From Desulforamulus ferrireducens (GTDB taxonomy: Bacteria > Bacillota > Desulfotomaculia > Desulfotomaculales > Desulfotomaculaceae), in NCBI RefSeq assembly GCF_002005145.1, contig NZ_CP019698.1, positions 1,488,001 through 1,552,000 of the forward strand: DNA of 64,000 bases. Reading direction: 5' to 3'. Under the pieces are notes generated by a model that made no database searches, had not been told where the DNA came from, and worked only from the letters and a program-made list of their open reading frames with translations. Position numbers and translations under genes: made by a program. Within the stretch, counting starts at the first letter, position 1; each line of letters opens with the position of its first letter. Shown one piece after another: positions 1-64,000 of the stretch.

Positions 1-217
1 CGATGACATAACCTAATATACCCCCAAGCAAAGAAGCTATGGTTGTAATCCCGGCATACCACAGGGACATAGCTGGATTACTTAAGGACATGGCTATGAG
101 TAAGACATCCGGTGGTACGGGAAAAAAGGATGATTCAATGAAGGACCAGATAAACAGGCCGATTTCACCATACTGGTTGAAGAATTCATAGCCGTTTTGT
201 ACAAGACCATCGCCCAT
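1..217 (-). CDS. DedA/YqaA-type VTT-domain membrane protein, 5' part only
   Basis: The minus strand reads open from an ATG at 217 (preceded by a purine-rich GGAAAGGGGG) to the window edge, about 72 codons. The N-terminus contains GLFIWSFIESSFFPVPPDVL, the re-entrant motif of DedA/SNARE-associated (VTT) membrane proteins, where an acidic residue precedes a Pro-rich segment. A second hydrophobic stretch (ITTIASLLGGILGYVI) follows. DedA-family proteins are polytopic inner-membrane proteins linked to lipid-carrier flipping and membrane homeostasis. The 3' end lies outside the window, so length and operon are unknown. Two other VTT-domain genes occur here (30174-30785 and 31363-32058). Confidence 0.8.
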   Translation of the reverse strand, partial: MGDGLVQNGYEFFNQYGEIGLFIWSFIESSFFPVPPDVLLIAMSLSNPAMSLWYAGITTIASLLGGILGYVI

Positions 218-465
218 TACCCAGCCCCCTTTCCATTGATAAATTGAACCTTTAACATAACCATCTGTTCAAGAAAGCCATGTCAAAGGTCCTGCCACTC
301 TTTGAATTATATGAGAGAAGCTTCTGGCTGTCAATTAATTATCAGGCATTAGGGCCTTCTTTCAAAACGGGTTAGAAAGCGGTAAAATATTGTTGTCCTA
401 TGTCATTATCTGATAAATTTAGACTATCCAGGTTTGTTAACAAAAATAACCAGAAGGAGCTTTTA

Positions 466-1257
466 ATGAATAGATTGGTTGTGGTAAAGGGTGCTGGGGA
501 TATGGCTACCGGTATTGCCCATCGCTTACATCGCAGTGGATTTCGAGTAATTACTACAGAATTAGCCAAGCCAACTGTTATTCGCCGCACGGTGGCCTTT
601 GCTGAAGCCATCTATGAAGGCAAAGTAGTGGTGGAGCAAGTTACGGCAGTAAAAACAGCACTGGCAAATGCAAGGAAGGTGGCGGAGGAGGGTTACGTGC
701 CGGTGGTGGTTGATCCCGAAGGGGTAGTGATTAAGGAGTTAAGGCCCTGGGCGGTGGTGGATGCCATTTTGGCTAAACGCAACACTGGTACCAAGATAAG
801 CGACGCCCCGGTGGTGGTAGCTGTGGGTCCAGGTTTTACTGCCGGTGAGGATGTCCATGCAGTGATAGAGAGTATGCGGGGACATTTTTTGGGTCGGGTT
901 ATATATAGTGGGCAGGCGTTGCCCAATACAGGTTGTCCTGGTGAGATAGGAGGCTATACCAAGGAAAGAATTTTACGGGCTCCCTGTGCGGGAGTATTTC
1001 AGGCCAAGCGACAAATTTGCGAACCGGTTACCGCTGGGGAAACCGTGGCCTGGGTTAACCAAGTGCCCGTGGTGGCAGCTGTTTCCGGGGTGTTGCGGGG
1101 GCTATTAAAGGATGGTTTGACAGTGGAAAGGGGTATGAAGATTGGTGATATTGACCCCCGCTGTGAGCCCGAGCATTGTTTCACCATTTCGGATAAAGCC
1201 AGAGCTATAGGTGGCGGTGTATTGGAAGCACTACTCTACTACGCCGCCAGGGAATAA
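466..1257 (+). CDS. yqeB: Selenium-dependent molybdenum hydroxylase accessory protein YqeB
   Basis: A 263-residue protein starting at ATG 466, with AGAAGGAGC eight bases upstream; an in-frame ATG at 400 has no ribosome binding site. The N-terminus has a nucleotide-binding-like VVKGAGDMATGIAHRL. The C-terminal half has PGEIGGYTKERILRAPCAGV and ends in GGGVLEALL, typical of the YqeB (EF2563) family. This family accompanies selenium-dependent molybdenum hydroxylases and is thought to help mature their Se-containing molybdenum cofactor; the biochemical step is not settled. It is followed closely by yqeC, a molybdopterin-binding protein gene and mocA, so the four probably form one maturation operon. 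The hydroxylase itself is not in the window. Confidence 0.85.
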   Translation: MNRLVVVKGAGDMATGIAHRLHRSGFRVITTELAKPTVIRRTVAFAEAIYEGKVVVEQVTAVKTALANARKVAEEGYVPVVVDPEGVVIKELRPWAVVDAILAKRNTGTKISDAPVVVAVGPGFTAGEDVHAVIESMRGHFLGRVIYSGQALPNTGCPGEIGGYTKERILRAPCAGVFQAKRQICEPVTAGETVAWVNQVPVVAAVSGVLRGLLKDGLTVERGMKIGDIDPRCEPEHCFTISDKARAIGGGVLEALLYYAARE

Positions 1258-1278
1258 AAAAGAGGGGTGAAGACTTTT

Positions 1279-2127
1279 TTGCCAACTCTCACACCATTTA
1301 ATTGGCAGAAATTCCTAAGGAATCTGCCCTTTCCCAGGGTAGTGACCCTGATTGGCGGAGGAGGTAAAACAGGACTCCTCTATTTCCTGTTGAACCATTT
1401 ACAAGCTTTGGGAATGGAAGCAGTGGCAGCTACCACCACCAAAATGTCCGGTTTACGAAGCCAGAGCGGTTTTGTCGAGGTCAAGAACCTTACAGAAGCT
1501 GCTGAGCTGTTACAGCAGCGGAGACAGAGGCCAGAACCGTTGACGCTGGTTGGCGGCAGAGATAGCCAGCAGCCAGATAAAATGGTGGGCATACCCGGGG
1601 CTTGGCTGGATCAACTGGCTACGGAGTTTCCCAACACCTTTTTTCTCATTGAGGGAGATGGCTCCGCTGGCCGCTCCCTCAAGGGTCACTTAGCCCATGA
1701 ACCGGTAATTCCCCAAAGCACTGGATTGGTGGTGCCTGTCATTGGCTTTGATGTGCTGGGAGCATCACTAAATAGCAACAATGTACATCGTCCCGAGAGA
1801 GTAACGCAAATGACTGGCCAGCCGCCGGAAAGTACCGTCACCATCGAGTTGGTTTTACGGTTGTTGTTACATCCTGAGGGTTATTTGAGGCGTTGCCCTC
1901 CCCATAGTCAAATTTTGCCCTTCATTAATAAAGTGGAAAGGGCAGCGGCTTTAGGCCAGGCTCAGCAGCTGGCCGCAGGTATCCTGGCCAGCCAACAGGC
2001 TCAAATTAAAAGGGTAGTAATGGGGAGCACAGTGCGGCAGGAGTTTTATTGTTTGACTAGCAAAGGAACGCTAAACCCCAGGGAAAATATACGTCCTTCT
2101 CAGGCAAGGAGGTTTTATGACCATTAA
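1279..2127 (+). CDS. yqeC: Selenium-dependent hydroxylase accessory protein YqeC
   Basis: About 282 residues. The reading frame opens at GTG 1267, but the GGGGTGA ribosome site at 1264-1270 fits best with TTG 1279. Near the N-terminus VTLIGGGGKTGLLYFLLNHL is the P-loop-like signature of YqeC. The middle has FLIEGDGSAGRSLKGHLAHE and the C-terminal half FINKVERAAALGQAQQLA (G-protein-like NK motif). YqeC proteins are putative nucleotide-binding factors for the labile selenium-containing cofactor of molybdenum hydroxylases. The 3' end overlaps the next gene by 11 bases, which indicates translational coupling. The exact reaction is unknown for the family. Confidence 0.82.
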   Translation: MPTLTPFNWQKFLRNLPFPRVVTLIGGGGKTGLLYFLLNHLQALGMEAVAATTTKMSGLRSQSGFVEVKNLTEAAELLQQRRQRPEPLTLVGGRDSQQPDKMVGIPGAWLDQLATEFPNTFFLIEGDGSAGRSLKGHLAHEPVIPQSTGLVVPVIGFDVLGASLNSNNVHRPERVTQMTGQPPESTVTIELVLRLLLHPEGYLRRCPPHSQILPFINKVERAAALGQAQQLAAGILASQQAQIKRVVMGSTVRQEFYCLTSKGTLNPRENIRPSQARRFYDH

Positions 2128-3142
2128 AAAAGTCAAGGTTGAAGATGCGGTGGGGATGGTGCTGGGGCACGAACTAACTAAAATTGTGCCGGGAAGTTAC
2201 AAGGGTCCAGCCTTCCGTAAGGGACACATAATTAAGGAAGAGGATATGCCCTACCTAAAGGACATAGGTAAGGAACATATCTACCTTATAGAATTGAGTG
2301 AGGGTCAACTGCATGAAAATGATGCCGCCCTCCGCCTTGCCCAAGCTGTGGCCGGTTCCAATGTTGAGTGTACCGACCCCTCCGAGGGACGGGTAAATTT
2401 AAGGGCTAAAATATCAGGCTTACTCAAGATCAAGGAACAGGCAGTGGCAGAAGTAAATGAGATAGAAAATGTGGCTTTTTCCACCAAACATGCCAACCTA
2501 CTGGTGCAACCTGGGGATTTGGTGGCTGCTGTTAAAATTATACCTTTGGTAATTGATGAGAGTTCTGTGGTGAGTGTAGAAAACATGGCTCTCAAATATC
2601 AGGAAATCGTCCAGGTACGCCCACTGTCGCCAATGAAAGTAGGTACGGTAATCACTGGCAATGAAGTATACTACGGACGGATACAAGATAAGTATGCCCC
2701 AGTGATTGCTGATAAGGTGCGACATTACGGAGCCATCCCCATGGGCGTTATTTATCAGCCCGATGATGCCAAGGCCATTACCGATTCTATACTGCAACAC
2801 ATTCAGGAGGGGGCGGATATTGTCATAGCTGCCGGAGGCATGTCGGTGGATCCTGATGATGTGACACCTGAGGCCATCCGTGCCACCGGGGCAGAAGTTA
2901 TCACCTATGGTAGCCCGGTGCTGCCAGGAGCTATGTTTATGCTGGCCTATTTAGAGGAAACAGCCATTCTTGGTCTGCCAGCCTGCGGCATGTTTGCCAA
3001 AACAACAGTACTCGATTTGCTCTTCCCACGTATCCTAGCCGGTGAACGCCTCACTAGAAAAGATATTGCAGCCTTAGGTTACGGGGGATTATGTAGTAAC
3101 TGCTCCTCCTGCACCTATCCTCACTGCCCCTTTGGCAAATAA
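2117..3142 (+). CDS. Molybdopterin-binding (MoeA/MogA-fold) protein with C-terminal Cys cluster
   Basis: A 341-residue protein with ATG 2117 inside the end of yqeC and an AAGGAGG ribosome site. Residues ~1-160 resemble the N-terminal part of MoeA-like proteins. Residues ~170-300 form a MoCF-biosynthesis domain: VGTVITGNEVYYG, then IVIAAGGMSVDPDDVTPEAI (the GGxSxxxxD pterin-binding loop), then GLPACGMFAKTT. The C-terminus carries CSNCSSCTYPHC, four closely spaced cysteines that could bind a metal or Fe-S cluster. In this operon it probably handles molybdopterin for the selenium-dependent hydroxylase rather than acting as housekeeping MoeA. Confidence 0.8.
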   Translation: MTIKKVKVEDAVGMVLGHELTKIVPGSYKGPAFRKGHIIKEEDMPYLKDIGKEHIYLIELSEGQLHENDAALRLAQAVAGSNVECTDPSEGRVNLRAKISGLLKIKEQAVAEVNEIENVAFSTKHANLLVQPGDLVAAVKIIPLVIDESSVVSVENMALKYQEIVQVRPLSPMKVGTVITGNEVYYGRIQDKYAPVIADKVRHYGAIPMGVIYQPDDAKAITDSILQHIQEGADIVIAAGGMSVDPDDVTPEAIRATGAEVITYGSPVLPGAMFMLAYLEETAILGLPACGMFAKTTVLDLLFPRILAGERLTRKDIAALGYGGLCSNCSSCTYPHCPFGK

Positions 3143-3143
3143 G

Positions 3144-3755
3144 ATGGTTTCTGCTGTATTGCTGGCTGCGGGGCAGGCTAGGCGCATGGGGCAGCCCAAG
3201 CAATTACTGCCCCTGGACGGCAAGCCAATGGTGTGGCAGGTTGCGTCGGCGGCCTGTGGGGCAGACCTGTTAGAGGTGGTGGCAGTTACCGGTGCCGCCG
3301 GGGAAGACGTGGGACTGGCCTTGGCAGATTTACCTTTGCGCATTATCCATAATGAAAATTGGTCAAACGGACAAGCCAGTACCATTAGACTGGCAGTTCA
3401 GTCCCTGGATACCAGGGCCAAGGCTGTGTTGTTTCTCTTGGCAGATCAACCGCTGGTGAATAAAGCTCTGATTAATAATTTGGTCAAGGCCTACCGGGAA
3501 AGTGGTGCCAGCCTGGTGGTACCTCGCTGGCAAAACCAAAGGGGTAATCCCACACTTTTTGATCTTAGCCGCTGGCGCACAGAACTACTGCAGCTGACAG
3601 GGGATCAAGGGGCTAGGGGGATTCTAGCCGCCCACCCCCAGTGTATCCACTATGTGGATTTGCCTGGGCCGGAGATATTGCTGGATGTGGACACCCCGGA
3701 AGAATATTGGCAGATGCAACAGCTATGGCAGCAATATAAGGTAACTAAGGGATAG
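3144..3755 (+). CDS. mocA: MocA/MobA-like molybdenum cofactor nucleotidyltransferase
   Basis: A 203-residue NTP-transferase. ATG 3144 directly follows the stop of the previous gene; an in-frame TTG at 3132 is possible, but neither has a clear ribosome site, so translation is probably coupled. VLLAAGQARRMGQPKQLLPL is the nucleotide-binding LAAGxxxRMGxxK motif, and FLLADQPLVNKALI supplies the metal-binding Asp. The sequence RWQNQRGNPTLFD matches the substrate loop of MocA, which transfers CMP to molybdopterin for xanthine-dehydrogenase-type enzymes. The operon setting supports cofactor supply to a molybdenum hydroxylase. MobA (GMP transfer) is the less likely alternative. Confidence 0.82.
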   Translation: MVSAVLLAAGQARRMGQPKQLLPLDGKPMVWQVASAACGADLLEVVAVTGAAGEDVGLALADLPLRIIHNENWSNGQASTIRLAVQSLDTRAKAVLFLLADQPLVNKALINNLVKAYRESGASLVVPRWQNQRGNPTLFDLSRWRTELLQLTGDQGARGILAAHPQCIHYVDLPGPEILLDVDTPEEYWQMQQLWQQYKVTKG

Positions 3756-3779
3756 ACAAATGTCAGAGAGAGGTGCTAC

Positions 3780-4991
3780 ATGGATCAAATCAAATGGCAA
3801 GCCAACGAAATGTTGGGAAAGGAAAAAGTATCGCTGGATTTTTTTAGTCAAAGGGAAATACAAAAGGTCAGACAATTTCACCAGAGTTTTCCTGAATATA
3901 GTATTACTCCGCTGCGCAGTCTGGCAAACTTAGCAAAATATCTGGGGGTAGCAGGTATTTACGTCAAGGATGAATCCTATCGCTTTGGTTTAAATGCCTT
4001 TAAAGTACTGGGGGCCTCCTTTGCCATGGGTAAGTATCTGGCTCAAAAACTTGGTAAAGATATTGGAGAAATGGATTACCATACCTTGACCTCCGAGGAA
4101 ACCAGTCGCGCCCTAGGGGAAATTACCTTTGCCACCACCACCGATGGCAACCATGGTCGGGGAGTAGCTTGGACTGCCAACCGCTTAAAACAAAAATCGG
4201 TGGTATATATGCCCAAGGGTACTTCCCAGATCCGTTTGGCCAATATTCGAGCCGAGGGAGCGGAGGCATCCATCGTAGATATGAATTACGATGACGCAGT
4301 ACGAATGACAGCGGCAAAGGCTCAAAAATATGGTTGGGTAATTGTACAAGATACTGCCTGGGAAGGCTACGAAGAAATCCCCACCTGGATCATGCAAGGT
4401 TACGGGACCATGGCCGCGGAAGCACTGGAGCAACTTAGGCAGCTGCAGGTGGAAAGACCCACCCATGTCTTTGTGCAGGCAGGGGTTGGTACCCTGGCTG
4501 GGGCAGTACAAGGCTATTTTGCCTCGGTATTCGGTAAAGATTGCCCTAAAACTGTCATTGTAGAAGCAGATAAGGCCGATTGCCATTACAAATCAGCAGT
4601 GGCCAAGGATGGCAAGCCCAGAACGGTGAGCGGGGATCTGGACACCATCATGGCCGGTCTGGCCTGTGGCGAACCCAACATCATCAGCTGGCGGATATTA
4701 AGGGATTACAGCGAGATGTTCTTTTCCTGCCCCGATTGGCTAGCCGCCAAGGGCATGCGCCTGCTGGGCAACCCCTTGGGCGACGACCTGCGGGTAATTT
4801 CCGGCGAATCCGGAGCTGTTACAGCCGGCCTCTTATTTGAGCTACTGACCAGCAAGGACTTGGCAGAAGCCAAAGCTAAATTGGGTCTGAACAAAGATTC
4901 TCAAATTCTTCTCTTTAGCACCGAAGGAGATACCGACCCAGAGCACTATCGCAGTGTGGTATGGGATGGTAGATATCCCAGTTACAGATAA
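3780..4991 (+). CDS. dpaL: Diaminopropionate ammonia-lyase (PLP enzyme)
   Basis: A 403-residue protein close to the family length of about 400, starting at ATG 3780 after GAGAGGTGC. It is a fold-type II PLP enzyme. The Schiff-base Lys is in RFGLNAFKVLGAS, the phosphate-side loop is TTTDGNHGRGVAW, and the C-terminus has LLFSTEGDTDPEHY. Diaminopropionate ammonia-lyase converts 2,3-diaminopropionate to pyruvate and two ammonia via aminoacrylate. YgeX of enteric bacteria is the close relative and sits among yge/yqe genes for anaerobic purine use. The placement after yqeB-yqeC-mocA mirrors that arrangement. Confidence 0.88.
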   Translation: MDQIKWQANEMLGKEKVSLDFFSQREIQKVRQFHQSFPEYSITPLRSLANLAKYLGVAGIYVKDESYRFGLNAFKVLGASFAMGKYLAQKLGKDIGEMDYHTLTSEETSRALGEITFATTTDGNHGRGVAWTANRLKQKSVVYMPKGTSQIRLANIRAEGAEASIVDMNYDDAVRMTAAKAQKYGWVIVQDTAWEGYEEIPTWIMQGYGTMAAEALEQLRQLQVERPTHVFVQAGVGTLAGAVQGYFASVFGKDCPKTVIVEADKADCHYKSAVAKDGKPRTVSGDLDTIMAGLACGEPNIISWRILRDYSEMFFSCPDWLAAKGMRLLGNPLGDDLRVISGESGAVTAGLLFELLTSKDLAEAKAKLGLNKDSQILLFSTEGDTDPEHYRSVVWDGRYPSYR

Positions 4992-5107
4992 AAGGTATAT
5001 ATTTCGCAAACTAACTAAAATTAGTCTTGTGTACAATGCAAAGTTTTGGTAATCTAGTATCCGTATTCCAAGATATCAAAGACATAACAGGAATCGGAGG
5101 CGATACT

Positions 5108-5485
5108 ATGAAAACTATCATTCACACTGACAAGGCTCCCGCAGCCATTGGTCCCTATTCCCAAGCCGTTAAAGCTGGTGGTTTTATCTTTGTTTCCGGT
5201 CAAATTCCCGTCAACCCTGCCACCGGTGAAGTGGTAGAAGGTGGTGTGGAGGCACAAACCAAACAAGTGCTGGAAAATCTCACTGCCATTTTAAACAGTC
5301 AGGGCGTAGGTCTAGATGCTGTTGTGAAGACCTCTGTCTTTATTAAAGACATGAACGATTTCCAAAAGATCAACGCCATCTATGGGGAGTATTTTAAGAG
5401 TGAACATCCTGCCAGAGCTTGTGTGGAAGTAGCCAGACTGCCCAAGGATGTATTAGTAGAAATCGAAGCCATTGCTATAGCCTAA
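5108..5485 (+). CDS. ridA: RidA family reactive intermediate/imine deaminase
   Basis: A 125-residue protein from ATG 5108 with CGGAGGC nine bases upstream; the frame is open further upstream but without a usable start. It has the full RidA signature: [17 protein letters not shown] at the N-terminus, [16 protein letters not shown], and near the C-terminus [20 protein letters not shown] with the substrate-binding Arg and Glu. RidA hydrolyses 2-aminoacrylate/imine intermediates released by PLP enzymes. It lies 116 bases after dpaL, whose reaction passes through aminoacrylate, so the two are probably functionally linked. Confidence 0.92.
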
Positions 5486-5495
5486 CAAGAAGACT

Positions 5496-5525
5496 GGGAG
5501 TGTCGAAAAAACTTGCGACACTCCC
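5496..5525 (+). terminator. Hairpin of the GTGTCGCA family after ridA
   Basis: A perfect 10-bp stem (GGGAGTGTCG / CGACACTCCC) with a 10-base loop follows the ridA stop by 10 bases. Only a weak T run follows (GTTGAC), so termination efficiency is uncertain. The same stem recurs at 8726, 10362, 37041, 46731 and 58520, so it belongs to a dispersed hairpin family. Confidence 0.6.
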
Positions 5526-5591
5526 GTTGACTTATGAGAAAAGAGATGCTGTTATTGTAGGGGCGACCACAGATCGCCCCTATTTTTGTAA

Positions 5592-6933
5592 CTAACAACA
5601 GGGAGGTGCAAAATGCCGCCAAGGCTTTACCCAAACCTCTAAACCATCAAAGGGATTGGCGGTACCTAGATACAAATCACAGTCTTGCGAAAGGAAAAGC
5701 ATGCGTACACCATAGTTATGAATATTTCCTAAACCGTTTAAGGACACAGGTTCCCAGTGGATACCATCACGGGTTTTCCATAAATCAAAACCCAGGGTTT
5801 TACGGCCGATTCTTAATAAAAATTCGGCAATTCTTTGCAATATTTCTTCAATGGGCAGCTGTGCAAATAAAGGGTCCACTTGGGTGATATATTTCCAGTA
5901 TTCCAAGAGAGCCTGTTGATAACCTTTGGTATTGATGGCCAGCAGTTCTCTCAAAATCTCCGGTAGTAGGGGGATAAAATAAGGAATGAGCACTGACCAG
6001 CTAAAAGTACCTAGATAAAGCTCGTCGCCCTGGGCTTGCAGTTGCCAGCAGTAGGCGTTAGAGATATTACCAAAGCCAGAGGGAAAGCCGCTGAGGGGTA
6101 ATCCCCTGGTGCCAGTGGTGGGTTGTGTGGGTACCACTGGTATGCCACCTACCACCAGTTCCCAATTGTCATGGCGGTCGATACGAATAACATCAAAGCC
6201 TTTGGGGGGTACAATGCGTTGGTCGGGATTTAGACTGAGTACTGCCGCTTCAATGGCCGTGCCGATATAAATATAGTCCTTAAAGACCGCCAGAGCCCAG
6301 GGATGTTCGTTTCTGGCATCGCCGGCCCCCTTATCCACCACCAGCTTCCAATTATCCTTAACTGGTTCATCGCCTCGGGTACGCCAAATTTCAAAACCGG
6401 TGGGAAGGCCAGTGCCTACATACAGATGGTTATTATAACTTAGTAAAAGATCAAGATTCCCCCGTGGGTTTTTATCTGGATGACCGTTTACATCCACCAA
6501 TTGCCAGCCCTCTCTCTCAGGGTCGCTACTGCAGTAAAGTTGGAAGTTAGCTAAACCGGTCAAGGGCAAGGCACCCATATATAGTTTCCCCTTGTGTTCC
6601 ACCATATAGCGGGTGGAATAGCCCTGAATACCGCTGTCCAATATCTTCCAATTAACACCGTCAGTGGATTTTACAGATTTCCCCGCGCATAATGACATTT
6701 TGCGGAGTTAGTTCCTCTGGTATTGGGATATCTCCAAAAACTTGATTACTAAAGATTGAGTAGGGAATGTTGCGGGCGGTACCTACATAGATATAGCCGT
6801 CCATCTCCGTCATAGACCAGGCATAGTTATTTTGCATGGCATTATCTGGGTTGGCAGCATCCAATCCATTGACGGGGGTAATCTTTTTAAAATTACTAAA
6901 CACACAATCGAAGGCCTTATTAACATCTTTCAT
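5592..6933 (-). pseudogene. Frameshifted beta-propeller-like hypothetical protein
   Basis: Two overlapping minus-strand reading frames (6661-6933 and 5592-6698) together encode one protein of about 446 residues. Reading through the AAAA run (6669-6672 on the plus strand) with one A fewer joins GEICK to STDGVNW, giving the usual KSTDGVNW motif. Repeats of the pattern LYxGTxxxxxGxEIWRTxDGxxW occur throughout (YVGTARNIPY, LYVGTGLPTGFEIWRTRGD, YIYIGTAIEA, LYLGTFSW, LYLGTANPFDGLEVW), typical of Kelch/sialidase-like beta-propellers. No signal peptide is evident. Function is unknown. The single-base shift could be a real mutation or a sequencing error. Confidence 0.65.
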
Positions 6934-7079
6934 AGGATCTCACCCTTTTTGCCATATCCTATGAAAATTTTGCCAATATGGTTACATTAGAAAAACTTGG
7001 CTTGCGCCAAGTCCCTTAGGATGCAGGTGGAATTTTCTATCCTTTCATCATATAGAAGTCTTATGCTTTCCGAAGGGAA

Positions 7080-7110
7080 TAAAAAAACTGACACCTATTT
7101 AAGGTGCCAG
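7080..7110 (-). terminator. Terminator after the DsbA-like selenoprotein gene
   Basis: On the minus strand CTGGCACCT-TAAAT-AGGTGTCAG (one G-U pair) is followed by seven T residues. The stop codon of the DsbA-like gene lies in the hairpin. Confidence 0.75.
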
Positions 7111-7704
7111 ATATTGCTCTATTGCTTTTTTGAAAGTAGCGTAAGTTTGTGCTCCAACAATCCTTTTTTCATCTTGCAAGATGAAAGTGGGTAAACCCGT
7201 TACCTGCCACTTTTGGCCAGACTTACGGTTATCCTCCAATTGTTTTTCCCATCTAGCATCCTCCAAGGCGGCTGCCATTTGGGCTTTATCCATACCCAGG
7301 GATGCGGCAATACCGAGAATTACCTCGCGGGAGCCAATGTTGAGTCCTTCGCTAAAATAGGCATGAAAAACAGCGGCGTGAAACTCCTCAAAGAGTCCCT
7401 GTTCCTTAGCGTATTCCGTAGCCTTTAGCGCCAGTTTGGTATTGGGTAAAAAGCTCACCGGCCGGAAGACTATACCATATTCAGCCCCCAATTTATTAAA
7501 ACGTTCGTTGGCAGCCACCGGGTCAAAATCGGGGAATAACTTAGCCAGATCTTCACCCTCCGCCGGTCTTTCCGGTCGTAGTTCATAACCCACCCAGGTG
7601 ATATTTAGTGGGTACTCTTGGGAAAGTTTGTCGACAATACCTTTGCCGATATAGCAAAAGGGTCAGGCATAGTCGGAGTAAATTGTGAGATTAAGGGAAG
7701 TCAT
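7099..7704 (-). CDS. DsbA/FrnE-like thioredoxin-fold protein with in-frame UGA, predicted selenoprotein
   Basis: From ATG 7704 (GAGGTGA six bases upstream) the minus strand reads MTSLNLTIYSDYA, then UGA at 7665-7663, then PFCYIGKGIVDKLS and on without a break to 7099: 201 residues counting the UGA codon. DsbA-family FrnE-type oxidoreductases have SDYxCPxCYxG here, so the UGA occupies the first active-site Cys (UxxC). The rest matches the family: YELRPERPAEGEDL, the helical insert, and the cis-Pro region VTGLPTFILQDEKRIVGAQ. A SECIS-like stem-loop lies 14 bases past the UGA. A conventional caller would start it at 7593 and miss the active site. It is probably a cytoplasmic thiol oxidoreductase or isomerase, since no signal peptide is seen. 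A recent nonsense mutation is the alternative but is less likely given the RBS, motif and stem-loop. Confidence 0.85.
7632..7665 (-). promoter_or_regulatory. Candidate bacterial SECIS element in the DsbA-like gene
   Basis: Downstream of UGA (7665-7663) come 14 bases, then CGGCAA-AGGUA-UUGUCG: six pairs (one G-U) closing a five-base loop with G at its second and third positions. UGA-to-loop distance is 20 bases. Known bacterial SECIS hairpins, such as that of E. coli fdhF with an AGGUCU loop, have a short stem about 11 or more bases after UGA and a G early in the loop. The alternative hairpin CCUUU(U)GC/GCAAAGG closer to the UGA overlaps it. Confidence 0.6.
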
Positions 7705-7762
7705 CTGTTCACCTCGATATCTTTTCATTAAGAAAGCCTTGGCCAGTCAAAGGCAAAGCTTT

Positions 7763-8563
7763 TTACTTCACATATTTCCGATAAGCCAAATGATTGGTGG
7801 GGCCGGTAAACTTATTAAAGGGGAAAGAGTGGCGAATGGCTGCTGTAATAAATTCCTTGGCCACCCGCATGGCTTCCCTGACCGAATTGCCCTTAGCCAA
7901 CTCGGCTGTGATGGCTGCAGAATAGGTGCAGCCTGCACCGTGGGTGTAGGATGTGTTAATTCTATCTCCCTCAAGAATCTCAAAGGTTTGTCCATCGTAG
8001 AACAAATCGATGGCTTTTTCGTGTTCTATGCGAGAGCCACCTTTAATTACCACATACTTAGCTCCCAAAGCGTGAATTTTTTTGGCAGCTTCCTTCATTT
8101 CCTCTATGGTTTTAATGGGAGCCTGCTGACTAAGCTGTGCTGCTTCAAATAAGTTGGGTGTGACCACGGTGGCCCGGGGAACCAAAACTTCCCTTAGGCT
8201 CTTGGCATTATCCGGGTCTAAAACTGTATCGTCTCCTTTGCAAATCATAACCGGGTCTACCACAACGTTTTCTATTTTATATTCATCTATAGTTTGGGCT
8301 GCTAATTCAATTAACTCAGTTGAACCGAGCATACCGGTTTTCATAGCATTAACACCGATGGAAAGAATGGTGTTTAATTGAGATTTGACAATCTCCTTGG
8401 CTTGTGGAAAGACGTTGTGCTGCCAAGTATCTGGATCCATAGAAACAATGGTAGTAATGGCTGACATACCGTAAACACCGAGCTCCTGGAAAGTTTTTAA
8501 ATCTGCTTGAAGCCCGGCGCCTCCGCTGCTGTCTGAACCGGCGATGGTTAGTGCTTTGTACAT
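7763..8563 (-). CDS. pdxK: Pyridoxal/pyridoxine kinase of the ThiD-like PdxK family
   Basis: A 266-residue ribokinase-fold enzyme; ATG 8563 follows AAAGGGG. The N-terminus LTIAGSDSSGGAGLQADLKT is the ThiD/PdxK substrate-binding signature. VYGMSAITTIVSMDPDTW and VVDPVMICKGDDTVL are closer to Bacillus PdxK than to ThiD. The catalytic anion hole and Asp are in NTSYTHGAGCTYSAAI. It phosphorylates pyridoxal or pyridoxine, and some members also phosphorylate hydroxymethylpyrimidine, so ThiD activity cannot be excluded. It is transcribed toward the selenoprotein gene 58 bases downstream and could be co-transcribed with it. PLP is needed by selenocysteine synthase (SelA) and DpaL, but any link is speculative. 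Confidence 0.85.
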   Translation of the reverse strand: MYKALTIAGSDSSGGAGLQADLKTFQELGVYGMSAITTIVSMDPDTWQHNVFPQAKEIVKSQLNTILSIGVNAMKTGMLGSTELIELAAQTIDEYKIENVVVDPVMICKGDDTVLDPDNAKSLREVLVPRATVVTPNLFEAAQLSQQAPIKTIEEMKEAAKKIHALGAKYVVIKGGSRIEHEKAIDLFYDGQTFEILEGDRINTSYTHGAGCTYSAAITAELAKGNSVREAMRVAKEFITAAIRHSFPFNKFTGPTNHLAYRKYVK

Positions 8564-8876
8564 TTAGTAAAACCCCTTTCCTAAAAGCATTCTTTTATTT
8601 TAACATACAAATTCCAGGTAGTGGAATAGATTCACAAGAAATACTATATATATGTATTTTTTTCCAGCAGGAGATATTCTATCCAATTATTTTCAGCAGG
8701 GTACTCGCTATATTCTGACATGATAAAGGGAGTGTCGCATAACTACGGCGCACTCCCTTATGTGGGCCATCAGCCCTATACCAAAACCTAGCAAAAATTT
8801 GCTATTGATATTTTATGTTAAATAGTTCAAAATATATATGTTTGCTTAGCAATAAGTATAGTGGGGAGTGATACCC
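8564..8876. other. Divergent intergenic region with a GTGTCGCA hairpin
   Basis: The 313 bases separate the divergent genes pdxK and the FAD dehydrogenase. They contain a copy of the dispersed hairpin at 8726-8759 (AAGGGAGTG..CACTCCCTT, loop ATAACTAC), A+T-rich DNA on both sides, and the GGGGAG ribosome site for the downstream gene. Because both flanking genes start here, the hairpin cannot be a simple 3' terminator for either, unlike the other copies. Confidence 0.6.
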
Positions 8877-10310
8877 GTGAAAAGTTATGATGTGATTGTG
8901 GTGGGTGCTGGCCCAGCCGGTATTTTTACTTGCTACGAACTAGCCTTAAAAGCGCCTAATCTTAAGGTACTGCTAATCGATAAAGGCCGCGATATTTATA
9001 AGCGACAATGTCCCATTTTGCAAAAGAGAGTAACCAAGTGTCCCCCGCCTACGGTAAAGAAGGAAATTGCCGGTTGTATGCCCGCCTGCTCTGTAACTAA
9101 CGGTTTTGGTGGTGCAGGAGCCTATTCCGACGGCAAATTTAATATTACCACCGAATTTGGCGGCTGGATGACTGATTATCTGGCTCCCTCAGAAGTATTG
9201 GAACTAATTAAATATGTAGATCAAATCAACTTAAAACACGGTGCTACGAAAGTTGTTTCTGATCCCACCACTCCGGCGGTGAAGAATATTGAGAAACGCG
9301 GTTTGGGTGCCGGTCTTAAACTATTAAGGGCAGAAGTTAGACACCTGGGCACTGAACAAAACCTGGAGATATTAAAAGATATTTTCGAGTTCCTCAAGCC
9401 TCGTGTTGATATGCTTTTTGAGACTGAGGTTGAGGATATTCTTTTGGAACAAAAGAATGACAAGTACTATATTAAAGGGATTACCACAAAAAGGGAAGAG
9501 GAATTTTATGCTAAAAAGGTAGTACTGGTCCCTGGTCGAGATGGTTCGGAATGGTTGGATGGCATGTTTAGAAAGCACCATTTAGAAATGACCAATAACC
9601 AGGTAGATGTAGGGGTAAGGGTGGAAACCTTAAATACCATTATGGAAGAAATCAACGAGCATCTCTATGAAGGGAAATTTATTTACCGTTCTTCCACCGG
9701 TACCACCGTTCGTACCTTCTGCAGTAACCCAGCGGGACACGTGGTTATTGAAAACCACAGTGGCGTTATGCTGGCCAATGGTCATGCTTATCAAGATAAA
9801 GCACTGGGCAGTGAGAATACCAACTTTGCCTTGCTGGTGTCGCACAAGTTCTCTTATCCCTTTAACAAACCTATTGAATATGCTAAATCCATCTCCCGTT
9901 TGGCTAACGATTTATCCAACGGTAGTGTTTTAATTCAACGTTTTGGTGACATCATTAAGGGCCGCCGCTCCACTGAAAAACGTATTCAGGAGGGTTTTGT
10001 GGAGCCTACCTTAAAGGAAGCTGTGCCCGGCAACCTGGGCTTAGTCTTACCCTATAACACCATGAAAAGTATTATTGAAATGATTCAGGCTTTGGATAGT
10101 GTCACGCCGGGCATTGCCTCTGAACATACCCTGCTTTATGGTGTAGAGGCTAAATTCTACTCCTCCCGTCCCAAGTTAAATGATAAGTTTGAAACAGACA
10201 TCAATGGCCTCTATGCCGGGGGTGACGGTGCGGGTATTACCCGTGGCTTAGCCCAGGCAGGCGCCTGCGGTGTGCATATTGCCAGGGATATTATTAAGCA
10301 GTTAAGTTAG
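8877..10310 (+). CDS. FAD-dependent dehydrogenase (COG2509-like)
   Basis: A 477-residue flavoprotein. Of two GTG starts (8868 and 8877), the second is chosen because GGGGAG at 8863-8868 spaces correctly to it. Residues ~4-20 (YDVIVVGAGPAGIFTCYELA) are a Rossmann FAD-binding motif. A Cys-rich stretch follows (QCPILQKRVTKCPPPT, AGCMPACSVTNGFGGAGAYS), typical of this family of uncharacterised dehydrogenases in anaerobes. The C-terminus LYAGGDGAGITRGLAQAGAC is the second FAD-binding segment. Substrate is unknown. The gene appears monocistronic and is followed by the composite repeat at 10362. Confidence 0.82.
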   Translation: MKSYDVIVVGAGPAGIFTCYELALKAPNLKVLLIDKGRDIYKRQCPILQKRVTKCPPPTVKKEIAGCMPACSVTNGFGGAGAYSDGKFNITTEFGGWMTDYLAPSEVLELIKYVDQINLKHGATKVVSDPTTPAVKNIEKRGLGAGLKLLRAEVRHLGTEQNLEILKDIFEFLKPRVDMLFETEVEDILLEQKNDKYYIKGITTKREEEFYAKKVVLVPGRDGSEWLDGMFRKHHLEMTNNQVDVGVRVETLNTIMEEINEHLYEGKFIYRSSTGTTVRTFCSNPAGHVVIENHSGVMLANGHAYQDKALGSENTNFALLVSHKFSYPFNKPIEYAKSISRLANDLSNGSVLIQRFGDIIKGRRSTEKRIQEGFVEPTLKEAVPGNLGLVLPYNTMKSIIEMIQALDSVTPGIASEHTLLYGVEAKFYSSRPKLNDKFETDINGLYAGGDGAGITRGLAQAGACGVHIARDIIKQLS

Positions 10311-10361
10311 CCACCATTACTGGCAAAGGAAGGAAAACTTTCTTTCATAGGCAGAAAAAAG

Positions 10362-10706
10362 AAATGTCGCATAACTACGGTCATGCGGCATTTTTTTTGG
10401 CCTTTGGCCGTTAGCTTTTGGCCATCGGCCATCAGCCGTCGGCCGTCGGCTTGGCTGGATTAAGCCTGGTACTTGTAGATATTCCCCTGGAGATGGGACT
10501 TTATTTGAGCCCCCTCGCTGAGGGGTCGGGGTCGTGTCGCGAAGCGACTGGGGGAGTTTTGCAGTTTTTTGCCCACCCCCTCTGGCGGTTACGCCACCAC
10601 CCACAATACAGGGAGGTTCTAAAAAAGCCAATGGCCAAAGGCTAAAGGCCAAAAGCCAAAAGCCGATGGCTGATGGCCGATGGCCGACGGCCAGTTGCAC
10701 ATCATC
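10362..10706 (+). repeat. Composite intergenic element, copy 1 (hairpin + heptamer arms + core)
   Basis: The element begins with the hairpin AAATGTCGCAT..ATGCGGCATTT and a T run. It continues with tandem heptamers of the type GGCCATC/GGCCGTC (10408-10450), a core starting near TTGGCTGGATTAAGCCTGG that includes CCCCTCGCTGAGGGG and CTGGCGGTTACGCCACC, then heptamers in the opposite sense (GCCGATGGCTGATGGCC, 10620-10692) and a conserved CCAGTTGCACATC end. Related copies lie at 36668-37074 and 58520-58994. Small reading frames across it are products of the repeats. It sits between two convergent genes. Confidence 0.8.
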
Positions 10707-10761
10707 CCTTAATTACGCAACAGCTCACTTTTAGCATTAATGAATAAAGTCCGTTTATAGT

Positions 10762-11928
10762 CTAAAAATATTCCTCTTTAACTTCTTTGCCCATTTCCCG
10801 CAGCGTGTTGATTAAGTCCCTGATAACATGGTGTTTGTAAGCATAAATGGCAGGTACGTCAGTACAGTCTACGGCTAGGGCGTCGTTTTTGGCGGTTCCT
10901 ACCATGATATGGATGCTGTTGGCATTCATTAGTAAGGTGGTTAAACGGCTGGCACCATCCCGTAGCTGCGCTAAGTCCTTTAAGCGGGTGTTGGTCTTTA
11001 GGTGCTCTAAGGTTTGTACCAGAGTTACCGCACCCTCTGTCACCAGGTCAATACCCGGTAGCATGCCCACCGGTGGCACTCCTTCCGCCACCGAGGAAAG
11101 ATCAATAAACACCTTACGGCCCAGAATGCGGCCAACAATTTCCCCGGTAGTACCACCGCAAACCACTTTGGCTCCTGGTGAATCCATCAGCTTTCTTACC
11201 ACCCGTGGATCATCCGCTTTATTTTGAGGGGGACCGATGAGGATGGTTACATGCTGGGGCTGTTTTATCTTGACAGCTACCACAGTAACATCGTCACCGG
11301 GTTTCTCACCGTAGAGAGTATAACATATACCGGCAATTTCCTCTGCCCAATCAGCGGCAGTTTTGTCCTCTTTATATGATTCTTCAATAAAACGGGCTAG
11401 CCGTTCCCAGCCCCAGCTTACATTCATAAGTCCATTTGTGCCAGGGTTGAGAACTCCGTCTGAGGTTAGCACCAGCCAATCCCGGTCATCCACATCAAAT
11501 TCATACTCATAAATTTTCTTCCCTGCTATATATCGTTCCTCCCGACGGGGAGAAAACAAATAATTGCCATTGCCGATAAATACAGGAGGGTTATCGTATT
11601 CAACCAAATATAACCTGCCATTATTCTGTATTTGTAAAATGGAGAAGGTGCTGTAGGCAGCGTTGATATCCCTGTCAATGGGCAGGGTTTTGGCCACGGT
11701 ATCAATTACTTCTTCAATATGCCCGCCCAGGCGCAGCATTGTAGCAGCAGTTTTGGCGGTGAGACGGGAAAGGATGTTAGCCTTAACACCGCTGCCCAAA
11801 CCGTCGGAAAGCACCACCAGATCTGCTTTACCGGTACGAACAATCTCAACGCTGTCACCGCATAGTTCTTCGCCGTGCTTCTTTAATTGGTGTACGCCAA
11901 TATCTATACTAATTTTCATTTGCGGCAC
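10762..11928 (-). CDS. SpoIIE-type PP2C serine phosphatase linked to a sensory hydrogenase
   Basis: A 388-residue protein. The N-terminal ~220 residues are a SpoIIE/PP2C phosphatase domain with metal-binding Asp residues in ELCGDSVEI and LVVLSDGLGSGVKANILSRL, and GDDVTVVAVKI near the end. The C-terminal part (~225-388) has PPQNKADDPRVVRKLMDSPG and CGGTTGEIVGRILGRK and resembles the extension seen in phosphatases next to HsfB-type hydrogenases. Its start is 7 bases downstream of the stop of the hydrogenase-like gene, so the two are co-transcribed. Probable role: output phosphatase dephosphorylating an anti-anti-sigma-like or other Ser/Thr-phosphorylated target in response to redox or H2. Confidence 0.8.
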   Translation of the reverse strand: MPQMKISIDIGVHQLKKHGEELCGDSVEIVRTGKADLVVLSDGLGSGVKANILSRLTAKTAATMLRLGGHIEEVIDTVAKTLPIDRDINAAYSTFSILQIQNNGRLYLVEYDNPPVFIGNGNYLFSPRREERYIAGKKIYEYEFDVDDRDWLVLTSDGVLNPGTNGLMNVSWGWERLARFIEESYKEDKTAADWAEEIAGICYTLYGEKPGDDVTVVAVKIKQPQHVTILIGPPQNKADDPRVVRKLMDSPGAKVVCGGTTGEIVGRILGRKVFIDLSSVAEGVPPVGMLPGIDLVTEGAVTLVQTLEHLKTNTRLKDLAQLRDGASRLTTLLMNANSIHIMVGTAKNDALAVDCTDVPAIYAYKHHVIRDLINTLREMGKEVKEEYF

Positions 11929-11935
11929 TCCTCTC

Positions 11936-13660
11936 CTAAAGGGTTTCCTGCCGCATTAGCTTGATCAATTTTCCCAGTTGTACTTTGGTTTCGGCGGTAG
12001 CTTCACCCAACAGACCGGCAATCTCTTGGGCCACCGTCATTTGTTTTTCGATAACCTCCTGGGCCTGCTGAATGGTTTGGCTCTTTAAGAGTTCGTGCTG
12101 TGCCTGTTGTTTTATCTCGTTGGTAATATCAAGGAAAATGCCCACCACCGCATCGGTACCTTTAACAGGGAAAATAATTTCATTGGTGACAATGTTTAGA
12201 TTGGGGTGCCTGCTGGTGGCATGAAGTTTTTCACCGGTTTGAATAACCTTCATAAAATTTCCCGCAGGCATAATGGCCAGTAACCGCTGACCCACCACTT
12301 CCGCCGCAGAACACCGGAAGAGCTGTTCCGCTGCAGGGTTAATTTCTAAAATATCAAGATTTTTACCCACGACAATAATGGCGTTGGGCATAGCGGAAAT
12401 TACCCGGTTAGACATGGATTCCGCACGCTTCCTCATATAGGGGATACACATTTCCACCTCTGCCTTGCCTTGATAAACCGCAATGGCTTTGTCGCGGCAG
12501 GAATTGTAACCGCAGTTACCGCAGTTAAATTCTTGATTGGGGCTATGTTTACCGGTGCGGGCTAAGATGGCTTTGATCTCACTTTCGCTGGGTAAAGGCA
12601 TCTCAACCTTACGGTTAGTAAAACTGCGACTCAGTGAAATCTTTGGCAAGGCCACGGGAGATTCTGTTTGCTCATCCAGGGTGGGCGAGTGGTAATAGTC
12701 CAGCAACTTACGCTGCCGCATAAATATACTTTCATCCAGACAAAGGGATAACGGACCGTTCACACAGCCGCCCTTACAGGCCCAAAGCTCCATTAGTTTG
12801 GGAGGGTTAGTAATCTCGCCGCTGCTTAAATGTTTAAGGAAATCCAGGCAGTTATCCAACCCTGAAAGGGTGATAAAACTTTCCCCGGCTTCCCGCAGTT
12901 CCTCGGCCACCGTCCAAATCATGCCGCCTTCCACCGGAAAAATCCGTTCTTGCCGTGGAGAAAATTGATCAAAGGAAGTGGCGGTTAGCTGGTCAGGATT
13001 AATTTCCTTTTCCTGGAGCCACTGCCATAGTTCATTAAACCCCAGGAAATAATCCACACTATCCTGTAAGCCAAGGAGGTGAGCCTCGTCACGCTTGGCG
13101 GCGCAGGGGCCAATATAGGCTACCTTGGCTGCTGGATTGGATTTTTTAATTAAACGGCCTTGAGCGATCATGGGTGATACCACCGGCGCCAACATAGAAA
13201 TTAGCTCTGGATAATATCGCTCAACAAGGTTGACGATAACCGGACAGTAACTAACGAGCATGGGTTTGTCAAAACCCAATTCCAAGTATGTTTTGGTGAC
13301 CAGGCTAGCTCCGGTGGAGGTTTCCTGCACTGCCGTAAAGCCCAGTTCTTTTAAAATGGTAGGTAAAACATCCGGGTTTTTCAGAGGTAAGGCACTGACA
13401 AAGGAAGCAGCTACCACAGCAATAACCGGCGTTCCCTCGGCCAGTAGTTGTACTACCTGCTTAAGATCAGAAACAGGCCTTTTAGCCTTTTGGGGGCAGG
13501 CTAAAATACATTGGCCGCAGTGCACACACAACTCATCCATGACCTGAGCTTGAAATCTACGTTTTTCACCGATGGCAGTCATGCGGATGGCTTTTAACTG
13601 ACAAATACGAACGCAGCGATAACAATCTCGGCATTTAGCTCCGGTGTATATTAATCCCAT
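11936..13660 (-). CDS. Sensory FeFe-hydrogenase-like protein with PAS domain (HsfB type)
   Basis: A 574-residue protein; ATG 13660 is preferred over TTG 13663 by spacing to GGGGTG. Domain order: two 4Fe-4S motifs (CRDCYRCVRIC and CVHCGQCILAC, residues ~9-60); an H-cluster domain (~80-350) with VSYCPV, GPCAAKRDEA and ELWACKGGCVNGP, which keep the cluster-binding cysteines; a further cluster motif NCGNCGYNSC..C (~380-410); a PAS domain (~425-525); and a C-terminal helix. This matches the HsfB/group C sensory hydrogenases, thought to sense H2 or redox state rather than make H2. It pairs with the SpoIIE-type phosphatase immediately downstream. Confidence 0.85.
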   Translation of the reverse strand: MGLIYTGAKCRDCYRCVRICQLKAIRMTAIGEKRRFQAQVMDELCVHCGQCILACPQKAKRPVSDLKQVVQLLAEGTPVIAVVAASFVSALPLKNPDVLPTILKELGFTAVQETSTGASLVTKTYLELGFDKPMLVSYCPVIVNLVERYYPELISMLAPVVSPMIAQGRLIKKSNPAAKVAYIGPCAAKRDEAHLLGLQDSVDYFLGFNELWQWLQEKEINPDQLTATSFDQFSPRQERIFPVEGGMIWTVAEELREAGESFITLSGLDNCLDFLKHLSSGEITNPPKLMELWACKGGCVNGPLSLCLDESIFMRQRKLLDYYHSPTLDEQTESPVALPKISLSRSFTNRKVEMPLPSESEIKAILARTGKHSPNQEFNCGNCGYNSCRDKAIAVYQGKAEVEMCIPYMRKRAESMSNRVISAMPNAIIVVGKNLDILEINPAAEQLFRCSAAEVVGQRLLAIMPAGNFMKVIQTGEKLHATSRHPNLNIVTNEIIFPVKGTDAVVGIFLDITNEIKQQAQHELLKSQTIQQAQEVIEKQMTVAQEIAGLLGEATAETKVQLGKLIKLMRQETL

Positions 13661-13831
13661 CAAGACACCCCGTTTCCCAGTCCTTTATTCTATTATGAAG
13701 AATTACGCTAATTTTGCCTAGTGATTTTCTAAAAATGAAGATTGAATAATTGGCTAGGTAGTGATAGGATAAAACCAGGGAAACTAAATGGGTATGATTA
13801 GTTTACTTTACTTGCAATAGGGGGAGAAAAG

Positions 13832-14803
13832 ATGAACAAAAGGATCATAGCCCTGGTAATGATTGTGCTGGTTGGGGTATCGGTTTTGGTCTATCAAAAA
13901 TTTGTGCCGAAGGCAGAAACCGGGTTAACCGCCAGCGGCACCATTGAAGCCACCACTGTGGAACTAAATGCTAAATTATCCGGTACACTGGCAGAGCTAA
14001 ATATTAAAGCTGGACAACAAGTAACCAAGGGTCAACTGGTTGGTCAAATAGAGAGAAATGACTTAGTGGCTCAGAAGGAACGTGATGCCCTTAGCGTGCT
14101 AAAGGCTGAAGCACAGTTAAGGGATCTGACCTCTGGTGCCCGAGTGCAGGAAATAAAAGAGGCCACTGCGGCAGTTAATATTGCCCAAGCTAACCTAGAG
14201 AAAGCTCAGGCCGATTGGCAGCGGGGTGAGCAGTTATTTAAGGAAGGAGCCATAGCCCAGGACACTTATGAAAAACTAGTAACCGATTTGCAAGTAAAGC
14301 AAAATCTACTGGAATCTGCCCGTGCCAAGCTAAGTTTGTTGGAAGAGGGCAGCCGACCTGAAACAATCAAGGCAGCTCAAACTGAAGTTGAGCGCAGCAA
14401 GGCAGTGTTAAAAGCCTCTGAAGCACTGTTGGCAGATACCAAAATCATTTCCCCCATTAATGGCACCGTGTTGTCCACCAACCGGGAAGCGGGTGAGTTT
14501 GTTCAGGCAGGCACCTCCCTGGCCACTGTGGCAGATTTACAGGATATGTGGATTCGGGTATATGTCGCCACTGACGATTTACCCAGGATTAAACTGAACC
14601 AACAGGTGGTTTTCACGGTCAGTGGCAGTGACAAGCATTACCAAGGGGTGATTGAAGAAATCGCCTCCCAGGGGGAGTTTACCCCTAAAACCATTCAAAC
14701 CAAAAAGGAACGTACCAACATTGTATTTGCCGTAAAAATTAGGATTGACCAGCAAGATGGCCAATTGAAGCCTGGTATGCCGGCGGATGTGGTCTTTGAA
14801 TAG
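13832..14803 (+). CDS. HlyD/MFP-family periplasmic-adaptor-like efflux subunit
   Basis: A 323-residue protein from ATG 13832 with GGGGGAG. A single N-terminal hydrophobic segment (ALVMIVLVGVSVLVY) anchors it. It is followed by a lipoyl-like half (ELNAKLSGTLAELNIKAGQQ), a coiled-coil hairpin (~80-195, QKERDALSVLKAEAQLRDL and KAQTEVERSKAVL), and the second lipoyl half with SPINGTVLSTNREAGEFVQ. This is the membrane-fusion subunit of an ABC-2 efflux system. The gene starts a run of five same-strand genes ending with a TetR regulator. Confidence 0.85.
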   Translation: MNKRIIALVMIVLVGVSVLVYQKFVPKAETGLTASGTIEATTVELNAKLSGTLAELNIKAGQQVTKGQLVGQIERNDLVAQKERDALSVLKAEAQLRDLTSGARVQEIKEATAAVNIAQANLEKAQADWQRGEQLFKEGAIAQDTYEKLVTDLQVKQNLLESARAKLSLLEEGSRPETIKAAQTEVERSKAVLKASEALLADTKIISPINGTVLSTNREAGEFVQAGTSLATVADLQDMWIRVYVATDDLPRIKLNQQVVFTVSGSDKHYQGVIEEIASQGEFTPKTIQTKKERTNIVFAVKIRIDQQDGQLKPGMPADVVFE

Positions 14804-14815
14804 AGGGTGAGGTCA

Positions 14816-15712
14816 ATGATTTGCGCCAAAAACCTGAGCAAAAGCTTTGGTGACATAACTGCCGTGGCAGAGGTATCCCTACAGGTACAGCAGGGTGACA
14901 TTTTTGGCCTGGTGGGACCGGATGGAGCGGGCAAAACCACCCTGATAAGAATGATCTGTGGGCTAATTACACCGGACAGTGGCGGTTTAAAAGTTACCCA
15001 TGGGGGAACTAGCTTTGGTTATATGCCCCAAAAATTTAGCCTCTACGGGGATTTGACCGTCATGGAGAATATCAACTTTTATGGAGCAATGTATGGTTTA
15101 GATCGAAAAACCATTACTGAGAGAGCAGATGAGATATTGCAAATAACCAATCTGTTTAGATTTAAAGATAGGTTTGCCGATGCTCTTTCCGGCGGCATGA
15201 AACAAAAATTGGCCCTCACCTGTGCTCTCTTGCCCCGACCACTTCTTTTAGTGTTGGATGAACCTACCTTTGGTGTGGACCCGGAATCCCGCAAGGAATT
15301 CTGGAAGATTCTTTATCAGTTAAATCAAAGGGGCATGACCATACTGGTTTCTACCCCTTATATGGATGAAGCGGAACTTTGTAAAAAGGTTGGTTTTATG
15401 AATAACGGCAGGCTGTCGGCAGTAGATACACCGAGAAATTTGAAGAATAGGTATCCTTATCAAATCCTGGAACTTAAATGTGCCTCCCGAGAGCCGGAAA
15501 TTTTTCATGGTTTGCCGCAGGTATTAGATTCTAGCTTTTACGGTGATAAATATCGACTGGTGGTGCGGGAAGCAAGGGCTGCTGAGGCAGCGGTGCGGCA
15601 ATTCCTCCAGGATCAGAAGATTACTCTGTACCAGCTGGTCGAATGCAAACCTACCATGGAAGATGTGTTTGTTGCTTTAGCAGAAAAAGAGGTGGTAGAG
15701 TGGAATTTGTAG
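14816..15712 (+). CDS. ABC-2 efflux ATP-binding protein (first)
   Basis: About 298 residues; ATG 14816 follows AGAGGGTGA, and an in-frame GTG at 14807 is also possible. It has Walker A GPDGAGKTT, Q-loop MPQKFSLYGDLTV, signature LSGGMKQKLALTCALL, Walker B LLLVLDEPTFGVDPESR and the switch region. The switch His is replaced by Pro in VSTPYMDEAELC, where related proteins have THYMDEAE, so hydrolysis by this subunit may be altered. It overlaps the second ATPase gene by 13 bases, and the pair resembles the two halves of YbhF. Confidence 0.85.
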   Translation: MICAKNLSKSFGDITAVAEVSLQVQQGDIFGLVGPDGAGKTTLIRMICGLITPDSGGLKVTHGGTSFGYMPQKFSLYGDLTVMENINFYGAMYGLDRKTITERADEILQITNLFRFKDRFADALSGGMKQKLALTCALLPRPLLLVLDEPTFGVDPESRKEFWKILYQLNQRGMTILVSTPYMDEAELCKKVGFMNNGRLSAVDTPRNLKNRYPYQILELKCASREPEIFHGLPQVLDSSFYGDKYRLVVREARAAEAAVRQFLQDQKITLYQLVECKPTMEDVFVALAEKEVVEWNL

Positions 15713-16620
15713 TCACAACCAGTGATTTGACCCGCAAATTTGGTGATTTCACTGCGGTGGATCGACTGAATATTAACATTGCTGCCGGGGAAATCTATGG
15801 TTTTCTTGGCCCCAATGGTTCTGGTAAATCTACCACCATCCGCATGCTGTGCGGTATATTGTCACCAACCTCCGGTTCCGGTCGGGTGTTGGGGTATGAC
15901 TTGGCCACCGAAGCGGAAAAAATTAAACCCCACATTGGCTATATGTCGCAAAAGTTTAGTCTTTATGACGACCTTACGGTCTACGAAAATTTAGATTTTT
16001 ATGCCGGCATTTATAGTGTGCCCTATGTTGAGCGCCGACGCCGTATTGGTGAAATGATTGAGTTAGCTTCTCTAAATGGTCGGGAGAAGGAACTGGTGGC
16101 TAACTTAAGTATCGGTTGGAAGCAGCGACTGGCCCTGGGCTGTTCCATTATTGCCAGGCCGTCCATCTTATTTTTAGATGAACCCACCAGTGGCATCAGC
16201 CCCACCAGCCGTAAAATGTTTTTTAACATTATTCAGCGGTTGGCTAACCAAGGAACCACTGTCATGGTTACCACCCATTTTATGGATGAAGCAGAACGCT
16301 GCAGTAATATTGCCTTTATTTCTGAGGGCAGGTTAATTGCCAATGATACACCGGACAACCTGAAACACCGGGTGCTCAGCGGGGTACTGGTGGAAGTAGA
16401 GGTAGCAAACCCCATGCACTGGCTGGAGAAACTGGAAAACCTAGCCTATGTGAGAGATTGCTCCATTCATGGCTCTCTTTTACATGTCTTGTTGGAACAT
16501 GAAACTTGTCTGGAGGATCTGAGAGCCTACACCGGGGGAGCAGTTAATCCAATCACCCCTTCCCTGGAGGATGTTTTTATCGCTCTGGCCAAGGGTAAAA
16601 GGAGGGGAAGCCATGAGTAG
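15700..16620 (+). CDS. ABC-2 efflux ATP-binding protein (second)
   Basis: A 306-residue ATPase from GTG 15700 (AGAGGTGG upstream), starting inside the end of the first ATPase gene. Walker A GPNGSGKSTTIRML, Q-loop MSQKFSLYDDLTVYENL, Walker B ILFLDEPTSGISPTSR and a normal switch His in VTTHFMDEAERC are present. The signature is LSIGWKQRLALG instead of LSGG, as in other YbhF C-terminal halves. The two ATPases probably form a heterodimer with complementary defects: the first lacks the switch His, the second has an unusual signature. Confidence 0.85.
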   Translation: MEFVVTTSDLTRKFGDFTAVDRLNINIAAGEIYGFLGPNGSGKSTTIRMLCGILSPTSGSGRVLGYDLATEAEKIKPHIGYMSQKFSLYDDLTVYENLDFYAGIYSVPYVERRRRIGEMIELASLNGREKELVANLSIGWKQRLALGCSIIARPSILFLDEPTSGISPTSRKMFFNIIQRLANQGTTVMVTTHFMDEAERCSNIAFISEGRLIANDTPDNLKHRVLSGVLVEVEVANPMHWLEKLENLAYVRDCSIHGSLLHVLLEHETCLEDLRAYTGGAVNPITPSLEDVFIALAKGKRRGSHE

Positions 16621-17722
16621 AATTCTCGCAGTTTTATATAAGGAATTCCTGCAAATGAAGCGGGATAGATTGACCATCGGTTTAATCTTTATGTTACCTC
16701 TGGTGCAGCTCTTGCTTTTCGGCTTTGCCATTCAAACGGAAGTAAAACACATTCCTACTGTGGTCTTTGACCAGTCCCTGTCCCCAGAAAGCAGAGAAAT
16801 GCTGGAAGCCTTTACAGCTTCCGGATACTTTGATGTGGTGGCCTCGGGAAGTAGCTATGAGCAGGTTACCCATTTAATTGACAAAGGTACCGTGAAGGTG
16901 GGGATTATATTTCCACCGGATTATGCTAAACAGGTGAGAAAAGGGGATACCGCCACCGTACAGGTACTGGTGGATGCCACTGACAGTATGGTTTCCAATT
17001 CAGCCCTGGCCACGGCTAACTCCATAGGACTGTTAAAGTCCCAAAAGGTGATGGCTGAAAAGATAGGTGAATTAAAAACTCCCTATGATATTCGTGTCCG
17101 TCCCTGGTATAACCCGGACGGTATTACGGCCTATTATATGGTGCCAGCCATTTTAGGTATTATTGTCACCATGACCATGGTGATGATGACCAGTATGGGA
17201 ATCGTCAGGGAACGGGAAAGGGGTACCCTGGAGCAACTGATGGTCACACCTATTAAATCCTACGAATTAATGATTGGTAAAATCATCCCTTATATTGTCC
17301 TGGGCTATTTGCAAATTACCGTCGCCCTGCTGGTGGGGTCCCTGGTTTTTGCCGTTCCCATTCGGGGTAGTTTGCTGGAGCTATATTTATTAACCCTTTT
17401 CTTTATTACAGCTTCCTTAGGATTGGGTGTTTTGATTTCTAATATTGCCAAAAACCAAATGCAAGCCATGCAGATGTCTTTTTTTATTCTCTTACCCAGT
17501 ATTTTGCTTTCCGGCTTTTTGTTTCCCCGCGAGGCCATGCCGGATTTTATCATGTACCTTAGTAATTTAATCCCTTTAACCTTTTACCTGACCATTATCC
17601 GGGGTATTGCCTTAAAGGGCATTGGTTTCGCTTATTTGGTGCCTCAGGTAATAGCCCTGCTGGTATTTACCGTGGTGTTAATGGGCATCAGCATTGTCAA
17701 GTTTAAGAAAAAGATTGCTTAG
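16613..17722 (+). CDS. ABC-2 type efflux permease
   Basis: A 369-residue membrane protein starting at ATG 16613 with AGGAGGGG; it overlaps the previous gene by 8 bases. An N-terminal transmembrane helix (LIFMLPLVQLLLFGFAIQ) is followed by a large extracytoplasmic domain (~35-165). Four or five helices fill the C-terminal half, with the ABC-2 motif MGIVRERERGTLEQLMVTPI. It matches the YbhS/YbhR family of drug or lipid exporters. Only one permease gene is present, so it probably homodimerises. Confidence 0.85.
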   Translation: MSRILAVLYKEFLQMKRDRLTIGLIFMLPLVQLLLFGFAIQTEVKHIPTVVFDQSLSPESREMLEAFTASGYFDVVASGSSYEQVTHLIDKGTVKVGIIFPPDYAKQVRKGDTATVQVLVDATDSMVSNSALATANSIGLLKSQKVMAEKIGELKTPYDIRVRPWYNPDGITAYYMVPAILGIIVTMTMVMMTSMGIVRERERGTLEQLMVTPIKSYELMIGKIIPYIVLGYLQITVALLVGSLVFAVPIRGSLLELYLLTLFFITASLGLGVLISNIAKNQMQAMQMSFFILLPSILLSGFLFPREAMPDFIMYLSNLIPLTFYLTIIRGIALKGIGFAYLVPQVIALLVFTVVLMGISIVKFKKKIA

Positions 17723-17737
17723 CAAGGTGGTGAAAGG

Positions 17738-18319
17738 GTGACTACCAGAGAAAAAATAATATGGGGTTTTCGTAAGTTAGCAGAGGAGAAGGGTTTCTAT
17801 TATGCCACCGTGGATGAATTGGCGGCTCTTAATAACATGAGTAAGCGTACCATTTATCGCTATTTTAAAAGTAAAGAGGAAATCATCGAGGCGGTTATGG
17901 AAAAACTCTTAAAAGAGACCGAAGTGGAAGTATTTGCTGCCCTGGATAAGCTGGACAATCCCATCGATAAAATGACCATGTTTGTTCAGATTGTTAGCCA
18001 AAGACTGAGGGAATTAACACCGGTATTAATAAGGGATTTACCTATACACTATCCCCAAATCTGGGATAAGGTAGAACAGTTTCGCACGGACAAACTTATC
18101 TTTCTCACCCAGATTATGGTGGAAGGTAGTAAACAGGGTTATTTAAAGGAGATCAATCACACCGTGGTGTCCGCTTCCCTGCTAGCCACCGTAAGGGCAG
18201 TGGTTAACCCAATTTTTATGATGGAGAATAACTTAAGTCCGGAGGAAACCTTTAAAACGGTAATGCATACCTTTCTCTACGGCATTGTGGCTGAAGATAA
18301 GAAGGTTCACTCCCAATAG
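17738..18319 (+). CDS. TetR-family transcriptional regulator
   Basis: A 193-residue protein from GTG 17738 (AAGGTGGTGAAAG upstream). The N-terminal helix-turn-helix is clear: VDELAALNNMSKRTIYRYFK followed by SKEEIIEAVMEK. The remainder is a helical ligand-binding domain. Located 15 bases after the permease gene, it probably controls its own efflux operon. A candidate operator region with inverted CCTAG/CTAGG blocks lies between 13720 and 13770, but this is only inference. Confidence 0.85.
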   Translation: MTTREKIIWGFRKLAEEKGFYYATVDELAALNNMSKRTIYRYFKSKEEIIEAVMEKLLKETEVEVFAALDKLDNPIDKMTMFVQIVSQRLRELTPVLIRDLPIHYPQIWDKVEQFRTDKLIFLTQIMVEGSKQGYLKEINHTVVSASLLATVRAVVNPIFMMENNLSPEETFKTVMHTFLYGIVAEDKKVHSQ

Positions 18320-18322
18320 TAT

Positions 18323-18376
18323 AAGGCAGGGGATAGGCGGAAATACACAGGGGTATTTTTGCCTATCCCCTGCCTT
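18323..18376 (+). terminator. Long hairpin after the TetR gene
   Basis: A 16-bp perfect stem (AAGGCAGGGGATAGGC / GCCTATCCCCTGCCTT) encloses a second small stem (AAATAC/GTATTT). It begins 4 bases after the TetR stop and probably ends the efflux operon, although the following T run is only TTT. Confidence 0.7.
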
Positions 18377-18730
18377 TGAACAATAACCAAATTTCATAAT
18401 CCTTTAACTTTACTTTTTCTAGGACAACATTCATTATTCTGATTCTTGTTTTGGCATAGTTTAGCTCCCGTAAAGGTATTTTAGCCGTAGCGGTTACCAA
18501 TAGTAATTACCTCCGTCTGTAAGTCCTATAAAAAATCTTTCCTTATGTCGAACTATGGTATAAAATTGAACTACGGTTTAATTTTTCCCCAATATTTGTT
18601 TAGTTAGTTATTAAATAATTGACAGCTTATAACACATAGGCACTGATAATGTAATTATATACTAATAAATACAATTTGAGGACAAACCACTGGATAAATC
18701 TAGTTATATTTATGAGAGAAGGAGGAGGCA
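18377..18730 (+). other. Leader region of the chemoreceptor gene, possible degenerate c-di-GMP-I riboswitch
   Basis: These 354 bases hold no gene. Positions ~18460-18510 contain AGCTCCCGTAAAGG and CCGTAGCGGTTACCAATAG, which resemble the 3' half of GEMM (c-di-GMP-I) aptamers; that element often precedes chemoreceptor genes in Clostridia. The 5' half (GGCAAACC..GAAA..GGACGCAAAGC) is not recognisable, so the match is weak. The remainder is A+T-rich with GAAGGAGGAGG just before the start codon. Confidence 0.3.
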
Positions 18731-20299
18731 ATGATTTTTAAATCATTAAAATGGAAACTGGCTCTGATTATTGCCATGTCACTAATGCTATCCTGTGTTG
18801 GTCTGATGTTTGTTGCCTATAGCGGCTTAATTACAACCGCCAATGAGTTGTCAGTACAGAGGGCGAAGAGTGATATGTCATTCACCTTGAAGGTGTTGGA
18901 TTTATCTTATCCCGGTGAATGGCGGGTAGAGGGTGATCAGTTATATAAAGGTGACACCCTGATCAATGATAATAATGATATTGTGGATGATATAGCGAAA
19001 CTTAGTGAGGGTACCTGTACAATATTTTTGGGTGATACACGAATTGCCACCAATGTAAAGAAAGAAGATGGCAGTAGGGCGGTGGGTACCCAAGCAGCCA
19101 AAGAAGTTTCCGAGATAGTTCTGGGAGGACAAGCATATCAAGGGGAAGCAGATGTCCTGGGGGAATTATATGAAGCCAACTATTCCCCCCTCAAAGATAA
19201 TACCGGCAAAGTAATCGGTATGTTATACATAGGATTTTCTAAACAATCTATTAAGGATAATGTTTCTAAATATGCTGTTCAATTGGCCCTCGGCTGTCTG
19301 CTTGGTCTGGTTATTTTTGTCTTAATTAATATTTATATGGTAAATAAAGTAGTTGCCCAGCCTGTTATTGAATTGACTGAAAAACTTACAAAAGTTGCTA
19401 ATAAGGACTTAACCGTAGCCCATATGGAAGTGAAAAGTAAAGATGAAATAGGGCAACTGGCTAACAACTTTAATCAAATGAAGGATAACTTAGAGCAGGT
19501 AATTAAGGGCATTGCCCAAACTGCCCGGGATGTGGCAGAAACGTCTACAGAATTGTCCGCCCAGGCTCAACAGACCAGTTCTGGGGCCTCAGAGACGGCG
19601 GCTACCATGACAGAGTTTGCCGCCGGTATAGATCAGATTTCCAATAACATTCAGGAAGTCGCCAAAACTTCAAGCAATGTCAATGCCTATGCCCAGGAAG
19701 GTAGCCAACAGGTAAAAGTGGTGGGTGAACAGTTTTCCGAAAATAACAGAGTGGTTGCTTCCCTGGGACAAGTAATCACAAATCTGGATCAGAAGTCAAA
19801 GGATATTTCCCAAATTGTGGGTTTAATTACCCAGATTGCCGACCAGACCAATTTACTGGCCTTAAACGCTGCCATAGAGGCAGCCAGAGCAGGCGATGCC
19901 GGCAGGGGCTTTGCCGTGGTGGCAGAAGAAGTACGTAAATTAGCGGAGCAGTCGGCAAATTCCACCAAACAAATCAGTGATATAATAGCAGGCATTCAAC
20001 AGGAAACACAAAGGGCGGTTAATGAAATGAATGCCACCGGGGTTATTGTCAATAGTATCAATCAAACTATCTCAGAATTAGAACAAGGTTTTGGCCAGAT
20101 AGCAGAGGCTGTGGCAGAGCTGTCATCGCAGATCCAAGCGGTTGCTGCTGCCTCAGAGCAAATGTCCATGGGCGTACAAAATGTTGCAGCCTCCACAGAG
20201 GAAACAACAGCTACCATCGAGGAAGTAACGGCGGCTGCAGAAAGACTGACCCAAATGGCCTCGGATATGGAGCAAATGACTAAACAATTTAGATTATAG
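18731..20299 (+). CDS. Methyl-accepting chemotaxis protein with Cache-type sensor domain
   Basis: A 522-residue protein with GGAGGAGG upstream. Transmembrane helix 1 is at ~10-30, an extracytoplasmic single-Cache-like domain at ~35-180 ([34 protein letters not shown]), helix 2 at ~185-207, HAMP at ~208-262, and the signalling domain with hairpin [20 protein letters not shown] and [17 protein letters not shown]. Glu/Gln-rich methylation helices flank the tip. No C-terminal CheR-docking pentapeptide is seen. The ligand is unknown. Confidence 0.9.
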
Positions 20300-20393
20300 A
20301 ATTCCACCAGGAAAAGACAGAGCCAAGGGAAAGATATGTCATTTTTCTTACAAAGCTAGTATATATTGTCAATAGATACTATAATGTTTTTAG

Positions 20394-20425
20394 AAAAAAA
20401 GACCTGTGATAGGGTCTTTCCTTTT
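20394..20425 (+). terminator. Hairpin between the chemoreceptor and ABC importer
   Basis: AAAGACC-TGTGATA-GGTCTTT with CCTTTTT after it forms a small intrinsic terminator that runs directly into the GGAGG ribosome site of the next gene. It could end the chemoreceptor transcript or tune expression of the transporter genes. Confidence 0.5.
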
Positions 20426-20437
20426 TGGAGGAACTGT

Positions 20438-21202
20438 ATGAAGCAACTGAAGGGGTTGGTTATTCCTGCGCTGGTTCTGGTGCTTTGGTTTGTGGGTTCC
20501 GCTTGGGGAATAATTAACCAGTATATCATCCCGCCTCCGGCCAAGGTCTGGCAAACCGCCATCGAGCTAACTACCACCGGGGTGTTGTTTAAACATATAG
20601 CTGTTAGCCTGTACCGGGTGCTGGCAGGTTTCTTTTTAACAGTTTTGTTTGCCTTTCCCCTGGCGGTGTTGGTGGGAATGCAACGAAATTTGGAACCCTA
20701 TATCGACCCAGTATTGGATTTTTTAGGACATATCCCGCCAATTTCTTGTATTCCCATTTTCATTCTCTGGTTTGGTATTGATGAAGCCTCCAAATTGGCG
20801 GTAATTGTTTTAGCCACCTTTTTTCCGGTATTCTTAAACACTTTAAACGGAATTTTAAGCTGCAACAAACAATTACTGGAAGTGGGTGAGGTCTTTGGTT
20901 TCCGGGCCAGGGATAAGTTTTGGCGCATTATTATGCCATCCGCGTTACCTTCCATTATTGTAGGTTTTCGCTTGGGCTTAGGTTATAGTTGGCGCTCCCT
21001 GGTGGGGGCCGAATTAATTGCTGCCGCCTCCGGCATTGGCTATATGATCATTGATGCCGAACAGCTCTCCAGACCGGATATTATTATCGTAGGTATTCTT
21101 ACCATTGGTCTTTTCGGTTACATCATTGACTACTTATTTTTAAAATTAACCAACCGCCTGCTGCCCTGGGTGGGGGAGAGGGTGAACTATGGCCGGAGTT
21201 AA
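20438..21202 (+). CDS. ABC importer permease of the sulfonate/nitrate/taurine (SsuC) family
   Basis: A 254-residue permease; ATG 20438 has GGAGGAACTGT upstream, and the open frame before it lacks a usable start. Six hydrophobic helices are visible, and the EAA loop reads EVGEVFGFRARDKFWRIIMP. IPPPAKVWQTAIEL and HIPPISCIPIFILWFGIDEA are standard for SsuC/TauC permeases. It overlaps the ATPase gene by 14 bases. Likely substrates are sulfonates, nitrate or a thiamine-precursor-like compound; the sequence cannot decide. Confidence 0.85.
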   Translation: MKQLKGLVIPALVLVLWFVGSAWGIINQYIIPPPAKVWQTAIELTTTGVLFKHIAVSLYRVLAGFFLTVLFAFPLAVLVGMQRNLEPYIDPVLDFLGHIPPISCIPIFILWFGIDEASKLAVIVLATFFPVFLNTLNGILSCNKQLLEVGEVFGFRARDKFWRIIMPSALPSIIVGFRLGLGYSWRSLVGAELIAAASGIGYMIIDAEQLSRPDIIIVGILTIGLFGYIIDYLFLKLTNRLLPWVGERVNYGRS

Positions 21203-21935
21203 AATTGATCAACTAGCTAGATATTACACCATTAATGGCCAGGAGATTAAGGCTCTCAAAGATATTTCCTTAAACATTCCAGACGGTAGTTTTATCACTC
21301 TGGTGGGAAAAAGCGGCTGTGGGAAAACTACCCTGCTGCGCTTGCTTTGTGGTTTGGAACAGCCCAGCCGAGGCCAGATAACCTTTTTAGACCAGAACCA
21401 GCAAGTGATTCCGGGTAAGGGAAGGGTTAGTATTGTTTTTCAAGAACCACGTTTAATGCCCTGGCTCACGGTGGAACAAAACATGGCTTTTCCCCTGTTC
21501 AAAGAAAAGGACCGGGAGCGAGTAAAACAGACCGTGGCACATTTTTTGGAATTACTGGGTCTAAAGAAGTTTAAGGATGCTTACCCCTCGCAAATATCCG
21601 GTGGCATGGCCCAAAGGGTGGCCCTGGGCCGCACCCTGTGTTATGACCCGGATGTTATATTAATGGACGAGCCTCTGGGGGCTTTGGATGCCTTTACCAG
21701 AAAAAAGCTGCAAAATGAATTGGTGGATATCTTTCAGTTACAGAAAAAGACCATTATTTTTGTCACCCATGATGTAGATGAGGCTGTATTTTTGGGTCAG
21801 AGGGTGGTGATATTGGACGGTGGCAGGGTGCTGGAGGAAGTAGAGGTGCCCCTGGATTACCCGCGCAATCCCTTAGGTCAAGAGTTTTTTCGCATTAGAG
21901 AAAGGATTTATGCCCTGGTCATGGGTGAAAGATAG
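21189..21935 (+). CDS. ABC importer ATP-binding protein of the SsuB/TauB family
   Basis: A 248-residue ATPase with Walker A LVGKSGCGKTTLLRLLCGLE, Q-loop VFQEPRLMPWLTVEQN, signature ISGGMAQRVALGRTL, Walker B DVILMDEPLGALDAFTR and switch FVTHDVDEAVFLGQRVV. The PRLMPW wording is characteristic of the nitrate/sulfonate/taurine group. Start ATG 21189 lies inside the permease gene with GGGGGAGAGGGTG upstream, and the substrate-binding protein gene follows after 12 bases. Confidence 0.88.
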   Translation: MAGVKIDQLARYYTINGQEIKALKDISLNIPDGSFITLVGKSGCGKTTLLRLLCGLEQPSRGQITFLDQNQQVIPGKGRVSIVFQEPRLMPWLTVEQNMAFPLFKEKDRERVKQTVAHFLELLGLKKFKDAYPSQISGGMAQRVALGRTLCYDPDVILMDEPLGALDAFTRKKLQNELVDIFQLQKKTIIFVTHDVDEAVFLGQRVVILDGGRVLEEVEVPLDYPRNPLGQEFFRIRERIYALVMGER

Positions 21936-21947
21936 GAGGATTAAACC

Positions 21948-22937
21948 ATGAAAAAATATATTAGTGTGCTGGTTACCATTGTTTTGACCAGCCTGCTGCT
22001 GGTTGGTTGCAGTGGCCAATCAAGCGAACCACAACCAAAGGCAGAGGAAACAGCTAAAGCACCCCAGGTGGAAAGTATAAAAATATCCTATGTTAAGCTG
22101 CCCCTAAATGTACCCTCCATAGTGGAAAAGAAATTAAACCTGTTTGAGAAGGAATTTGGCAAAGACGGTATCCAGGTGACCTTCCCGGAAATCACCGAAG
22201 GCCCCAAGATGACAGCGGCCTTAGCTGGCGGCTCCTTGGACTTTTGTAACGCATTGGGAGGTACTTCAGCCATTCTGGCGGCTGCCAATGGCGTTGACCT
22301 CAAAATAATTGGTATGTATAGCCGGGCGCCTAAAGCCTTTACCATTATGACTAAGAATCCGCAGATTAAATCTGTTGCCGATCTCAAGGGTAAAAAAGTA
22401 GCTGGTCCGAAAGGAACTATATTACATCAATTATTACTTGCCAGTCTCCAGCAAAATAACCTCAAGCCCGAGGAAGTGGAGTATATTAATATGCCCATTC
22501 CTTCGGCGGTATCTGCCATGCAGGCTGGTAATGTGGATGCTGCACTCATTGCCGGTCCGGCGGTACCCCAAGCTCTGCAAAGTGGCGCCCGTATCCTAAC
22601 CACTGGGGAAGGTTTATTAGATGCTACCATTGTTATTGCTGTATCAGGTGATTTTCTCGAGAAGCATCCTGAACTGGTGAAACGCTATCTGCAAGTACAT
22701 CAGGAAAGCCTCCGGTATATGCAGGAAAACCCCGAAGAGGTTTACAGATTAGCTGCTGAGGAAACCGGTATTTCCTTGGGCGATGTAAAACAAATGTATG
22801 ACTGGTATGATTTCAACCCGGCCATTACAGAAAAAGACCTGATTGATTTGGAAAAAACGCAAGAATTCCTCATACAAAACGAAATGCTCACCAATAAAGT
22901 GGATATCAAGAGCCTGATTGCGGATATCAAAGCTTAA
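21948..22937 (+). CDS. ABC importer substrate-binding lipoprotein (SsuA/NMT1-like)
   Basis: A 329-residue protein with a lipoprotein signal peptide: KK, a hydrophobic core, and lipobox LLVGC with Cys ~21. The mature part follows the NMT1/SsuA fold: GPKMTAALAGGSLDFCNALG, VADLKGKKVAGPKGTILHQL, AMQAGNVDAALIAGPAVPQA. It is the extracytoplasmic receptor of the importer encoded by the two genes before it. The family takes sulfonates, nitrate/bicarbonate or pyrimidine-type ligands. No gene for using the compound is adjacent. Confidence 0.88.
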   Translation: MKKYISVLVTIVLTSLLLVGCSGQSSEPQPKAEETAKAPQVESIKISYVKLPLNVPSIVEKKLNLFEKEFGKDGIQVTFPEITEGPKMTAALAGGSLDFCNALGGTSAILAAANGVDLKIIGMYSRAPKAFTIMTKNPQIKSVADLKGKKVAGPKGTILHQLLLASLQQNNLKPEEVEYINMPIPSAVSAMQAGNVDAALIAGPAVPQALQSGARILTTGEGLLDATIVIAVSGDFLEKHPELVKRYLQVHQESLRYMQENPEEVYRLAAEETGISLGDVKQMYDWYDFNPAITEKDLIDLEKTQEFLIQNEMLTNKVDIKSLIADIKA

Positions 22938-22960
22938 AGAGGAATTACCTGACGGAAATA

Positions 22961-22989
22961 ATAACCCCGCCTGTTACTGGCGGGGTTAT
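22961..22989. terminator. Bidirectional terminator between convergent genes
   Basis: ATAACCCCGCC-TGTTACT-GGCGGGGTTAT is a perfect 11-bp stem between the substrate-binding protein gene (+) and the lytic transglycosylase gene (-), whose stop codon lies within it. Confidence 0.8.
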
Positions 22990-23579
22990 ATATTGTAGCG
23001 GCGGGGTTGTCCCTCGCCATATAAATAATGATAGACTTTGTAATTCCAAAGTACCCGGCGGATATATTGTCTGGTTTCCACAAAGGGGATTTGATCAATG
23101 GTTTTACGCTGACCGGTCCAGTGCTGCTCATCCAGCCACTTTTTGACATTACCACGGCCGGCGTTGTAGGCGGCTGTGGCCAGCACCACATCCCCTTGAA
23201 ATTGTTTTAGCAAGTCTGCAAAGTACCAGGTGCCCAACTGGATGTTAATTTCCGGGTTATATAATTTATCTGGATTCAGTGGTCCTTTGCCGGCTTGTTC
23301 CGAGATCCAGCTGGCAGTTTCTGGCATAATTTGCATTAGCCCCCTGGCTCCCTTGGGGGAGGTGGCGTTGGCCTGGAAATTACTTTCGGTTTTTATGATG
23401 GCTGCCACCAACAGGGGGTCCAGGTTTTCTGCTTCGGCGTAATGGTAGATAACTTCCTGATGATGCATGGGATACACTACCTGGGCTAATGGTTTGTGAT
23501 TTAGCCAAAGTAATAGTAACAGCAAAAGCAGCAGGAGTTTTCTTTTTAAGCGAGGCTTTTTCTTTCTTCTCAAAAACAA
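22986..23579 (-). CDS. Membrane-anchored lytic transglycosylase (SLT domain)
   Basis: About 197 residues from TTG 23579; the frame extends to GTG 23588, but the AGGAG site overlaps that codon. The N-terminus is highly basic, then a poly-Leu membrane helix (~14-25). The SLT domain (~45-190) has catalytic Glu in VAAIIKTESNFQANATSPKG, ARGLMQIMPETASWI, and TAAYNAGRGNVKKWL. It cleaves peptidoglycan glycan strands at the outer face of the membrane. It lies upstream of no other gene on its strand but downstream of coaE, in a minus-strand group from polA to this gene. Confidence 0.88.
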   Translation of the reverse strand: MFLRRKKKPRLKRKLLLLLLLLLLWLNHKPLAQVVYPMHHQEVIYHYAEAENLDPLLVAAIIKTESNFQANATSPKGARGLMQIMPETASWISEQAGKGPLNPDKLYNPEINIQLGTWYFADLLKQFQGDVVLATAAYNAGRGNVKKWLDEQHWTGQRKTIDQIPFVETRQYIRRVLWNYKVYHYLYGEGQPRRYNI

Positions 23580-23633
23580 AGGAATCACTCCTGCAAAATG
23601 TCGTTGGTCTTATTCTATGACAAATATTGGATT

Positions 23634-24230
23634 TTATGAAGGGTTAATTTGCTGCCAAAATGTCTCCACTTGCAGGCGGGTGTTTTCCGGCGTACCACTG
23701 TTATCAATAATCACGTCGGCGTATTTTTTCTTCTCCCCGAGGGGCATTTGGCTGGCTATACGTTGCAGCGCCTGTGGCAGAGTAAGCTTGTCCCGCTCCA
23801 TTAAACGTTTAAGTTGTACTTCTTCATCTACAGTAACCAACCACACTTGATCCACCTTATGTTGCCAGCCAACCTCAATGAGCAGAGGTATTTCCAAAAC
23901 CAGGACAGCACCGGGATGATCTTCCTTAAATTCTTTCATTAACTTATTGATAGCTGTCTCAATATGGGGATGGGTAATCTTCTCCAACTGTTTTCTGGCA
24001 GCGGCATTGGCAAAGACTAGATTAGCCAATGCTTTGCGGTTGAGGGTACCGTCCCTATGTAAAACACCCGGCCCAAAGGTAGCTACAATTTCCTTGAGGG
24101 CCGGGGTACCAGGGCTCACCACCTGGCGAGCCACTTGATCCGCATCTATCACGGTAGCTCCTAGTTGCTTTAAATATTTTGCCACAGAACTCTTGCCGCT
24201 GGCAATAACACCTGTCAAACCAATTATCAT
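23634..24230 (-). CDS. coaE: Dephospho-CoA kinase
   Basis: A 198-residue P-loop kinase. MIIGLTGVIASGKSSVAKYL is the Walker A region, VIDADQVARQVVSPGTPAL binds dephospho-CoA, and LVLEIPLLIEVGWQHKVDQV and VIIDNSGTPENTRLQV are family-typical. The third residue pair of the loop is GVIASGKS where many CoaE proteins have GGIASGKS. It carries out the last step of coenzyme A synthesis. In Bacillus and Clostridia coaE follows polA, mutM and ytaF as it does here. Confidence 0.93.
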   Translation of the reverse strand: MIIGLTGVIASGKSSVAKYLKQLGATVIDADQVARQVVSPGTPALKEIVATFGPGVLHRDGTLNRKALANLVFANAAARKQLEKITHPHIETAINKLMKEFKEDHPGAVLVLEIPLLIEVGWQHKVDQVWLVTVDEEVQLKRLMERDKLTLPQALQRIASQMPLGEKKKYADVIIDNSGTPENTRLQVETFWQQINPS

Positions 24231-24271
24231 CGTTATCTCCTACTCTGATCATAACTGAAAAATATTTCTAC

Positions 24272-24904
24272 TCACCTGATTTTAAAAATACCCATAGCTA
24301 TGAGAATACAGCCGGGTAGCATGGCTAATTGTCGGCCCAGGTTGCTGCAGGAACAGGTTTTGCCCAGCCAAAGTCCCACCATGGTCAGCACAATGTGGCC
24401 GATACCCACCACTGCTGCGGTCAACAGCGGACTAAAACCAAACATGGATACTGCAAAGCCAGCACCAAAGGCATCCATGGCCAGGGCAGCACCTAATAAT
24501 ATAGCCTCCTGAGAAGAAATAACCCCGGAAGAATCCAGGTCGGCTTTGGAAGGTTCCCGTAAAATTTGAATTACCAGCCCCAGGGATTTTATACGTATTT
24601 GCATAACCGTTGTTTCTTCAGTAAGGTGCTCCTCTCTGGTATCCCTGATGGATTGAACAAGAATCCAGAGGCCTACCAACAGGAGAAGTATGCCACCCAT
24701 CCGGTGGGCAAACAGAGGTGAGATCAGCTGGCTAACCATCTTGCCTGCCAGCATGGAGAAGAGTACTGTAAGTACCGACATACCACTGATAATTAACAAT
24801 GAAGTAAACGGGATACGAATTTTTCTTATCCCGTAAGCCACACCTGTGCCCAGGGCATCCATATTAAGGGCCAGGGCAAAGGCCAAAAGTGTGAGCAGTT
24901 CCAT
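24272..24904 (-). CDS. ytaF: Sporulation membrane protein YtaF (MntP-like)
   Basis: A 210-residue polytopic membrane protein. ATG 24904 has GGGGGGAAAG before it, while the earlier ATG at 24934 does not. Two homologous halves each carry an Asp in a helix (ALALNMDALGTGVAYGI and GAALAMDAFGAGFAVSMF), as in the MntP/LysE-like fold. About six helices flank a cytoplasmic loop with EPSKADLDSSGVISSQEAI, resembling an EF-hand-like stretch. YtaF is conserved next to mutM/coaE in spore formers. Its transport substrate is not established. Confidence 0.88.
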   Translation of the reverse strand: MELLTLLAFALALNMDALGTGVAYGIRKIRIPFTSLLIISGMSVLTVLFSMLAGKMVSQLISPLFAHRMGGILLLLVGLWILVQSIRDTREEHLTEETTVMQIRIKSLGLVIQILREPSKADLDSSGVISSQEAILLGAALAMDAFGAGFAVSMFGFSPLLTAAVVGIGHIVLTMVGLWLGKTCSCSNLGRQLAMLPGCILIAMGIFKIR

Positions 24905-24972
24905 GTCTTTCCCCCCATTTGCGACTTCTTTCATGATAGAGTATGAGGGGAGGGAGGCAGGAGTGCTTTACA

Positions 24973-25806
24973 CTATTTGGCTTTTTGGCAGGCACTGCAG
25001 TAATAGGAACTGCGTCCGGCCACTTTAATGCGGGAAATGGGTCGGCCACACTGGGTGCATGGGTGGTTTTCCCGGTTATATACTTTCAGGTGATTTTGGA
25101 AGCTACCGGCCCGTCCTTCTCCGTCTACATAGTCTCGGAAGGAAGTGCCTCTGTGCTCGATACCCTCAGTAATAACCTCCACAATGGCCTTATGAAGCGC
25201 GGCGGCCTCACGGGAAGTAAGCTCTGAGGCTAAACGCTCGGGATGCACCTTAGCCCGGAACAAGGCTTCGTCTGCGTAGATATTTCCTAAACCGGCAATA
25301 AAGCTTTGGTCTAAGAGCAGTGGTTTAATGCGGGTGCGGTGCCGACGTATTTCCTTCTTAATAAATTCCCTGGTAAATTCCGGTTCCAGGGGTTCTGGTC
25401 CCAGTTCTTTGATACCTGGTAGTTCCATAACCTCTGTAGTGGGCACCAACTGTAAGCGACCAAAGCGTCGAACATCGGCAAAACGCAGATGCTTGCCGTT
25501 ATCCAGTAAAAAAATCACGTGGGTATGTTTTTCTAAGGGAGCTTCAGCATCACAATAGATTAGTCGCCCTGTCATACGGAGGTGAACCACCAGGGTAAGA
25601 TTTTCACTGAGGTTGAGCAAGATATATTTGCCCCGGCGCCCCATTTTTTTCAGAAATGTTTTGCCCAGGAGGAGTTCAATAAATTCCTCGGGCTTGGGGC
25701 TGCGGATAACCTCTGGCTTGATAAGATTAACACTGGTAACGGTCAGACCGGCCAAGTGTTGTTCTAAGGAACGTACCACGGTTTCCACCTCTGGCAATTC
25801 CGGCAA
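24973..25806 (-). CDS. mutM: Formamidopyrimidine-DNA glycosylase
   Basis: A 277-residue protein. The frame opens at GTG 25815, but Fpg needs Pro as residue 2 after Met removal. TTG 25806 gives MPELPEVETVVRSLEQHL and has GGAGGTG five bases upstream, so TTG is chosen. Pro2 and Glu3 are the catalytic residues. Also present are the Lys loop GRRGKYILLNL, the helix-two-turn-helix DQSFIAGLGNIYADEALF, and the C-terminal zinc finger (CTQCGRPISRIKVAGRSSYY plus CSAC). It removes 8-oxoguanine and nicks abasic sites. It sits between polA and ytaF, 30 bases from polA. Confidence 0.93.
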   Translation of the reverse strand: MPELPEVETVVRSLEQHLAGLTVTSVNLIKPEVIRSPKPEEFIELLLGKTFLKKMGRRGKYILLNLSENLTLVVHLRMTGRLIYCDAEAPLEKHTHVIFLLDNGKHLRFADVRRFGRLQLVPTTEVMELPGIKELGPEPLEPEFTREFIKKEIRRHRTRIKPLLLDQSFIAGLGNIYADEALFRAKVHPERLASELTSREAAALHKAIVEVITEGIEHRGTSFRDYVDGEGRAGSFQNHLKVYNRENHPCTQCGRPISRIKVAGRSSYYCSACQKAK

Positions 25807-25836
25807 ATCAAACACCTCCAGGATAAGAGCGCATAT

Positions 25837-28482
25837 TTAAATAGGTTTTGCTTCGTACCAGTTTAACCCTAGCTTAATATCCACCTCTAAGGGCACGTCA
25901 AGCTTAAGGGCATTTTCCATGCAATCACGTACCAAAGCAATTAATTCTTCAACTTCGGACTCCGGAGTATCGAAGATGAGTTCGTCGTGTACTTGCAGTA
26001 TCATTTGAGCCTGCATTTGCCGTAACTTTAGTTCCTTACTAATCTTCACCATGGCCAATTTAATGATATCTGCGGCACTACCCTGAATGGGAGTGTTCAT
26101 GGCTGCCCGTTCACCAAAGTTGCGGATATTAAAGTTTTTGCTATAGAGTTCTGGCAGATAACGGCGACGATTAAGCAAGGTGCTTACATAACCCTGAGCT
26201 TTGGCCTCACTAATCACACGATCGATATAACTGCGTATCCCCGGACAACGGGCAAAGTAGTTTTCAATATATTTCTTGGCTTCCTGGCGGCTAACCTTTA
26301 AATCCCGGGCCAAGCCAAAATCACTGATACCATAGACAATGCCAAAGTTGACTGCCTTGGCCCGACTGCGCATTTCAGAAGTAACCAGCTCCAGGGGTAC
26401 GCCGAATACCTCAGAAGCCGTGCGGGTATGAATATCTTGGCCTAAACGGAAAGCCTCCAAAAAATTACTGTCCTGGGACATATGGGCCAAAATGCGCAGT
26501 TCAATTTGTGAATAATCCGCCGTTAAGATTAAATTACCCTTTTGACGGGGCACAAACACCTTACGAATACGCCGTCCCGACTCTAAGCGAATGGGAATGT
26601 TTTGTAAATTAGGTTCAGCGCTGGATAATCTACCGGTAGCCGTGACAGTTTGGTGGAAAGTAGAGTGTAGCCTGCCGGTTTTGGCATCCACCAGGGCAGC
26701 CAGACCATCGGCATAGGTGGATTTTAATTTGGCCAATTGGCGGTACTCTAAAATCAAGGCTACAATTTCGTGCTCCTCCGCTAGCTTTTCTAAGACCTCA
26801 GCGTCGGTGGAATAACCGGTCTTGGTTTTTTTGTACACCGGTAGTTTTAGCTTGTCAAACAAAATCTGCCCCAGTTGCTTTGGAGAGTTTAGATTAAAGG
26901 TTTCCCCCGCCAGTTCATATATTTTTGCTGATAGCACTTCTATGGCTTGCTGCAGTTCCGCCGACATATCCTTTAAACCCTGTTTATCAACAGCCACACC
27001 GGCCAGTTCCATTTCGGCCAGTATTTGAACTAGGGGCAGTTCCAATTCTTGATACAGCCGGTCTTCGGACCGCTGTACAAGTTTTTCGTAAAGTACTTCA
27101 CTTAAACGGAGTATCGCTTCTGCCCGGGCAGCCTGGGCAGTTTCCCCTTCCGCTGGCAGAACTATATTTAAATACTCCAGGGCAATGTCGTTTAAATCAT
27201 AATTGGTGGCGGTGGGATTTAGCAAATAGGCTGCCACCATAGTGTCAAAGAACAAATTATGCAGCGAGATGTCATGCTGCTGCAAAAGCCAGATGGCATC
27301 CTTGGCATCATGAAAAACTTTTTTAATGGCCTTATTTTCGCAAATGGCTCGTAAGATGTTAAGATTATCTCTACTACCCGTTAACCGCAGCAGATAGACA
27401 TCTTTACCAGGCACTGCCAGGTAAAAGGCATCAACACCTTGGCCCCGTGTGCCTTCCAAGATCAAGGCCACCTTACCGCTATGGCTGGATTGCACCAAAA
27501 GCTCATCCCGATCTTCCTGGGAGGTGACGGTTTGGAAACCTACCTGATAAGTTGCCAATTCCGGCAGGTTACTGGCTAATTTGTTGGAGGTGGTTTCCTT
27601 TGCGGTCTTGGGAGCAGGTGCACTGGTAAGTTGTTTTATTAGGCTTTTAAACTCCAACTCCTTAAACAGTTCCAGCAGCTTCTGCTGATCCGGACCATGC
27701 CAGGAACAGTCAGCCAAATCCAAATCCAGCGGTACATCGCGCAAGATGGTGGCTAACTTTTTCGAGAGCAGAGCAATTTCTTCTTTTCCCCGCAGTAATT
27801 TTTGCAAGCGGGGAGATAAATTATCTAGCTGGTTGAGAATTTCTTCCACACTGCCGTATTCTTTAATTAAAGTGGCGGCGGTTTTCTCTCCTATACCGGG
27901 AACACCTGGAATGTTGTCCGAAGGGTCTCCCTGTAAACCCTTGAGGTCGATGATTTGGGCCGGGGTTACGCCATATTTATCCCACACTTTACCTTCATCA
28001 AAGACCTCTAACTCGGTAATACCTTTACGAGTGAGCATGACCTTAGTCTTAGGAGATACCAGTTGCAGGGCATCCCGGTCACCGGTGAGAATAAGCACAT
28101 TTAGTCCGGTGGCTTCGGCTTTACTTACAATGGTGCCAATTAAATCGTCTGCCTCGTAATTTTCTAGCTCATAATAGGGAATGCGCATGGCTTTGAGAAC
28201 ATCCCTGGCAAGTATAAACTGGGGTCGAAGCTCATCAGGAGTGGCCTTTCTGGTACCTTTATAAGCGGCGTAGTCTTGATGACGAAAGGTAGTTTTACCT
28301 TTGTCAAAGGCTACCGCCACCAGGCCCGGCTGTTGTTCGTTTAATATTTTTAACAGCATAGTGGTAAAACCGTAAACGGCATTGGTAATAACCCCCTGAC
28401 TGTTGGACAACAGGGGAATGGCATGAAAGGCTCTATGAATGAGACTATTGCCATCAATAACAATCATGGTATCTAGGGACAA
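25837..28482 (-). CDS. polA: DNA polymerase I
   Basis: About 881 residues. TTG 28482 is chosen because GGAAGGTG spaces to it; the frame continues to 28491. Domains: 5'-3' exonuclease (~1-290, MIVIDGNSLIHRAFHAIP, GDRDALQLVSP, VPGIGEKTAATLIKEYGS); a 3'-5' exonuclease fold (~310-480) lacking the catalytic Asp/Glu (GKVALILEGTRGQG where active enzymes have DTET); and the polymerase domain with ADYSQIELRILAHMSQD, RSRAKAVNFGIVYGISDFGL and QVHDELIFDTPE. So it is probably without proofreading, as in many Firmicutes. It is the first gene of the polA-mutM-ytaF-coaE group. Confidence 0.95.
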   Translation of the reverse strand: MSLDTMIVIDGNSLIHRAFHAIPLLSNSQGVITNAVYGFTTMLLKILNEQQPGLVAVAFDKGKTTFRHQDYAAYKGTRKATPDELRPQFILARDVLKAMRIPYYELENYEADDLIGTIVSKAEATGLNVLILTGDRDALQLVSPKTKVMLTRKGITELEVFDEGKVWDKYGVTPAQIIDLKGLQGDPSDNIPGVPGIGEKTAATLIKEYGSVEEILNQLDNLSPRLQKLLRGKEEIALLSKKLATILRDVPLDLDLADCSWHGPDQQKLLELFKELEFKSLIKQLTSAPAPKTAKETTSNKLASNLPELATYQVGFQTVTSQEDRDELLVQSSHSGKVALILEGTRGQGVDAFYLAVPGKDVYLLRLTGSRDNLNILRAICENKAIKKVFHDAKDAIWLLQQHDISLHNLFFDTMVAAYLLNPTATNYDLNDIALEYLNIVLPAEGETAQAARAEAILRLSEVLYEKLVQRSEDRLYQELELPLVQILAEMELAGVAVDKQGLKDMSAELQQAIEVLSAKIYELAGETFNLNSPKQLGQILFDKLKLPVYKKTKTGYSTDAEVLEKLAEEHEIVALILEYRQLAKLKSTYADGLAALVDAKTGRLHSTFHQTVTATGRLSSAEPNLQNIPIRLESGRRIRKVFVPRQKGNLILTADYSQIELRILAHMSQDSNFLEAFRLGQDIHTRTASEVFGVPLELVTSEMRSRAKAVNFGIVYGISDFGLARDLKVSRQEAKKYIENYFARCPGIRSYIDRVISEAKAQGYVSTLLNRRRYLPELYSKNFNIRNFGERAAMNTPIQGSAADIIKLAMVKISKELKLRQMQAQMILQVHDELIFDTPESEVEELIALVRDCMENALKLDVPLEVDIKLGLNWYEAKPI

Positions 28483-28640
28483 AATAAGCACCTTCCTTAT
28501 CTAGCATCCATAGTATTTTCAGCAGGGCAAGGCAAAATACCTGCAGAGCTAGTTAATTTTGACAGAGGGAGTCAAAGAGGAAGGAACTGGAGGAAGGTAT
28601 CTAGAATTTATTTACAGAGAAAATATACTGGGGGTGAACT

Positions 28641-30068
28641 TTGCTGAAAAAACTAATTGTACTTATATCCCTTATTGCTTTACTCTGGTCGCCGACAGCC
28701 TTTGCTGCAGAGGATAAGGCTTTGACCAATGCTACCACCCTGGGTGAAATCTTTGGTTACATTAGCAATTATCATTTGCATAAGCCTGATATTGACCAGT
28801 TAACTAACTCTGCTATCAAAGGTATGCTGGATCAATTGGGGGACCCCTATACGGTTTACTTTTCACCGGGAGAACTGGATAAATTTAGTGGAGAATTAAA
28901 CGGAGATTTTGAGGGAATTGGCGCGGAATTAGAGATTAGGGAACATTTGCCCTATGTAGTGAGGGTATTTAATGGTTCGCCAGCTGAACAGGCCGGTCTA
29001 CGCAGTGGCGATGTCATTTTGTCGATTGATAACAATAGTACCCAGGGAAAAACATTAACACAGGTTGTAGAGCAATTGAGGGGAAAAAAGGGTACTAAGG
29101 TTAGAATTATGGTAAAAAGAGTGGGGCAGCCGGACTTTCCCCTGGAAATTACCAGAAATACCATAGATCTTCCTACAGTGACTGATAATATCCTGGAGGG
29201 ACAGGTTGGGTATATTGCCGTAGACAGTTTTGGTCTGGAAACCGGCGAGGAATTTGGTAATGCACTGATTAAATTGAAAGAAGAAGGCATTAAATATTTA
29301 ATAATTGATCTCAGGTATAACGGTGGAGGTTATGTGGACGCTGCCTTGGAGATAGCCGGTTACCTCTTGGGCAAGGATAAAATAGTATTGTTAACCGAGG
29401 ATCGGGAGAAATACAGTGATTCCTATGCCACCGAATTGGATGCTTTGATTGCTCCTCTGCCCATGGTGGTACTGGTAAATGATCAGAGTGCCAGTGCTGC
29501 GGAAATTTTGGCTGGTGCTTTGCAGGATTATGGTCGGGCCACCCTGGTGGGTACCAACACCTATGGCAAGGGGACAGTGCAAGATATTTTGCCCCTGGGT
29601 AATGGCGGAGCTTTAAAGATGACCACCGCCTATTATCTAACCCCCAAGGGAAGACGCATTGATGGCCAGGGTTTACAGCCGGATCGTTATATAGCTACAC
29701 CAGAACTACAAATATTGGCTGCCAAGCAAATACTTTTGCAGGAAAAACCAGTAATCACCTTTACTGCCGAAAAGACCATCTCAACAGCCGGTGAAACCCT
29801 TAGCTTACCTGTGGGTTACCATAAAGAAAATGACCAATTCTTTGTACCATTGCGCCTTACCCTGGAAGCTTTGGGTTACGAAGTAAAATGGGATGAGCAA
29901 ACGGGTAACATTGAGGTCAAAGATAAAAACAACACTTGGCAGTTAACAAACCATAGTCTAGTCAATGGAAGCAGCAAGCTAATGACGCAACCTCTCCGCC
30001 GGATTAATGGCTATACCTATATTTCTACCGAAGATTTGCAACTGCTTGGTATAGAAGTGGTGATTTAA
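28641..30068 (+). CDS. C-terminal processing (S41) peptidase with PDZ domain
   Basis: A 475-residue secreted protein. TTG 28641 follows GGGGGTGA, and the signal peptide ends near AFAAE (~23). The PDZ domain (~90-165) has YVVRVFNGSPAEQAGLRSGD. The S41 protease domain has the catalytic Ser in NDQSASAAEILAGALQDYG and the Lys in NTYGKGTVQDILP. The C-terminal ~100 residues resemble a copper-amine-oxidase-N-like stalk domain (FFVPLRLTLEALGYEVKWDE), which is common in Clostridia surface proteins. It is likely to degrade or process exported proteins. Confidence 0.9.
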   Translation: MLKKLIVLISLIALLWSPTAFAAEDKALTNATTLGEIFGYISNYHLHKPDIDQLTNSAIKGMLDQLGDPYTVYFSPGELDKFSGELNGDFEGIGAELEIREHLPYVVRVFNGSPAEQAGLRSGDVILSIDNNSTQGKTLTQVVEQLRGKKGTKVRIMVKRVGQPDFPLEITRNTIDLPTVTDNILEGQVGYIAVDSFGLETGEEFGNALIKLKEEGIKYLIIDLRYNGGGYVDAALEIAGYLLGKDKIVLLTEDREKYSDSYATELDALIAPLPMVVLVNDQSASAAEILAGALQDYGRATLVGTNTYGKGTVQDILPLGNGGALKMTTAYYLTPKGRRIDGQGLQPDRYIATPELQILAAKQILLQEKPVITFTAEKTISTAGETLSLPVGYHKENDQFFVPLRLTLEALGYEVKWDEQTGNIEVKDKNNTWQLTNHSLVNGSSKLMTQPLRRINGYTYISTEDLQLLGIEVVI

Positions 30069-30079
30069 TTTAGGGACAT

Positions 30080-30112
30080 TGGCCCTTGGCCCTGGCGTGC
30101 CAATGGCCAAAA
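30080..30112. terminator. Small hairpin after the S41 protease gene
   Basis: CATTGGC and GCCAATG arms around a GGCCCTTGGCCCT stretch form a short hairpin 12 bases after the stop. The GGCC-rich loop recalls the heptamer arms of the composite repeats, but no T run follows and the assignment is weak. Confidence 0.3.
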
Positions 30113-30173
30113 TGGTTCTTTCCTTATTCTCCCCGGAATATGCTAGAACAGTAGATCAGGGGAGGAGATAAAA

Positions 30174-30785
30174 TTGGACTTTCTGGAACCTTTTTTACAG
30201 CAAGTAACAGTTATCATTGCTGCTCTGGGTTACTGGGGGGTGGGTATTGGCATGGCTATAGAAAGTGCCAACATACCCTTACCCAGTGAGGTGATATTGC
30301 CCTTTGGTGGCTATCTTGTTTATACGGGGCGTTTAGACTTTTGGGGTACAGTGCTGGCAGGTACAGTGGGGGGAACTATTGGCTCCATTGGTTCCTACTA
30401 CCTGGGTAGTATAGGGGGCAGACCCTTCTTACAAAAATATGGCCGCTATGTTGGCATAAGTGAGAGTAAATTAGCCTTAGCCGATCGCTGGTTTGAACGA
30501 TATGGCGAAGCAACAGTGTTTTTTACCAGGTTGATGCCCATTATACGTACTTTTATTTCTTTGCCAGCGGGGATTGCCCGGATGAATTTTAAAAAGTTTG
30601 TCCTCTACACCTTCCTGGGCTCCTTACCCTGGAGTATTTTGCTGGTTTACGTGGGTTACGCTCTGGGCCAAAACTGGCAGGCTATCAAACCCTGGTTTCA
30701 TCGCTTGGATTTTTTAGTGGTCTCTATTTTAGGTCTGGTTATACTATACTATCTTTGGGGAAAAATGAAGGGTAGAAGATATTAA
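30174..30785 (+). CDS. DedA family membrane protein
   Basis: A 203-residue protein from TTG 30174 (GGGGAGGAG upstream). The VTT-domain signature is complete: GIGMAIESANIPLPSEVILP with the acidic residue and Pro motif, GGTIGSIGSYYLGSIGGRPF, and FTRLMPIIRTFISLPAGIAR with the conserved Arg residues. Four or five membrane segments are present. The family is tied to undecaprenyl-phosphate or phospholipid flipping and to membrane potential. It stands alone between two terminators. Confidence 0.9.
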   Translation: MDFLEPFLQQVTVIIAALGYWGVGIGMAIESANIPLPSEVILPFGGYLVYTGRLDFWGTVLAGTVGGTIGSIGSYYLGSIGGRPFLQKYGRYVGISESKLALADRWFERYGEATVFFTRLMPIIRTFISLPAGIARMNFKKFVLYTFLGSLPWSILLVYVGYALGQNWQAIKPWFHRLDFLVVSILGLVILYYLWGKMKGRRY

Positions 30786-30790
30786 CCTAA

Positions 30791-30836
30791 TCTATGGAAA
30801 AAGCTCTCCTACGGGAGAGCTTTTTCCATAGATTAG
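30791..30836. terminator. Perfect bidirectional terminator
   Basis: A 21-bp perfect stem (beginning AATCTATGGAAAAAGCTCTC) with a TACG tetraloop contains A and T runs at both bases of the stem, so it works on either strand. It separates the DedA gene from the convergent YmaF gene. Confidence 0.85.
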
Positions 30837-31222
30837 GTTGCTGCTACCAGCAAGGGATCTTCTATGAGAGTTGCGAAAACAAAATCGTGAACATGACCGA
30901 AGTTTAAGGTTGTAATGCCCTTGACATAATGCACATGTTTGCCATCTTCACCCACAGGGATGGCTGGGCTGGTTTCCACGCCGAGTTCATGTAAGTGGTT
31001 AAAAAAGAAGTCTGTATTTACGAGAATGGCATGCACGTGGCTGTCACCCTGTGGGATAGCCTCACTGGTTACTCCGGCAAAACGATGATTATGTCTTAGT
31101 TCTCCCGGACCTGCAAATTGAGTACTGCCTAAAAATTCATGAACGTGGGTCTGTACAGCCGGCAGAGGTATTTTGGCATCCTTTTTCTTGTCATCGTGAC
31201 AGTGTTTTTCACATTTACTCAT
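30833..31222 (-). CDS. YmaF family protein
   Basis: A 129-residue His-rich protein; ATG 31222 follows GAAAGGAGG. Three similar repeats carry HxH-type motifs: HVHEFLGSTQFA, HNHRFAGVTSEAI and GDSHVHAILVNTDF; GKHVHYVKGITTLNFGHVHD ends it. This is the pattern of the YmaF family known from Bacillus. The N-terminus (CEKHCHDDKKKD) adds two Cys and two His. The density of His suggests metal binding, but no function is established. Confidence 0.85.
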   Translation of the reverse strand: MSKCEKHCHDDKKKDAKIPLPAVQTHVHEFLGSTQFAGPGELRHNHRFAGVTSEAIPQGDSHVHAILVNTDFFFNHLHELGVETSPAIPVGEDGKHVHYVKGITTLNFGHVHDFVFATLIEDPLLVAAT

Positions 31223-31313
31223 GACAAAGCCTCCTTTCTTTGTTTTATAATATGGATAATTTTGGAAAATGCTACAAGAAACAATAAAATCTTGGCAAAC
31301 CTATAGAAAAGAA

Positions 31314-31341
31314 AACCCTAGCTTTCCAAGAAGCTAGGGTT
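31314..31341 (-). terminator. Terminator after the TVP38-like gene
   Basis: AACCCTAGCTT-CTTGGA-AAGCTAGGGTT, read on the minus strand, is followed by TTCTTTTC, 22 bases beyond the stop of the TVP38-like gene. Confidence 0.8.
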
Positions 31342-31362
31342 GAGGTCTGGTTGTTCTGTTCA

Positions 31363-32058
31363 CTAACAGCCAGGCGGTCTATTAGTAGATACTCTGTTTT
31401 TGATTCTACGTGATAAGAGAGGCCAAGCCAGTATGGTTACTATAATAATAAGTATGGTAACTTTCATGGCCATTCCTTCGGCTTGGCTAAAGCTATGGCC
31501 CAGGGCAGTGTAAATGATAATTTCCGGCAGTTTTCCCACCGCTGTGGCAACAAAGAAGCCCTTATAATTCATCTTGCTCAAGCCCGCTAGATAACTAATG
31601 ATACTGGAGGGAATTACCGGAATGAGTCTGGCCATAAAGACCACCCAGGGACCTTCGTGGTGACTCATTTGATCCACCCTGGCCATGTAAGTCTGCTTTA
31701 AACAGCGGCTAATGAGTCCCCGTCCCAAACCTCTGGCCAGGTAAAAGGCCAGGGATGCGCCCAGTAATGAGCCAGACATGGTGATGAGAATTCCATACCA
31801 CAAACCAAATATAAATCCGTTAGCAGCGGCTAGCAAAAATAAAGGTAGCGGGGTAAAGAGTGTTTGCAAAACCATTAAGAGCAGGCAAATCAACACAGTC
31901 ATGGCACCAAAGGAACGCAAAAAATCCGCCAACTGCTCCGGCCCTGATAAGTGAGTGGCCTGCCAAATGGGGTGATGATGTAGATCCAGCATAAAAAACA
32001 GGATCAATGCCATAACAATTAATAGTAACGTAAAAAACAAACTACGTATTTTCACCAT
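31363..32058 (-). CDS. TVP38/TMEM64 family membrane protein
   Basis: A 231-residue polytopic membrane protein with ATG 32058 and a CAGGAG ribosome site. An N-terminal helix (LFFTLLLIVMALILFFMLDL) precedes the VTT domain with TLFTPLPLFLLAAANGFIFG, GSLLGASLAFYLARGLGR, and FMARLIPVIPSSIISYLAGL. YdjX/YngC-type members are the nearest comparison. It is the third VTT-domain gene of this window. Function in lipid or ion movement is inferred from the family only. Confidence 0.87.
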   Translation of the reverse strand: MVKIRSLFFTLLLIVMALILFFMLDLHHHPIWQATHLSGPEQLADFLRSFGAMTVLICLLLMVLQTLFTPLPLFLLAAANGFIFGLWYGILITMSGSLLGASLAFYLARGLGRGLISRCLKQTYMARVDQMSHHEGPWVVFMARLIPVIPSSIISYLAGLSKMNYKGFFVATAVGKLPEIIIYTALGHSFSQAEGMAMKVTILIIIVTILAWPLLSRRIKNRVSTNRPPGC

Positions 32059-32221
32059 AAATTCTCCTGACTTAAGGTTTGTGATATGTGGCGCAAAATA
32101 AATATATCAGAACTCGATTACTTTGGAAAGAAAAAGGTTTTCAGATATATTTATATTATTAACTGCCCCCAACAAATGTTAGGGTAAATGGCAATTGAGC
32201 CAATTATTGCCTGAAACAGCA

Positions 32222-32257
32222 AACCCGTACCACCAATTTTGTGGTACGGGTTGTTTT
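32222..32257. terminator. Terminator after the cupin gene
   Basis: AACCCGTACCAC-CAATTTT-GTGGTACGGGTT is a 12-bp perfect stem. The minus-strand side ends the cupin operon; the plus strand has GTTTTT after it. Confidence 0.8.
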
Positions 32258-32268
32258 TGAGATAGTTG

Positions 32269-32616
32269 TTAACCCAAACTGAAAATAACAATCAGGAGCA
32301 TTTTAAATCTTTCCTTAGCCACCAGACCGTGGGGGATTCCGTTGGGCATAACAATGGCTTCACCCTTTTTGACAATAAACTTCTCCTCACCGATGGTAAT
32401 TTCCGACTCACCATCTAAAATATAGACCATGGCATCCCCTGGGGAAGAATGGGCACTGATTTCTTCTCCCTTATCAAAGGCAAACAGTGTGAGACTAACC
32501 GGCTTCCCCTGGGCTAAAGTGCGGCTGACCACTCGACCTTCCTGATAATCCACCAGAGCAGCTAGCTCTACCACCTTGGCAAAATCAATGTTCTTAATAA
32601 AATGTTGTCCTGCCAA
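32269..32616 (-). CDS. Cupin domain protein
   Basis: A 115-residue single-domain cupin. The first cupin motif is present as ISAHSSPGDAMVYILDGESE and the second as VMPNGIPHGLVAKERFKMLL, giving metal ligands His, Glu and His. The start ATG 32616 has AGGAGGGG upstream. Small cupins of this kind often sense or bind small ligands or metals. It is 14 bases after a DUF1858 gene and 400 bases from the divergent nrf operon; a link with nitrogen-oxide metabolism is possible but not shown. Confidence 0.82.
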   Translation of the reverse strand: MAGQHFIKNIDFAKVVELAALVDYQEGRVVSRTLAQGKPVSLTLFAFDKGEEISAHSSPGDAMVYILDGESEITIGEEKFIVKKGEAIVMPNGIPHGLVAKERFKMLLIVIFSLG

Positions 32617-32630
32617 TAGTAACCCCTCCT

Positions 32631-32858
32631 TTATTCTATCACCTCAAAGCCTTTAGCTTGAAAGACCTGTTTAATGGTGTCAAGATCGATTTTTTTCAAA
32701 CTGGCACCCTTGGGAATGGTCATTACCCTCCCGGCAGTATTTAACATTGCAGGGTTAGTGATGTCCTTAAAACCTAATTCTTGCATGACCTGTGCCACAG
32801 CCGGGTTTTCTTTGACCAGTTCGTAGATGGTTTTACGAAAGTCCACACTTTGGCTCAT
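32631..32858 (-). CDS. DUF1858 domain protein
   Basis: A 75-residue protein with the DUF1858 pattern: TIYELVKENPAVAQVMQELG, then FKDITNPAM and a C-terminal LDTIKQVFQAKGFEVIE. The domain is found alone or fused to hybrid-cluster, PAS or DUF438 modules in anaerobes. It is co-directional with the cupin gene (14-base gap). Position just before the divergent nitrite reductase operon suggests a role in nitrogen-oxide stress, but this is inference. Confidence 0.75.
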   Translation of the reverse strand: MSQSVDFRKTIYELVKENPAVAQVMQELGFKDITNPAMLNTAGRVMTIPKGASLKKIDLDTIKQVFQAKGFEVIE

Positions 32859-33053
32859 CTAATCACCCTTTTTTATTTACCTTACCCCAAAGTGTAAAAA
32901 TATAAAGATATTTTATATTAAACAAAACAGATAATTTATTAATAAACCTGAGGATACATATTATTAGAATTTTCGATAAAAACTAAAATTTTCCTGGTAA
33001 TATAAAGCGAATTATCTTATTATTTTAGAAAGGGAGGTGAGAGGAGCGGGGGA

Positions 33054-33482
33054 ATGAAGAAAAAACTTTTCTGGCTAGCTGGTTTTGCCTTTTTCAGTTT
33101 TGCTCTGATGTTATTGACCAAAGTTCCTGCCCTTGGTTTAGACAAAGCGGAGTTTTGTGGACAGTGTCACGTGATGTACGAGCAGGTGGAAACTTACCTG
33201 CATTCAGCCCATCGTTTAGGAGCAAACTGCGGCGATTGTCATATACCCCATAGTCTGGTGTATGGCGCCACCTATAAAGCCTATACAGGCACCCGTGACA
33301 TTGTTGCCGTTCTTACGGACACAGCTCCCAAGGAAATTCGGGTAACTAAACTAGGGAAAGACATTTTGCAGGAGAACTGCCTGAGATGTCATGGGGGACT
33401 CCTGGAACAAGTGGGGGACACGAGGGAAAATAACGGGAAGTATTGTTTTGATTGTCACCGTAGTACCCCGCACCAGAAATAA
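33054..33482 (+). CDS. nrfH: Tetrahaem cytochrome c NrfH, membrane quinol oxidase subunit
   Basis: A 142-residue protein with GGAGGTGAGAGG before ATG 33054. A single N-terminal membrane anchor (LFWLAGFAFFSFALMLLTKV) is followed by four haem c motifs: CGQCH, CGDCH, CLRCH and CFDCH. AEFCGQCHVMYEQVETYLHS matches NrfH, where the residue near haem 1 is an axial ligand. NrfH passes electrons from menaquinol to NrfA on the outer face of the membrane. It lies 20 bases before nrfA in an operon with cytochrome c assembly genes. Confidence 0.93.
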   Translation: MKKKLFWLAGFAFFSFALMLLTKVPALGLDKAEFCGQCHVMYEQVETYLHSAHRLGANCGDCHIPHSLVYGATYKAYTGTRDIVAVLTDTAPKEIRVTKLGKDILQENCLRCHGGLLEQVGDTRENNGKYCFDCHRSTPHQK

Positions 33483-33502
33483 TGAAAGGGGTGGTAAATT
33501 AA

Positions 33503-34756
33503 TTGATTCCCAATCAATATCGTAACCTGGCAATTTTTTCAATAATTGTTGTCATTATTCTTGGTGCATCAGGATTTTACTTTTTTAATGCACACAACCA
33601 GGACCTTGAAGAAAAACCAATGGGTGAAATAGCAGCTAACGAAGCTGACCCGGCGGTTTGGGGTATTTATTATCCCAAGCATTATGAAAGCTACCTGGAA
33701 AACGCCCAAAATACCGCTAAACCCTCCCATTTCGAAACTAAACCTTATATGGGGCCACTTTATGCAGGTCTGGGTTATGCCGATGAGTTTAACGAACCCA
33801 GAGGTCATCTGTATACTTTGGATGACATTCGGGAGGTTAATCCCAAGCGTTATAAGACCGGAGCTGCCTGTAATACCTGTAAATCCTCCCAAATCCCAGA
33901 GATTATCAATAAATACGGTGAAGATTACTACCTGAAATCCTTTGAGGAAATAAATTCCCAGTTAAAGCATCCCATTGCTTGCCTTGATTGTCACGATCCT
34001 AAAACAATGGATCTGAGAATCAGTCGGCCAGCTCTTATTGAGGCCTTTGAACGCCAGGGTAAGGATATTACCAAGGCCACCAGACAAGAAATGAGAAGTT
34101 TGGTTTGTGCCCAATGTCATGTCACCTATTATTTCCTCCCAGAAACCAAGAAATTAACCTTCCCCTGGGATAAAGGGATCAAGGCTGACCAAATATTGGC
34201 TTACTTTGATGAAAAGAATTACAGCGAGTGGCAGCACCCGGATGCGGGGACTGGCTTAGTCAAGGCCAGACATGCTGAATATGAAATTTTCATGGGCAGT
34301 ACCCACCAATCTGCTGGCTTAGCCTGTGCAGATTGCCATATGCCCTATGTGAAACAGGGTAATGTAAAAATCAGCTCACATTATTGGCAAAGTCCTCTCA
34401 ACAACATTGAGCAAAGCTGTACTGTCTGCCACCGGGAAGGTATCGACTGGCTGAAATCCCGCGTTAAAGATACCCAGGCCAAAACCAAAGAAATACAGGA
34501 TATTGCCGGTGAAGCAGTGGTACAAGCCATTAACGAGCTAAAGGTGGCCAAGGAGACCCCGGGAGTGAACCAGGAGTTGCTCAAACAGGCTCAGGAAATG
34601 CACCGTAAGGGTCAGTGGTATTTGGATTATGTGATGGTGACCAACGGTTATGGCTTCCATAATCCTACCGAATCAATTAATAATCTTGGTAAAGCCATTG
34701 ATTATGCCCATAAATCAATTAAGCTGGCCAGAGAAGCGGTGCAAAAGGCCAGTTAG
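33503..34756 (+). CDS. nrfA: Pentahaem cytochrome c nitrite reductase (ammonia-forming)
   Basis: A 417-residue protein from TTG 33503 (AAAGGGGTGG upstream). An N-terminal hydrophobic helix acts as signal or anchor. Haem motifs in order: CNTCK (~122, the catalytic haem with Lys ligand), CLDCH, CAQCH, CADCH and CTVCH. HAEYEIFMGSTHQSAGLAC carries the conserved active-site His. It reduces nitrite to ammonium with six electrons and can also act on NO or sulfite. With NrfH it makes the periplasmic-side complex of respiratory ammonification. Four genes follow one another with short gaps, so it is probably one operon. Confidence 0.95.
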   Translation: MIPNQYRNLAIFSIIVVIILGASGFYFFNAHNQDLEEKPMGEIAANEADPAVWGIYYPKHYESYLENAQNTAKPSHFETKPYMGPLYAGLGYADEFNEPRGHLYTLDDIREVNPKRYKTGAACNTCKSSQIPEIINKYGEDYYLKSFEEINSQLKHPIACLDCHDPKTMDLRISRPALIEAFERQGKDITKATRQEMRSLVCAQCHVTYYFLPETKKLTFPWDKGIKADQILAYFDEKNYSEWQHPDAGTGLVKARHAEYEIFMGSTHQSAGLACADCHMPYVKQGNVKISSHYWQSPLNNIEQSCTVCHREGIDWLKSRVKDTQAKTKEIQDIAGEAVVQAINELKVAKETPGVNQELLKQAQEMHRKGQWYLDYVMVTNGYGFHNPTESINNLGKAIDYAHKSIKLAREAVQKAS

Positions 34757-34778
34757 TTAGTAGACGGAGTGGATTAGC

Positions 34779-35822
34779 TTGAGTATGAAGGATATTAACC
34801 GAGGACCCGGGAGGAAAGGGATGCTTCAGTCCCTTTCCTCCATGAAAACGGGTCTTGTTCTTTTATTGTTACTGGGAGCAGTAGCTGCCCTGGGCAGCTT
34901 AGTTCCCCAGGGTGAACAGGCCGAATTCTATCAGATCCATTATGGGGAGCTATTAGGTAACTTTTTACTATTATTATCCTTTGACCGACTGTATAGTTCA
35001 TGGTGGTTTATCCTCCTGGGGGTTATATTTGCGGCCAATATCCTGATTTGTTCGCTGCAACGTATGAAAGGTATTCAGGATATAAAAAGTGCCGGGTCGG
35101 TTTTGTTGCATGTGAGTATTTTAGTGATATTTATCGGTTCTCTGCTCTCTGGCCTGGTAGGGAAAAGTGAATACATAGAAATTGGCACAGCAGATACAGC
35201 CGATCTTTCTTCCATTGGTTTTCCTGGTTATCAGCTAACAGTAACGGATTTCAAGATAGATTATTATGAAACCCTGGAACCCAAGCAGTATATCAGTTCA
35301 CTGGTTTTAACCAATGCACAGGGGAATAGGGTGGTTGAAGAAATTAGTGTCAACCACCCCATGAAGGCAGAGGGGTTGACCATTTATCAAAATAGCTATG
35401 GTTGGTTGGCTAAGGGAAGGGTAGCCGGTGGGGAAGGAGACAAGTCCTTTGAACTAATTAATGGTGATGAATTAGAGCTGGATCATGGCATAACTCTAAA
35501 AACCATTTTTATTCCGGATTTCGACCCGATCAGTGGAACCCTACACTCAAGAACTCCCTTACCCAATAACCCACACCTGGCCTGCGCACTGCTCAGGGGT
35601 GAGCAGTTATTGGATGTTCAGGTAATCCCAGAGGGAGAAACCAGCCAGGTGGGTAGTGTAGCTGTCACCTTTGAGGATTACCGCTATTATACCGGCTTAG
35701 AAATAAAAAGGGACCCTGGGGTAAAGGTGGTCTACGGGGGATTCGTGCTAATGCTTTTGGGCCTTGCCTGCCGTTATCTGGCTCCACAAAAGGGGAGAAA
35801 AGTAAGTGAGGTGGCACAATAA
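34779..35822 (+). CDS. resB: Cytochrome c biogenesis protein ResB/Ccs1
   Basis: A 347-residue membrane protein. TTG 34779 is favoured by GGAGTGG spacing; ATG 34785 is an alternative. Three N-terminal helices (LVLLLLLGAVAALGSLVPQG, WWFILLGVIFAANILICSL, VLLHVSILVIFIGSLLSGLV) are followed by an extracytoplasmic domain with ISVNHPMKAEGLTIYQNSYG and a final helix. ResB with CcsA forms the system II haem-handling complex that attaches haem to apocytochromes. It directly follows nrfA and abuts ccsA, so it is dedicated at least partly to NrfHA maturation. Confidence 0.9.
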   Translation: MSMKDINRGPGRKGMLQSLSSMKTGLVLLLLLGAVAALGSLVPQGEQAEFYQIHYGELLGNFLLLLSFDRLYSSWWFILLGVIFAANILICSLQRMKGIQDIKSAGSVLLHVSILVIFIGSLLSGLVGKSEYIEIGTADTADLSSIGFPGYQLTVTDFKIDYYETLEPKQYISSLVLTNAQGNRVVEEISVNHPMKAEGLTIYQNSYGWLAKGRVAGGEGDKSFELINGDELELDHGITLKTIFIPDFDPISGTLHSRTPLPNNPHLACALLRGEQLLDVQVIPEGETSQVGSVAVTFEDYRYYTGLEIKRDPGVKVVYGGFVLMLLGLACRYLAPQKGRKVSEVAQ

Positions 35823-36620
35823 TTGGAAGCACAATTTAATCTTACAGCCTATATTTTACTGTATCTGACAGTTATTGCCAGCCTAATTTCCCTCTGGGAA
35901 AATAACCACCTGCTAAGAAAACTAAGTCTCTGGTTTTCTGTCCTTGCCTTTGCCAGTCTCACCCTGGCCCTGGTCCAACGATGTATGGCCAGTGGTAGGT
36001 TACCCTTTGCCACCATGTATGAATTTACTTTTCTTTTTGCCTGGGGCATATTGTTATTCCTACTGTTATTAAGAATTAAATTTGCTTCTGAATTATTAAC
36101 CAGCCTTAGTGCCTTATTTGCCATTGCTATCCTGTCCTATGGCAGCACTTTGCCCTCGGATATCCGTCCTTTGATGCCTGCTTTGCAAAGTGTCTGGTTG
36201 GAATTCCATGTAATTACAGCTATCCTGGCCTATGGGGCCTTTGCTTTATCCTGTTGTCTGGCCATTATCTACCTGGTTAAAGAGAAAAATGGTCGTTTTG
36301 GTGAGTCCTTACCTCCTTTAACTAAGTTAGATAGTTATATGCACTGGAGTGTGGCCATTGGCTTCCCCTTTATGACCCTGGTTTTAATTACCGGGGCAGT
36401 CTGGGCAGAGGAGGTTTGGGGCAGGTGGTGGAGTTGGGACCCTAAGGAAACCTGGGCTCTCATTACCTGGCTCATTTACGCAGGTTATTTGCATGCCAGA
36501 AAAACCTATGGCTGGCAAGGGAAAAGGGCAGCTATCATGGCCATCATTGGCTTTGCTGTGGTTTTGTTTACCTTGTTCGGAGTGTCCCTACTGTTGCCGG
36601 GTGCCCATAGTTATGTCTAG
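35823..36620 (+). CDS. ccsA: Cytochrome c biogenesis protein CcsA/ResC
   Basis: A 265-residue polytopic protein starting at TTG 35823 right after the resB stop, with GTGAGGTGG as the ribosome site. Eight or so helices are visible. The haem-binding WWSWDPKETWALITWLIYAG (tryptophan-rich WWD motif) is intact, as are flanking His residues in VWLEFHVITAILAYG and AGYLHARKTYGWQG. It exports and presents haem for attachment together with ResB. It is the last gene of the nrf operon; a composite repeat follows. Confidence 0.92.
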   Translation: MEAQFNLTAYILLYLTVIASLISLWENNHLLRKLSLWFSVLAFASLTLALVQRCMASGRLPFATMYEFTFLFAWGILLFLLLLRIKFASELLTSLSALFAIAILSYGSTLPSDIRPLMPALQSVWLEFHVITAILAYGAFALSCCLAIIYLVKEKNGRFGESLPPLTKLDSYMHWSVAIGFPFMTLVLITGAVWAEEVWGRWWSWDPKETWALITWLIYAGYLHARKTYGWQGKRAAIMAIIGFAVVLFTLFGVSLLLPGAHSYV

Positions 36621-36667
36621 TGTTGATTGTCTAACAAAAATGACAGGGGTAGTTGCACAATTTAGGC

Positions 36668-37074
36668 GATGATGCGAAACTGGCCATCGGCCATCAGCCG
36701 TCGGCCTTCGGCTTTAAAAGATTGGCCATAAGCCTTAAGCCATAGGCCATAGGCCTATTTTTTGAGCTTACCTCTCCATGGTAGCGACGTAGACGCCAGA
36801 GAAAGTCGGGCATAAAACCCTGCAAAACTCCCCCAGTTACTTTGCGCCACGCGGCCTGACCGGACCCCTCGGCGAGAGAGCTCTTATAATCCCCTCTCCA
36901 GAGGAATGTGCTACGAGTACCAAGTTAAATCCAACTAAGCCAATGGCTTACGGCCTATGGCCTAAGGCCAAAAGCCGACGGCCGAGGGCTGATGGCCGAT
37001 GGCCAAAAGTTAACAGCCGATGGCCGACGGCCAAAAATAAGAAGTGTCGCATTTCTGTAGTTATGCGACACTTC
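36668..37074 (-). repeat. Composite intergenic element, copy 2
   Basis: The same composite as at 10362-10706 in reverse orientation. From the right: hairpin GAAGTGTCGCAT..ATGCGACACTTC (37041-37074), heptamers (GGCCGATGGCCAAAAG.., 36955-37032), a core with CAAGTTAAATCCAACTAAGC, CCCCTCGGCGAG and AAACTCCCCCAGTTAC, then heptamers (36682-36752), ending in GATGCGAAACTGGCC. It lies between the convergent genes ccsA and pdaB, and the hairpin end could terminate pdaB. Confidence 0.8.
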
Positions 37075-37087
37075 CTGTTTTTCATGC

Positions 37088-37834
37088 CTAGTCGATGGTT
37101 CCGGGCCCTAATTTTAGTAGTTCCGATACGGTAACCAGTTGATAACCTTGTTGTTTTAAACCTTCGATAACCTTTGGCAAAGCCTCAGGGGTTTGCAGAC
37201 AGGTGTCACTGGCGTGCATCAGGATGATGTCTCCTGGTTCCACCTTCTTTAAAACACGGTCGACGATAGTCTGTACCCCGGGTTTTTTCCAATCCAGGGA
37301 GTCGGTACTCCATTGAATTACTTTATAGTTTAATTCTTCGGCTGTGGTTAAAACCATGTCGTTCCAGTCACCGTTGGGGGTGCGAATTAAATTGGGCTCC
37401 ACGCCGGTAACTTCCTTAATCTTTTCGTGGGCAGTGAGGATATTTTTCCTGACAACTTCTTTGGGATACTCACTGAGATTAACGTGTTCCTCCCCATGAC
37501 TGGCAACCTCGTGACCTTCTGCTACAATTCTCTTGGGAAACTCGGGGTGTTTCACAGCCCAGGGACCAGAGATAAAAAAGGTACTTTTTACGTTATGCTG
37601 CTTTAAGATATCCAACACTGGCCCAGGAACTTTTGTACCCCAACTGATATCAAAGGTTAAGGCTACTACTTTTTTATCTGTCTTAACTTTATAGATGGCG
37701 TACTTTTTAGCTGTTGTGGTAACAGCTTGTTGCTGGTAGATTAGCGCAGAGAAAAACAGAGCGCAGATTACTACGGCGGACAATAAAACCAGTTGTTTTT
37801 TAAATCTCCGGTAATCAAAGATAAAAACCTTCAA
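37088..37834 (-). CDS. pdaB: Polysaccharide deacetylase PdaB-like (sporulation)
   Basis: A 248-residue membrane-anchored NodB-fold protein; TTG 37834 has GGAGGTG upstream. One N-terminal helix (LVLLSAVVICALFFSALIY) precedes the domain. VVALTFDISWGTKVPGPVLD is the PdaB variant in which the second catalytic-motif Asp is replaced. EVASHGEEHVNLSEY gives the zinc-binding His pair, and GDIILMHASDTCLQTPEALP the last motif. PdaB is needed late in Bacillus sporulation for spore cortex stability. Deacetylase activity is uncertain because of the altered TFDD motif. Confidence 0.87.
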   Translation of the reverse strand: MKVFIFDYRRFKKQLVLLSAVVICALFFSALIYQQQAVTTTAKKYAIYKVKTDKKVVALTFDISWGTKVPGPVLDILKQHNVKSTFFISGPWAVKHPEFPKRIVAEGHEVASHGEEHVNLSEYPKEVVRKNILTAHEKIKEVTGVEPNLIRTPNGDWNDMVLTTAEELNYKVIQWSTDSLDWKKPGVQTIVDRVLKKVEPGDIILMHASDTCLQTPEALPKVIEGLKQQGYQLVTVSELLKLGPGTID

Positions 37835-38041
37835 TTATCATACACCTCCCGTCTTATAAATATTTTCTACTGATGGAATATATGAGTATTTTTTGCAAAA
37901 AACTTACAAATTGCTGCAGACCTCCCAAAACATGTAAAACTAAGGCATAGTGGAAAGAACGGCAGCTTTGGTTCTACTAATTCTTTCCTGTTATTCAATA
38001 AGGTGCTCAGTGAAAAAATACTGGCGGAGGGAGGTCCGTAA

Positions 38042-39208
38042 ATGAAATCGGCCAATAAAATAGCTTTAATGCTTTTTGTTTTACTGCTGCTTATACCCTT
38101 AGAGGCACTGGCAACACCGGAGGGTGATGGTCAACCACCCAAAATTAAAGCATCAGCGGCTTGTTTAATGGATGTAGCTACGGGGCAAATTTACTATCAA
38201 AAGGAAGGAAGTAAACGGAGAGAGCCAGCTAGTTTAACCAAGGTCATGACAGGTATACTGGCCATAGAAAACGGTGATTTAAAGGATATTGTGACGGTGA
38301 AAAAAAGGGCTGCCGCAGTCTCCATGGGGCAGGATATTGGCCTTAATACGGGAGACCGACTTACTTTAGAAGATTTATTAAAGGCGGCACTAATGTATTC
38401 TGCCAATGATTCCACCGTAGCCATTGGTGAACATATCGCCGACAGTCATGATTTGTTTGTGCAAATGATGAATGACAAGGCAAAAACCCTAGGTATGCTT
38501 AATACCCATTTTGCCAATACCAATGGTTTTCATCACCCCAATCATTATACCACTGCCAACGACCTGGCTATTCTCACAGCCTATGCCTTAAGAAATGAAA
38601 CCTTCGCCAAGCTGGTAGCTACCAAAGAGGCCACCATCACCTGGCAACCCAAATCAGAGGCAAAGGTTGCAAGTAAGGAGAATGAACCAGAAACTCTTAA
38701 ACAAAGAAATATCCGCAACACCAATCGACTGCTATTTTCTGATTATGAAGGTATTAACGGAGTAAAAACCGGCACCACACCCAGGGCAGGCAATTGCTTA
38801 ATTGCATCAGCAACCAGAGATGGTCGACAACTGGTGGTGGTCATTCTCAACAGCAATAACCGCTGGCAGGATGCCACAAAGCTGCTAGACTATGGATTTA
38901 ATCAGGTGAAACCTGTGGTGCTGGCAGAGCAGGATGAGGTAATGGCAGAAATAGAAGTGTTGGAAGGAAAAGAACCAAAGGTAACCTTGGTTGCGGCTAA
39001 AAAGCTAGAATACAACCTGCCATTGATTGAGGTGGAAAAAATCCAACGGAAGGTTAACCTTTATCCAGTACCTAAGGCACCGGTGAAAAAAGGTACTGTG
39101 CTGGGAACTGCCACTTATCTAATTGAGGGTAAAGAAATTGCCACGGTAGACTTAATAGCAAACCAGGACATAGAAAGAAAACCCTGGTTTCAAAGAATAT
39201 TTGATTAG
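38042..39208 (+). CDS. D-alanyl-D-alanine carboxypeptidase (PBP5-like)
   Basis: A 388-residue exported protein with a signal peptide ending near EALATPE (~25) and a GGAGGGAGG ribosome site. The penicillin-binding motifs are intact: SLTKVMTGIL (SxxK), SANDSTVAIGEH (SxN) and GVKTGTTPRAGNC (KTG). The C-terminal ~100 residues form the PBP5 beta domain, ending with a possible membrane-associating amphipathic helix (ERKPWFQRIF). It trims terminal D-Ala from peptidoglycan stems. DacB/DacF-type sporulation members are similar, so the exact paralogue cannot be fixed. Confidence 0.9.
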   Translation: MKSANKIALMLFVLLLLIPLEALATPEGDGQPPKIKASAACLMDVATGQIYYQKEGSKRREPASLTKVMTGILAIENGDLKDIVTVKKRAAAVSMGQDIGLNTGDRLTLEDLLKAALMYSANDSTVAIGEHIADSHDLFVQMMNDKAKTLGMLNTHFANTNGFHHPNHYTTANDLAILTAYALRNETFAKLVATKEATITWQPKSEAKVASKENEPETLKQRNIRNTNRLLFSDYEGINGVKTGTTPRAGNCLIASATRDGRQLVVVILNSNNRWQDATKLLDYGFNQVKPVVLAEQDEVMAEIEVLEGKEPKVTLVAAKKLEYNLPLIEVEKIQRKVNLYPVPKAPVKKGTVLGTATYLIEGKEIATVDLIANQDIERKPWFQRIFD

Positions 39209-39230
39209 AAAAACTTGACATACGCTAATA

Positions 39231-39274
39231 AACAGACAAAGGCACTTTTGAACGGTGCTTTTGTCTGTTTTTTT
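39231..39274 (+). terminator. Terminator after the carboxypeptidase gene
   Basis: AACAGACAAAGGCAC / GGTGCTTTTGTCTGTT forms a long stem with loop TTTTGAAC and a run of seven T. Confidence 0.88.
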
Positions 39275-39286
39275 GATTATTCTAGC

Positions 39287-39315
39287 TTGACTTTTTTATG
39301 TAAAACAAGCATAAT
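39287..39315 (+). promoter_or_regulatory. Promoter of tRNA-Val
   Basis: TTGACT and CATAAT are separated by 17 bases, and the tRNA begins 24 bases after the -10 box, as expected of a vegetative sigma-A promoter. Confidence 0.7.
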
Positions 39316-39338
39316 ATTAAATGCGCTAAGAAAATAAT

Positions 39339-39415
39339 GGGACGTTAGCTCAGATGGTTAGAGTGCTGCGTTGACATCGCAGAGGTCACTGGTTCGATTC
39401 CAGTACGTCCCACCA
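39339..39415 (+). tRNA. tRNA-Val (anticodon GAC)
   Basis: The 77-base sequence folds into a full cloverleaf. The acceptor stem is GGGACGT/ACGTCCC with an encoded ACCA 3' end, the D arm GCTC..GAGT, the anticodon stem CTGCG/CGCAG with loop TTGACAT (anticodon GAC at 39373-39375), and the T arm ACTGG-TTCGATT-CCAGT. GAC reads the valine codons GUC and GUU. Confidence 0.95.
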
Positions 39416-39421
39416 AATTTT

Positions 39422-39450
39422 GGGTAGATACATATTGTATCTACCCTTTT
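39422..39450 (+). terminator. Terminator after tRNA-Val
   Basis: GGGTAGATACA..TGTATCTACCC followed by TTTTT starts seven bases after the tRNA. Confidence 0.85.
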
Positions 39451-39591
39451 TATATTTGAAATACTTGATTATGACTGATTGGCTGGAGTACGCCATAATA
39501 GGTGTGAAGGGCGAATGTCTAAGTCTCTTTGTTATGATAATCGCCATCTAATTCACCTCAGACCGGGTGTCCCAGTTGGATTAAGTCAAAT

Positions 39592-39621
39592 TAAAGGCAT
39601 TGCTGACAACAGCAATGCCTT
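39592..39621 (-). terminator. Terminator of the PstS-like pseudogene
   Basis: AAAGGCATTGCTG-ACAA-CAGCAATGCCTTT is a perfect 13-bp stem just past the stop of the interrupted gene on the minus strand. The 140 bases between it and the tRNA terminator contain no gene I can support. Confidence 0.75.
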
Positions 39622-40029
39622 TAAAATTAGTTTATTCTTTGGGGATGAGTCCCAACCCCCTTATAATAGCTCTACCTTCATCACTCTTTAACCATTTGAT
39701 TATTTTTCTGGCACTATGTTCCTGGGGTAAATCACTTCGTACCACCGCATAATAACCATCCGTAAGAGGATATGAGCCATTGGCAATGCTTTCTTCAGAA
39801 GGAACAACACCTTCAAAGGCGAGCATCTTCAACCTTTGATCTATTCCTGTAATTTCCCCCATATTTTTTAAATATGTGTAGAGAGTATAGCCAAGGGCAT
39901 AACTGTTTGTTGGAGTACCTTGCAAACCACCTTTATGATAAAAAGCCACTTGTTCCAACATACCCTCCATTGTCAGCTCTACATAATTATTTTGTATCCT
40001 TGGATGCATTTCTCTATTTTTTAAAATAA

Positions 40030-41748
40030 CCTGAAATATTCATAGCCATAATAGGCCATGGAAATTTTGTAACAAAATGGTGTTAAGATATATCTTGCTT
40101 TCTCATGTTGGCCCTGTAACCTGTTGTAAAAAACACGCACAAGGCATTGACATGGTATACGATGTAAGAGATGCATAAAACTGGATGATTTGAAGCTATA
40201 GCTGCCCCTTGTTTCTTAATTACGGCTTAAAACTAGTTTTTTTAGTAATTTATTTATTTACGAAAAACAAGGCAAGCTGCTTATATTTTGCAAGGTTTGT
40301 ATAAATGAATTTTGGTATATATAAGAGCTGCATAACTTCCAGGTCCAGTAGCGAGCGGAACGTACCAGTTTCCCTGCAATTTTGATTAATTTCAACCGCA
40401 GTGTCTCCATTCGGTTTGGTTTCATTGGTTCAGGCAAGCACAACCTGCGAAACCAGTTGTTAAAGTTGTATGCCAACATGGATAACTGCAGTTTTACTGC
40501 ATTGGATTCAAAGTTAGTGCTGCTCATTTTGTGACAAGCGAATCCATTTTTGGCTTCCTTAATAAAGTTTTCCATATGCCCACGTTGACAGTAAAAACGA
40601 ACGATATTACGCGGTTGTAGTTCCATGTTTGTCACGATAAACGTGAATTCAAAGAACAATTGTCCAGCAGGCCGTTCCATTTTGACAACAACGCGGCGGG
40701 CACGATCCCAACTACTGGCTTGATACAGAAATTCCCGGTAGTGGACTTGCCTTTCATGTAGTCTTTCAGGGTTTAATACTTGGTCCGCCATGGAATGTGC
40801 AACAGATTGAAGACGAGCATTGGCTTTTAAGCGAATTACATATTTATGACCCTTGTTTTCTACTAGTTTAAAGAGTTCCGGAACGGCAAAACCACTATCT
40901 GCGCGCAAAACAATTAAAGGATTGCTAACCCAAGTCTCATACCTTTTAAGGAGTGGACCGACAAATCGCACCACCTGACGAGAAGTATATACGTTGCCAG
41001 CACGAAGCTCGGCTTTAAGGCAATCACCTGTCAGTCCGTCAAAACAAAATAGAGGGTGAAACCCCCGCTCTTGATAATGAGAATTGAAGTTTGCTCCATA
41101 TTGATTACCGTAAGCAGTAAAGCCGGAAGAATCAAGATCCATAACAAACTGGTCTTGGGGTTTAAGCATATATACTCGCTTTTGTAAGATCTCATTAATA
41201 TGTTCCAATGATTTTGCAGTTGCAATATTTGCTTTTTCATTGAACCGGGAGATTGTTGGCTGCGAGGCCAAGCGCTTTTTTCCCAGTATAGCGGTGAGTA
41301 GGGGTTCTTCGCTTAAGTCATCCGCATGATCATCAGCGTGATAACCAGCAAGATGTTGATAAAGCTTTTGGATAACCACATCACTATTAGGATGATCTCG
41401 GTGCATAACAGGGTCATCAACTACCAGCATTTTTTCAACAGTTTCTGAAAGGCCGAGTTTATAATCAAATTCCTTATACAATAACAACCCTGCATCTGAA
41501 GTTAGGTCGCCACCATTAAAATTAACTTTTATTCGGGAGTTGAAGTTCATGCTATATTCCTGTACACTTTTCATAAGAAGAGTCCTCCTTTGGTAAAGGT
41601 TGGTTTGCACAACACCATTACAATACCAAAGTTTGGGCTCTTTTTCCATGCTTTCATTTCACTTAATGGGTGATATGCTAAAGGCTTATTAATTCTTATT
41701 GCACTAAGGTTTTAAAGCTCAACAGATTTTTTATATGAATATTTCAGG
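40030..41748 (-). mobile_element. IS1380-family insertion sequence, complete
   Basis: A 1719-bp element bounded by perfect 15-bp terminal inverted repeats, CCTGAAATATTCATA (40030-40044) and its complement (41734-41748). It is flanked by a 5-bp target duplication AATAA (40025-40029 and 41749-41753). It carries one transposase gene. Size, ends beginning CCTG and short duplication suit the IS1380 family. Confidence 0.92.
40258..41574 (-). CDS. IS1380-family transposase
   Basis: A 438-residue DDE transposase. ATG 41574 has AAAGGAGGACTC before it; the frame is open to 41649. The N-terminus KVNFNGGDLTSDAGLLLYKE is the IS1380 signature. Catalytic Asp candidates lie in FVMDLDSSGFTAYGNQ and LRADSGFAVPEL, and the Glu region is YCQRGHMENFIKEAKNGF. 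The C-terminal QLSMLAYNFNNWFRRLCLP also fits. The gene is intact, so the element may be active. Confidence 0.93.
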   Translation of the reverse strand: MKSVQEYSMNFNSRIKVNFNGGDLTSDAGLLLYKEFDYKLGLSETVEKMLVVDDPVMHRDHPNSDVVIQKLYQHLAGYHADDHADDLSEEPLLTAILGKKRLASQPTISRFNEKANIATAKSLEHINEILQKRVYMLKPQDQFVMDLDSSGFTAYGNQYGANFNSHYQERGFHPLFCFDGLTGDCLKAELRAGNVYTSRQVVRFVGPLLKRYETWVSNPLIVLRADSGFAVPELFKLVENKGHKYVIRLKANARLQSVAHSMADQVLNPERLHERQVHYREFLYQASSWDRARRVVVKMERPAGQLFFEFTFIVTNMELQPRNIVRFYCQRGHMENFIKEAKNGFACHKMSSTNFESNAVKLQLSMLAYNFNNWFRRLCLPEPMKPNRMETLRLKLIKIAGKLVRSARYWTWKLCSSYIYQNSFIQTLQNISSLPCFS

Positions 41749-42484
41749 AATAAGGTTTTCCATCTGTGACTGGCTGCCGCTATCTGAATTGCGGCAAATG
41801 GGAACAAGTTCGCTATTGGTACCGCCCAAGGCAGACCAATTGGCAATTCCATAGTTGAGGTATATTTCACAAACCTGTTCCATGCTTATGTTTTCGGCTT
41901 TGTTTTCTTTGGGGGTAATAAATACCAGTGCCTCTGCGGCTATGGGGAAAAATTCCAGCTTTACACCAGCATTTTCTGCCATAGCCAAAACATCAGAAGA
42001 AGCATAGGGGACAATGATCATGTCCACTTCACCGTTGATCAACATCTTATATGACGGCATAGTTTTTGAGGCAGTTTCCGGGAAATTATCATTTTCATTA
42101 CTTAGATACATGGCCTGATTAATTGCTCTTACAATTGAAAGGGTTGATGTAGAGCCATCAATTTTGGGGTAGTTTTGGTTAGTAATTCCTAACTTGTCCG
42201 CAGTATCACTCATTAAATTTTGATTACCTACATTTGTTTTATTGTCAAAAGTTGCACTGTTAGCTGTGGTACCCGTAGAATTTGGCATGTCCGTACCCCT
42301 GGTACAAGACACAAAGAAAAAGGCCGTCATAATGATCAAAATAGATATTAATAGTTTTTTCATTTTTATAACCATTCCTTTCGCAAGCTCAAGGCACAAA
42401 ACGGAATGAAACATTGCCTATGAGCTTGTTTTGTTTTAAAACTATCTTATTGAGATAACAGGCAACTACAAATCACGTGGAGGT

Positions 42485-42625
42485 GAGTGCGCTGTTCCTT
42501 TGGGAGCAGACCGTATTTTTATATGTGTAGACTGTCCTTTCAAGCACAAATAAGTGTGCCTTCAGAGTACGAAGACTTATCTTTGTATAAACAACTCGTT
42601 TATAGCTGGACAGTCAGTCAATGCC
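42485..42625 (+). ncRNA. Candidate IS110 bridge RNA
   Basis: The non-coding stretch before the transposase folds into nested stems. These are a 5' hairpin CTGTTCC-TTTG-GGAGCAG (42492-42509); a closing helix GACTGTCC (42530-42537) with GGACAGTC (42608-42615); and, inside it, GCACA/TGTGC (42544-42559) and TATAAAC-AACTC-GTTTATA (42586-42604). A 5' stem-loop followed by a structured part with two internal loops is the layout of the bridge RNA encoded at the left end of IS110-group elements. Loop-to-DNA complementarity was not established. Confidence 0.5.
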
Positions 42626-42662
42626 TGCTTTTCTCAATAATTTTTTGCGAAGGGAGACTTTA

Positions 42663-43901
42663 ATGTTAAAAATCGTTTACCCCATCTGTTGTGGAATTGA
42701 TGTCCACAAAAAGTTTCTTGTTGCTTGTATTGCCTTTACCAATGACAAAGGTGTTACCACTTACAAGTCCAGACGCTTTTCTACCTTCACAAACGATTTG
42801 CGAAAGCTGTCGGAGTGGCTTTCCTCCAATTCCTGCACACATGTTTGCATGGAATCCACCGGCAAGTATTGGGTACCTGTGTACAATATTTTGGAAGCCA
42901 CCTGTAAAATTACACTGGCTCATCCAAAGTATGTCAAAGCGATTCGCGGTAAGAAAACCGATAAAAAGGATGCCAAGTGGATTGCCGACCTGTTTAAGCA
43001 CGACCTTGTTGCCGGAAGCTTTATGCCACCCCTTCCAATTCGTCAATTGCGTGACTTGATGCGTTATCGTTTTAAGCTCACAAACTTTAGTTCCAGCGAG
43101 AAGAACCGGATTCAAAATTGTCTTACTGTATCAAATATCCAGCTCGCCAACGTGGTATCTGATACTTTCGGTAAGAGTTCAATGAGAATCATTGACTACT
43201 TGCTTGAAAATCCCGATGATAAGGATTTCGATTTTGTTCCTCTTCTTCACTCATCCATGCTGCATAAAGTGGACGATATCCGTCTTGCCCTGGACGGAAT
43301 GATTACACCGGAACAGCGGCAAAAAATGAATATTATTCTTCAGCATTATGGCGAATTAGGAAAGTGCAAGTCCAACCTTGAATCCTTAATTCTATCGCTC
43401 TCAGAGCCTTATGCCAAGGAACGTACTTTAGTGTCCACTGTACCAGGTATCAAAAATCCCTTTTCTGCAATCGCTATAATTTCAGAAATCGGTGCTGATA
43501 TGTCTGTGTTCCCTACAGCCAAACACTTGTGTTCCTGGGCAGGAGTGACTCCTCAAAACAACGAGAGTGCGGGCAAAAAACATTCTGTTCGCATATCCCG
43601 TGCCGGTGTTTATATCAAGCCACTTTTAGTACAGTGCGCCAACGCTGTTGTTAAAAGTGATAAACACCCTGAAATCAAGGGCCGCTATTTATCCATCAAA
43701 AAGCGGCGTGGCCATAAGCGTGCTATTATAGCTATTGCACGAATGTTGCTTACTGCCATTTATCACATCCTTAAAAAAGGTGAACCTTACAACCCAGAAC
43801 TTTATAAGAAAGCGCAACCTTTTCCTGCATCTCGTGAAATCACAGTAGAACAGGCTATTCTTATAGCTCGGAGGCACGGGTACTCTGTAGTTAAGGATTG
43901 A
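42663..43901 (+). CDS. IS110-family transposase (DEDD recombinase)
   Basis: A 412-residue protein; ATG 42663 has GAAGGGAG upstream. The RuvC-like N-terminal domain has CCGIDVHKKFLVACIAF (first Asp), CMESTGKYWVPVYNILE (Glu), and KKTDKKDAKWIADLFKHDLV (two Asp). The C-terminal transposase_20 domain has LVSTVPGIKNPFSAIAIISE and the catalytic Ser region GVTPQNNESAGKKHSVRISR. The gene is intact. Element boundaries are not marked by inverted repeats, as usual for IS110. It lies next to the IS1380-split gene, making 39632-43960 a mobile-element hotspot. Confidence 0.92.
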   Translation: MLKIVYPICCGIDVHKKFLVACIAFTNDKGVTTYKSRRFSTFTNDLRKLSEWLSSNSCTHVCMESTGKYWVPVYNILEATCKITLAHPKYVKAIRGKKTDKKDAKWIADLFKHDLVAGSFMPPLPIRQLRDLMRYRFKLTNFSSSEKNRIQNCLTVSNIQLANVVSDTFGKSSMRIIDYLLENPDDKDFDFVPLLHSSMLHKVDDIRLALDGMITPEQRQKMNIILQHYGELGKCKSNLESLILSLSEPYAKERTLVSTVPGIKNPFSAIAIISEIGADMSVFPTAKHLCSWAGVTPQNNESAGKKHSVRISRAGVYIKPLLVQCANAVVKSDKHPEIKGRYLSIKKRRGHKRAIIAIARMLLTAIYHILKKGEPYNPELYKKAQPFPASREITVEQAILIARRHGYSVVKD

Positions 43902-44326
43902 TGGAAATACACAAGTTATCACTTTTCACTTTTTAAAGATCATCCCATGGATGGTCTGTTTGCTATGCTCTTTTTTAGTTTGTGCCCCCGTGGAGCTGGT
44001 TTCAGACTTCGACTCCTCACAAAAGATTTGTATATAATCATCTGCTAACCTATTGATTGGGTTTCCTTTCTGGCACAGAGAAATCTAAGTTAGAGAGATA
44101 ATTCACAAGATAAATATATATTTTTATCATTTTTTTAAAATATAGTCAATAGTTTTTTGTGTAAATTTATGTCGAAAACGTAAGGGGCTTTTAGTAAAAC
44201 CTGACATAAATTAAGTAAACGGCTAATAAAGAGCAAATTCAGTGGTACATGGTGTTTTACTTTTATTAAAATTAAATCTATAATGTAATCAAGATAAAGC
44301 GTGGGAAGGAAAAAGGAGGTAAAATT
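43902..44326. other. A+T-rich region after the IS110 transposase
   Basis: The first ~100 bases probably contain the right end of the IS110 element. AATTTATGTC and GACATAAATT (about 44164-44213) form a separated inverted repeat. A promoter for the next small ORF is plausible: TTTACT (44256-44261), 17 bases, TATAAT (44279-44284). I see no gene in the rest. Confidence 0.45.
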
Positions 44327-44407
44327 ATGCGTAAATTATTCCAAGGTTTTCTAGATTTTGCAGATTATGCTTTTAGATATCTGTATATCAGAGGGGAAAG
44401 AAAATAA
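44327..44407 (+). CDS. 26-residue amphipathic peptide of unknown function
   Basis: A short ORF with a near-ideal ribosome site (AAAAGGAGGTAAAATT before ATG 44327) encodes MRKLFQGFLDFADYAFRYLY followed by IRGERK. A promoter-like pair (TTTACT-17-TATAAT) lies 43 bases upstream of the start codon and a strong terminator begins at the stop codon, so it forms a complete transcription unit. The peptide is rich in aromatic residues, with basic ends and an acidic patch. I do not recognise it. A membrane-surface peptide, a leader peptide or a small toxin are possible. Confidence 0.55.
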   Translation: MRKLFQGFLDFADYAFRYLYIRGERK

Positions 44408-44440
44408 AAAACAACGCCATTACATGGCGTTGTTTTTTAT
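44408..44440 (+). terminator. Terminator of the 26-residue ORF
   Basis: AACAACGCCAT-TAC-ATGGCGTTGTT followed by TTTTATTTT directly after the stop codon. Confidence 0.88.
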
Positions 44441-44594
44441 TTTGTCAATAGATTTTTTAAAATTTTATTTAAAAAATACTATCCGTCTGGAATGGACAAA
44501 TGTCTGAATATATAAACTTTATTCCAACATATTGCACAATGTCCAAAATAATATACAATAGGAATGTACAATTTAATATTATTCTGGATGATGT

Positions 44595-44757
44595 TTGCGG
44601 GAGAGTGGCCCATGGGCCCGCCGAAGGAGTAATACTCTCAGGTACTTTTTGCAAGTGGAACCGCTGACGGACAGGACTCTGGAGAGACCCTTTTTTGGGC
44701 GCCGAAGGGGCAATGACAAAATCTTGTCTTAAATCTCTCAGGCAAAAGGACAGAGAA
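44595..44757 (+). promoter_or_regulatory. Tandem glycine riboswitch
   Basis: Two glycine aptamers lie in tandem. The first spans GCGGGAGAGTGGCC..GCCGAAGGAGTAATACTCTC..AGG..ACCGCTGACGGACAGGACTCTGGAGAGACCC. The second has GGGCGCCGAAGGGGCAATG..AATCTCTCAGGCAAAAGGACAGAG. The conserved GCCGAAGGRG, CTCTCAGGYA and GGACAGAG blocks are all present. It precedes a sodium:amino acid symporter, which fits glycine-controlled uptake or removal. Confidence 0.95.
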
Positions 44758-44821
44758 GCAATACAGGAGCAGGTGTTTCATTCCATGCTGCTTATTCCTG
44801 TGCTTCTACCATTGTCCTCAG

Positions 44822-44854
44822 AGTCAAATCACATCGATTTGACTTTTTTATTTT
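44822..44854 (+). terminator. Terminator in the glycine riboswitch expression platform
   Basis: AGTCAAAT-CACATCG-ATTTGACT followed by TTTTTATTTT, lying between the aptamers and the symporter start. Glycine binding presumably prevents this stem and turns the gene on. Confidence 0.82.
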
Positions 44855-44884
44855 ACCCATAATTTAAGAAAGGAAGCGAAGAAG

Positions 44885-46258
44885 ATGGATTACATTAAAT
44901 TATTGGACCAAATAGACAGTTTTGTGTGGGGGCCGCCATTACTGATTTTATTGGTCGGAACCGGTATTTTACTAACCCTCAGGCTAAAGTTAATACAGGT
45001 TTTCCGTCTACCCATGGCCTTAAAGTTAATCTTCACTGCCAGGAATAACGGCAGCGGTGATGTTACTAGTTTTGCTGCCCTTTGCACTGCGTTGGCCGCC
45101 ACTGTGGGGACAGGCAACATTGTGGGTGTGGCTACTGCTGTAAAGGCCGGTGGACCTGGTGCAATCTTTTGGATGTGGATGGCCGCCTTCTTTGGTATGG
45201 CCACCAAATATGCAGAGGGTCTGCTGGCTGTCAAGTACCGCTCGGTGGATGCCAATGGTCAAATCTCCGGTGGACCCATGTATTACATTGAGCGGGGTTT
45301 GGGTAAAAAGTTTCGCCCTCTGGCTATTATGTTTGCCGCCAGTGGGGTGCTGGTTGCCTTCTTTGGCATTGGTACTTTCCCCCAGGTCAATGCCATTGTG
45401 GATTCTTGCCAATTAACCTTGGGCATACCTAACTATGTTACGGCTATCGTAATTACCTTGCTGGTAGCTCTGGTGACCCTGGGAGGTTTGAAAAGCATTG
45501 CCAGGGTATCATCCAAAATTGTCCCCTTTATGGCGATATTCTATTTGTTTACCTGTGGTTATATTTTGATCAAATTTGCCGACCAAGTGCCCGGTGCTAT
45601 TCAGTTAGTTATTTCCAGTGCCTTTTCCGGTACCGCTGCTGCGGGAGGTTTTTTAGGAGCCACTGTCATGATGGCTATTCGGAACGGCGTGGCCAGGGGT
45701 GTATTTTCTAACGAGTCAGGCTTGGGTAGTGCACCCATTGCGGCAGCAGCTGCAAAAACAAAATGGCCTGCGGAACAAGGACTTATTTCCATGACAGGTA
45801 CCTTTATCGATACCATTATTATCTGCACTTTAACAGGCTTATCTCTGGTGGTTACCGGTGTTTGGGCAGGAGATACCAATGGGGCGGCCATGACCCAGGA
45901 GGCATTTACTGCAGCACTACCAGGGATTGGGCCGGTGATCTTAACCGTAGGTTTAGTGCTATTTGCCTTTACCACCATTTTGGGGTGGAATTATTATGGG
46001 GAACGCTGTTGTGAGTATCTTTTTGGTGTTAAGGGTATCAAGCCTTACCGTATTATCTTTATAGGTTTAGTAGCTACAGGTGCCTTTCTAAAACTGGAAG
46101 CCATTTGGTTGCTGGCAGATATTGTTAATGGCTTAATGGCCATTCCTAACTTGATTGCTTTGCTAGGTCTTTCCGGTGTAGTAGTAATGGAAACCAACCG
46201 TTATTTGGAACATATGGCTAACAGAACACTTTCAGCGGATAAAGAGCAAGCGGCCTAA
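44885..46258 (+). CDS. Sodium:alanine/glycine symporter (AGCS family)
   Basis: A 457-residue transporter with GGAAGCGAAG before ATG 44885 and about ten helices. Family signatures are clear: FAALCTALAATVGTGNIVGV near the N-terminus, ISGGPMYYIERGLGKKF, RGVFSNESGLGSAPIAAAAA, and FTTILGWNYYGERCCEYLFG. AGCS proteins import alanine or glycine with Na+. The tandem glycine riboswitch in its leader indicates glycine as the relevant substrate. It has its own terminator and no partner genes. Confidence 0.94.
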   Translation: MDYIKLLDQIDSFVWGPPLLILLVGTGILLTLRLKLIQVFRLPMALKLIFTARNNGSGDVTSFAALCTALAATVGTGNIVGVATAVKAGGPGAIFWMWMAAFFGMATKYAEGLLAVKYRSVDANGQISGGPMYYIERGLGKKFRPLAIMFAASGVLVAFFGIGTFPQVNAIVDSCQLTLGIPNYVTAIVITLLVALVTLGGLKSIARVSSKIVPFMAIFYLFTCGYILIKFADQVPGAIQLVISSAFSGTAAAGGFLGATVMMAIRNGVARGVFSNESGLGSAPIAAAAAKTKWPAEQGLISMTGTFIDTIIICTLTGLSLVVTGVWAGDTNGAAMTQEAFTAALPGIGPVILTVGLVLFAFTTILGWNYYGERCCEYLFGVKGIKPYRIIFIGLVATGAFLKLEAIWLLADIVNGLMAIPNLIALLGLSGVVVMETNRYLEHMANRTLSADKEQAA

Positions 46259-46263
46259 AACAA

Positions 46264-46290
46264 AAAACACCCCACGGGGTGTTTTTTAAT
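46264..46290 (+). terminator. Terminator after the symporter gene
   Basis: AAAAACACCCC-AC-GGGGTGTTTTTT begins six bases after the stop codon. Confidence 0.88.
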
Positions 46291-46328
46291 ACCTAAAACC
46301 ATACGGACCTAAAGCCTAGCTAATTAAT

Positions 46329-46362
46329 ATGTACACACGGTACATAATTATCTGCAGCCTCA
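46329..46362 (-). promoter_or_regulatory. Candidate SECIS element of the tiny ORF
   Basis: After the UGA (46362-46360) come 14 bases, then AUGUAC-CGUGU-GUACAU (46345-46329): six perfect pairs and a five-base loop with G second. The loop lies 20 bases from the UGA, exactly as at 7632-7665. The palindrome could instead be a protein-binding operator or part of a weak terminator. Confidence 0.4.
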
Positions 46363-46443
46363 GCCGCCTTTGCCGATCATTCTAAACACAAGCAAAACAA
46401 TAATACCAAGAGCTAAAAAGGAACCAATAGTGCTAAGATCCAT
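46348..46443 (-). CDS. Tiny membrane protein with in-frame UGA near the C-terminus, selenoprotein candidate
   Basis: From ATG 46443 (AGGGGGTAGG upstream) the minus strand encodes MDLSTIGSFLALGIIVLLVF and RMIGKGG, then UGA (46362-46360), then Gly-Cys-Arg and TAA. If UGA stops, it is a 27-residue single-helix membrane peptide. If UGA is read as selenocysteine, it is a 31-residue protein ending GGUGCR, a UxC redox pair at the membrane surface like the Cys-rich tails of other tiny membrane proteins. A perfect 6-bp stem with a 5-base loop lies 14 bases past the UGA, the same spacing as in the DsbA-like gene of this window. I do not recognise the family. Confidence 0.5.
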
Positions 46444-46557
46444 CGTACCTACCCCCTTCGTGGCTTAATTTCGATAAAAACCAGGGAAACCCTCTTTTCT
46501 ATTTGTCAGTCATTTGGCAAAATAGTAGTAGCATATTACGCTATAGGGGTGAAAAAT

Positions 46558-46638
46558 TTGAAGCTGGATATTAGGTTTTTAATTGGTGTAGGATTTTTAT
46601 TAATAGCGGCTTTTATTTACTTTACCCAGGTTGCATAA
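46558..46638 (+). CDS. 26-residue single-helix membrane peptide
   Basis: TTG 46558 follows AGGGGTGAAAAAT and opens a 26-codon ORF: MKLDIRFLIGVGFLLIAAFI then YFTQVA. It is one hydrophobic helix with two N-terminal Lys/Arg residues. A TTGGCA..TACGCT promoter-like pair lies just upstream (46514-46542). Small size and lack of a recognised family make it tentative; its codons and RBS look like those of real genes here. Confidence 0.4.
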   Translation: MKLDIRFLIGVGFLLIAAFIYFTQVA

Positions 46639-46730
46639 CCTTGATGATAAATTGATAGGACAACAATTTATTTTTATTAATGAAGCTTATAAAAGCCGGT
46701 CTGCCTGTTTACTGTTTACTAAACAAAAAT

Positions 46731-46773
46731 CGGGAGTGTCGCATAATTTCGGTATGCGACACTCCCGGTTTTT
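46731..46773. terminator. GTGTCGCA-family hairpin between convergent genes
   Basis: CGGGAGTGTCGCAT-AATTTCGGT-ATGCGACACTCCCG, a perfect 14-bp stem, followed by GTTTTTT. It is the best-preserved solo copy of the dispersed hairpin and would terminate the plus-strand transcript. Confidence 0.8.
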
Positions 46774-46789
46774 TAGGGTAAATTATCTC

Positions 46790-47050
46790 TTACTTGTTCT
46801 TACCGGAATTTACCTTTTTGACACCGATAATAGTTTTTAAATCCTTTACCACAGGATAAACTTGTTCAGCTAACGCTTCTAATTTAACTAAAAGTTGTTG
46901 AATCATTTCTATTTTCTCTTCAGCTTTTTTTATGGCGGCTTTGGTATCCCAACGCATAAAAGGATAAGAACGAAGGGCCTGAATCCTCTGCCGTAGCTCT
47001 TTAATCTCCTGTTTTGATTGAAGCTTAATTTCCTCAATTTCTCTCAGCAT
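46790..47050 (-). CDS. 86-residue coiled-coil protein, unknown function
   Basis: ATG 47050 with AGGTGCC upstream. Almost the whole chain is predicted coiled coil: LREIEEIKLQSKQEIKELRQ RIQALR, a break at SYPFMRWDTKAA, then a second helix with KAEEKIEMIQQLLVKLEALA. The C-terminus is Lys-rich (VKKVNSGKNK). Two antiparallel helices joined by a turn seem likely. There is no signal peptide or membrane helix. I do not recognise the family. It is divergent from the repeat-protein gene at 47219. Confidence 0.65.
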   Translation of the reverse strand: MLREIEEIKLQSKQEIKELRQRIQALRSYPFMRWDTKAAIKKAEEKIEMIQQLLVKLEALAEQVYPVVKDLKTIIGVKKVNSGKNK

Positions 47051-47218
47051 CTTTAGGCACCTACCTTTTTTCCCATCATATTACTTAATCCTGAAATTGG
47101 TGCTTTTACCAGCAGAAAAAACTTGTTTTTAGAAAATTGAAAAAGTTAATATCTTTCCTGACCAAGCTTAATATACTTTTCTAAAGACAACTATGGCCAA
47201 AGAAAAGGGGTGGATTTT

Positions 47219-48274
47219 TTGGCTAGGAAAAAGAAAAAAGGTATGAAAGGCGGTAAGCATGTTCAGGCTGAAAAAAGAAGGAACATTGTTTTATTTAAGT
47301 CTGCTAGCGAACCGGTGCAAGTGCCGGATGTATTATATCATCTGAAGAAGCGGTTTAGGTTGTTGGGGGGACAATTTGTAGCCAGTGACAGTGTGCAAGA
47401 TGTTGTTTCCCTGCCATTGGTAAGTGGTGGTTTCGAAAAAAGGAAAAGTGAAGTTGTCATATCCAAGAAAAAGAAGGGGAAAATCGGGGTAACGGAATTT
47501 GTTCCTAGCAGTTGTATTACCGATTCTACAACTCCGGTAGTTCATTTTAAGGTCAAATTACCTACCACTAAAGTTAACAATAAAAAGAAAAGGTTTAACT
47601 ATGCCAGTGAGTTTGTATCGTCCGGTTGTATTACTCAACACATTTCTTTACCTTACATAAAGGTCGAGAAAGATGCAAAACAGGAAAATATTAATTTAGA
47701 TCAACATCATGACCAAGGTATGCGGGGGAAAACTAAATATCGGAGGAGGAGATCCTCAATATTTGTGCCGCCCTGTTGTATTACAGATTCCCCGGCCAAG
47801 GTTTACCATTTCCCCACAGCCAAAAAGACAATGCGCTTTTACAATCCCTTCCCGGATTCCCTGACCCTCACACCGGATATAGTTTATAACTGCAAGACGG
47901 CAAGGAAATTTAAAAAGCAGCAACCCTTCATACCTGCTTCCTGCATGACTTCTCAGCTTTCTCGGCCATTTCAACAAGCAAAGGTAAGACCGGCAATAAA
48001 GTTTATTTATGTGGAGCGGCCTAATACACCGGATATTCTTGGTCCTTCAGTAAAAATCAAAAAAAGGAAAACCAGTAAGGTAATTCCCTTTGTGCCCAAA
48101 AGCTGTATGGTGGAACAGAAACAGTTTTTTTCAAATCCAGTGCAAAAAACAGAGGCTCTGGCAAAAGCAGAGTCACAGACCCTGAGGGAGAAAAAATCAT
48201 TAAGTAATATTTTACCTATTATAGCATTGCTAGCTTTTATTGCTATGGTAGTGGGCTATGTATTACAAAAATAA
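47219..48274 (+). CDS. Highly basic tail-anchored repeat protein with conserved Cys motif, unknown family
   Basis: About 351 residues from TTG 47219 (GGGGTGG five bases upstream; GTG 47210 is the alternative). The N-terminus is Lys-rich (MARKKKKGMKGGKHVQ). About six imperfect repeats of 40-55 residues contain FVPSSCITDS-like motifs: FVASDSVQD, FVPSSCITDS, FVSSGCITQH, FVPPCCITDS, FIPASCMTSQ and FVPKSCMVEQ. They alternate with Lys/Arg clusters and PDIL/PDVL segments. The C-terminus is a single helix (LPIIALLAFIAMVVGYVL) followed by QK, as in tail-anchored proteins. Function is unknown; a surface, spore-layer or nucleic-acid-tethering role is possible. Confidence 0.75.
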   Translation: MARKKKKGMKGGKHVQAEKRRNIVLFKSASEPVQVPDVLYHLKKRFRLLGGQFVASDSVQDVVSLPLVSGGFEKRKSEVVISKKKKGKIGVTEFVPSSCITDSTTPVVHFKVKLPTTKVNNKKKRFNYASEFVSSGCITQHISLPYIKVEKDAKQENINLDQHHDQGMRGKTKYRRRRSSIFVPPCCITDSPAKVYHFPTAKKTMRFYNPFPDSLTLTPDIVYNCKTARKFKKQQPFIPASCMTSQLSRPFQQAKVRPAIKFIYVERPNTPDILGPSVKIKKRKTSKVIPFVPKSCMVEQKQFFSNPVQKTEALAKAESQTLREKKSLSNILPIIALLAFIAMVVGYVLQK

Positions 48275-48448
48275 GTTACTAACGCCAACCACAGGATTGA
48301 TCCATAATTTTTACATGGGATAGCACCCTTCATTTCTGCTTATACTGCAAATAGAAGAAGATATTTTTAAAATTTCGCCATTTTTGCACCAGTATACAAA
48401 GATTTGCCGCTCATATACTAATAGTAGATGGAAGGGGTGATAGAGAAG

Positions 48449-49348
48449 ATGAATCAGTGTCTCTCTATTGGCGCCACCCAGCATATAGATTTGTTGAAGG
48501 ACCGGCTTGGTAGAGAACTGAGGGTAGATGAGAATGAAAGAATCAGAATAAAAATGACCGAAAATCCTGCCGGTAATATCACATTTTTATCCTGTGACTT
48601 CAATGGTAATTTATGCGGTGGTAGACATCAGGATGAGCAAATTTTATTTAAGCACTTTGTAGCTGATATTATATCCGATATTATTATGAATCAATGGGAA
48701 AAAGCTCTTTTACAGGATATCATACGCGAGAATTACTATTATTTTAATGAAGAAGAAAAGAAAACCATTTTGCAATATACCCTGGATTATACCAATGGCA
48801 TCAAAATGTACCCGGGAAAAATGGACCGCCGGGATCGTAAACATTATATTATAAAGAAACTGGTAGAGTATTTTGAGCAAAACAACAGTATTGTAATTGA
48901 CGGTTTTGTTCGTTTTCGATTAAAGGACTACATTAATGAAATTAAAGAAATAGTGGATCAAGCAGTGGACGAATTCCTGATGGAACGGGAGTACCGGGAA
49001 TTCATCCAGCTTTTAAAGTACTTTGTGGAAATCCAAGAATCCAAGGTGCCCTTGGTTAATGTCCTGGTTAATCAAAGGGGAACTTATAAGCTCTATGATG
49101 AAAATCACCGTCCTATCGACAGTGAGTTTTTGGAGGGTTTCATCTTAGATGTGATGGACAATGAAATAAACTATGAAGATTTATTAATCAGTGCCTTAAT
49201 CACCATTGCTCCCAATAAAATCATTTTCCATTATGGTGCACAGAACAAAGTAACTTTAACTTCAACCCTGGATACCATTAAAAATGTATTTGAGGGTAAG
49301 GTAAGTGAGTGTAATGGTTGCCAATTATGTCAAAAACATCAACAATAG
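48449..49348 (+). CDS. ytxC: Putative sporulation protein YtxC
   Basis: A 299-residue protein. ATG 48449 is chosen because GGGGTGAT lies seven bases upstream; the earlier ATG 48428 has no site. FVRFRLKDYINEIKEIVDQA and the following DEFLMEREYREFIQLLKYFV are the core of the YtxC family. The C-terminus carries CNGCQLCQKH, a CxxCxxC cluster that may bind metal. YtxC is a soluble protein associated with sporulation in Bacillus and Clostridia; its activity is unknown. It stands alone with its own terminator. Confidence 0.85.
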   Translation: MNQCLSIGATQHIDLLKDRLGRELRVDENERIRIKMTENPAGNITFLSCDFNGNLCGGRHQDEQILFKHFVADIISDIIMNQWEKALLQDIIRENYYYFNEEEKKTILQYTLDYTNGIKMYPGKMDRRDRKHYIIKKLVEYFEQNNSIVIDGFVRFRLKDYINEIKEIVDQAVDEFLMEREYREFIQLLKYFVEIQESKVPLVNVLVNQRGTYKLYDENHRPIDSEFLEGFILDVMDNEINYEDLLISALITIAPNKIIFHYGAQNKVTLTSTLDTIKNVFEGKVSECNGCQLCQKHQQ

Positions 49349-49359
49349 CTTTGCTCTAA

Positions 49360-49382
49360 CCGCCTGAACAGGCGGTTTTTCT
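49360..49382 (+). terminator. Terminator after ytxC
   Basis: AACCGCCTG-AA-CAGGCGGTT followed by TTTCTATT, 12 bases after the stop codon. Confidence 0.85.
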
Positions 49383-49452
49383 ATTAATTTATTGCACCTC
49401 CTTCGACATTTTGGTATAGTTAATGTCGAATGACAAATGGAGGTTATGTGCG

Positions 49453-50058
49453 GTGCAATGGTGGACAGCTTTATTGATTCCAATCATTGGTGCCTTTATT
49501 GGTTGGATAACTAACTTAATTGCCGTAAAAGCTATTTTTAAACCCTATGAACCGGTGCGCTTGTTTGGCTTACCCTGGGCTATCCAAGGGGTGGTACCCA
49601 AAAGAAGGGCTGAGTTGGCTACCAGTATCGGTGAGGTAGTGGAAAAAGAGTTGCTTAAGGTGGAAGACTTAATTGAGCAGATGAAATCTCCCGAGATCAT
49701 AGAGAAAATAGTAGGCTCTGCCAACAAGTCCATAACTAACATGGTAGAAGAGAAGATTCCCATTTGGGTTCCTAACACTGTTCGCACCATGATCTTGGAA
49801 ATGATGGGGGATATGTTGCACAAACAAATGCCCCAGGTGATTAATCAGATTGTGGATCAGGCCGGTGGCAGTGTGGCAGAAAAGGTTAAACTCTCCAAGC
49901 TGGTAGAAGATCGTTTGAATGCTTATGATATCAGGCATTTGGAAAGAATTATCTTATCAGTAGCTAAACGCGAGCTAAAACATATTGAAATTATTGGTGG
50001 TGTTTTGGGTTTTATCATTGGTTTGGTGCAGGTAACCATTGTTTATCTCTCAACTTGA
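49453..50058 (+). CDS. DUF445 family membrane protein
   Basis: About 201 residues from GTG 49453 (TGGAGG nine bases upstream). An N-terminal membrane helix includes ALLIPIIGAFIGWITNLIAV, the DUF445 signature. FGLPWAIQGVVPKRRAELAT and HIEIIGGVLGFIIGLVQVTI at the C-terminus, with a second helix, are also typical. Related to YheB-type proteins of Bacillus but shorter. Function is not established. The TTGACA box of the thrS promoter overlaps its stop codon region. Confidence 0.85.
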   Translation: MQWWTALLIPIIGAFIGWITNLIAVKAIFKPYEPVRLFGLPWAIQGVVPKRRAELATSIGEVVEKELLKVEDLIEQMKSPEIIEKIVGSANKSITNMVEEKIPIWVPNTVRTMILEMMGDMLHKQMPQVINQIVDQAGGSVAEKVKLSKLVEDRLNAYDIRHLERIILSVAKRELKHIEIIGGVLGFIIGLVQVTIVYLST

Positions 50059-50083
50059 CATCGGGTTTAAGTTTCTCTATAAT
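50055..50083 (+). promoter_or_regulatory. Sigma-A promoter of the thrS T-box leader
   Basis: A consensus TTGACA (50055-50060) and TATAAT (50078-50083) are separated by exactly 17 bases, ending about 20 bases before the T-box leader. Confidence 0.88.
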
Positions 50084-50099
50084 AAGTCCTAATTTAATA

Positions 50100-50338
50100 T
50101 TTACGCAATGATAAGGAAAAGTACATCAGTGTGCTCGTCCAGAGAGGAAATGCCAAAGGCTGTAAGCATTTCCCGATACTGCTGAATGGAAAACCACCTT
50201 GGAGCAACTTGCTGAAAGGCTAGTAAGCAAGTCGGCAGGACACCGTTATTGTCCTTTGAGGTGGGAGTGCAAACTCCAACCAGGGTGGAACCGCGGAAAC
50301 ATCCCGTCCCTGATTTTTTCAGGGGCGGTTTTTTATTT
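50100..50338 (+). promoter_or_regulatory. T-box riboswitch (threonine) upstream of thrS
   Basis: The leader has the T-box AGGGTGGAACCGCGG (50282-50296) and a terminator CCGTCCCTG..CAGGGGCGG with a T run (50303-50337). The specifier loop GGAAAACCACCTTGGAGC puts ACC (50193-50195), a Thr codon, where the pheS leader has TTC. Uncharged tRNA-Thr would favour antitermination. Confidence 0.95.
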
Positions 50339-50364
50339 TTGGCAAACTGAAAGGAGTTTTGAGC

Positions 50365-52275
50365 ATGGTTAAGGTAACTCTTAAGGATGGCTCGGTCAGG
50401 GAATATCCTGCCGGCACCACTGTATTGGAAATAGCCAAGAGCATTAGTCAGGGTTTGGCCCGGGAGGCATTGGCCGGCAAAGTAAACGGCAAAACTGTGG
50501 ATTTATCCTACCCGGTGCAAGAAGATGTAACCTTAGAATTACTCACTTTTAATGATGAAGAGGGACGGGCGGTGTATCGCCACAGCTCTGCCCACGTGTT
50601 GGCTCAGGCAGTAAAAAGACTTTTTCCGGAGGCTAAGCTGGCCATTGGACCTGCCATTCAGGATGGTTTCTATTACGACTTCGATGTGCCACAACCCTTT
50701 ACTCCTGATCAGTTAGAGCAAATTGAAGCAGAAATGAACAAAATAATCAAAGAAGATATTCCCTTTCAACGGGTGGAGATTTCCCGGCAAGAGGCACTGG
50801 ACCGTTTCCAGAATCAAGGGGAAATATATAAGGTGGAATTAATTAACGACCTGCCAGAGGATGCTGTCATCTCCTGTTACCAGCAAGGGGATTTTGAGGA
50901 TCTCTGCGCTGGACCACATGTGCCATCCACCGGCCGCTTAAAGAGCATCAAATTAATGAGCATTGCCGGTGCTTACTGGCGGGGCAGCGAGAAAAACAAA
51001 ATGCTGCAACGCATCTACGGTACCTCCTTCCCTAAGAAGGCATTGTTAGACGAGCATCTGTTTCGCATTGAAGAAGCCAAACGGCGGGATCACCGCAAAC
51101 TTGGGGCAGAGTTAGATCTTTACAGCATTCAAGAAGAAGGTCCCGGCTTTCCCTTCTTCCATCCCAAGGGCATGATTATCCGTAACGAATTAGAAAACTT
51201 TTGGCGCATAGAGCATAAAAGAAGGGGTTATCAAGAAATCCGTACCCCTATTATCTTAAACAGAGCTCTCTGGGAGCAGTCCGGCCACTGGGCCCATTAT
51301 AAGGAAAATATGTACTTTACCAAAATAGATGAGGGAGATTATGCGGTTAAACCCATGAACTGCCCGGGTAGTATTTTGGTGTACAAAACCAGAATGCACA
51401 GCTACCGCGATCTGCCCCTCAGATGGGGTGAACTGGGACTGGTGCACCGCCATGAATTATCCGGTGCGCTGCATGGCTTAATGCGGGTACGCTGCTTTAC
51501 CCAGGACGATGCCCATATCTTTATGCTGCCCAGCCAAGTCAAGGATGAAATTATTGGCGTGATCGACCTGTTCGATTATTTCTACAACACCTTTGGCTTA
51601 CAGTATCATGTAGAGCTGTCCACCCGTCCGGAGAAATCCATGGGTTCCGATGAAATTTGGGAAATGGCCACCAACTCCCTCAGGGAGGCACTGGAAGACA
51701 AACAAATGTCTTATAAAGTTAACGAAGGTGACGGTGCTTTTTACGGGCCTAAAATTGACTTCCACTTAATGGATAGCCTTGGTCGTACCTGGCAATGCGG
51801 TACCATTCAGTTAGATTTCCAAATGCCGGAGAAATTTGACTTAACCTATGTGGGTGAAGATGGACAAAAACACCGCCCGGTTATGATTCACCGGGTAGTT
51901 TTCGGCAGCATTGAGCGTTTTATTGGCATTCTTACCGAACACTTTGCCGGCGCCTTCCCGGTTTGGTTGGCCCCGGTGCAGGTAAGGGTGATGCCCATCA
52001 CCGACAAGCACCACGAATATGCCAAGGAAGTGGTACAAAAGATGCAGGAACTGGACATCAGAGTGGAACTGGATGCCCGCAATGAAAAGATTAATTATAA
52101 AATCAGAGAAGCCCAAACCCAAAAAATCCCCTATATGTTGGTAATCGGCGACCGGGAGATGGAACAAGGTACCGTAGCTGTGCGCCAGCGGGGTAAGGGT
52201 GATATTGGAGCAATTCAGGTGGATGAATTTATTAAGACTGTGCAGGATGATATTAAGAATAAAACCATTTTCTAA
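50365..52275 (+). CDS. thrS: Threonyl-tRNA synthetase
   Basis: A 636-residue class II synthetase with ATG 50365 (AAGGAG upstream). Domains: TGS (~1-62, DGSVREYPAGTTVLEIAKSI), editing domain (~65-225) with HRSSAHVLAQAV-type metal site reading RHSSAHVLAQAVK, catalytic core with motif 2 FRCFTQDDAHIF region (VRCFTQDDAHIFM) and zinc ligands (MNCPGSILVY), motif 3 MIHRVVFGSIERFIGILTEH, and the anticodon-binding domain (~535-636). The full family length suggests active editing. Expression is under the T-box leader just upstream. Confidence 0.96.
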   Translation: MVKVTLKDGSVREYPAGTTVLEIAKSISQGLAREALAGKVNGKTVDLSYPVQEDVTLELLTFNDEEGRAVYRHSSAHVLAQAVKRLFPEAKLAIGPAIQDGFYYDFDVPQPFTPDQLEQIEAEMNKIIKEDIPFQRVEISRQEALDRFQNQGEIYKVELINDLPEDAVISCYQQGDFEDLCAGPHVPSTGRLKSIKLMSIAGAYWRGSEKNKMLQRIYGTSFPKKALLDEHLFRIEEAKRRDHRKLGAELDLYSIQEEGPGFPFFHPKGMIIRNELENFWRIEHKRRGYQEIRTPIILNRALWEQSGHWAHYKENMYFTKIDEGDYAVKPMNCPGSILVYKTRMHSYRDLPLRWGELGLVHRHELSGALHGLMRVRCFTQDDAHIFMLPSQVKDEIIGVIDLFDYFYNTFGLQYHVELSTRPEKSMGSDEIWEMATNSLREALEDKQMSYKVNEGDGAFYGPKIDFHLMDSLGRTWQCGTIQLDFQMPEKFDLTYVGEDGQKHRPVMIHRVVFGSIERFIGILTEHFAGAFPVWLAPVQVRVMPITDKHHEYAKEVVQKMQELDIRVELDARNEKINYKIREAQTQKIPYMLVIGDREMEQGTVAVRQRGKGDIGAIQVDEFIKTVQDDIKNKTIF

Positions 52276-52336
52276 GGGCTTTTTCTAAAAAGCTGCAGGG
52301 CGGCGGCCTGACCCCAAAGACCCTGTGAGCAAAACC

Positions 52337-52365
52337 TTGACTTGCCAACCAAACTGTGGTAATAT
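52337..52365 (+). promoter_or_regulatory. Promoter of the infC operon
   Basis: TTGACT (52337-52342) and TAATAT (52360-52365) with 17 bases between them, upstream of the infC leader. Confidence 0.75.
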
Positions 52366-52374
52366 AACAAAGGT

Positions 52375-52525
52375 GTGAATAACTGAATATTACATTATAA
52401 GCAGAAGCATCCCGCTTCTCACCTTACAACCTGTTGTTCGTAAGGTTATCAATGTAAACAATATTTTTATGTTGTTAGCGTTTATTAGCGGGTGTTTATG
52501 CACCCGCTTTTAATATTTTTTAATC
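52375..52525 (+). promoter_or_regulatory. infC-rpmI-rplT autoregulatory leader with terminator
   Basis: The untranslated leader contains several hairpins and ends in a terminator-like stem AGCGGGTG-TTTATG-CACCCGCT with TTTAATATTTTTT (52487-52520). This placement before infC matches the Firmicutes L20 leader, where ribosomal protein L20 causes early termination. The L20-binding fold itself was not verified. Confidence 0.7.
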
Positions 52526-52546
52526 ACTTTTAGGGGGTGAATATAT

Positions 52547-53068
52547 ATTTCCAAAGAGCAGCGCATTAACGAAGAGATTCGGGCCAGAGAGGTAAGAGTT
52601 GTCGATGCAGACAACAATCAGTTGGGAATTATGTCTGTAAAGGATGCCCTGCGCATTGCCGAAGAAAGACAACTGGATTTGGTCGAGGTAGCTCCCCTGG
52701 CAAAGCCGCCGGTTTGCCGTATTATGGACTTTGGTAAGTTTAAGTATGAGCAGAGCAAACGGGATAAGGAAGCTAAAAAGAAACAGCGTATCATCCAGGT
52801 AAAAGAAGTTAAGCTACGTCCTCGTATTGAGGATCATGATTACGAAGTTAAAGCTAAGAACGCCGAACGTTTCTTAAAGGACGGCGATAAGGTAAAGGTT
52901 ACCATTATGTTTAGAGGTCGAGAAATTGTTCATACCGAACTGGGCAAAAAGTTATTGGAACGCCTGGCTAACGATATGAAAGATATAAGCACTGTTGAAA
53001 GACAGGCAAAGCTCGAAGGTAAAAACATGATTATGATCTTAGCACCAAAAAATGAAAGACAGGACTAG
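52547..53068 (+). CDS. infC: Translation initiation factor IF-3
   Basis: A 173-residue protein starting with the rare codon ATT at 52547, six bases after GGGGGTGA. Reading from ATT gives [20 protein letters not shown], the full N-terminal domain; the next ATG (52631) would delete it. The C-terminal domain has [20 protein letters not shown] and [19 protein letters not shown]-3 checks start codons, so its own non-AUG start gives autoregulation, as known in other bacteria. It heads infC-rpmI-rplT. Confidence 0.95.
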
Positions 53069-53083
53069 AAAGGAGTTGCCCTA

Positions 53084-53278
53084 ATGCCCAAAATTAAAAC
53101 CCATCGTGGGGCTGCTAAAAGATTTAAAAAGACTGGTACAGGTAAAATCCGTGGCTGGCACGCTTTCCATAGCCATATTCTTGGTAAGAAAACTGCTAAA
53201 CGTAAGCGTAACCTGCGCAAATCCCTTATCGTCAGTGAAGCCGATGCGGGCCAACTGAGAAGGCTACTGCCTTACTAA
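53084..53278 (+). CDS. rpmI: Ribosomal protein bL35
   Basis: A 64-residue protein, [20 protein letters not shown] at the N-terminus and [17 protein letters not shown] in the middle, both standard for bL35. An AAAGGAG site lies 10 bases before ATG 53084. It is 15 bases after infC and 39 before rplT in the usual order. Confidence 0.97.
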
Positions 53279-53317
53279 AAACAGAAATATTTGTACTCGT
53301 AGAAGGAGGTAATCATC

Positions 53318-53674
53318 ATGCCACGGGCTAAAAGCAGTGTGGTTTCCCGTAAAAGACATAGAAAAATTTTAAAGCTAGCTAAAGGTTACAGAGGTTCCCG
53401 CAGCAAGCTGTTCAGAGTAGCTAATCAGGCCGTGATGAAGGCTCTGTTTTATGCCTACAGAGACCGTCGTCAGAAAAAACGCGATTTCCGTAAATTATGG
53501 ATTGCTCGTATTAATGCCGCTACCCGTATGAACGGCCTGTCCTACAGCCGCTTCATCAATGGCCTGAAAAAAGCCGGTGTAGAAGTTAACCGTAAAATGC
53601 TGGCAGATCTGGCTGTTAACGATACTAAAGCCTTTAATCAGCTGGTAGAGGTTGCTAAGGCTAATTTGGCTTAA
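53318..53674 (+). CDS. rplT: Ribosomal protein bL20
   Basis: A 118-residue protein with [40 protein letters not shown] and [20 protein letters not shown], the full bL20 pattern. It has an AGAAGGAGGT ribosome site. In Firmicutes L20 binds the infC leader and represses the operon, so it is probably the regulator as well as a product of this operon. Confidence 0.97.
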
Positions 53675-53705
53675 TTTTGGATATCTTTATAGGGTTGAAG
53701 CAAAC

Positions 53706-53736
53706 TAAGGCATGGTGCAAGTACCATGCCTTTTAG
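53706..53736 (+). terminator. Terminator of the infC operon
   Basis: AAGGCATGGT-GCAAGT-ACCATGCCTT followed by TT, 32 bases after the rplT stop. Confidence 0.8.
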
Positions 53737-53775
53737 ATTATCAACATCGGCCCAAGGTAGAAGGTGTTGTTTAGG

Positions 53776-54579
53776 ATGATCGTATCTGCACAAAATCCCA
53801 AAATAAAATATATCCGTAAACTGGCCCAGCGGAATTTTCGGCAGAAAGAAAAAAAGCTGGTGGTGGAGGGAGTCCGTCTGGTGGAGGAAGCACTGTTCAG
53901 CAGCTGGCGTACCGATATCTTTGTATATACCGAGGAAGGTATCCAGGGAGAACGGGGAGCAAGGCTGCTGGCCAGGGCACGACAGCAAGGAACTGAAGTG
54001 TTACAGGTCTCCCCTGGCATTATGAAGGAGCTTACCGCTACCGAAACTCCCCAGGGAGTGCTGGCTGTTCTTGGGCAGCCGGTTAGGAAAATAGCTGATG
54101 TGTTGACACAGGGCAAGCAATCTCTGGTAGTGGTGGTTGATGGAGTACAGGATCCGGGCAATTTGGGTACCATTATAAGGTCGGCTGATGCTGCCGGGGC
54201 AGATGGTGTAGTGTTACTAAAGGGCACGGTTGATTTATATAATCCCAAGACCCTGCGATCCACCATGGGTTCACTGTTTCATCTGCCCGTTGTACCGGTG
54301 GAAGATGTAGAGGAAGCGCTGCAGTACCTGACCTCAAGGGGGCTTACCCTGGTGGTGGGGGAACCGGTGGGTGGTGTACCGGTTTTTGCAGCCAACCTGA
54401 AAATCCCTGTGGGTTTGGTGGTGGGAAATGAAGGCGCCGGCCCCCGACCGGAGGTTTTTCACTACCGTCATTACAAGGTTACCATACCTATGCCAGGGCG
54501 GGCAGAGTCCTTTAATGTTGCCATGGCAACAGCTATTTTACTCTATGAGGCGGTACGTCAACGGCATAAAATTCAGTAA
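53776..54579 (+). CDS. SpoU/TrmH-family RNA 2'-O-methyltransferase
   Basis: A 267-residue SPOUT enzyme. ATG 53776 is chosen with AAGGTG nine bases upstream; GTG 53764 is an alternative. An N-terminal RNA-binding domain (NPKIKYIRKLAQRNFRQKEK and VVEGVRLVEEAL) precedes the knot domain with motif 1 VVVDGVQDPGNLGTIIRSAD, motif 2 GLVVGNEGAGPRPEV and motif 3 IPMPGRAESFNVAMATAILL. It is of the RlmB/TsnR-like group (YsgA in Bacillus) usually found before pheST. The target nucleotide is unknown. Confidence 0.88.
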   Translation: MIVSAQNPKIKYIRKLAQRNFRQKEKKLVVEGVRLVEEALFSSWRTDIFVYTEEGIQGERGARLLARARQQGTEVLQVSPGIMKELTATETPQGVLAVLGQPVRKIADVLTQGKQSLVVVVDGVQDPGNLGTIIRSADAAGADGVVLLKGTVDLYNPKTLRSTMGSLFHLPVVPVEDVEEALQYLTSRGLTLVVGEPVGGVPVFAANLKIPVGLVVGNEGAGPRPEVFHYRHYKVTIPMPGRAESFNVAMATAILLYEAVRQRHKIQ

Positions 54580-54585
54580 ACTTTC

Positions 54586-54614
54586 TTGTCTTGCATGGTA
54601 CCATGTGATATAAT
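54586..54614 (+). promoter_or_regulatory. Promoter of the pheST T-box leader
   Basis: TTGTCT (54586-54591), 17 bases, and TATAAT (54609-54614), just after the methyltransferase gene. Confidence 0.72.
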
Positions 54615-54754
54615 CAGTGTCGAAAGGTCCCCAAAAAAGGATGAAAGGTTGTGGTTAGATGTTGTTAACCGCCGAATTTTTTTGGAGGCTGTTCGAAGCA
54701 ACTGGATCTGTTAACGCGTACATGACCTATAAAAAATTGCTATTACACTAATAT

Positions 54755-55037
54755 ATTGGCAAGCGATGACAGGGAGCAGTACGTGGAATGTTTCTTTCCA
54801 GGGAGAAAGGGCCGTGACTGGAAGCCCTTTTAAAGAAAATCTACGGAAGATTCACCCTGGAGCTGCGATCTGAACGTATGTTTTGCATACCAGTAGGTGC
54901 GCCGGTTCTTCTACCGTTACCAGAAGCGGGTAAGTTTTGCTTGCCCACTGAGTGGTTCTTGCAATTAATGAGAACAATTTGGGTGGTACCACGGCAACGT
55001 CCGTCCCTGCTTTTTGGGGCGGTTTTTTATTTTGTCA
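54755..55037 (+). promoter_or_regulatory. T-box riboswitch (phenylalanine) upstream of pheST
   Basis: The leader has the T-box TGGGTGGTACCACGG (54980-54994) and terminator CCGTCCCTGC..GGGGCGGTTTTTT. The specifier region GGAAGATTCACCCTGGAGC holds TTC (54851-54853), a Phe codon, in register with ACC of the thrS leader. About 140 bases between the promoter and the aptamer carry no feature I recognise. Confidence 0.94.
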
Positions 55038-55050
55038 CAGGAGGATTGTC

Positions 55051-56073
55051 ATGGAGCTAAGGTTAAGACAACTGGCCCAGGAAGCCCTGGGAGCTCTGGC
55101 GGAGGCCAACTCCCCAGAGGAGATTAATGAAGTAAAAGTAAAATATCTGGGCAAAAAAGGTGAACTGACCCAGGTTTTAAGGGGTATGGGTGCCCTTGCT
55201 GCTGAAGAACGCCCCCGGATCGGCCAGATTGCCAATGAAGTTAGGGAGCAAATTGAAGCAGCTTTGGAAAACAAAAATCAGCAAGTCAAAGAGGCTGCTA
55301 AGTTACGCCAACTGGCAGCGGAAACACTGGATGTGACATTGCCCGGTGTAAAATTCAGTCTGGGTAAACTTCACCCTCTAACCCAGGTGCAGCAAGAGAT
55401 AGAAAGCATCTTCCTGGGTTTGGGCTTTTCCATCGCAGAAGGTCCTGAAATTGAGCTAGATTATTATAACTTTGAGGCATTAAACCTGCCCAAGGATCAT
55501 CCGGCCAGGGATATGCAGGATACTTTCTTTATCAATCCCGAAGTGTTGCTGCGTACCCATACCTCGCCGGTACAGGTAAGAACCATGGAAAAAACCGTAC
55601 CCCAGGTACCGGTAAAGATAATCTGCCCTGGTCGGGTATATCGTCGGGACGATGATGCCACTCACTCACCAATGTTCCATCAAGTGGAAGGGCTGGTGGT
55701 GGACAAACATATAACCTTTGCCGATTTAAAGGGAGTACTGGCTACTTTTGCCAGGCAGATGTTTGGACCGGATACCCGTACCCGTTTACGCCCCAGCTAT
55801 TTTCCCTTTACAGAGCCCAGTGCTGAAGTAGATATCTCATGTGTGATATGTAAAGGCACTGGCTGCCGGGTTTGCAAAGGCAGTGGTTGGCTGGAGATAT
55901 TGGGTTCCGGAATGGTTCATCCACGGGTACTGGAAATGTCTGGCTATAACCCGGAAGAAGTCACTGGTTTTGCCTTTGGTATGGGCATTGAGCGTATTGC
56001 CATGTTGAAGTATGGCATTGACGACCTGCGCCTGCTATTTGATAACGATTTAAGATTTTTAGCTCAATTTTAG
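55051..56073 (+). CDS. pheS: Phenylalanyl-tRNA synthetase alpha subunit
   Basis: A 340-residue subunit; ATG 55051 follows AGGAGG, while the open frame before it runs through the T-box. An N-terminal coiled coil (~1-85) contacts tRNA. The catalytic core shows [20 protein letters not shown], motif 2 around [20 protein letters not shown], and motif 3 [40 protein letters not shown] is the Cys-containing loop typical of bacterial PheS. It works as a heterotetramer with PheT, encoded 19 bases downstream. Confidence 0.96.
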
Positions 56074-56092
56074 TCCTTCAGGAGGTTAACAG

Positions 56093-58513
56093 ATGCAAGT
56101 TTCCTATCAATGGCTTAAGGATTATGTAGAGATTGACATAACCCCCCAGGAACTGGCCGAAAAATTGACCCTGGCAGGCTTGGCAGTGGATGTGGTGAAG
56201 GAACTGGGAGCGGAGATTGAGAAGGTGGTTACCGGCCGCTTGCTCAAAATAGAAAGGCATCCCAATGCAGATAAATTAGTTGTTTGCACGGTGGATGTGG
56301 GACAGGAGGAACCCTTACAAATTGTCACCGGTGCTACCAATGTCAAGGAAGGTCAAGTGGTGCCGGTAGCTCTGGAAGGTGCCAAATTGGCAGGGGGACT
56401 GCAAATTAAACGTTCCAAGCTGCGGGGTGTAGAATCCCGGGGGATGCTTTGTTCCGGTCAGGAATTGGGCATGGAGACCAAACTGCTGTCGCCGGACATG
56501 GCCCATGGTATTTTAATTCTTCCCGAGGACGTACCCATTGGCTTGGATGCCAAAGAAGTACTGGGTTTAACGGACTGGGTGCTGGAACTGGATCTTACCC
56601 CCAACCGGGGTGATGCCCTTAATATGATTGGTGTAGCCAGAGATGTGGCGGCTATCCTGAAAAAAGAATTAAAAATTCCTGTACCAAAGATTGTTGAGGG
56701 AGAGGAAAGGACAGAGGAGCTGGCTAAGGTAGACATCCTGGATGCAGATTTATGCCGGCGTTATGTAGCCCGGGTGGTCAAGGGTGTTAAAATAGGTCCT
56801 TCCCCCATCTGGCTGCAAAACCGTCTCAGGGCAGCCGGTGTTCGTCCCATTAGTAACATTGTGGATGTTACCAACTATGTTATGTTAGAGCTGGGTCAAC
56901 CTTTGCATGCCTTTGACTACGATAAACTGGCCGAGCACCATATTATTGTGCGTCGTGCCCAAAAGGATGAAAAACTGGTTTCTTTAGACGGTGTGGAGCG
57001 TACCTTGCAGCCAGATATGTTGGCCATTACCGATGCCGCAGGCGCGGTGGCTGTGGCCGGTGTGATGGGAGGCCTGGATAGTGAAGTAACAGATAGCACA
57101 GTAAATGTGCTGATTGAAGCAGCTTACTTCCATCCCATTAGTGTCCGTCGCACCTCCAAAGCTCTGGGTTTACGTTCTGAATCATCCATGCGTTTTGAAA
57201 AGGGCATTGATATTAATGGCTGTCTGAGGGCAGCCAACCGGGCAGCGGAATTGATGCAGCAGTTAGCCGGTGGTACTATCGCTGCCGGAGCAATTGATAA
57301 TTTCCCCAATCCCATCACGGAAAAAACCATTCAGTTACGTCCCAGCCGGGTTAACTGGATGTTGGGATTGGAGGTTCCCCGGCAGGATATAGTGGAGATT
57401 ATGCAGCGTTTACAGTTTCGGGTACAGGAGCAGGGGGAAGATCTTTTGGTTACCGTTCCCACCTTCCGGCCTGATATTACCGGTGAGTGGGATCTGGTGG
57501 AAGAGGTGGCCAGGCTCTATGGCTATAACCGCATTCCTGAGACCTTACCCACCGGCAATACCACCCAGGGAAGCCGTACTGACGAGCAACAGTTAAAATG
57601 GGACATTAGGAAAGTGATGACTGGCTGTGGTTTCTATGAGGTAGTTACCTACAGCTTTGTGCATCCCCGCATCTTTGATTTAATGAATCTGCCAGCGGAC
57701 AGTAAGTTCCGTAATGTCATCAAACTGCAGAATCCCCTTAGCGAGGAACAGTCAGTTATGCGTACTGTACTGGTACCCAGTTTATTGGAAGTCCTGCAGC
57801 GCAACGTCAATCGCCGGGTGCAAAACGGTGCTGTTTTTGAGATTGCTCGTGTCTTCTACCCTGTGGAAGGTCAGCCCTTACCTGAGGAAGTACCTGTTTT
57901 GGCTGCGGTGGCCATTGGCAGTACTCCCAAGACCTGGAATCAGGCCGCTCGCCCCATGGATTTCTTCTTTATCAAAGGGGTGGCGGAGCAACTGCTGGCA
58001 TCTTTAGGCGTAGTGGACGCAACCTTTAGCCGGCATCAAGACCCCAGTTTCCACCCTGGCCGTTGTGCCAAAATTGAGGTCAAGGGTGAGCTTCTGGGTG
58101 TATTAGGGGAACTACATCCCAATGTTATTGAAAATTACGATCTGCCTGGCCGTGCCGTGGCGATGAAACTGGATCTAAACCAGCTGGTTGCCACTCACCG
58201 CCCGGTGAAGCAATACCAGGGTTTAACCAAGTTTCCTGAGGTGGAGCGGGATTTGGCTGTCTTGGTGAAGCAGGAAGTGGCAGCCGGCGAAATGCTGAGC
58301 ATTATTGAAAAGGCCGGTGGTAACCTGTTAAAGGCAGTGGATATTTTTGACGTCTACCAGGGAACCCAAGTACCGGAAGGTTTCAAAAGCGTGGCCTTCT
58401 CCATGAAGTTTCAAGCCTCGGACAGAACCCTTACCGATGAGGAGATTAATGACAAAATGCAGCGCATAATCAAGTCGCTGACCGCCCAAACAGGAGCAGA
58501 GTTAAGGAAATAG
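56093..58513 (+). CDS. pheT: Phenylalanyl-tRNA synthetase beta subunit
   Basis: An 806-residue protein with CAGGAGG before ATG 56093. Domains in order: B1 (MQVSYQWLKDYVEIDITPQE), tRNA-binding B2 (~40-150, RHPNADKLVVCTVDVGQEEP), B3/B4 editing domain (VDVTNYVMLELGQPLHAFDY), B5 (EVPRQDIVEIMQRLQF), the catalytic-like core (~480-690), and C-terminal ferredoxin-fold anticodon-binding domain (KFPEVERDLAVLVKQEV). The length is standard. It is the last gene of the T-box operon; a copy of the GTGTCGCA hairpin lies just after it. Confidence 0.96.
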   Translation: MQVSYQWLKDYVEIDITPQELAEKLTLAGLAVDVVKELGAEIEKVVTGRLLKIERHPNADKLVVCTVDVGQEEPLQIVTGATNVKEGQVVPVALEGAKLAGGLQIKRSKLRGVESRGMLCSGQELGMETKLLSPDMAHGILILPEDVPIGLDAKEVLGLTDWVLELDLTPNRGDALNMIGVARDVAAILKKELKIPVPKIVEGEERTEELAKVDILDADLCRRYVARVVKGVKIGPSPIWLQNRLRAAGVRPISNIVDVTNYVMLELGQPLHAFDYDKLAEHHIIVRRAQKDEKLVSLDGVERTLQPDMLAITDAAGAVAVAGVMGGLDSEVTDSTVNVLIEAAYFHPISVRRTSKALGLRSESSMRFEKGIDINGCLRAANRAAELMQQLAGGTIAAGAIDNFPNPITEKTIQLRPSRVNWMLGLEVPRQDIVEIMQRLQFRVQEQGEDLLVTVPTFRPDITGEWDLVEEVARLYGYNRIPETLPTGNTTQGSRTDEQQLKWDIRKVMTGCGFYEVVTYSFVHPRIFDLMNLPADSKFRNVIKLQNPLSEEQSVMRTVLVPSLLEVLQRNVNRRVQNGAVFEIARVFYPVEGQPLPEEVPVLAAVAIGSTPKTWNQAARPMDFFFIKGVAEQLLASLGVVDATFSRHQDPSFHPGRCAKIEVKGELLGVLGELHPNVIENYDLPGRAVAMKLDLNQLVATHRPVKQYQGLTKFPEVERDLAVLVKQEVAAGEMLSIIEKAGGNLLKAVDIFDVYQGTQVPEGFKSVAFSMKFQASDRTLTDEEINDKMQRIIKSLTAQTGAELRK

Positions 58514-58519
58514 CCAAAA

Positions 58520-58994
58520 CGGAAGTGTCGCAGAACTAAGGTTTTGCGACACTTCCGTTTTTGGGGCCGTCAGCCATCAGCCATCGGCCGTCGGCTAAAA
58601 TATTGGCCATTGGCCATCGGCCGTTAGCCATTGGCTTAGTTGGATTAAACCTGGTACTCGTTGCACATTCCCCTGAAGAGGGAGCTTTATTGAGCCCCAT
58701 CGCTGGGGAGAACACTGCAAAAGGGGTACTTTGATAATATGAAAATAAGCACCACTATTAACTTCTAGTGGTGCTTTTATCATGCCTGGCATAAATGTAG
58801 TAGGTCTTAGCACAATTTAGGTGTTTTGCAGTGCTCTCCTGAAGGGTCTGGCCGCGCAACGACAGGGGGAGTTATGTGGGTTTTTATTCACTCCCTCTGG
58901 CGGCTACGCCACCACCTACACGATAGGTAGGCTCTTAAAAGGCCAATCCTTTAAAGCCGATGGTTGATGGCCGATGGCCGACGTCCAGTTCGTA
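58520..58994 (+). repeat. Composite intergenic element, copy 3 with nested insert
   Basis: It starts with hairpin CGGAAGTGTCGCA..TGCGACACTTCCG plus TTTTT (58520-58562), which would terminate pheST. Heptamers GGCCGTCAGCCATCAGCC and GGCCATTGGCCATCGGCC follow, then the core (TTGGCTTAGTTGGATTAAAC, GAGCCCCATCGCT), a 133-bp insertion at 58707-58839, the rest of the core (CAGGGGGAG, CTGGCGGCTACGCCACC) and reversed heptamers ending GGCCGATGGCCGACGTCCAG. It is between convergent pheT and the RluA-like gene. Confidence 0.8.
58707..58839. mobile_element. 133-bp MITE-like insertion inside repeat copy 3
   Basis: The insert has 16-bp terminal inverted repeats with one mismatch: GGAGAACACTGCAAAA (58707-58722) and TTTTGCAGTGCTCTCC (58824-58839). 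It contains an internal hairpin AAGCACCACTA..TAGTGGTGCTT (58747-58776). Copies 1 and 2 of the host element lack it at this position. No coding capacity. The source transposon and target duplication could not be determined. Confidence 0.6.
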
Positions 58995-59897
58995 TCAGCC
59001 CCTTATTTCTTCTATCACTTTAGCCATATCAGAGGGAAGGGGCAAGGTAAAAGTCATGGCTTGATTTGTTCTCGGATGTAAGAAGCTCATGCGGTCGGCA
59101 TGTAAACAATGCCGGTTAATTCTTTCGGTGCTACCGCCGTAAAGCTTATCTCCCAGCAGGGGGTGTCCCAGGTGGGACAGGTGCACTCTAATTTGGTGAG
59201 TTCTGCCTGTTTCCGGGTATATACGAAGTAAAGTACAGTTGGTAAAGTACTCTAACACCTGGAAACGGGTAACAGCCCTTTGACCGTGTGGCACAACCTG
59301 GCGTTTGGTGGTTTGGCCAGGACACCTGGCAATGGGCAGAACCACAGAGCCTTCCCTAACAGTTACTTGACCTTCTGCCAAGGCCAAGTAAGAGCGTGAT
59401 AACATATGCTGTTGTTTTTGCCTAAATAACTTTTGTGCACTGAAGGAGTTTTTAGCTACCAGAACCAGGCCGGAGGTATTGCGATCAATACGGTTTACGG
59501 CATGGAAACCAGCCTGCTGGTTATTACTTATCCAATGATAGATAAGACCATGAGCCAGGGTACCAGAGGGGTGAGACTTGGTAGGATGTACACAGATTCC
59601 TGGCTGCTTATTGATAACAACTATGTCCTGGTCTTCATGGATAATTTGCAGTGGTACAGGTTCCGGCTGTAAATATTGACTTTCGTTCGGAAGAGGATAG
59701 ACCAGGATAATTTCATCTCCGGCATAAACAACCTTACGCCAGGTAACAGCCTGACCATTACAGAGAATGGTGCCGTTATTCCTTAGTTTTTTGAGGGCTC
59801 TTTCCGATATTTCTTTAGATTTGAGAAAATCCTTGATTAAGCTGCCAGATTCAGCAGCGGTTACCTGGAAAACCACTTGATTATGGTTGACTGTCAA
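58995..59897 (-). CDS. RluA-family rRNA/tRNA pseudouridine synthase
   Basis: A 300-residue enzyme. An N-terminal S4-like region (~15-75, IKDFLKSKEISERALKKLRN) precedes the catalytic domain. FHAVNRIDRNTSGLVLVAKN contains the catalytic Asp (RIDxxTSG), CVHPTKSHPSGTLAHGLIYH is the preceding motif, and RIYPETGRTHQIRVHLSHLG is motif III. It isomerises uridines in rRNA or tRNA; RluA, RluC and RluD cannot be told apart from sequence alone. Its 3' end abuts the composite repeat. Confidence 0.9.
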   Translation of the reverse strand: MTVNHNQVVFQVTAAESGSLIKDFLKSKEISERALKKLRNNGTILCNGQAVTWRKVVYAGDEIILVYPLPNESQYLQPEPVPLQIIHEDQDIVVINKQPGICVHPTKSHPSGTLAHGLIYHWISNNQQAGFHAVNRIDRNTSGLVLVAKNSFSAQKLFRQKQQHMLSRSYLALAEGQVTVREGSVVLPIARCPGQTTKRQVVPHGQRAVTRFQVLEYFTNCTLLRIYPETGRTHQIRVHLSHLGHPLLGDKLYGGSTERINRHCLHADRMSFLHPRTNQAMTFTLPLPSDMAKVIEEIRG

Positions 59898-59965
59898 GGG
59901 GTAGTACCTCGTTCCTCAGTTACTAGATGGTTTCGTCATTGCCAGTGGCTATGGTGACTATAAGA

Positions 59966-61162
59966 TTATGCCAGCGGAAAATGTACGGCAAATACTGTTC
60001 CTGCCGGGCTAGAATCAATTTCAATCCTAGCACCATGGCGGGTGGCAATACTATAGCAAATGGCCAAACCAAGTCCTGTACCATTATCCTTAGTGGTGAA
60101 GAAAGGGGTGCCGATTTTATCAATTATTTCTGGACTTATGCCGCTACCTTGATCTTGAACGGAGAGCAGCACTTCGTCCTCTTGCCTCAAGGTTTTGATG
60201 GTCAAGTGGCCACCCTGGCCCATTGCCTCTAAGCCGTTGCGAGTCAAGTTCAAAATAATTTGGCGTATTTCTTTTTCATCTACCAACAAGTCAGGAATAG
60301 GAGTCAGTTCTAGCCGGATAGATTTACCGGCACTCACCGCGTCTGCTTGCATTAGGGGTGCAAGGTTCTGGATAATATTATTAAGGTTGGTTAATCTTTT
60401 GTTAGTGGCCTTTTTCTTAGCCAAGGATAGAAATTCAGTGATAATGCTATTGGCCCTGTCTAACTCATCGATCATAAGGTCGAAATATTCCTGCTGGTGT
60501 AAACATTCATTCCTAATTTTAAATAGTTGCAAAAAGCCTCGGACAGTGGTTAGAGGATTTCTTATCTCATGACTAATTCCAGCAGCCATTTCTCCAATTA
60601 AATTTAACCTTTCTAAACGTGCCATTTCCTTTTCCAAATTTATCTTATCCGTAATATCATTCATATTCAACAAGAGGTGTGACTGGCCATTTAATTCAAT
60701 AGTATCAATAGATAATAGGCCGACTCGTACTTCTCCGTTTTTTGTTAGAAAGTTTGTTTCTAGGTTTTGAATTTCTTCCTGAGCTTTTAGCTTTTTACGA
60801 ATAATTTCTAATTGTTCCTGACTGATAATGTTTAGTAAGAGGGGATTGTTAACTATGGCGTCTTGGCTGGAAAAGCCGGTAATGCGTACAAAGCTCTTGT
60901 TGACTTTTAAAATTCTTTTAGCGTCGATGGTAGAAATTATCATGATGTTGGGACTGTTATCAAAGGCTTTATAAAACATTTCTTCCGATAAGCGTAAAGC
61001 CTGATCTATGTTGTGCGATATATATTCGGTAACTGAATCACTTAGCTGGGCATTATCCCAATACATAGCCAGTAATGATTTTAATTTGTTAACCTCCATA
61101 CGTAATTGGTTATTCTCTATGATTAGCTCTTGCACAGACTTATTCACATTAATCATGCCCAT
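59966..61162 (-). CDS. PAS-domain sensor histidine kinase
   Basis: About 398 residues; ATG 61162 or 61156 fits the GGGGG site, while the upstream ATG 61183 lacks one. A short N-terminal coiled coil (VQELIIENNQLRMEVNKLKS) precedes a PAS domain (~55-170, MIISTIDAKRILKVNKSFVR). The kinase core has H-box EMAAGISHEIRNPLTTVRGF, N-box LNLTRNGLEAMGQGG, and G-boxes VQDQGSGIS and TTKDNGTGLGLAICYSIA. No membrane helix is seen, so it is cytoplasmic. No response regulator gene is adjacent; orphan kinases like this often feed Spo0A in spore formers. Confidence 0.88.
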   Translation of the reverse strand: MGMINVNKSVQELIIENNQLRMEVNKLKSLLAMYWDNAQLSDSVTEYISHNIDQALRLSEEMFYKAFDNSPNIMIISTIDAKRILKVNKSFVRITGFSSQDAIVNNPLLLNIISQEQLEIIRKKLKAQEEIQNLETNFLTKNGEVRVGLLSIDTIELNGQSHLLLNMNDITDKINLEKEMARLERLNLIGEMAAGISHEIRNPLTTVRGFLQLFKIRNECLHQQEYFDLMIDELDRANSIITEFLSLAKKKATNKRLTNLNNIIQNLAPLMQADAVSAGKSIRLELTPIPDLLVDEKEIRQIILNLTRNGLEAMGQGGHLTIKTLRQEDEVLLSVQDQGSGISPEIIDKIGTPFFTTKDNGTGLGLAICYSIATRHGARIEIDSSPAGTVFAVHFPLA

Positions 61163-61391
61163 AAGGCCCCCTGCAAATGACATTTTCTACAATTTATTTG
61201 GTTTTTTCTACATAAAATAATAAAAACCCTTGAAATTTTGAAATATTATTTAGAGAATAGATTAGACAGGGCAAAGTCTTTAAGTCTGTGCTAAATATTT
61301 CTTGATTCCACCGGCTAAATTCCACTTATATGAAGGATTTTGCCAAAATATAGCGAATAGCAAACTGCAAAGGGTATTAGGGGGGGCGACC

Positions 61392-61664
61392 ATGTCCGAA
61401 CAGCCAAATAGGGTGGAGGTCGAAATTTTTGGTGAGTACTACACCTTAAAGGGCCATGAATCCCCAGAGTATATGCGTACAGTGGCACAAATGGTTAATA
61501 AAAAGATGTTTGAAATAACACAGAGAAATCCCAAACTATCCACCAGTAAAGTGGCAATATTAACTGCTGTCAACTTGGTGGATGAGCTCCTAAAGCTTAA
61601 GGAGCAGTACGATAACCTGTTGCAAATGATGGATCCGGACAAAGTAGATTCCAGTAACTCATGA
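61392..61664 (+). CDS. zapA: Cell division protein ZapA
   Basis: A 90-residue protein. ATG 61392 starts MSEQPNRVEVEIFGEYYTLK, the expected ZapA N-terminus; the open frame upstream lacks a start with a ribosome site. The rest has a globular part and a C-terminal coiled coil (DELLKLKEQYDNLLQMM). ZapA bundles FtsZ filaments at the division site. It precedes polX in many Clostridia, as here. Confidence 0.88.
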   Translation: MSEQPNRVEVEIFGEYYTLKGHESPEYMRTVAQMVNKKMFEITQRNPKLSTSKVAILTAVNLVDELLKLKEQYDNLLQMMDPDKVDSSNS

Positions 61665-61746
61665 GCAAATTCATGGGTTTTATTTTTGTGCTAATCCCCC
61701 AAGGATTTGGTCACAATATAGGTGAAATAGAAATGGAGCGTTGAAC

Positions 61747-63459
61747 ATGCAGAATATAGAAATGGCCTGGATTTTCACCGAACTGGCCGATCTGTTGGAG
61801 ATTAAAGGAGAAGATGTTTATAAGATACGGGCTTACCGCCGAGCGGCGGAAGTGTTAGCTAACCTGGAGGTACCGGTCAAAGAACTTAGTCGCCAACGCT
61901 TATTATCCAAGGTACCCGGTGTGGGTAAAGCAATAGAAGCTAAAATAGAGGAAATTTTACAAACCGGCCAATTGTCTAAGCACCAGGAACTTCTTAAAGA
62001 AATTCCCCGGGGAGTACTAACCATCAAAGAACTGCCAGGTATCGGACCCAGCAGAGCCAGGAAGCTATATCAGGAATTAGGTGTCAAGAGCCTGGATGAA
62101 TTGGAATTGGCAGCCAAGGAAAGAAAAATACGTGACCTCAAGGGTTTTAGTGCTAAACTGGAATGGGATATTCTTAACGGCATTGATATGGTGCGTAACA
62201 GACAGGGCAGAACCAGGTTGTCTGTGGCAAGGGAACTGGCAGCAGAATTTATCAGCTTCATCAAGCTGTTACCTGGTGTAAAACAGGTGGATATGACCGG
62301 CAGTACCCGTCGTTGGAAGGAGACAGTGGGTGATCTGGATTTGTTAGCGGCGGCTGAGGAGCCAGCATATCCTTTGGATGCCCTGGCCACCCATCCCAGG
62401 GTCAAGGAAGTAATTGAGAGACAGAGCAATCGTATCCGGGTTTATACCTGGTGGGGCTTGTCCGTGGACCTACAGGTGGTACCACCGGAGGAGTACATCC
62501 CCACTCTCCATCGTAATACAGGCTGTAAGGAGCATTATGCGAAATTACAGGAGATTGCCCAAGACAAGGGACTAACCCTTAATCATCATGGCCTTACCAA
62601 AGGCTGTGGTGAGGAGGTACTGGCTCTGCAGAACGAAAATGACATTTATCATGCTCTGGGCATGTCTTATATCCCCCCGGAACTGAGAGAAAACAGGGGT
62701 GAAGTGGAAGCAGCCTTGAAAGATGATTTACCCAATTTAATTGAAGTGTCAGATATCAAGGGTGATTTGCATATACATACTACCTGGAGCGATTCTGCCC
62801 TGGAACTTAGCGAGGTAGCTAACTACTGTCGGAATAAGGGCTATGCCTATGCTGCCATAACTGATCACTCTCGCTCCTTAAAGATTGCCAATGGCCTGGA
62901 GGTTTCTCGCCTTCTGGAACAGCACCAAATTATTCGGGAAATGAACAAAGAGTTTGAGGATTTTACCTTGCTCACAGGGGTAGAAATGGATATACTGCCC
63001 AACGGAGATTTAGACTATCCCGATGAGCTACTGGAGCAAATGGATGTGGTCATTGGTTCAGTTCACACAGCCTTTAAGCAAAGTAAAAAGGAAATTACCC
63101 AACGAATCATGAAGGCCATGGAAAATGAGCATGTGGACATTATTGCCCATTTAACGGGTCGCATCCTGGGACGTAGGGAGTCCTATGCTGTGGATGTGGA
63201 AGCTTTAATTGAAACCGCGGCTAAAACAGGCACCATACTGGAAATCAACTCTTCCCCGGATCGGCTGGATATTAACGAGGACTATGCCCGCCTGGCCAGG
63301 GATATGGGTGTTAAGATTAGTATCAATACCGATGCCCATGATACCAGACGTCTGGATGAAATCATCTACGGTGTAGCGGTGGCTCGCCGGGCTTGGCTGG
63401 AACCTCATGATGTGGTAAATACCTATGACCTGGAAGAATTGCGTGAGGTGTTGCGTTGA
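61747..63459 (+). CDS. polX: DNA polymerase/3'-5' exonuclease PolX
   Basis: A 570-residue protein, the same length as Bacillus PolX. The N-terminal beta-like polymerase part (~1-315) has helix-hairpin-helix motifs ([39 protein letters not shown]) and the metal site [20 protein letters not shown]. The C-terminal PHP domain (~335-570) has [56 protein letters not shown] and [15 protein letters not shown], with the metal-binding residues intact. It fills gaps in base excision repair and trims 3' ends. The stop overlaps the next start (TGATG). Confidence 0.95.
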
Positions 63460-64000
63460 TGTTAAGGCCACTGCCCGTAGAGTTTTATAACCGGGATACC
63501 ACCCAGGTGGCCAAAGAACTGCTGGGCACCCTGTTGGTGCATAACTCACCGGAGGGCCTGACCCTGGGAAAAATAGTGGAAACCGAGGCATATCTGCAGG
63601 GTGATCCCGCCTGTCATGCTGCCCGGGGTATGACACCGCGTAACAGTGTCATGTTTGGACCACCGGGACGGGCTTATGTTTATTTTACCTATGGTATGCA
63701 TTATTGCTTTAACGCTGTCACTGCTCCCGAAGGGGTGGGAGAGGCGGTGTTAATTAGGGCGGTGGAACCCCTGGAGGGGCTGGATTTAATGCGCCGACGC
63801 CGGGGCAGAGAACGCCTGCACGAGCTTTGTGCGGGACCGGCCCGATTGGTACAAGCCTTTGGTATCACCAAAGAGCATAATAAGGCCGATTTAACCAAGG
63901 GAGCATTATTTATTGCCCCCTCCCAGGAACCACCACCGGAAATTTATACTACCACGCGGATTGGCATTAAGGAAGGAGCCGAACTGCCCTTGCGGTTTTA
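63459..64000 (+). CDS. DNA-3-methyladenine glycosylase (AAG/MPG family), 3' end outside the window
   Basis: ATG 63459 overlaps the polX stop by one base, and the frame stays open to the window edge (180 codons). It encodes [20 protein letters not shown] at the N-terminus, [20 protein letters not shown] with the catalytic Glu, [20 protein letters not shown], and [20 protein letters not shown]. This is the monofunctional alkyladenine DNA glycosylase family, usually about 200 residues, so only the last ~20 are missing. Together with polX it makes a base-excision-repair pair. Confidence 0.92.

Follow-up and report, generated by a model that had tools for sequence, protein, structure and literature searches.

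A predicted selenocysteine-containing FrnE-type member of the DsbA family in Desulforamulus ferrireducens

Described DsbA-like selenoproteins and FrnE proteins

It has been known since 2005–2006 that DsbA-like selenoproteins with a UxxC motif exist. Nine such sequences from the Sargasso Sea were assigned to COG2761 (PMC1088965), a DsbA-like selenoprotein was listed for Desulfotomaculum reducens in 2006 (PMC1794560), the selenoproteins of the GOS data include DsbA types 1–3 (PMC2398784), a 'DsbA-like' selenoprotein also appears in PMC9312934, and a 2026 review places 'DsbA-like protein form 1' among the families predicted with high confidence (PMC13188914). A term search of the main text of the deep-Sep paper found neither DsbA nor FrnE (PMC12013277). 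In this study, we analysed a gene within a 64,000-nucleotide stretch of the D. ferrireducens genome, referred to here as the window. Set beside the published descriptions of the DsbA-like selenoprotein (PF01323/COG2761), it shares the DSBA domain, a Sec in the first position of UxxC and a SECIS right after the UGA, and in these descriptions we found no difference in kind. We therefore regard the gene as a well-supported further member and not as a new kind of selenoprotein; with its relatives, it adds well-supported members to a family for which the relevant passages of the literature give computational prediction only. D. reducens is probably a congener of the source organism, and its DsbA-like selenoprotein may well be the orthologue of the protein described here.

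Algae of the Mamiellophyceae are eukaryotic hosts, and their SECIS is of another kind. A Sec-containing FrnE has been reported from them (PMC6627142), so that they and our gene share a selenoprotein of this name. Among proteins with a solved structure, FrnE of Deinococcus radiodurans is the nearest to the D. ferrireducens protein by sequence (E about 1e-19), and the same was found by fold: an AlphaFold2 model, in which Sec was modelled as Cys (mean pLDDT 95.8, pTM 0.90), returned D. radiodurans FrnE structures, 5cnw, 5co3 and 5cp1 among them, as the five best Foldseek matches (TMq 0.87–0.89, 27–28% identity), followed by SCO1869 of Streptomyces coelicolor. The position of the CPxC motif is also shared, although D. 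radiodurans FrnE has a Cys where Sec is present here and carries near its C terminus a CX4C to which regeneration of the active site is ascribed (PMC8945050) and which is missing from our protein. It is stated in the same source that CX4C occurs in many but not all FrnE members, and FrnE proteins without it are named there.

The Pfam DSBA domain scored 119 bits against a cut-off of 25.6, and this domain is accompanied by a CPxC-type motif (here UPFC) and the conserved Pro. The FrnE assignment made in a preliminary description of this DNA holds both by sequence and by fold. COG2761 is, as we take it, the FrnE group. In a 43-row alignment (A1), T89, P172 and G184 are invariant, as are D11 to Y18, although the invariance of residues 11–18 is partly built in because DYACPFCY was among the patterns used for finding the rows; Pro172 is presumably the cis-Pro expected of a thioredoxin fold. 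A match to the DsbG-like/Rcas_1661 (seleno)lipoprotein family NF041057 was rejected, since it reached 46.2 bits against a cut-off of 190 and covered residues 78–197 only. No signal peptide was recognized by eye, and the enzyme is probably cytoplasmic.

We hold it to be very probable that the gene encodes a FrnE-type thiol-disulfide oxidoreductase of the DsbA family, in which Sec is the attacking residue of UPFC and the UGA is decoded with the help of SelB and a hairpin in the mRNA. Support for this comes from the coding frame, the Sec machinery genes, a UGA conserved at the catalytic position, a hairpin under selection and the predicted FrnE fold. The reading of UGA by SelB with Sec-tRNA(Sec) is the established manner of Sec decoding in bacteria. 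Here, SelB with its Sec-tRNA(Sec) would be recruited by the hairpin at 7649–7631 and would decode codon 14 as Sec. Sec14 would then act as the nucleophile on a substrate disulfide or another oxidised thiol, and Cys17 would resolve the mixed selenosulfide to give a Sec14–Cys17 selenenylsulfide. Since the protein lacks the C-terminal CX4C relay found in D. radiodurans FrnE, we suggest that the enzyme would be regenerated by an outside reductant, for example thioredoxin. By analogy with FrnE relatives and with Listeria Lmo1059, its role is likely to be repair, by reduction or isomerisation, when the cell is under thiol, oxidative or metal stress.

It is possible, though in our view doubtful, that the same selenoprotein acts as an oxidase, as an isomerase or on a small molecule, and not as a protein-disulfide reductase; low-molecular-weight disulfides, polysulfide or selenite are candidate small molecules that we likewise consider possible rather than probable. 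The wider fold family returned by Foldseek includes DsbA oxidases, kappa GST and HCCA isomerase. Moreover, Lmo1059, a DsbA-family protein that by its description shares the CPFC-type motif but has Cys and not Sec, reduces GSSG strongly and insulin weakly, and its first Cys is essential both for GSSG reduction and for diamide tolerance (PMC10715225). Against this, D. radiodurans FrnE, the closest solved relative, has been described as a disulfide reductase of the cytoplasm that also acts as an isomerase and reduces insulin (PMC8945050). The gene neighbourhood adds no conserved clue to the substrate or to an operon among 33 loci with flanks of up to 1.5 kb: leaving aside antisense frames of the gene, every group that recurs in at least three loci belongs to the kinase-gene region upstream in L018–L020. 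In the window, a pyridoxine/HMP-P kinase gene (7763–8563, minus strand) ends 58 bases upstream of the FrnE gene on the same strand, and the pair recurs in two congeners (L019, L020).

Reading of the in-frame UGA codon

The features of the gene are listed in the table below.

Table. Features of the predicted Sec-containing FrnE gene in the window
Feature	Position	Strand	Remarks
Predicted Sec-containing FrnE/DsbA-family oxidoreductase gene	7099..7704	-	201 residues plus stop; Sec14, Cys17, Pro172
UGA codon, residue 14 (Sec)	7663..7665	-	corresponds to the first active-site Cys in homologues
Cys17 codon (TGC), partner of Sec14 in UPFC	7654..7656	-	column C17 invariant in the 43-sequence alignment A1, in part built in because C17 belongs to the motif used for finding the rows
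Pro172 codon (VTGLPT)	7189..7191	-	column P172 invariant in alignment A1
Ribosome-binding site GAGGTG	7710..7715	-	spacing of 5 nt to ATG 7704
Intrinsic-terminator-like hairpin and T tract, gene end	7088..7110	-	consensus scan; one such site, where shuffles lead one to expect 2.3; weak by itself
Bacterial SECIS-like hairpin	7631..7649	-	7-bp stem UCGGCAA/UUGUCGA with one G-U, loop AGGUA

Translated from 7704 to 7099 on the minus strand, the gene reads MTSLNLTIYSDYA*PFCYIGKG..., its sole internal stop being the TGA of codon 14; when this TGA is read as U, the protein begins with MTSLNLTIYSDYA and continues as UPFCYIGKG.... Between the TGA and the TAA at 7101–7099 there are 187 sense codons. The preliminary description had pointed to an in-frame UGA in place of the first redox Cys, a ribosome-binding site in front of it and an open frame behind it, and had predicted that an ordinary ORF call would lose the active site, all of which was borne out. 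Indeed, the mechanical ORF list gives a start at GTG 7593 and a product of 164 aa from which the active site is missing, which makes the gene a clean case of truncation past the active site by a stop-codon-based ORF call.

The existence of this mechanical ORF would fit the view that the UGA is a true stop, with a 164-aa protein made from GTG 7593 and the upstream part serving as a leader peptide. We consider this very improbable, because Sec and Cys forms alike conserve the residues that flank the UGA (SDYxUPFCYIG), because a start codon is found 10–16 codons upstream of the TGA in 36 out of 36 TGA loci, and because the short form would lose strand 4–10 and helix 15–30 together with the active site.

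A hairpin after the UGA had also been put forward in the preliminary description. Its AGGUA loop and a spacing within the range of bacterial SECIS elements were confirmed, but the stem has 7 bp and not 6; it starts 13 nt past the UGA, the distance from the UGA to the loop being 20 nt. According to the legend of Fig 2 in PMC13188914, the bacterial SECIS model has a loop of 3–9 nt with a G in its first two positions, a stem of 4–16 bp, 16–37 nt between UGA and loop and a minimum free energy of -7.5 kcal/mol or lower. The hairpin agrees with the whole of this geometry (loop 5, stem 7 bp, G at loop position 2, 20 nt), whereas its energies, -5.9 kcal/mol for the isolated 19-mer (z -5.1) and -6.5 kcal/mol in a context of 36 nt, stay short of the published limit, which may refer to another stretch. 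When the 51 nt beginning with the UGA are folded, the best structure is another hairpin that contains the UGA itself; at -9.2 kcal/mol it lies beyond the limit, but in a different fold (z -1.3, with 20 of 200 shuffles as good). By folding energy alone, the case for a SECIS would be weak.

The evidence that carries the hairpin comes from codon usage. We compared 24 full-length Sec forms, that is, the window's own and 23 others that are 40% or more identical to it (22 of the 24 from the class and L124 and L125; the short L040 and L043 were excluded), whose median pairwise identity is 47% (range 35–97%). Codons 19–25 are nearly frozen in this set, with ATC, GGC and ATT each in 24/24 and GTC in 21 of the 21 that have Val. 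Their mean codon identity is 0.901 as against 0.376 ± 0.018 (maximum 0.440) in 1000 within-gene synonymous shuffles, none of which reaches the observed value. Among 181 seven-codon windows, those over codon 14 being skipped, codons 19–25 rank first, and the freezing is confined to the hairpin. These codons are flat in the 80 Cys homologues that served as a control (0.420 compared with 0.408 further along the gene). At least six of the seven stem pairs are kept in 29 of 36 TGA loci, and two-sided changes are seen at pair 6 (A-U replaced by G-C in L126 and by C-G in both L128 and L132) and at pair 2 (L132); four loci also show a one-sided change at pair 4, where G-U is replaced by G-C. Synonymous freezing, compensatory pairs and the flat Cys control show that the hairpin at 7649–7631 is selected as RNA and support its reading as a SECIS. 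The seven remaining TGA loci (L041, L042, L130, L133, L134, L137 and L144) have only four or five of the seven pairs and would need other hairpins.

The UGA-containing alternative fold was set aside because third positions vary freely in the 5' arm of that fold, while the frozen codons overlie the 7649–7631 hairpin (CCC/CCT/CCA/CCG in codon 15, TGC/TGT in codon 17). Nothing in Rfam exceeded the cut-offs over the hairpin stretch; two matches below their gathering scores were taken as chance.

The genome has all four genes of the Sec decoding machinery. SelA (624 bits), SelB (378 bits) and SelD (403 bits) are each above their curated cut-offs, which are exceeded in one, two and two of 14 control genomes, respectively. 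The tRNA-Sec gene (selC) reached 68.7 bits with the Rfam model against a gathering score of 47; this model is the least specific of the four, giving a signal in all 14 controls, over the cut-off in five of them, and a second place in the D. ferrireducens genome just reaches 47 bits with it. For this reason the ARAGORN result on the best match, a tRNA-Sec with anticodon tca, is the firmer evidence. One TGA is also present inside selD itself, and others in three formate-dehydrogenase-like (FdhA-like) genes, one of which is over its family cut-off.

The DNA by itself would be compatible with a UGA that is read as Trp or Cys by near-cognate suppression. This, too, is highly unlikely, since selA is above the cut-off in 35 of 37 TGA genomes, the two misses being genomes of 84% (G029) and 57% (G110) completeness, as opposed to 4 of 19 genomes whose match has no TGA; in the 16 of these 19 that were inspected (all but G233, G244 and G277) a Cys codon was read, and G336 was excluded from the comparison. 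In addition, the SECIS-like hairpin is frozen in the TGA forms tested, and no such freezing is seen in the Cys forms tested.

Selenocysteine and cysteine forms among relatives

The class sample comprised 113 genomes including that of D. ferrireducens. With E<=1e-20, 26 of them have a match, and exactly one TGA is present in each of the 26. With E<=0.001, 28 match, and in all 28 there is a TGA in the segment that covers the N terminus; the two added, G030 and G090, are broken remnants, and the match in G073 is divided between frames. None of the 113 class genomes yielded a Cys form. The enzyme is dispensable, as 85 of the 113 have no match at E<=0.001, among them G053 and G055, which are of the same genus and have selA. 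Of 398 genomes sampled across the phylum, 35 match at E<=1e-12; of these, 15 have a TGA and 19, including G177 with a TAA elsewhere, do not; in the remaining one, G336, the match lacks the N terminus. The N-terminal residues are kept in homologues, and over 132 loci the codon aligned with residue 14 is TGA in 36, TGT in 52 and TGC in 44 and nothing else. The 80 loci from the related-locus search favour Cys, one of its patterns having included the Cys codon; those from the genome search carry no such bias. In all 36 TGA-bearing loci mapped, the TGA falls on the active-site codon, which is more than chance, and since it is conserved across genera and families, the UGA is not a sequencing error. 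None of the refuting conditions named in the preliminary description was borne out.

That the gene is a pseudogene or an artefact, with a Cys codon mutated to TGA in a dead or wrongly sequenced frame, might be suggested by relatives that look decayed (G073 with a broken frame, the remnants in G090 and G030, G226 split between frames and L130 with an extra TAG), but this is extremely improbable and is largely refuted by the cross-genus conservation, with TGA at the same codon in 36 loci of many genera and families, the 187 codons behind it open and the silent positions over the hairpin under selection. In L130 (genome G150, from position 1191), a relative of the Sec-containing FrnE, the additional in-frame TAG was taken as decay because similarity is lost toward the C-terminal end as well. 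As judged from these sequences, the present analysis adds that in the class the gene either is kept with Sec or decays.

For DsbA-like selenoproteins, Table 1 of an earlier survey gives a single Cys-to-Sec event and a single loss (PMC1794560). Our tree of the relatives needs several Sec/Cys changes. It was built from 64 proteins, 33 with Sec (L130, L040 and L043, which are short or broken, were left out of the 36 Sec loci) and 31 with Cys (out of 96 Cys loci); it is unrooted, and changes were counted without direction. The Sec label requires seven changes on it, of which at least four are forced by the starred branches. A branch with moderate support (84/86) separates the 24 Sec forms that have the frozen hairpin, along with a long-branched Cys row, L148, from the rest; the other two full-length Sec forms of the class, L041 and L042, group with L131, L133, L134, L137 and L139 (96/93), and L126 (Sec) groups with L127 and L129 (Cys; 100/97). 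The genome of L127, G448, uses Cys although selA is retained. At L144 (1498–2199), a Sec form with UPFC and TGA stands amid Bacilli-type Cys FrnE proteins; it has kept the CX4C tail, its genome (G493) has selA, and it looks like an independent exchange. Because L144 stands apart among Cys proteins and L126 lies beside L127 and L129, Sec and Cys have been exchanged more than once.

No replacement of Sec by Cys was seen in the class. That FrnE is obligately a selenoenzyme in this lineage, being kept with Sec and otherwise decayed or absent, so that Sec may do something there that Cys cannot, we consider improbable. One form this idea may take is that of a relay-free FrnE in which Sec takes the place of the regenerating C-terminal CX4C disulfide. 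CX4C is present in 1 of 33 Sec forms as against 71 of 96 Cys forms, an association that is confounded by ancestry and by the way in which the Cys rows had been obtained: L144, the Sec form amid Bacilli-type proteins, keeps it, and 25 of 96 Cys forms lack it. The class, in which FrnE is found with Sec only, beside Cys-containing relatives in the same phylum, offers good ground for testing the benefit of Sec in a DsbA-type enzyme of anaerobes.

Other selenium-related and neighbouring genes in the window

It had further been proposed that yqeB and yqeC nearby point to selenium use. Both were confirmed by curated models and are over their cut-offs (yqeB at 400–1257, plus strand, TIGR03309, 381 bits; yqeC at 1267–2127, plus strand, TIGR03172, 144 bits), but the model names refer to the selenium-dependent molybdenum cofactor trait, which is a different use of selenium. 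The two genes open a row of selenium-dependent molybdenum hydroxylase maturation genes (400–3755, plus strand), in which a molybdenum cofactor synthesis domain protein and a MocA/YgfJ-like cytidylyltransferase (166 bits, cut-off 186) were also recognized, both below their cut-offs. The organism thus probably has the selenium-cofactor trait besides Sec.

Between this row and the FrnE gene there are two further regions. At 5592–6935 on the minus strand, an ORF (5592–6698) without an NCBIfam match is preceded in another frame by an open stretch from about 6933 that, by eye, reads like its N-terminal part, so that the gene looks frameshifted. Directly after the selenium-cofactor genes, there is a diaminopropionate ammonia-lyase (TIGR03528, 665 bits) and then a Rid-family hydrolase (TIGR00004, 187 bits), the pair occupying 3780–5485 on the plus strand.
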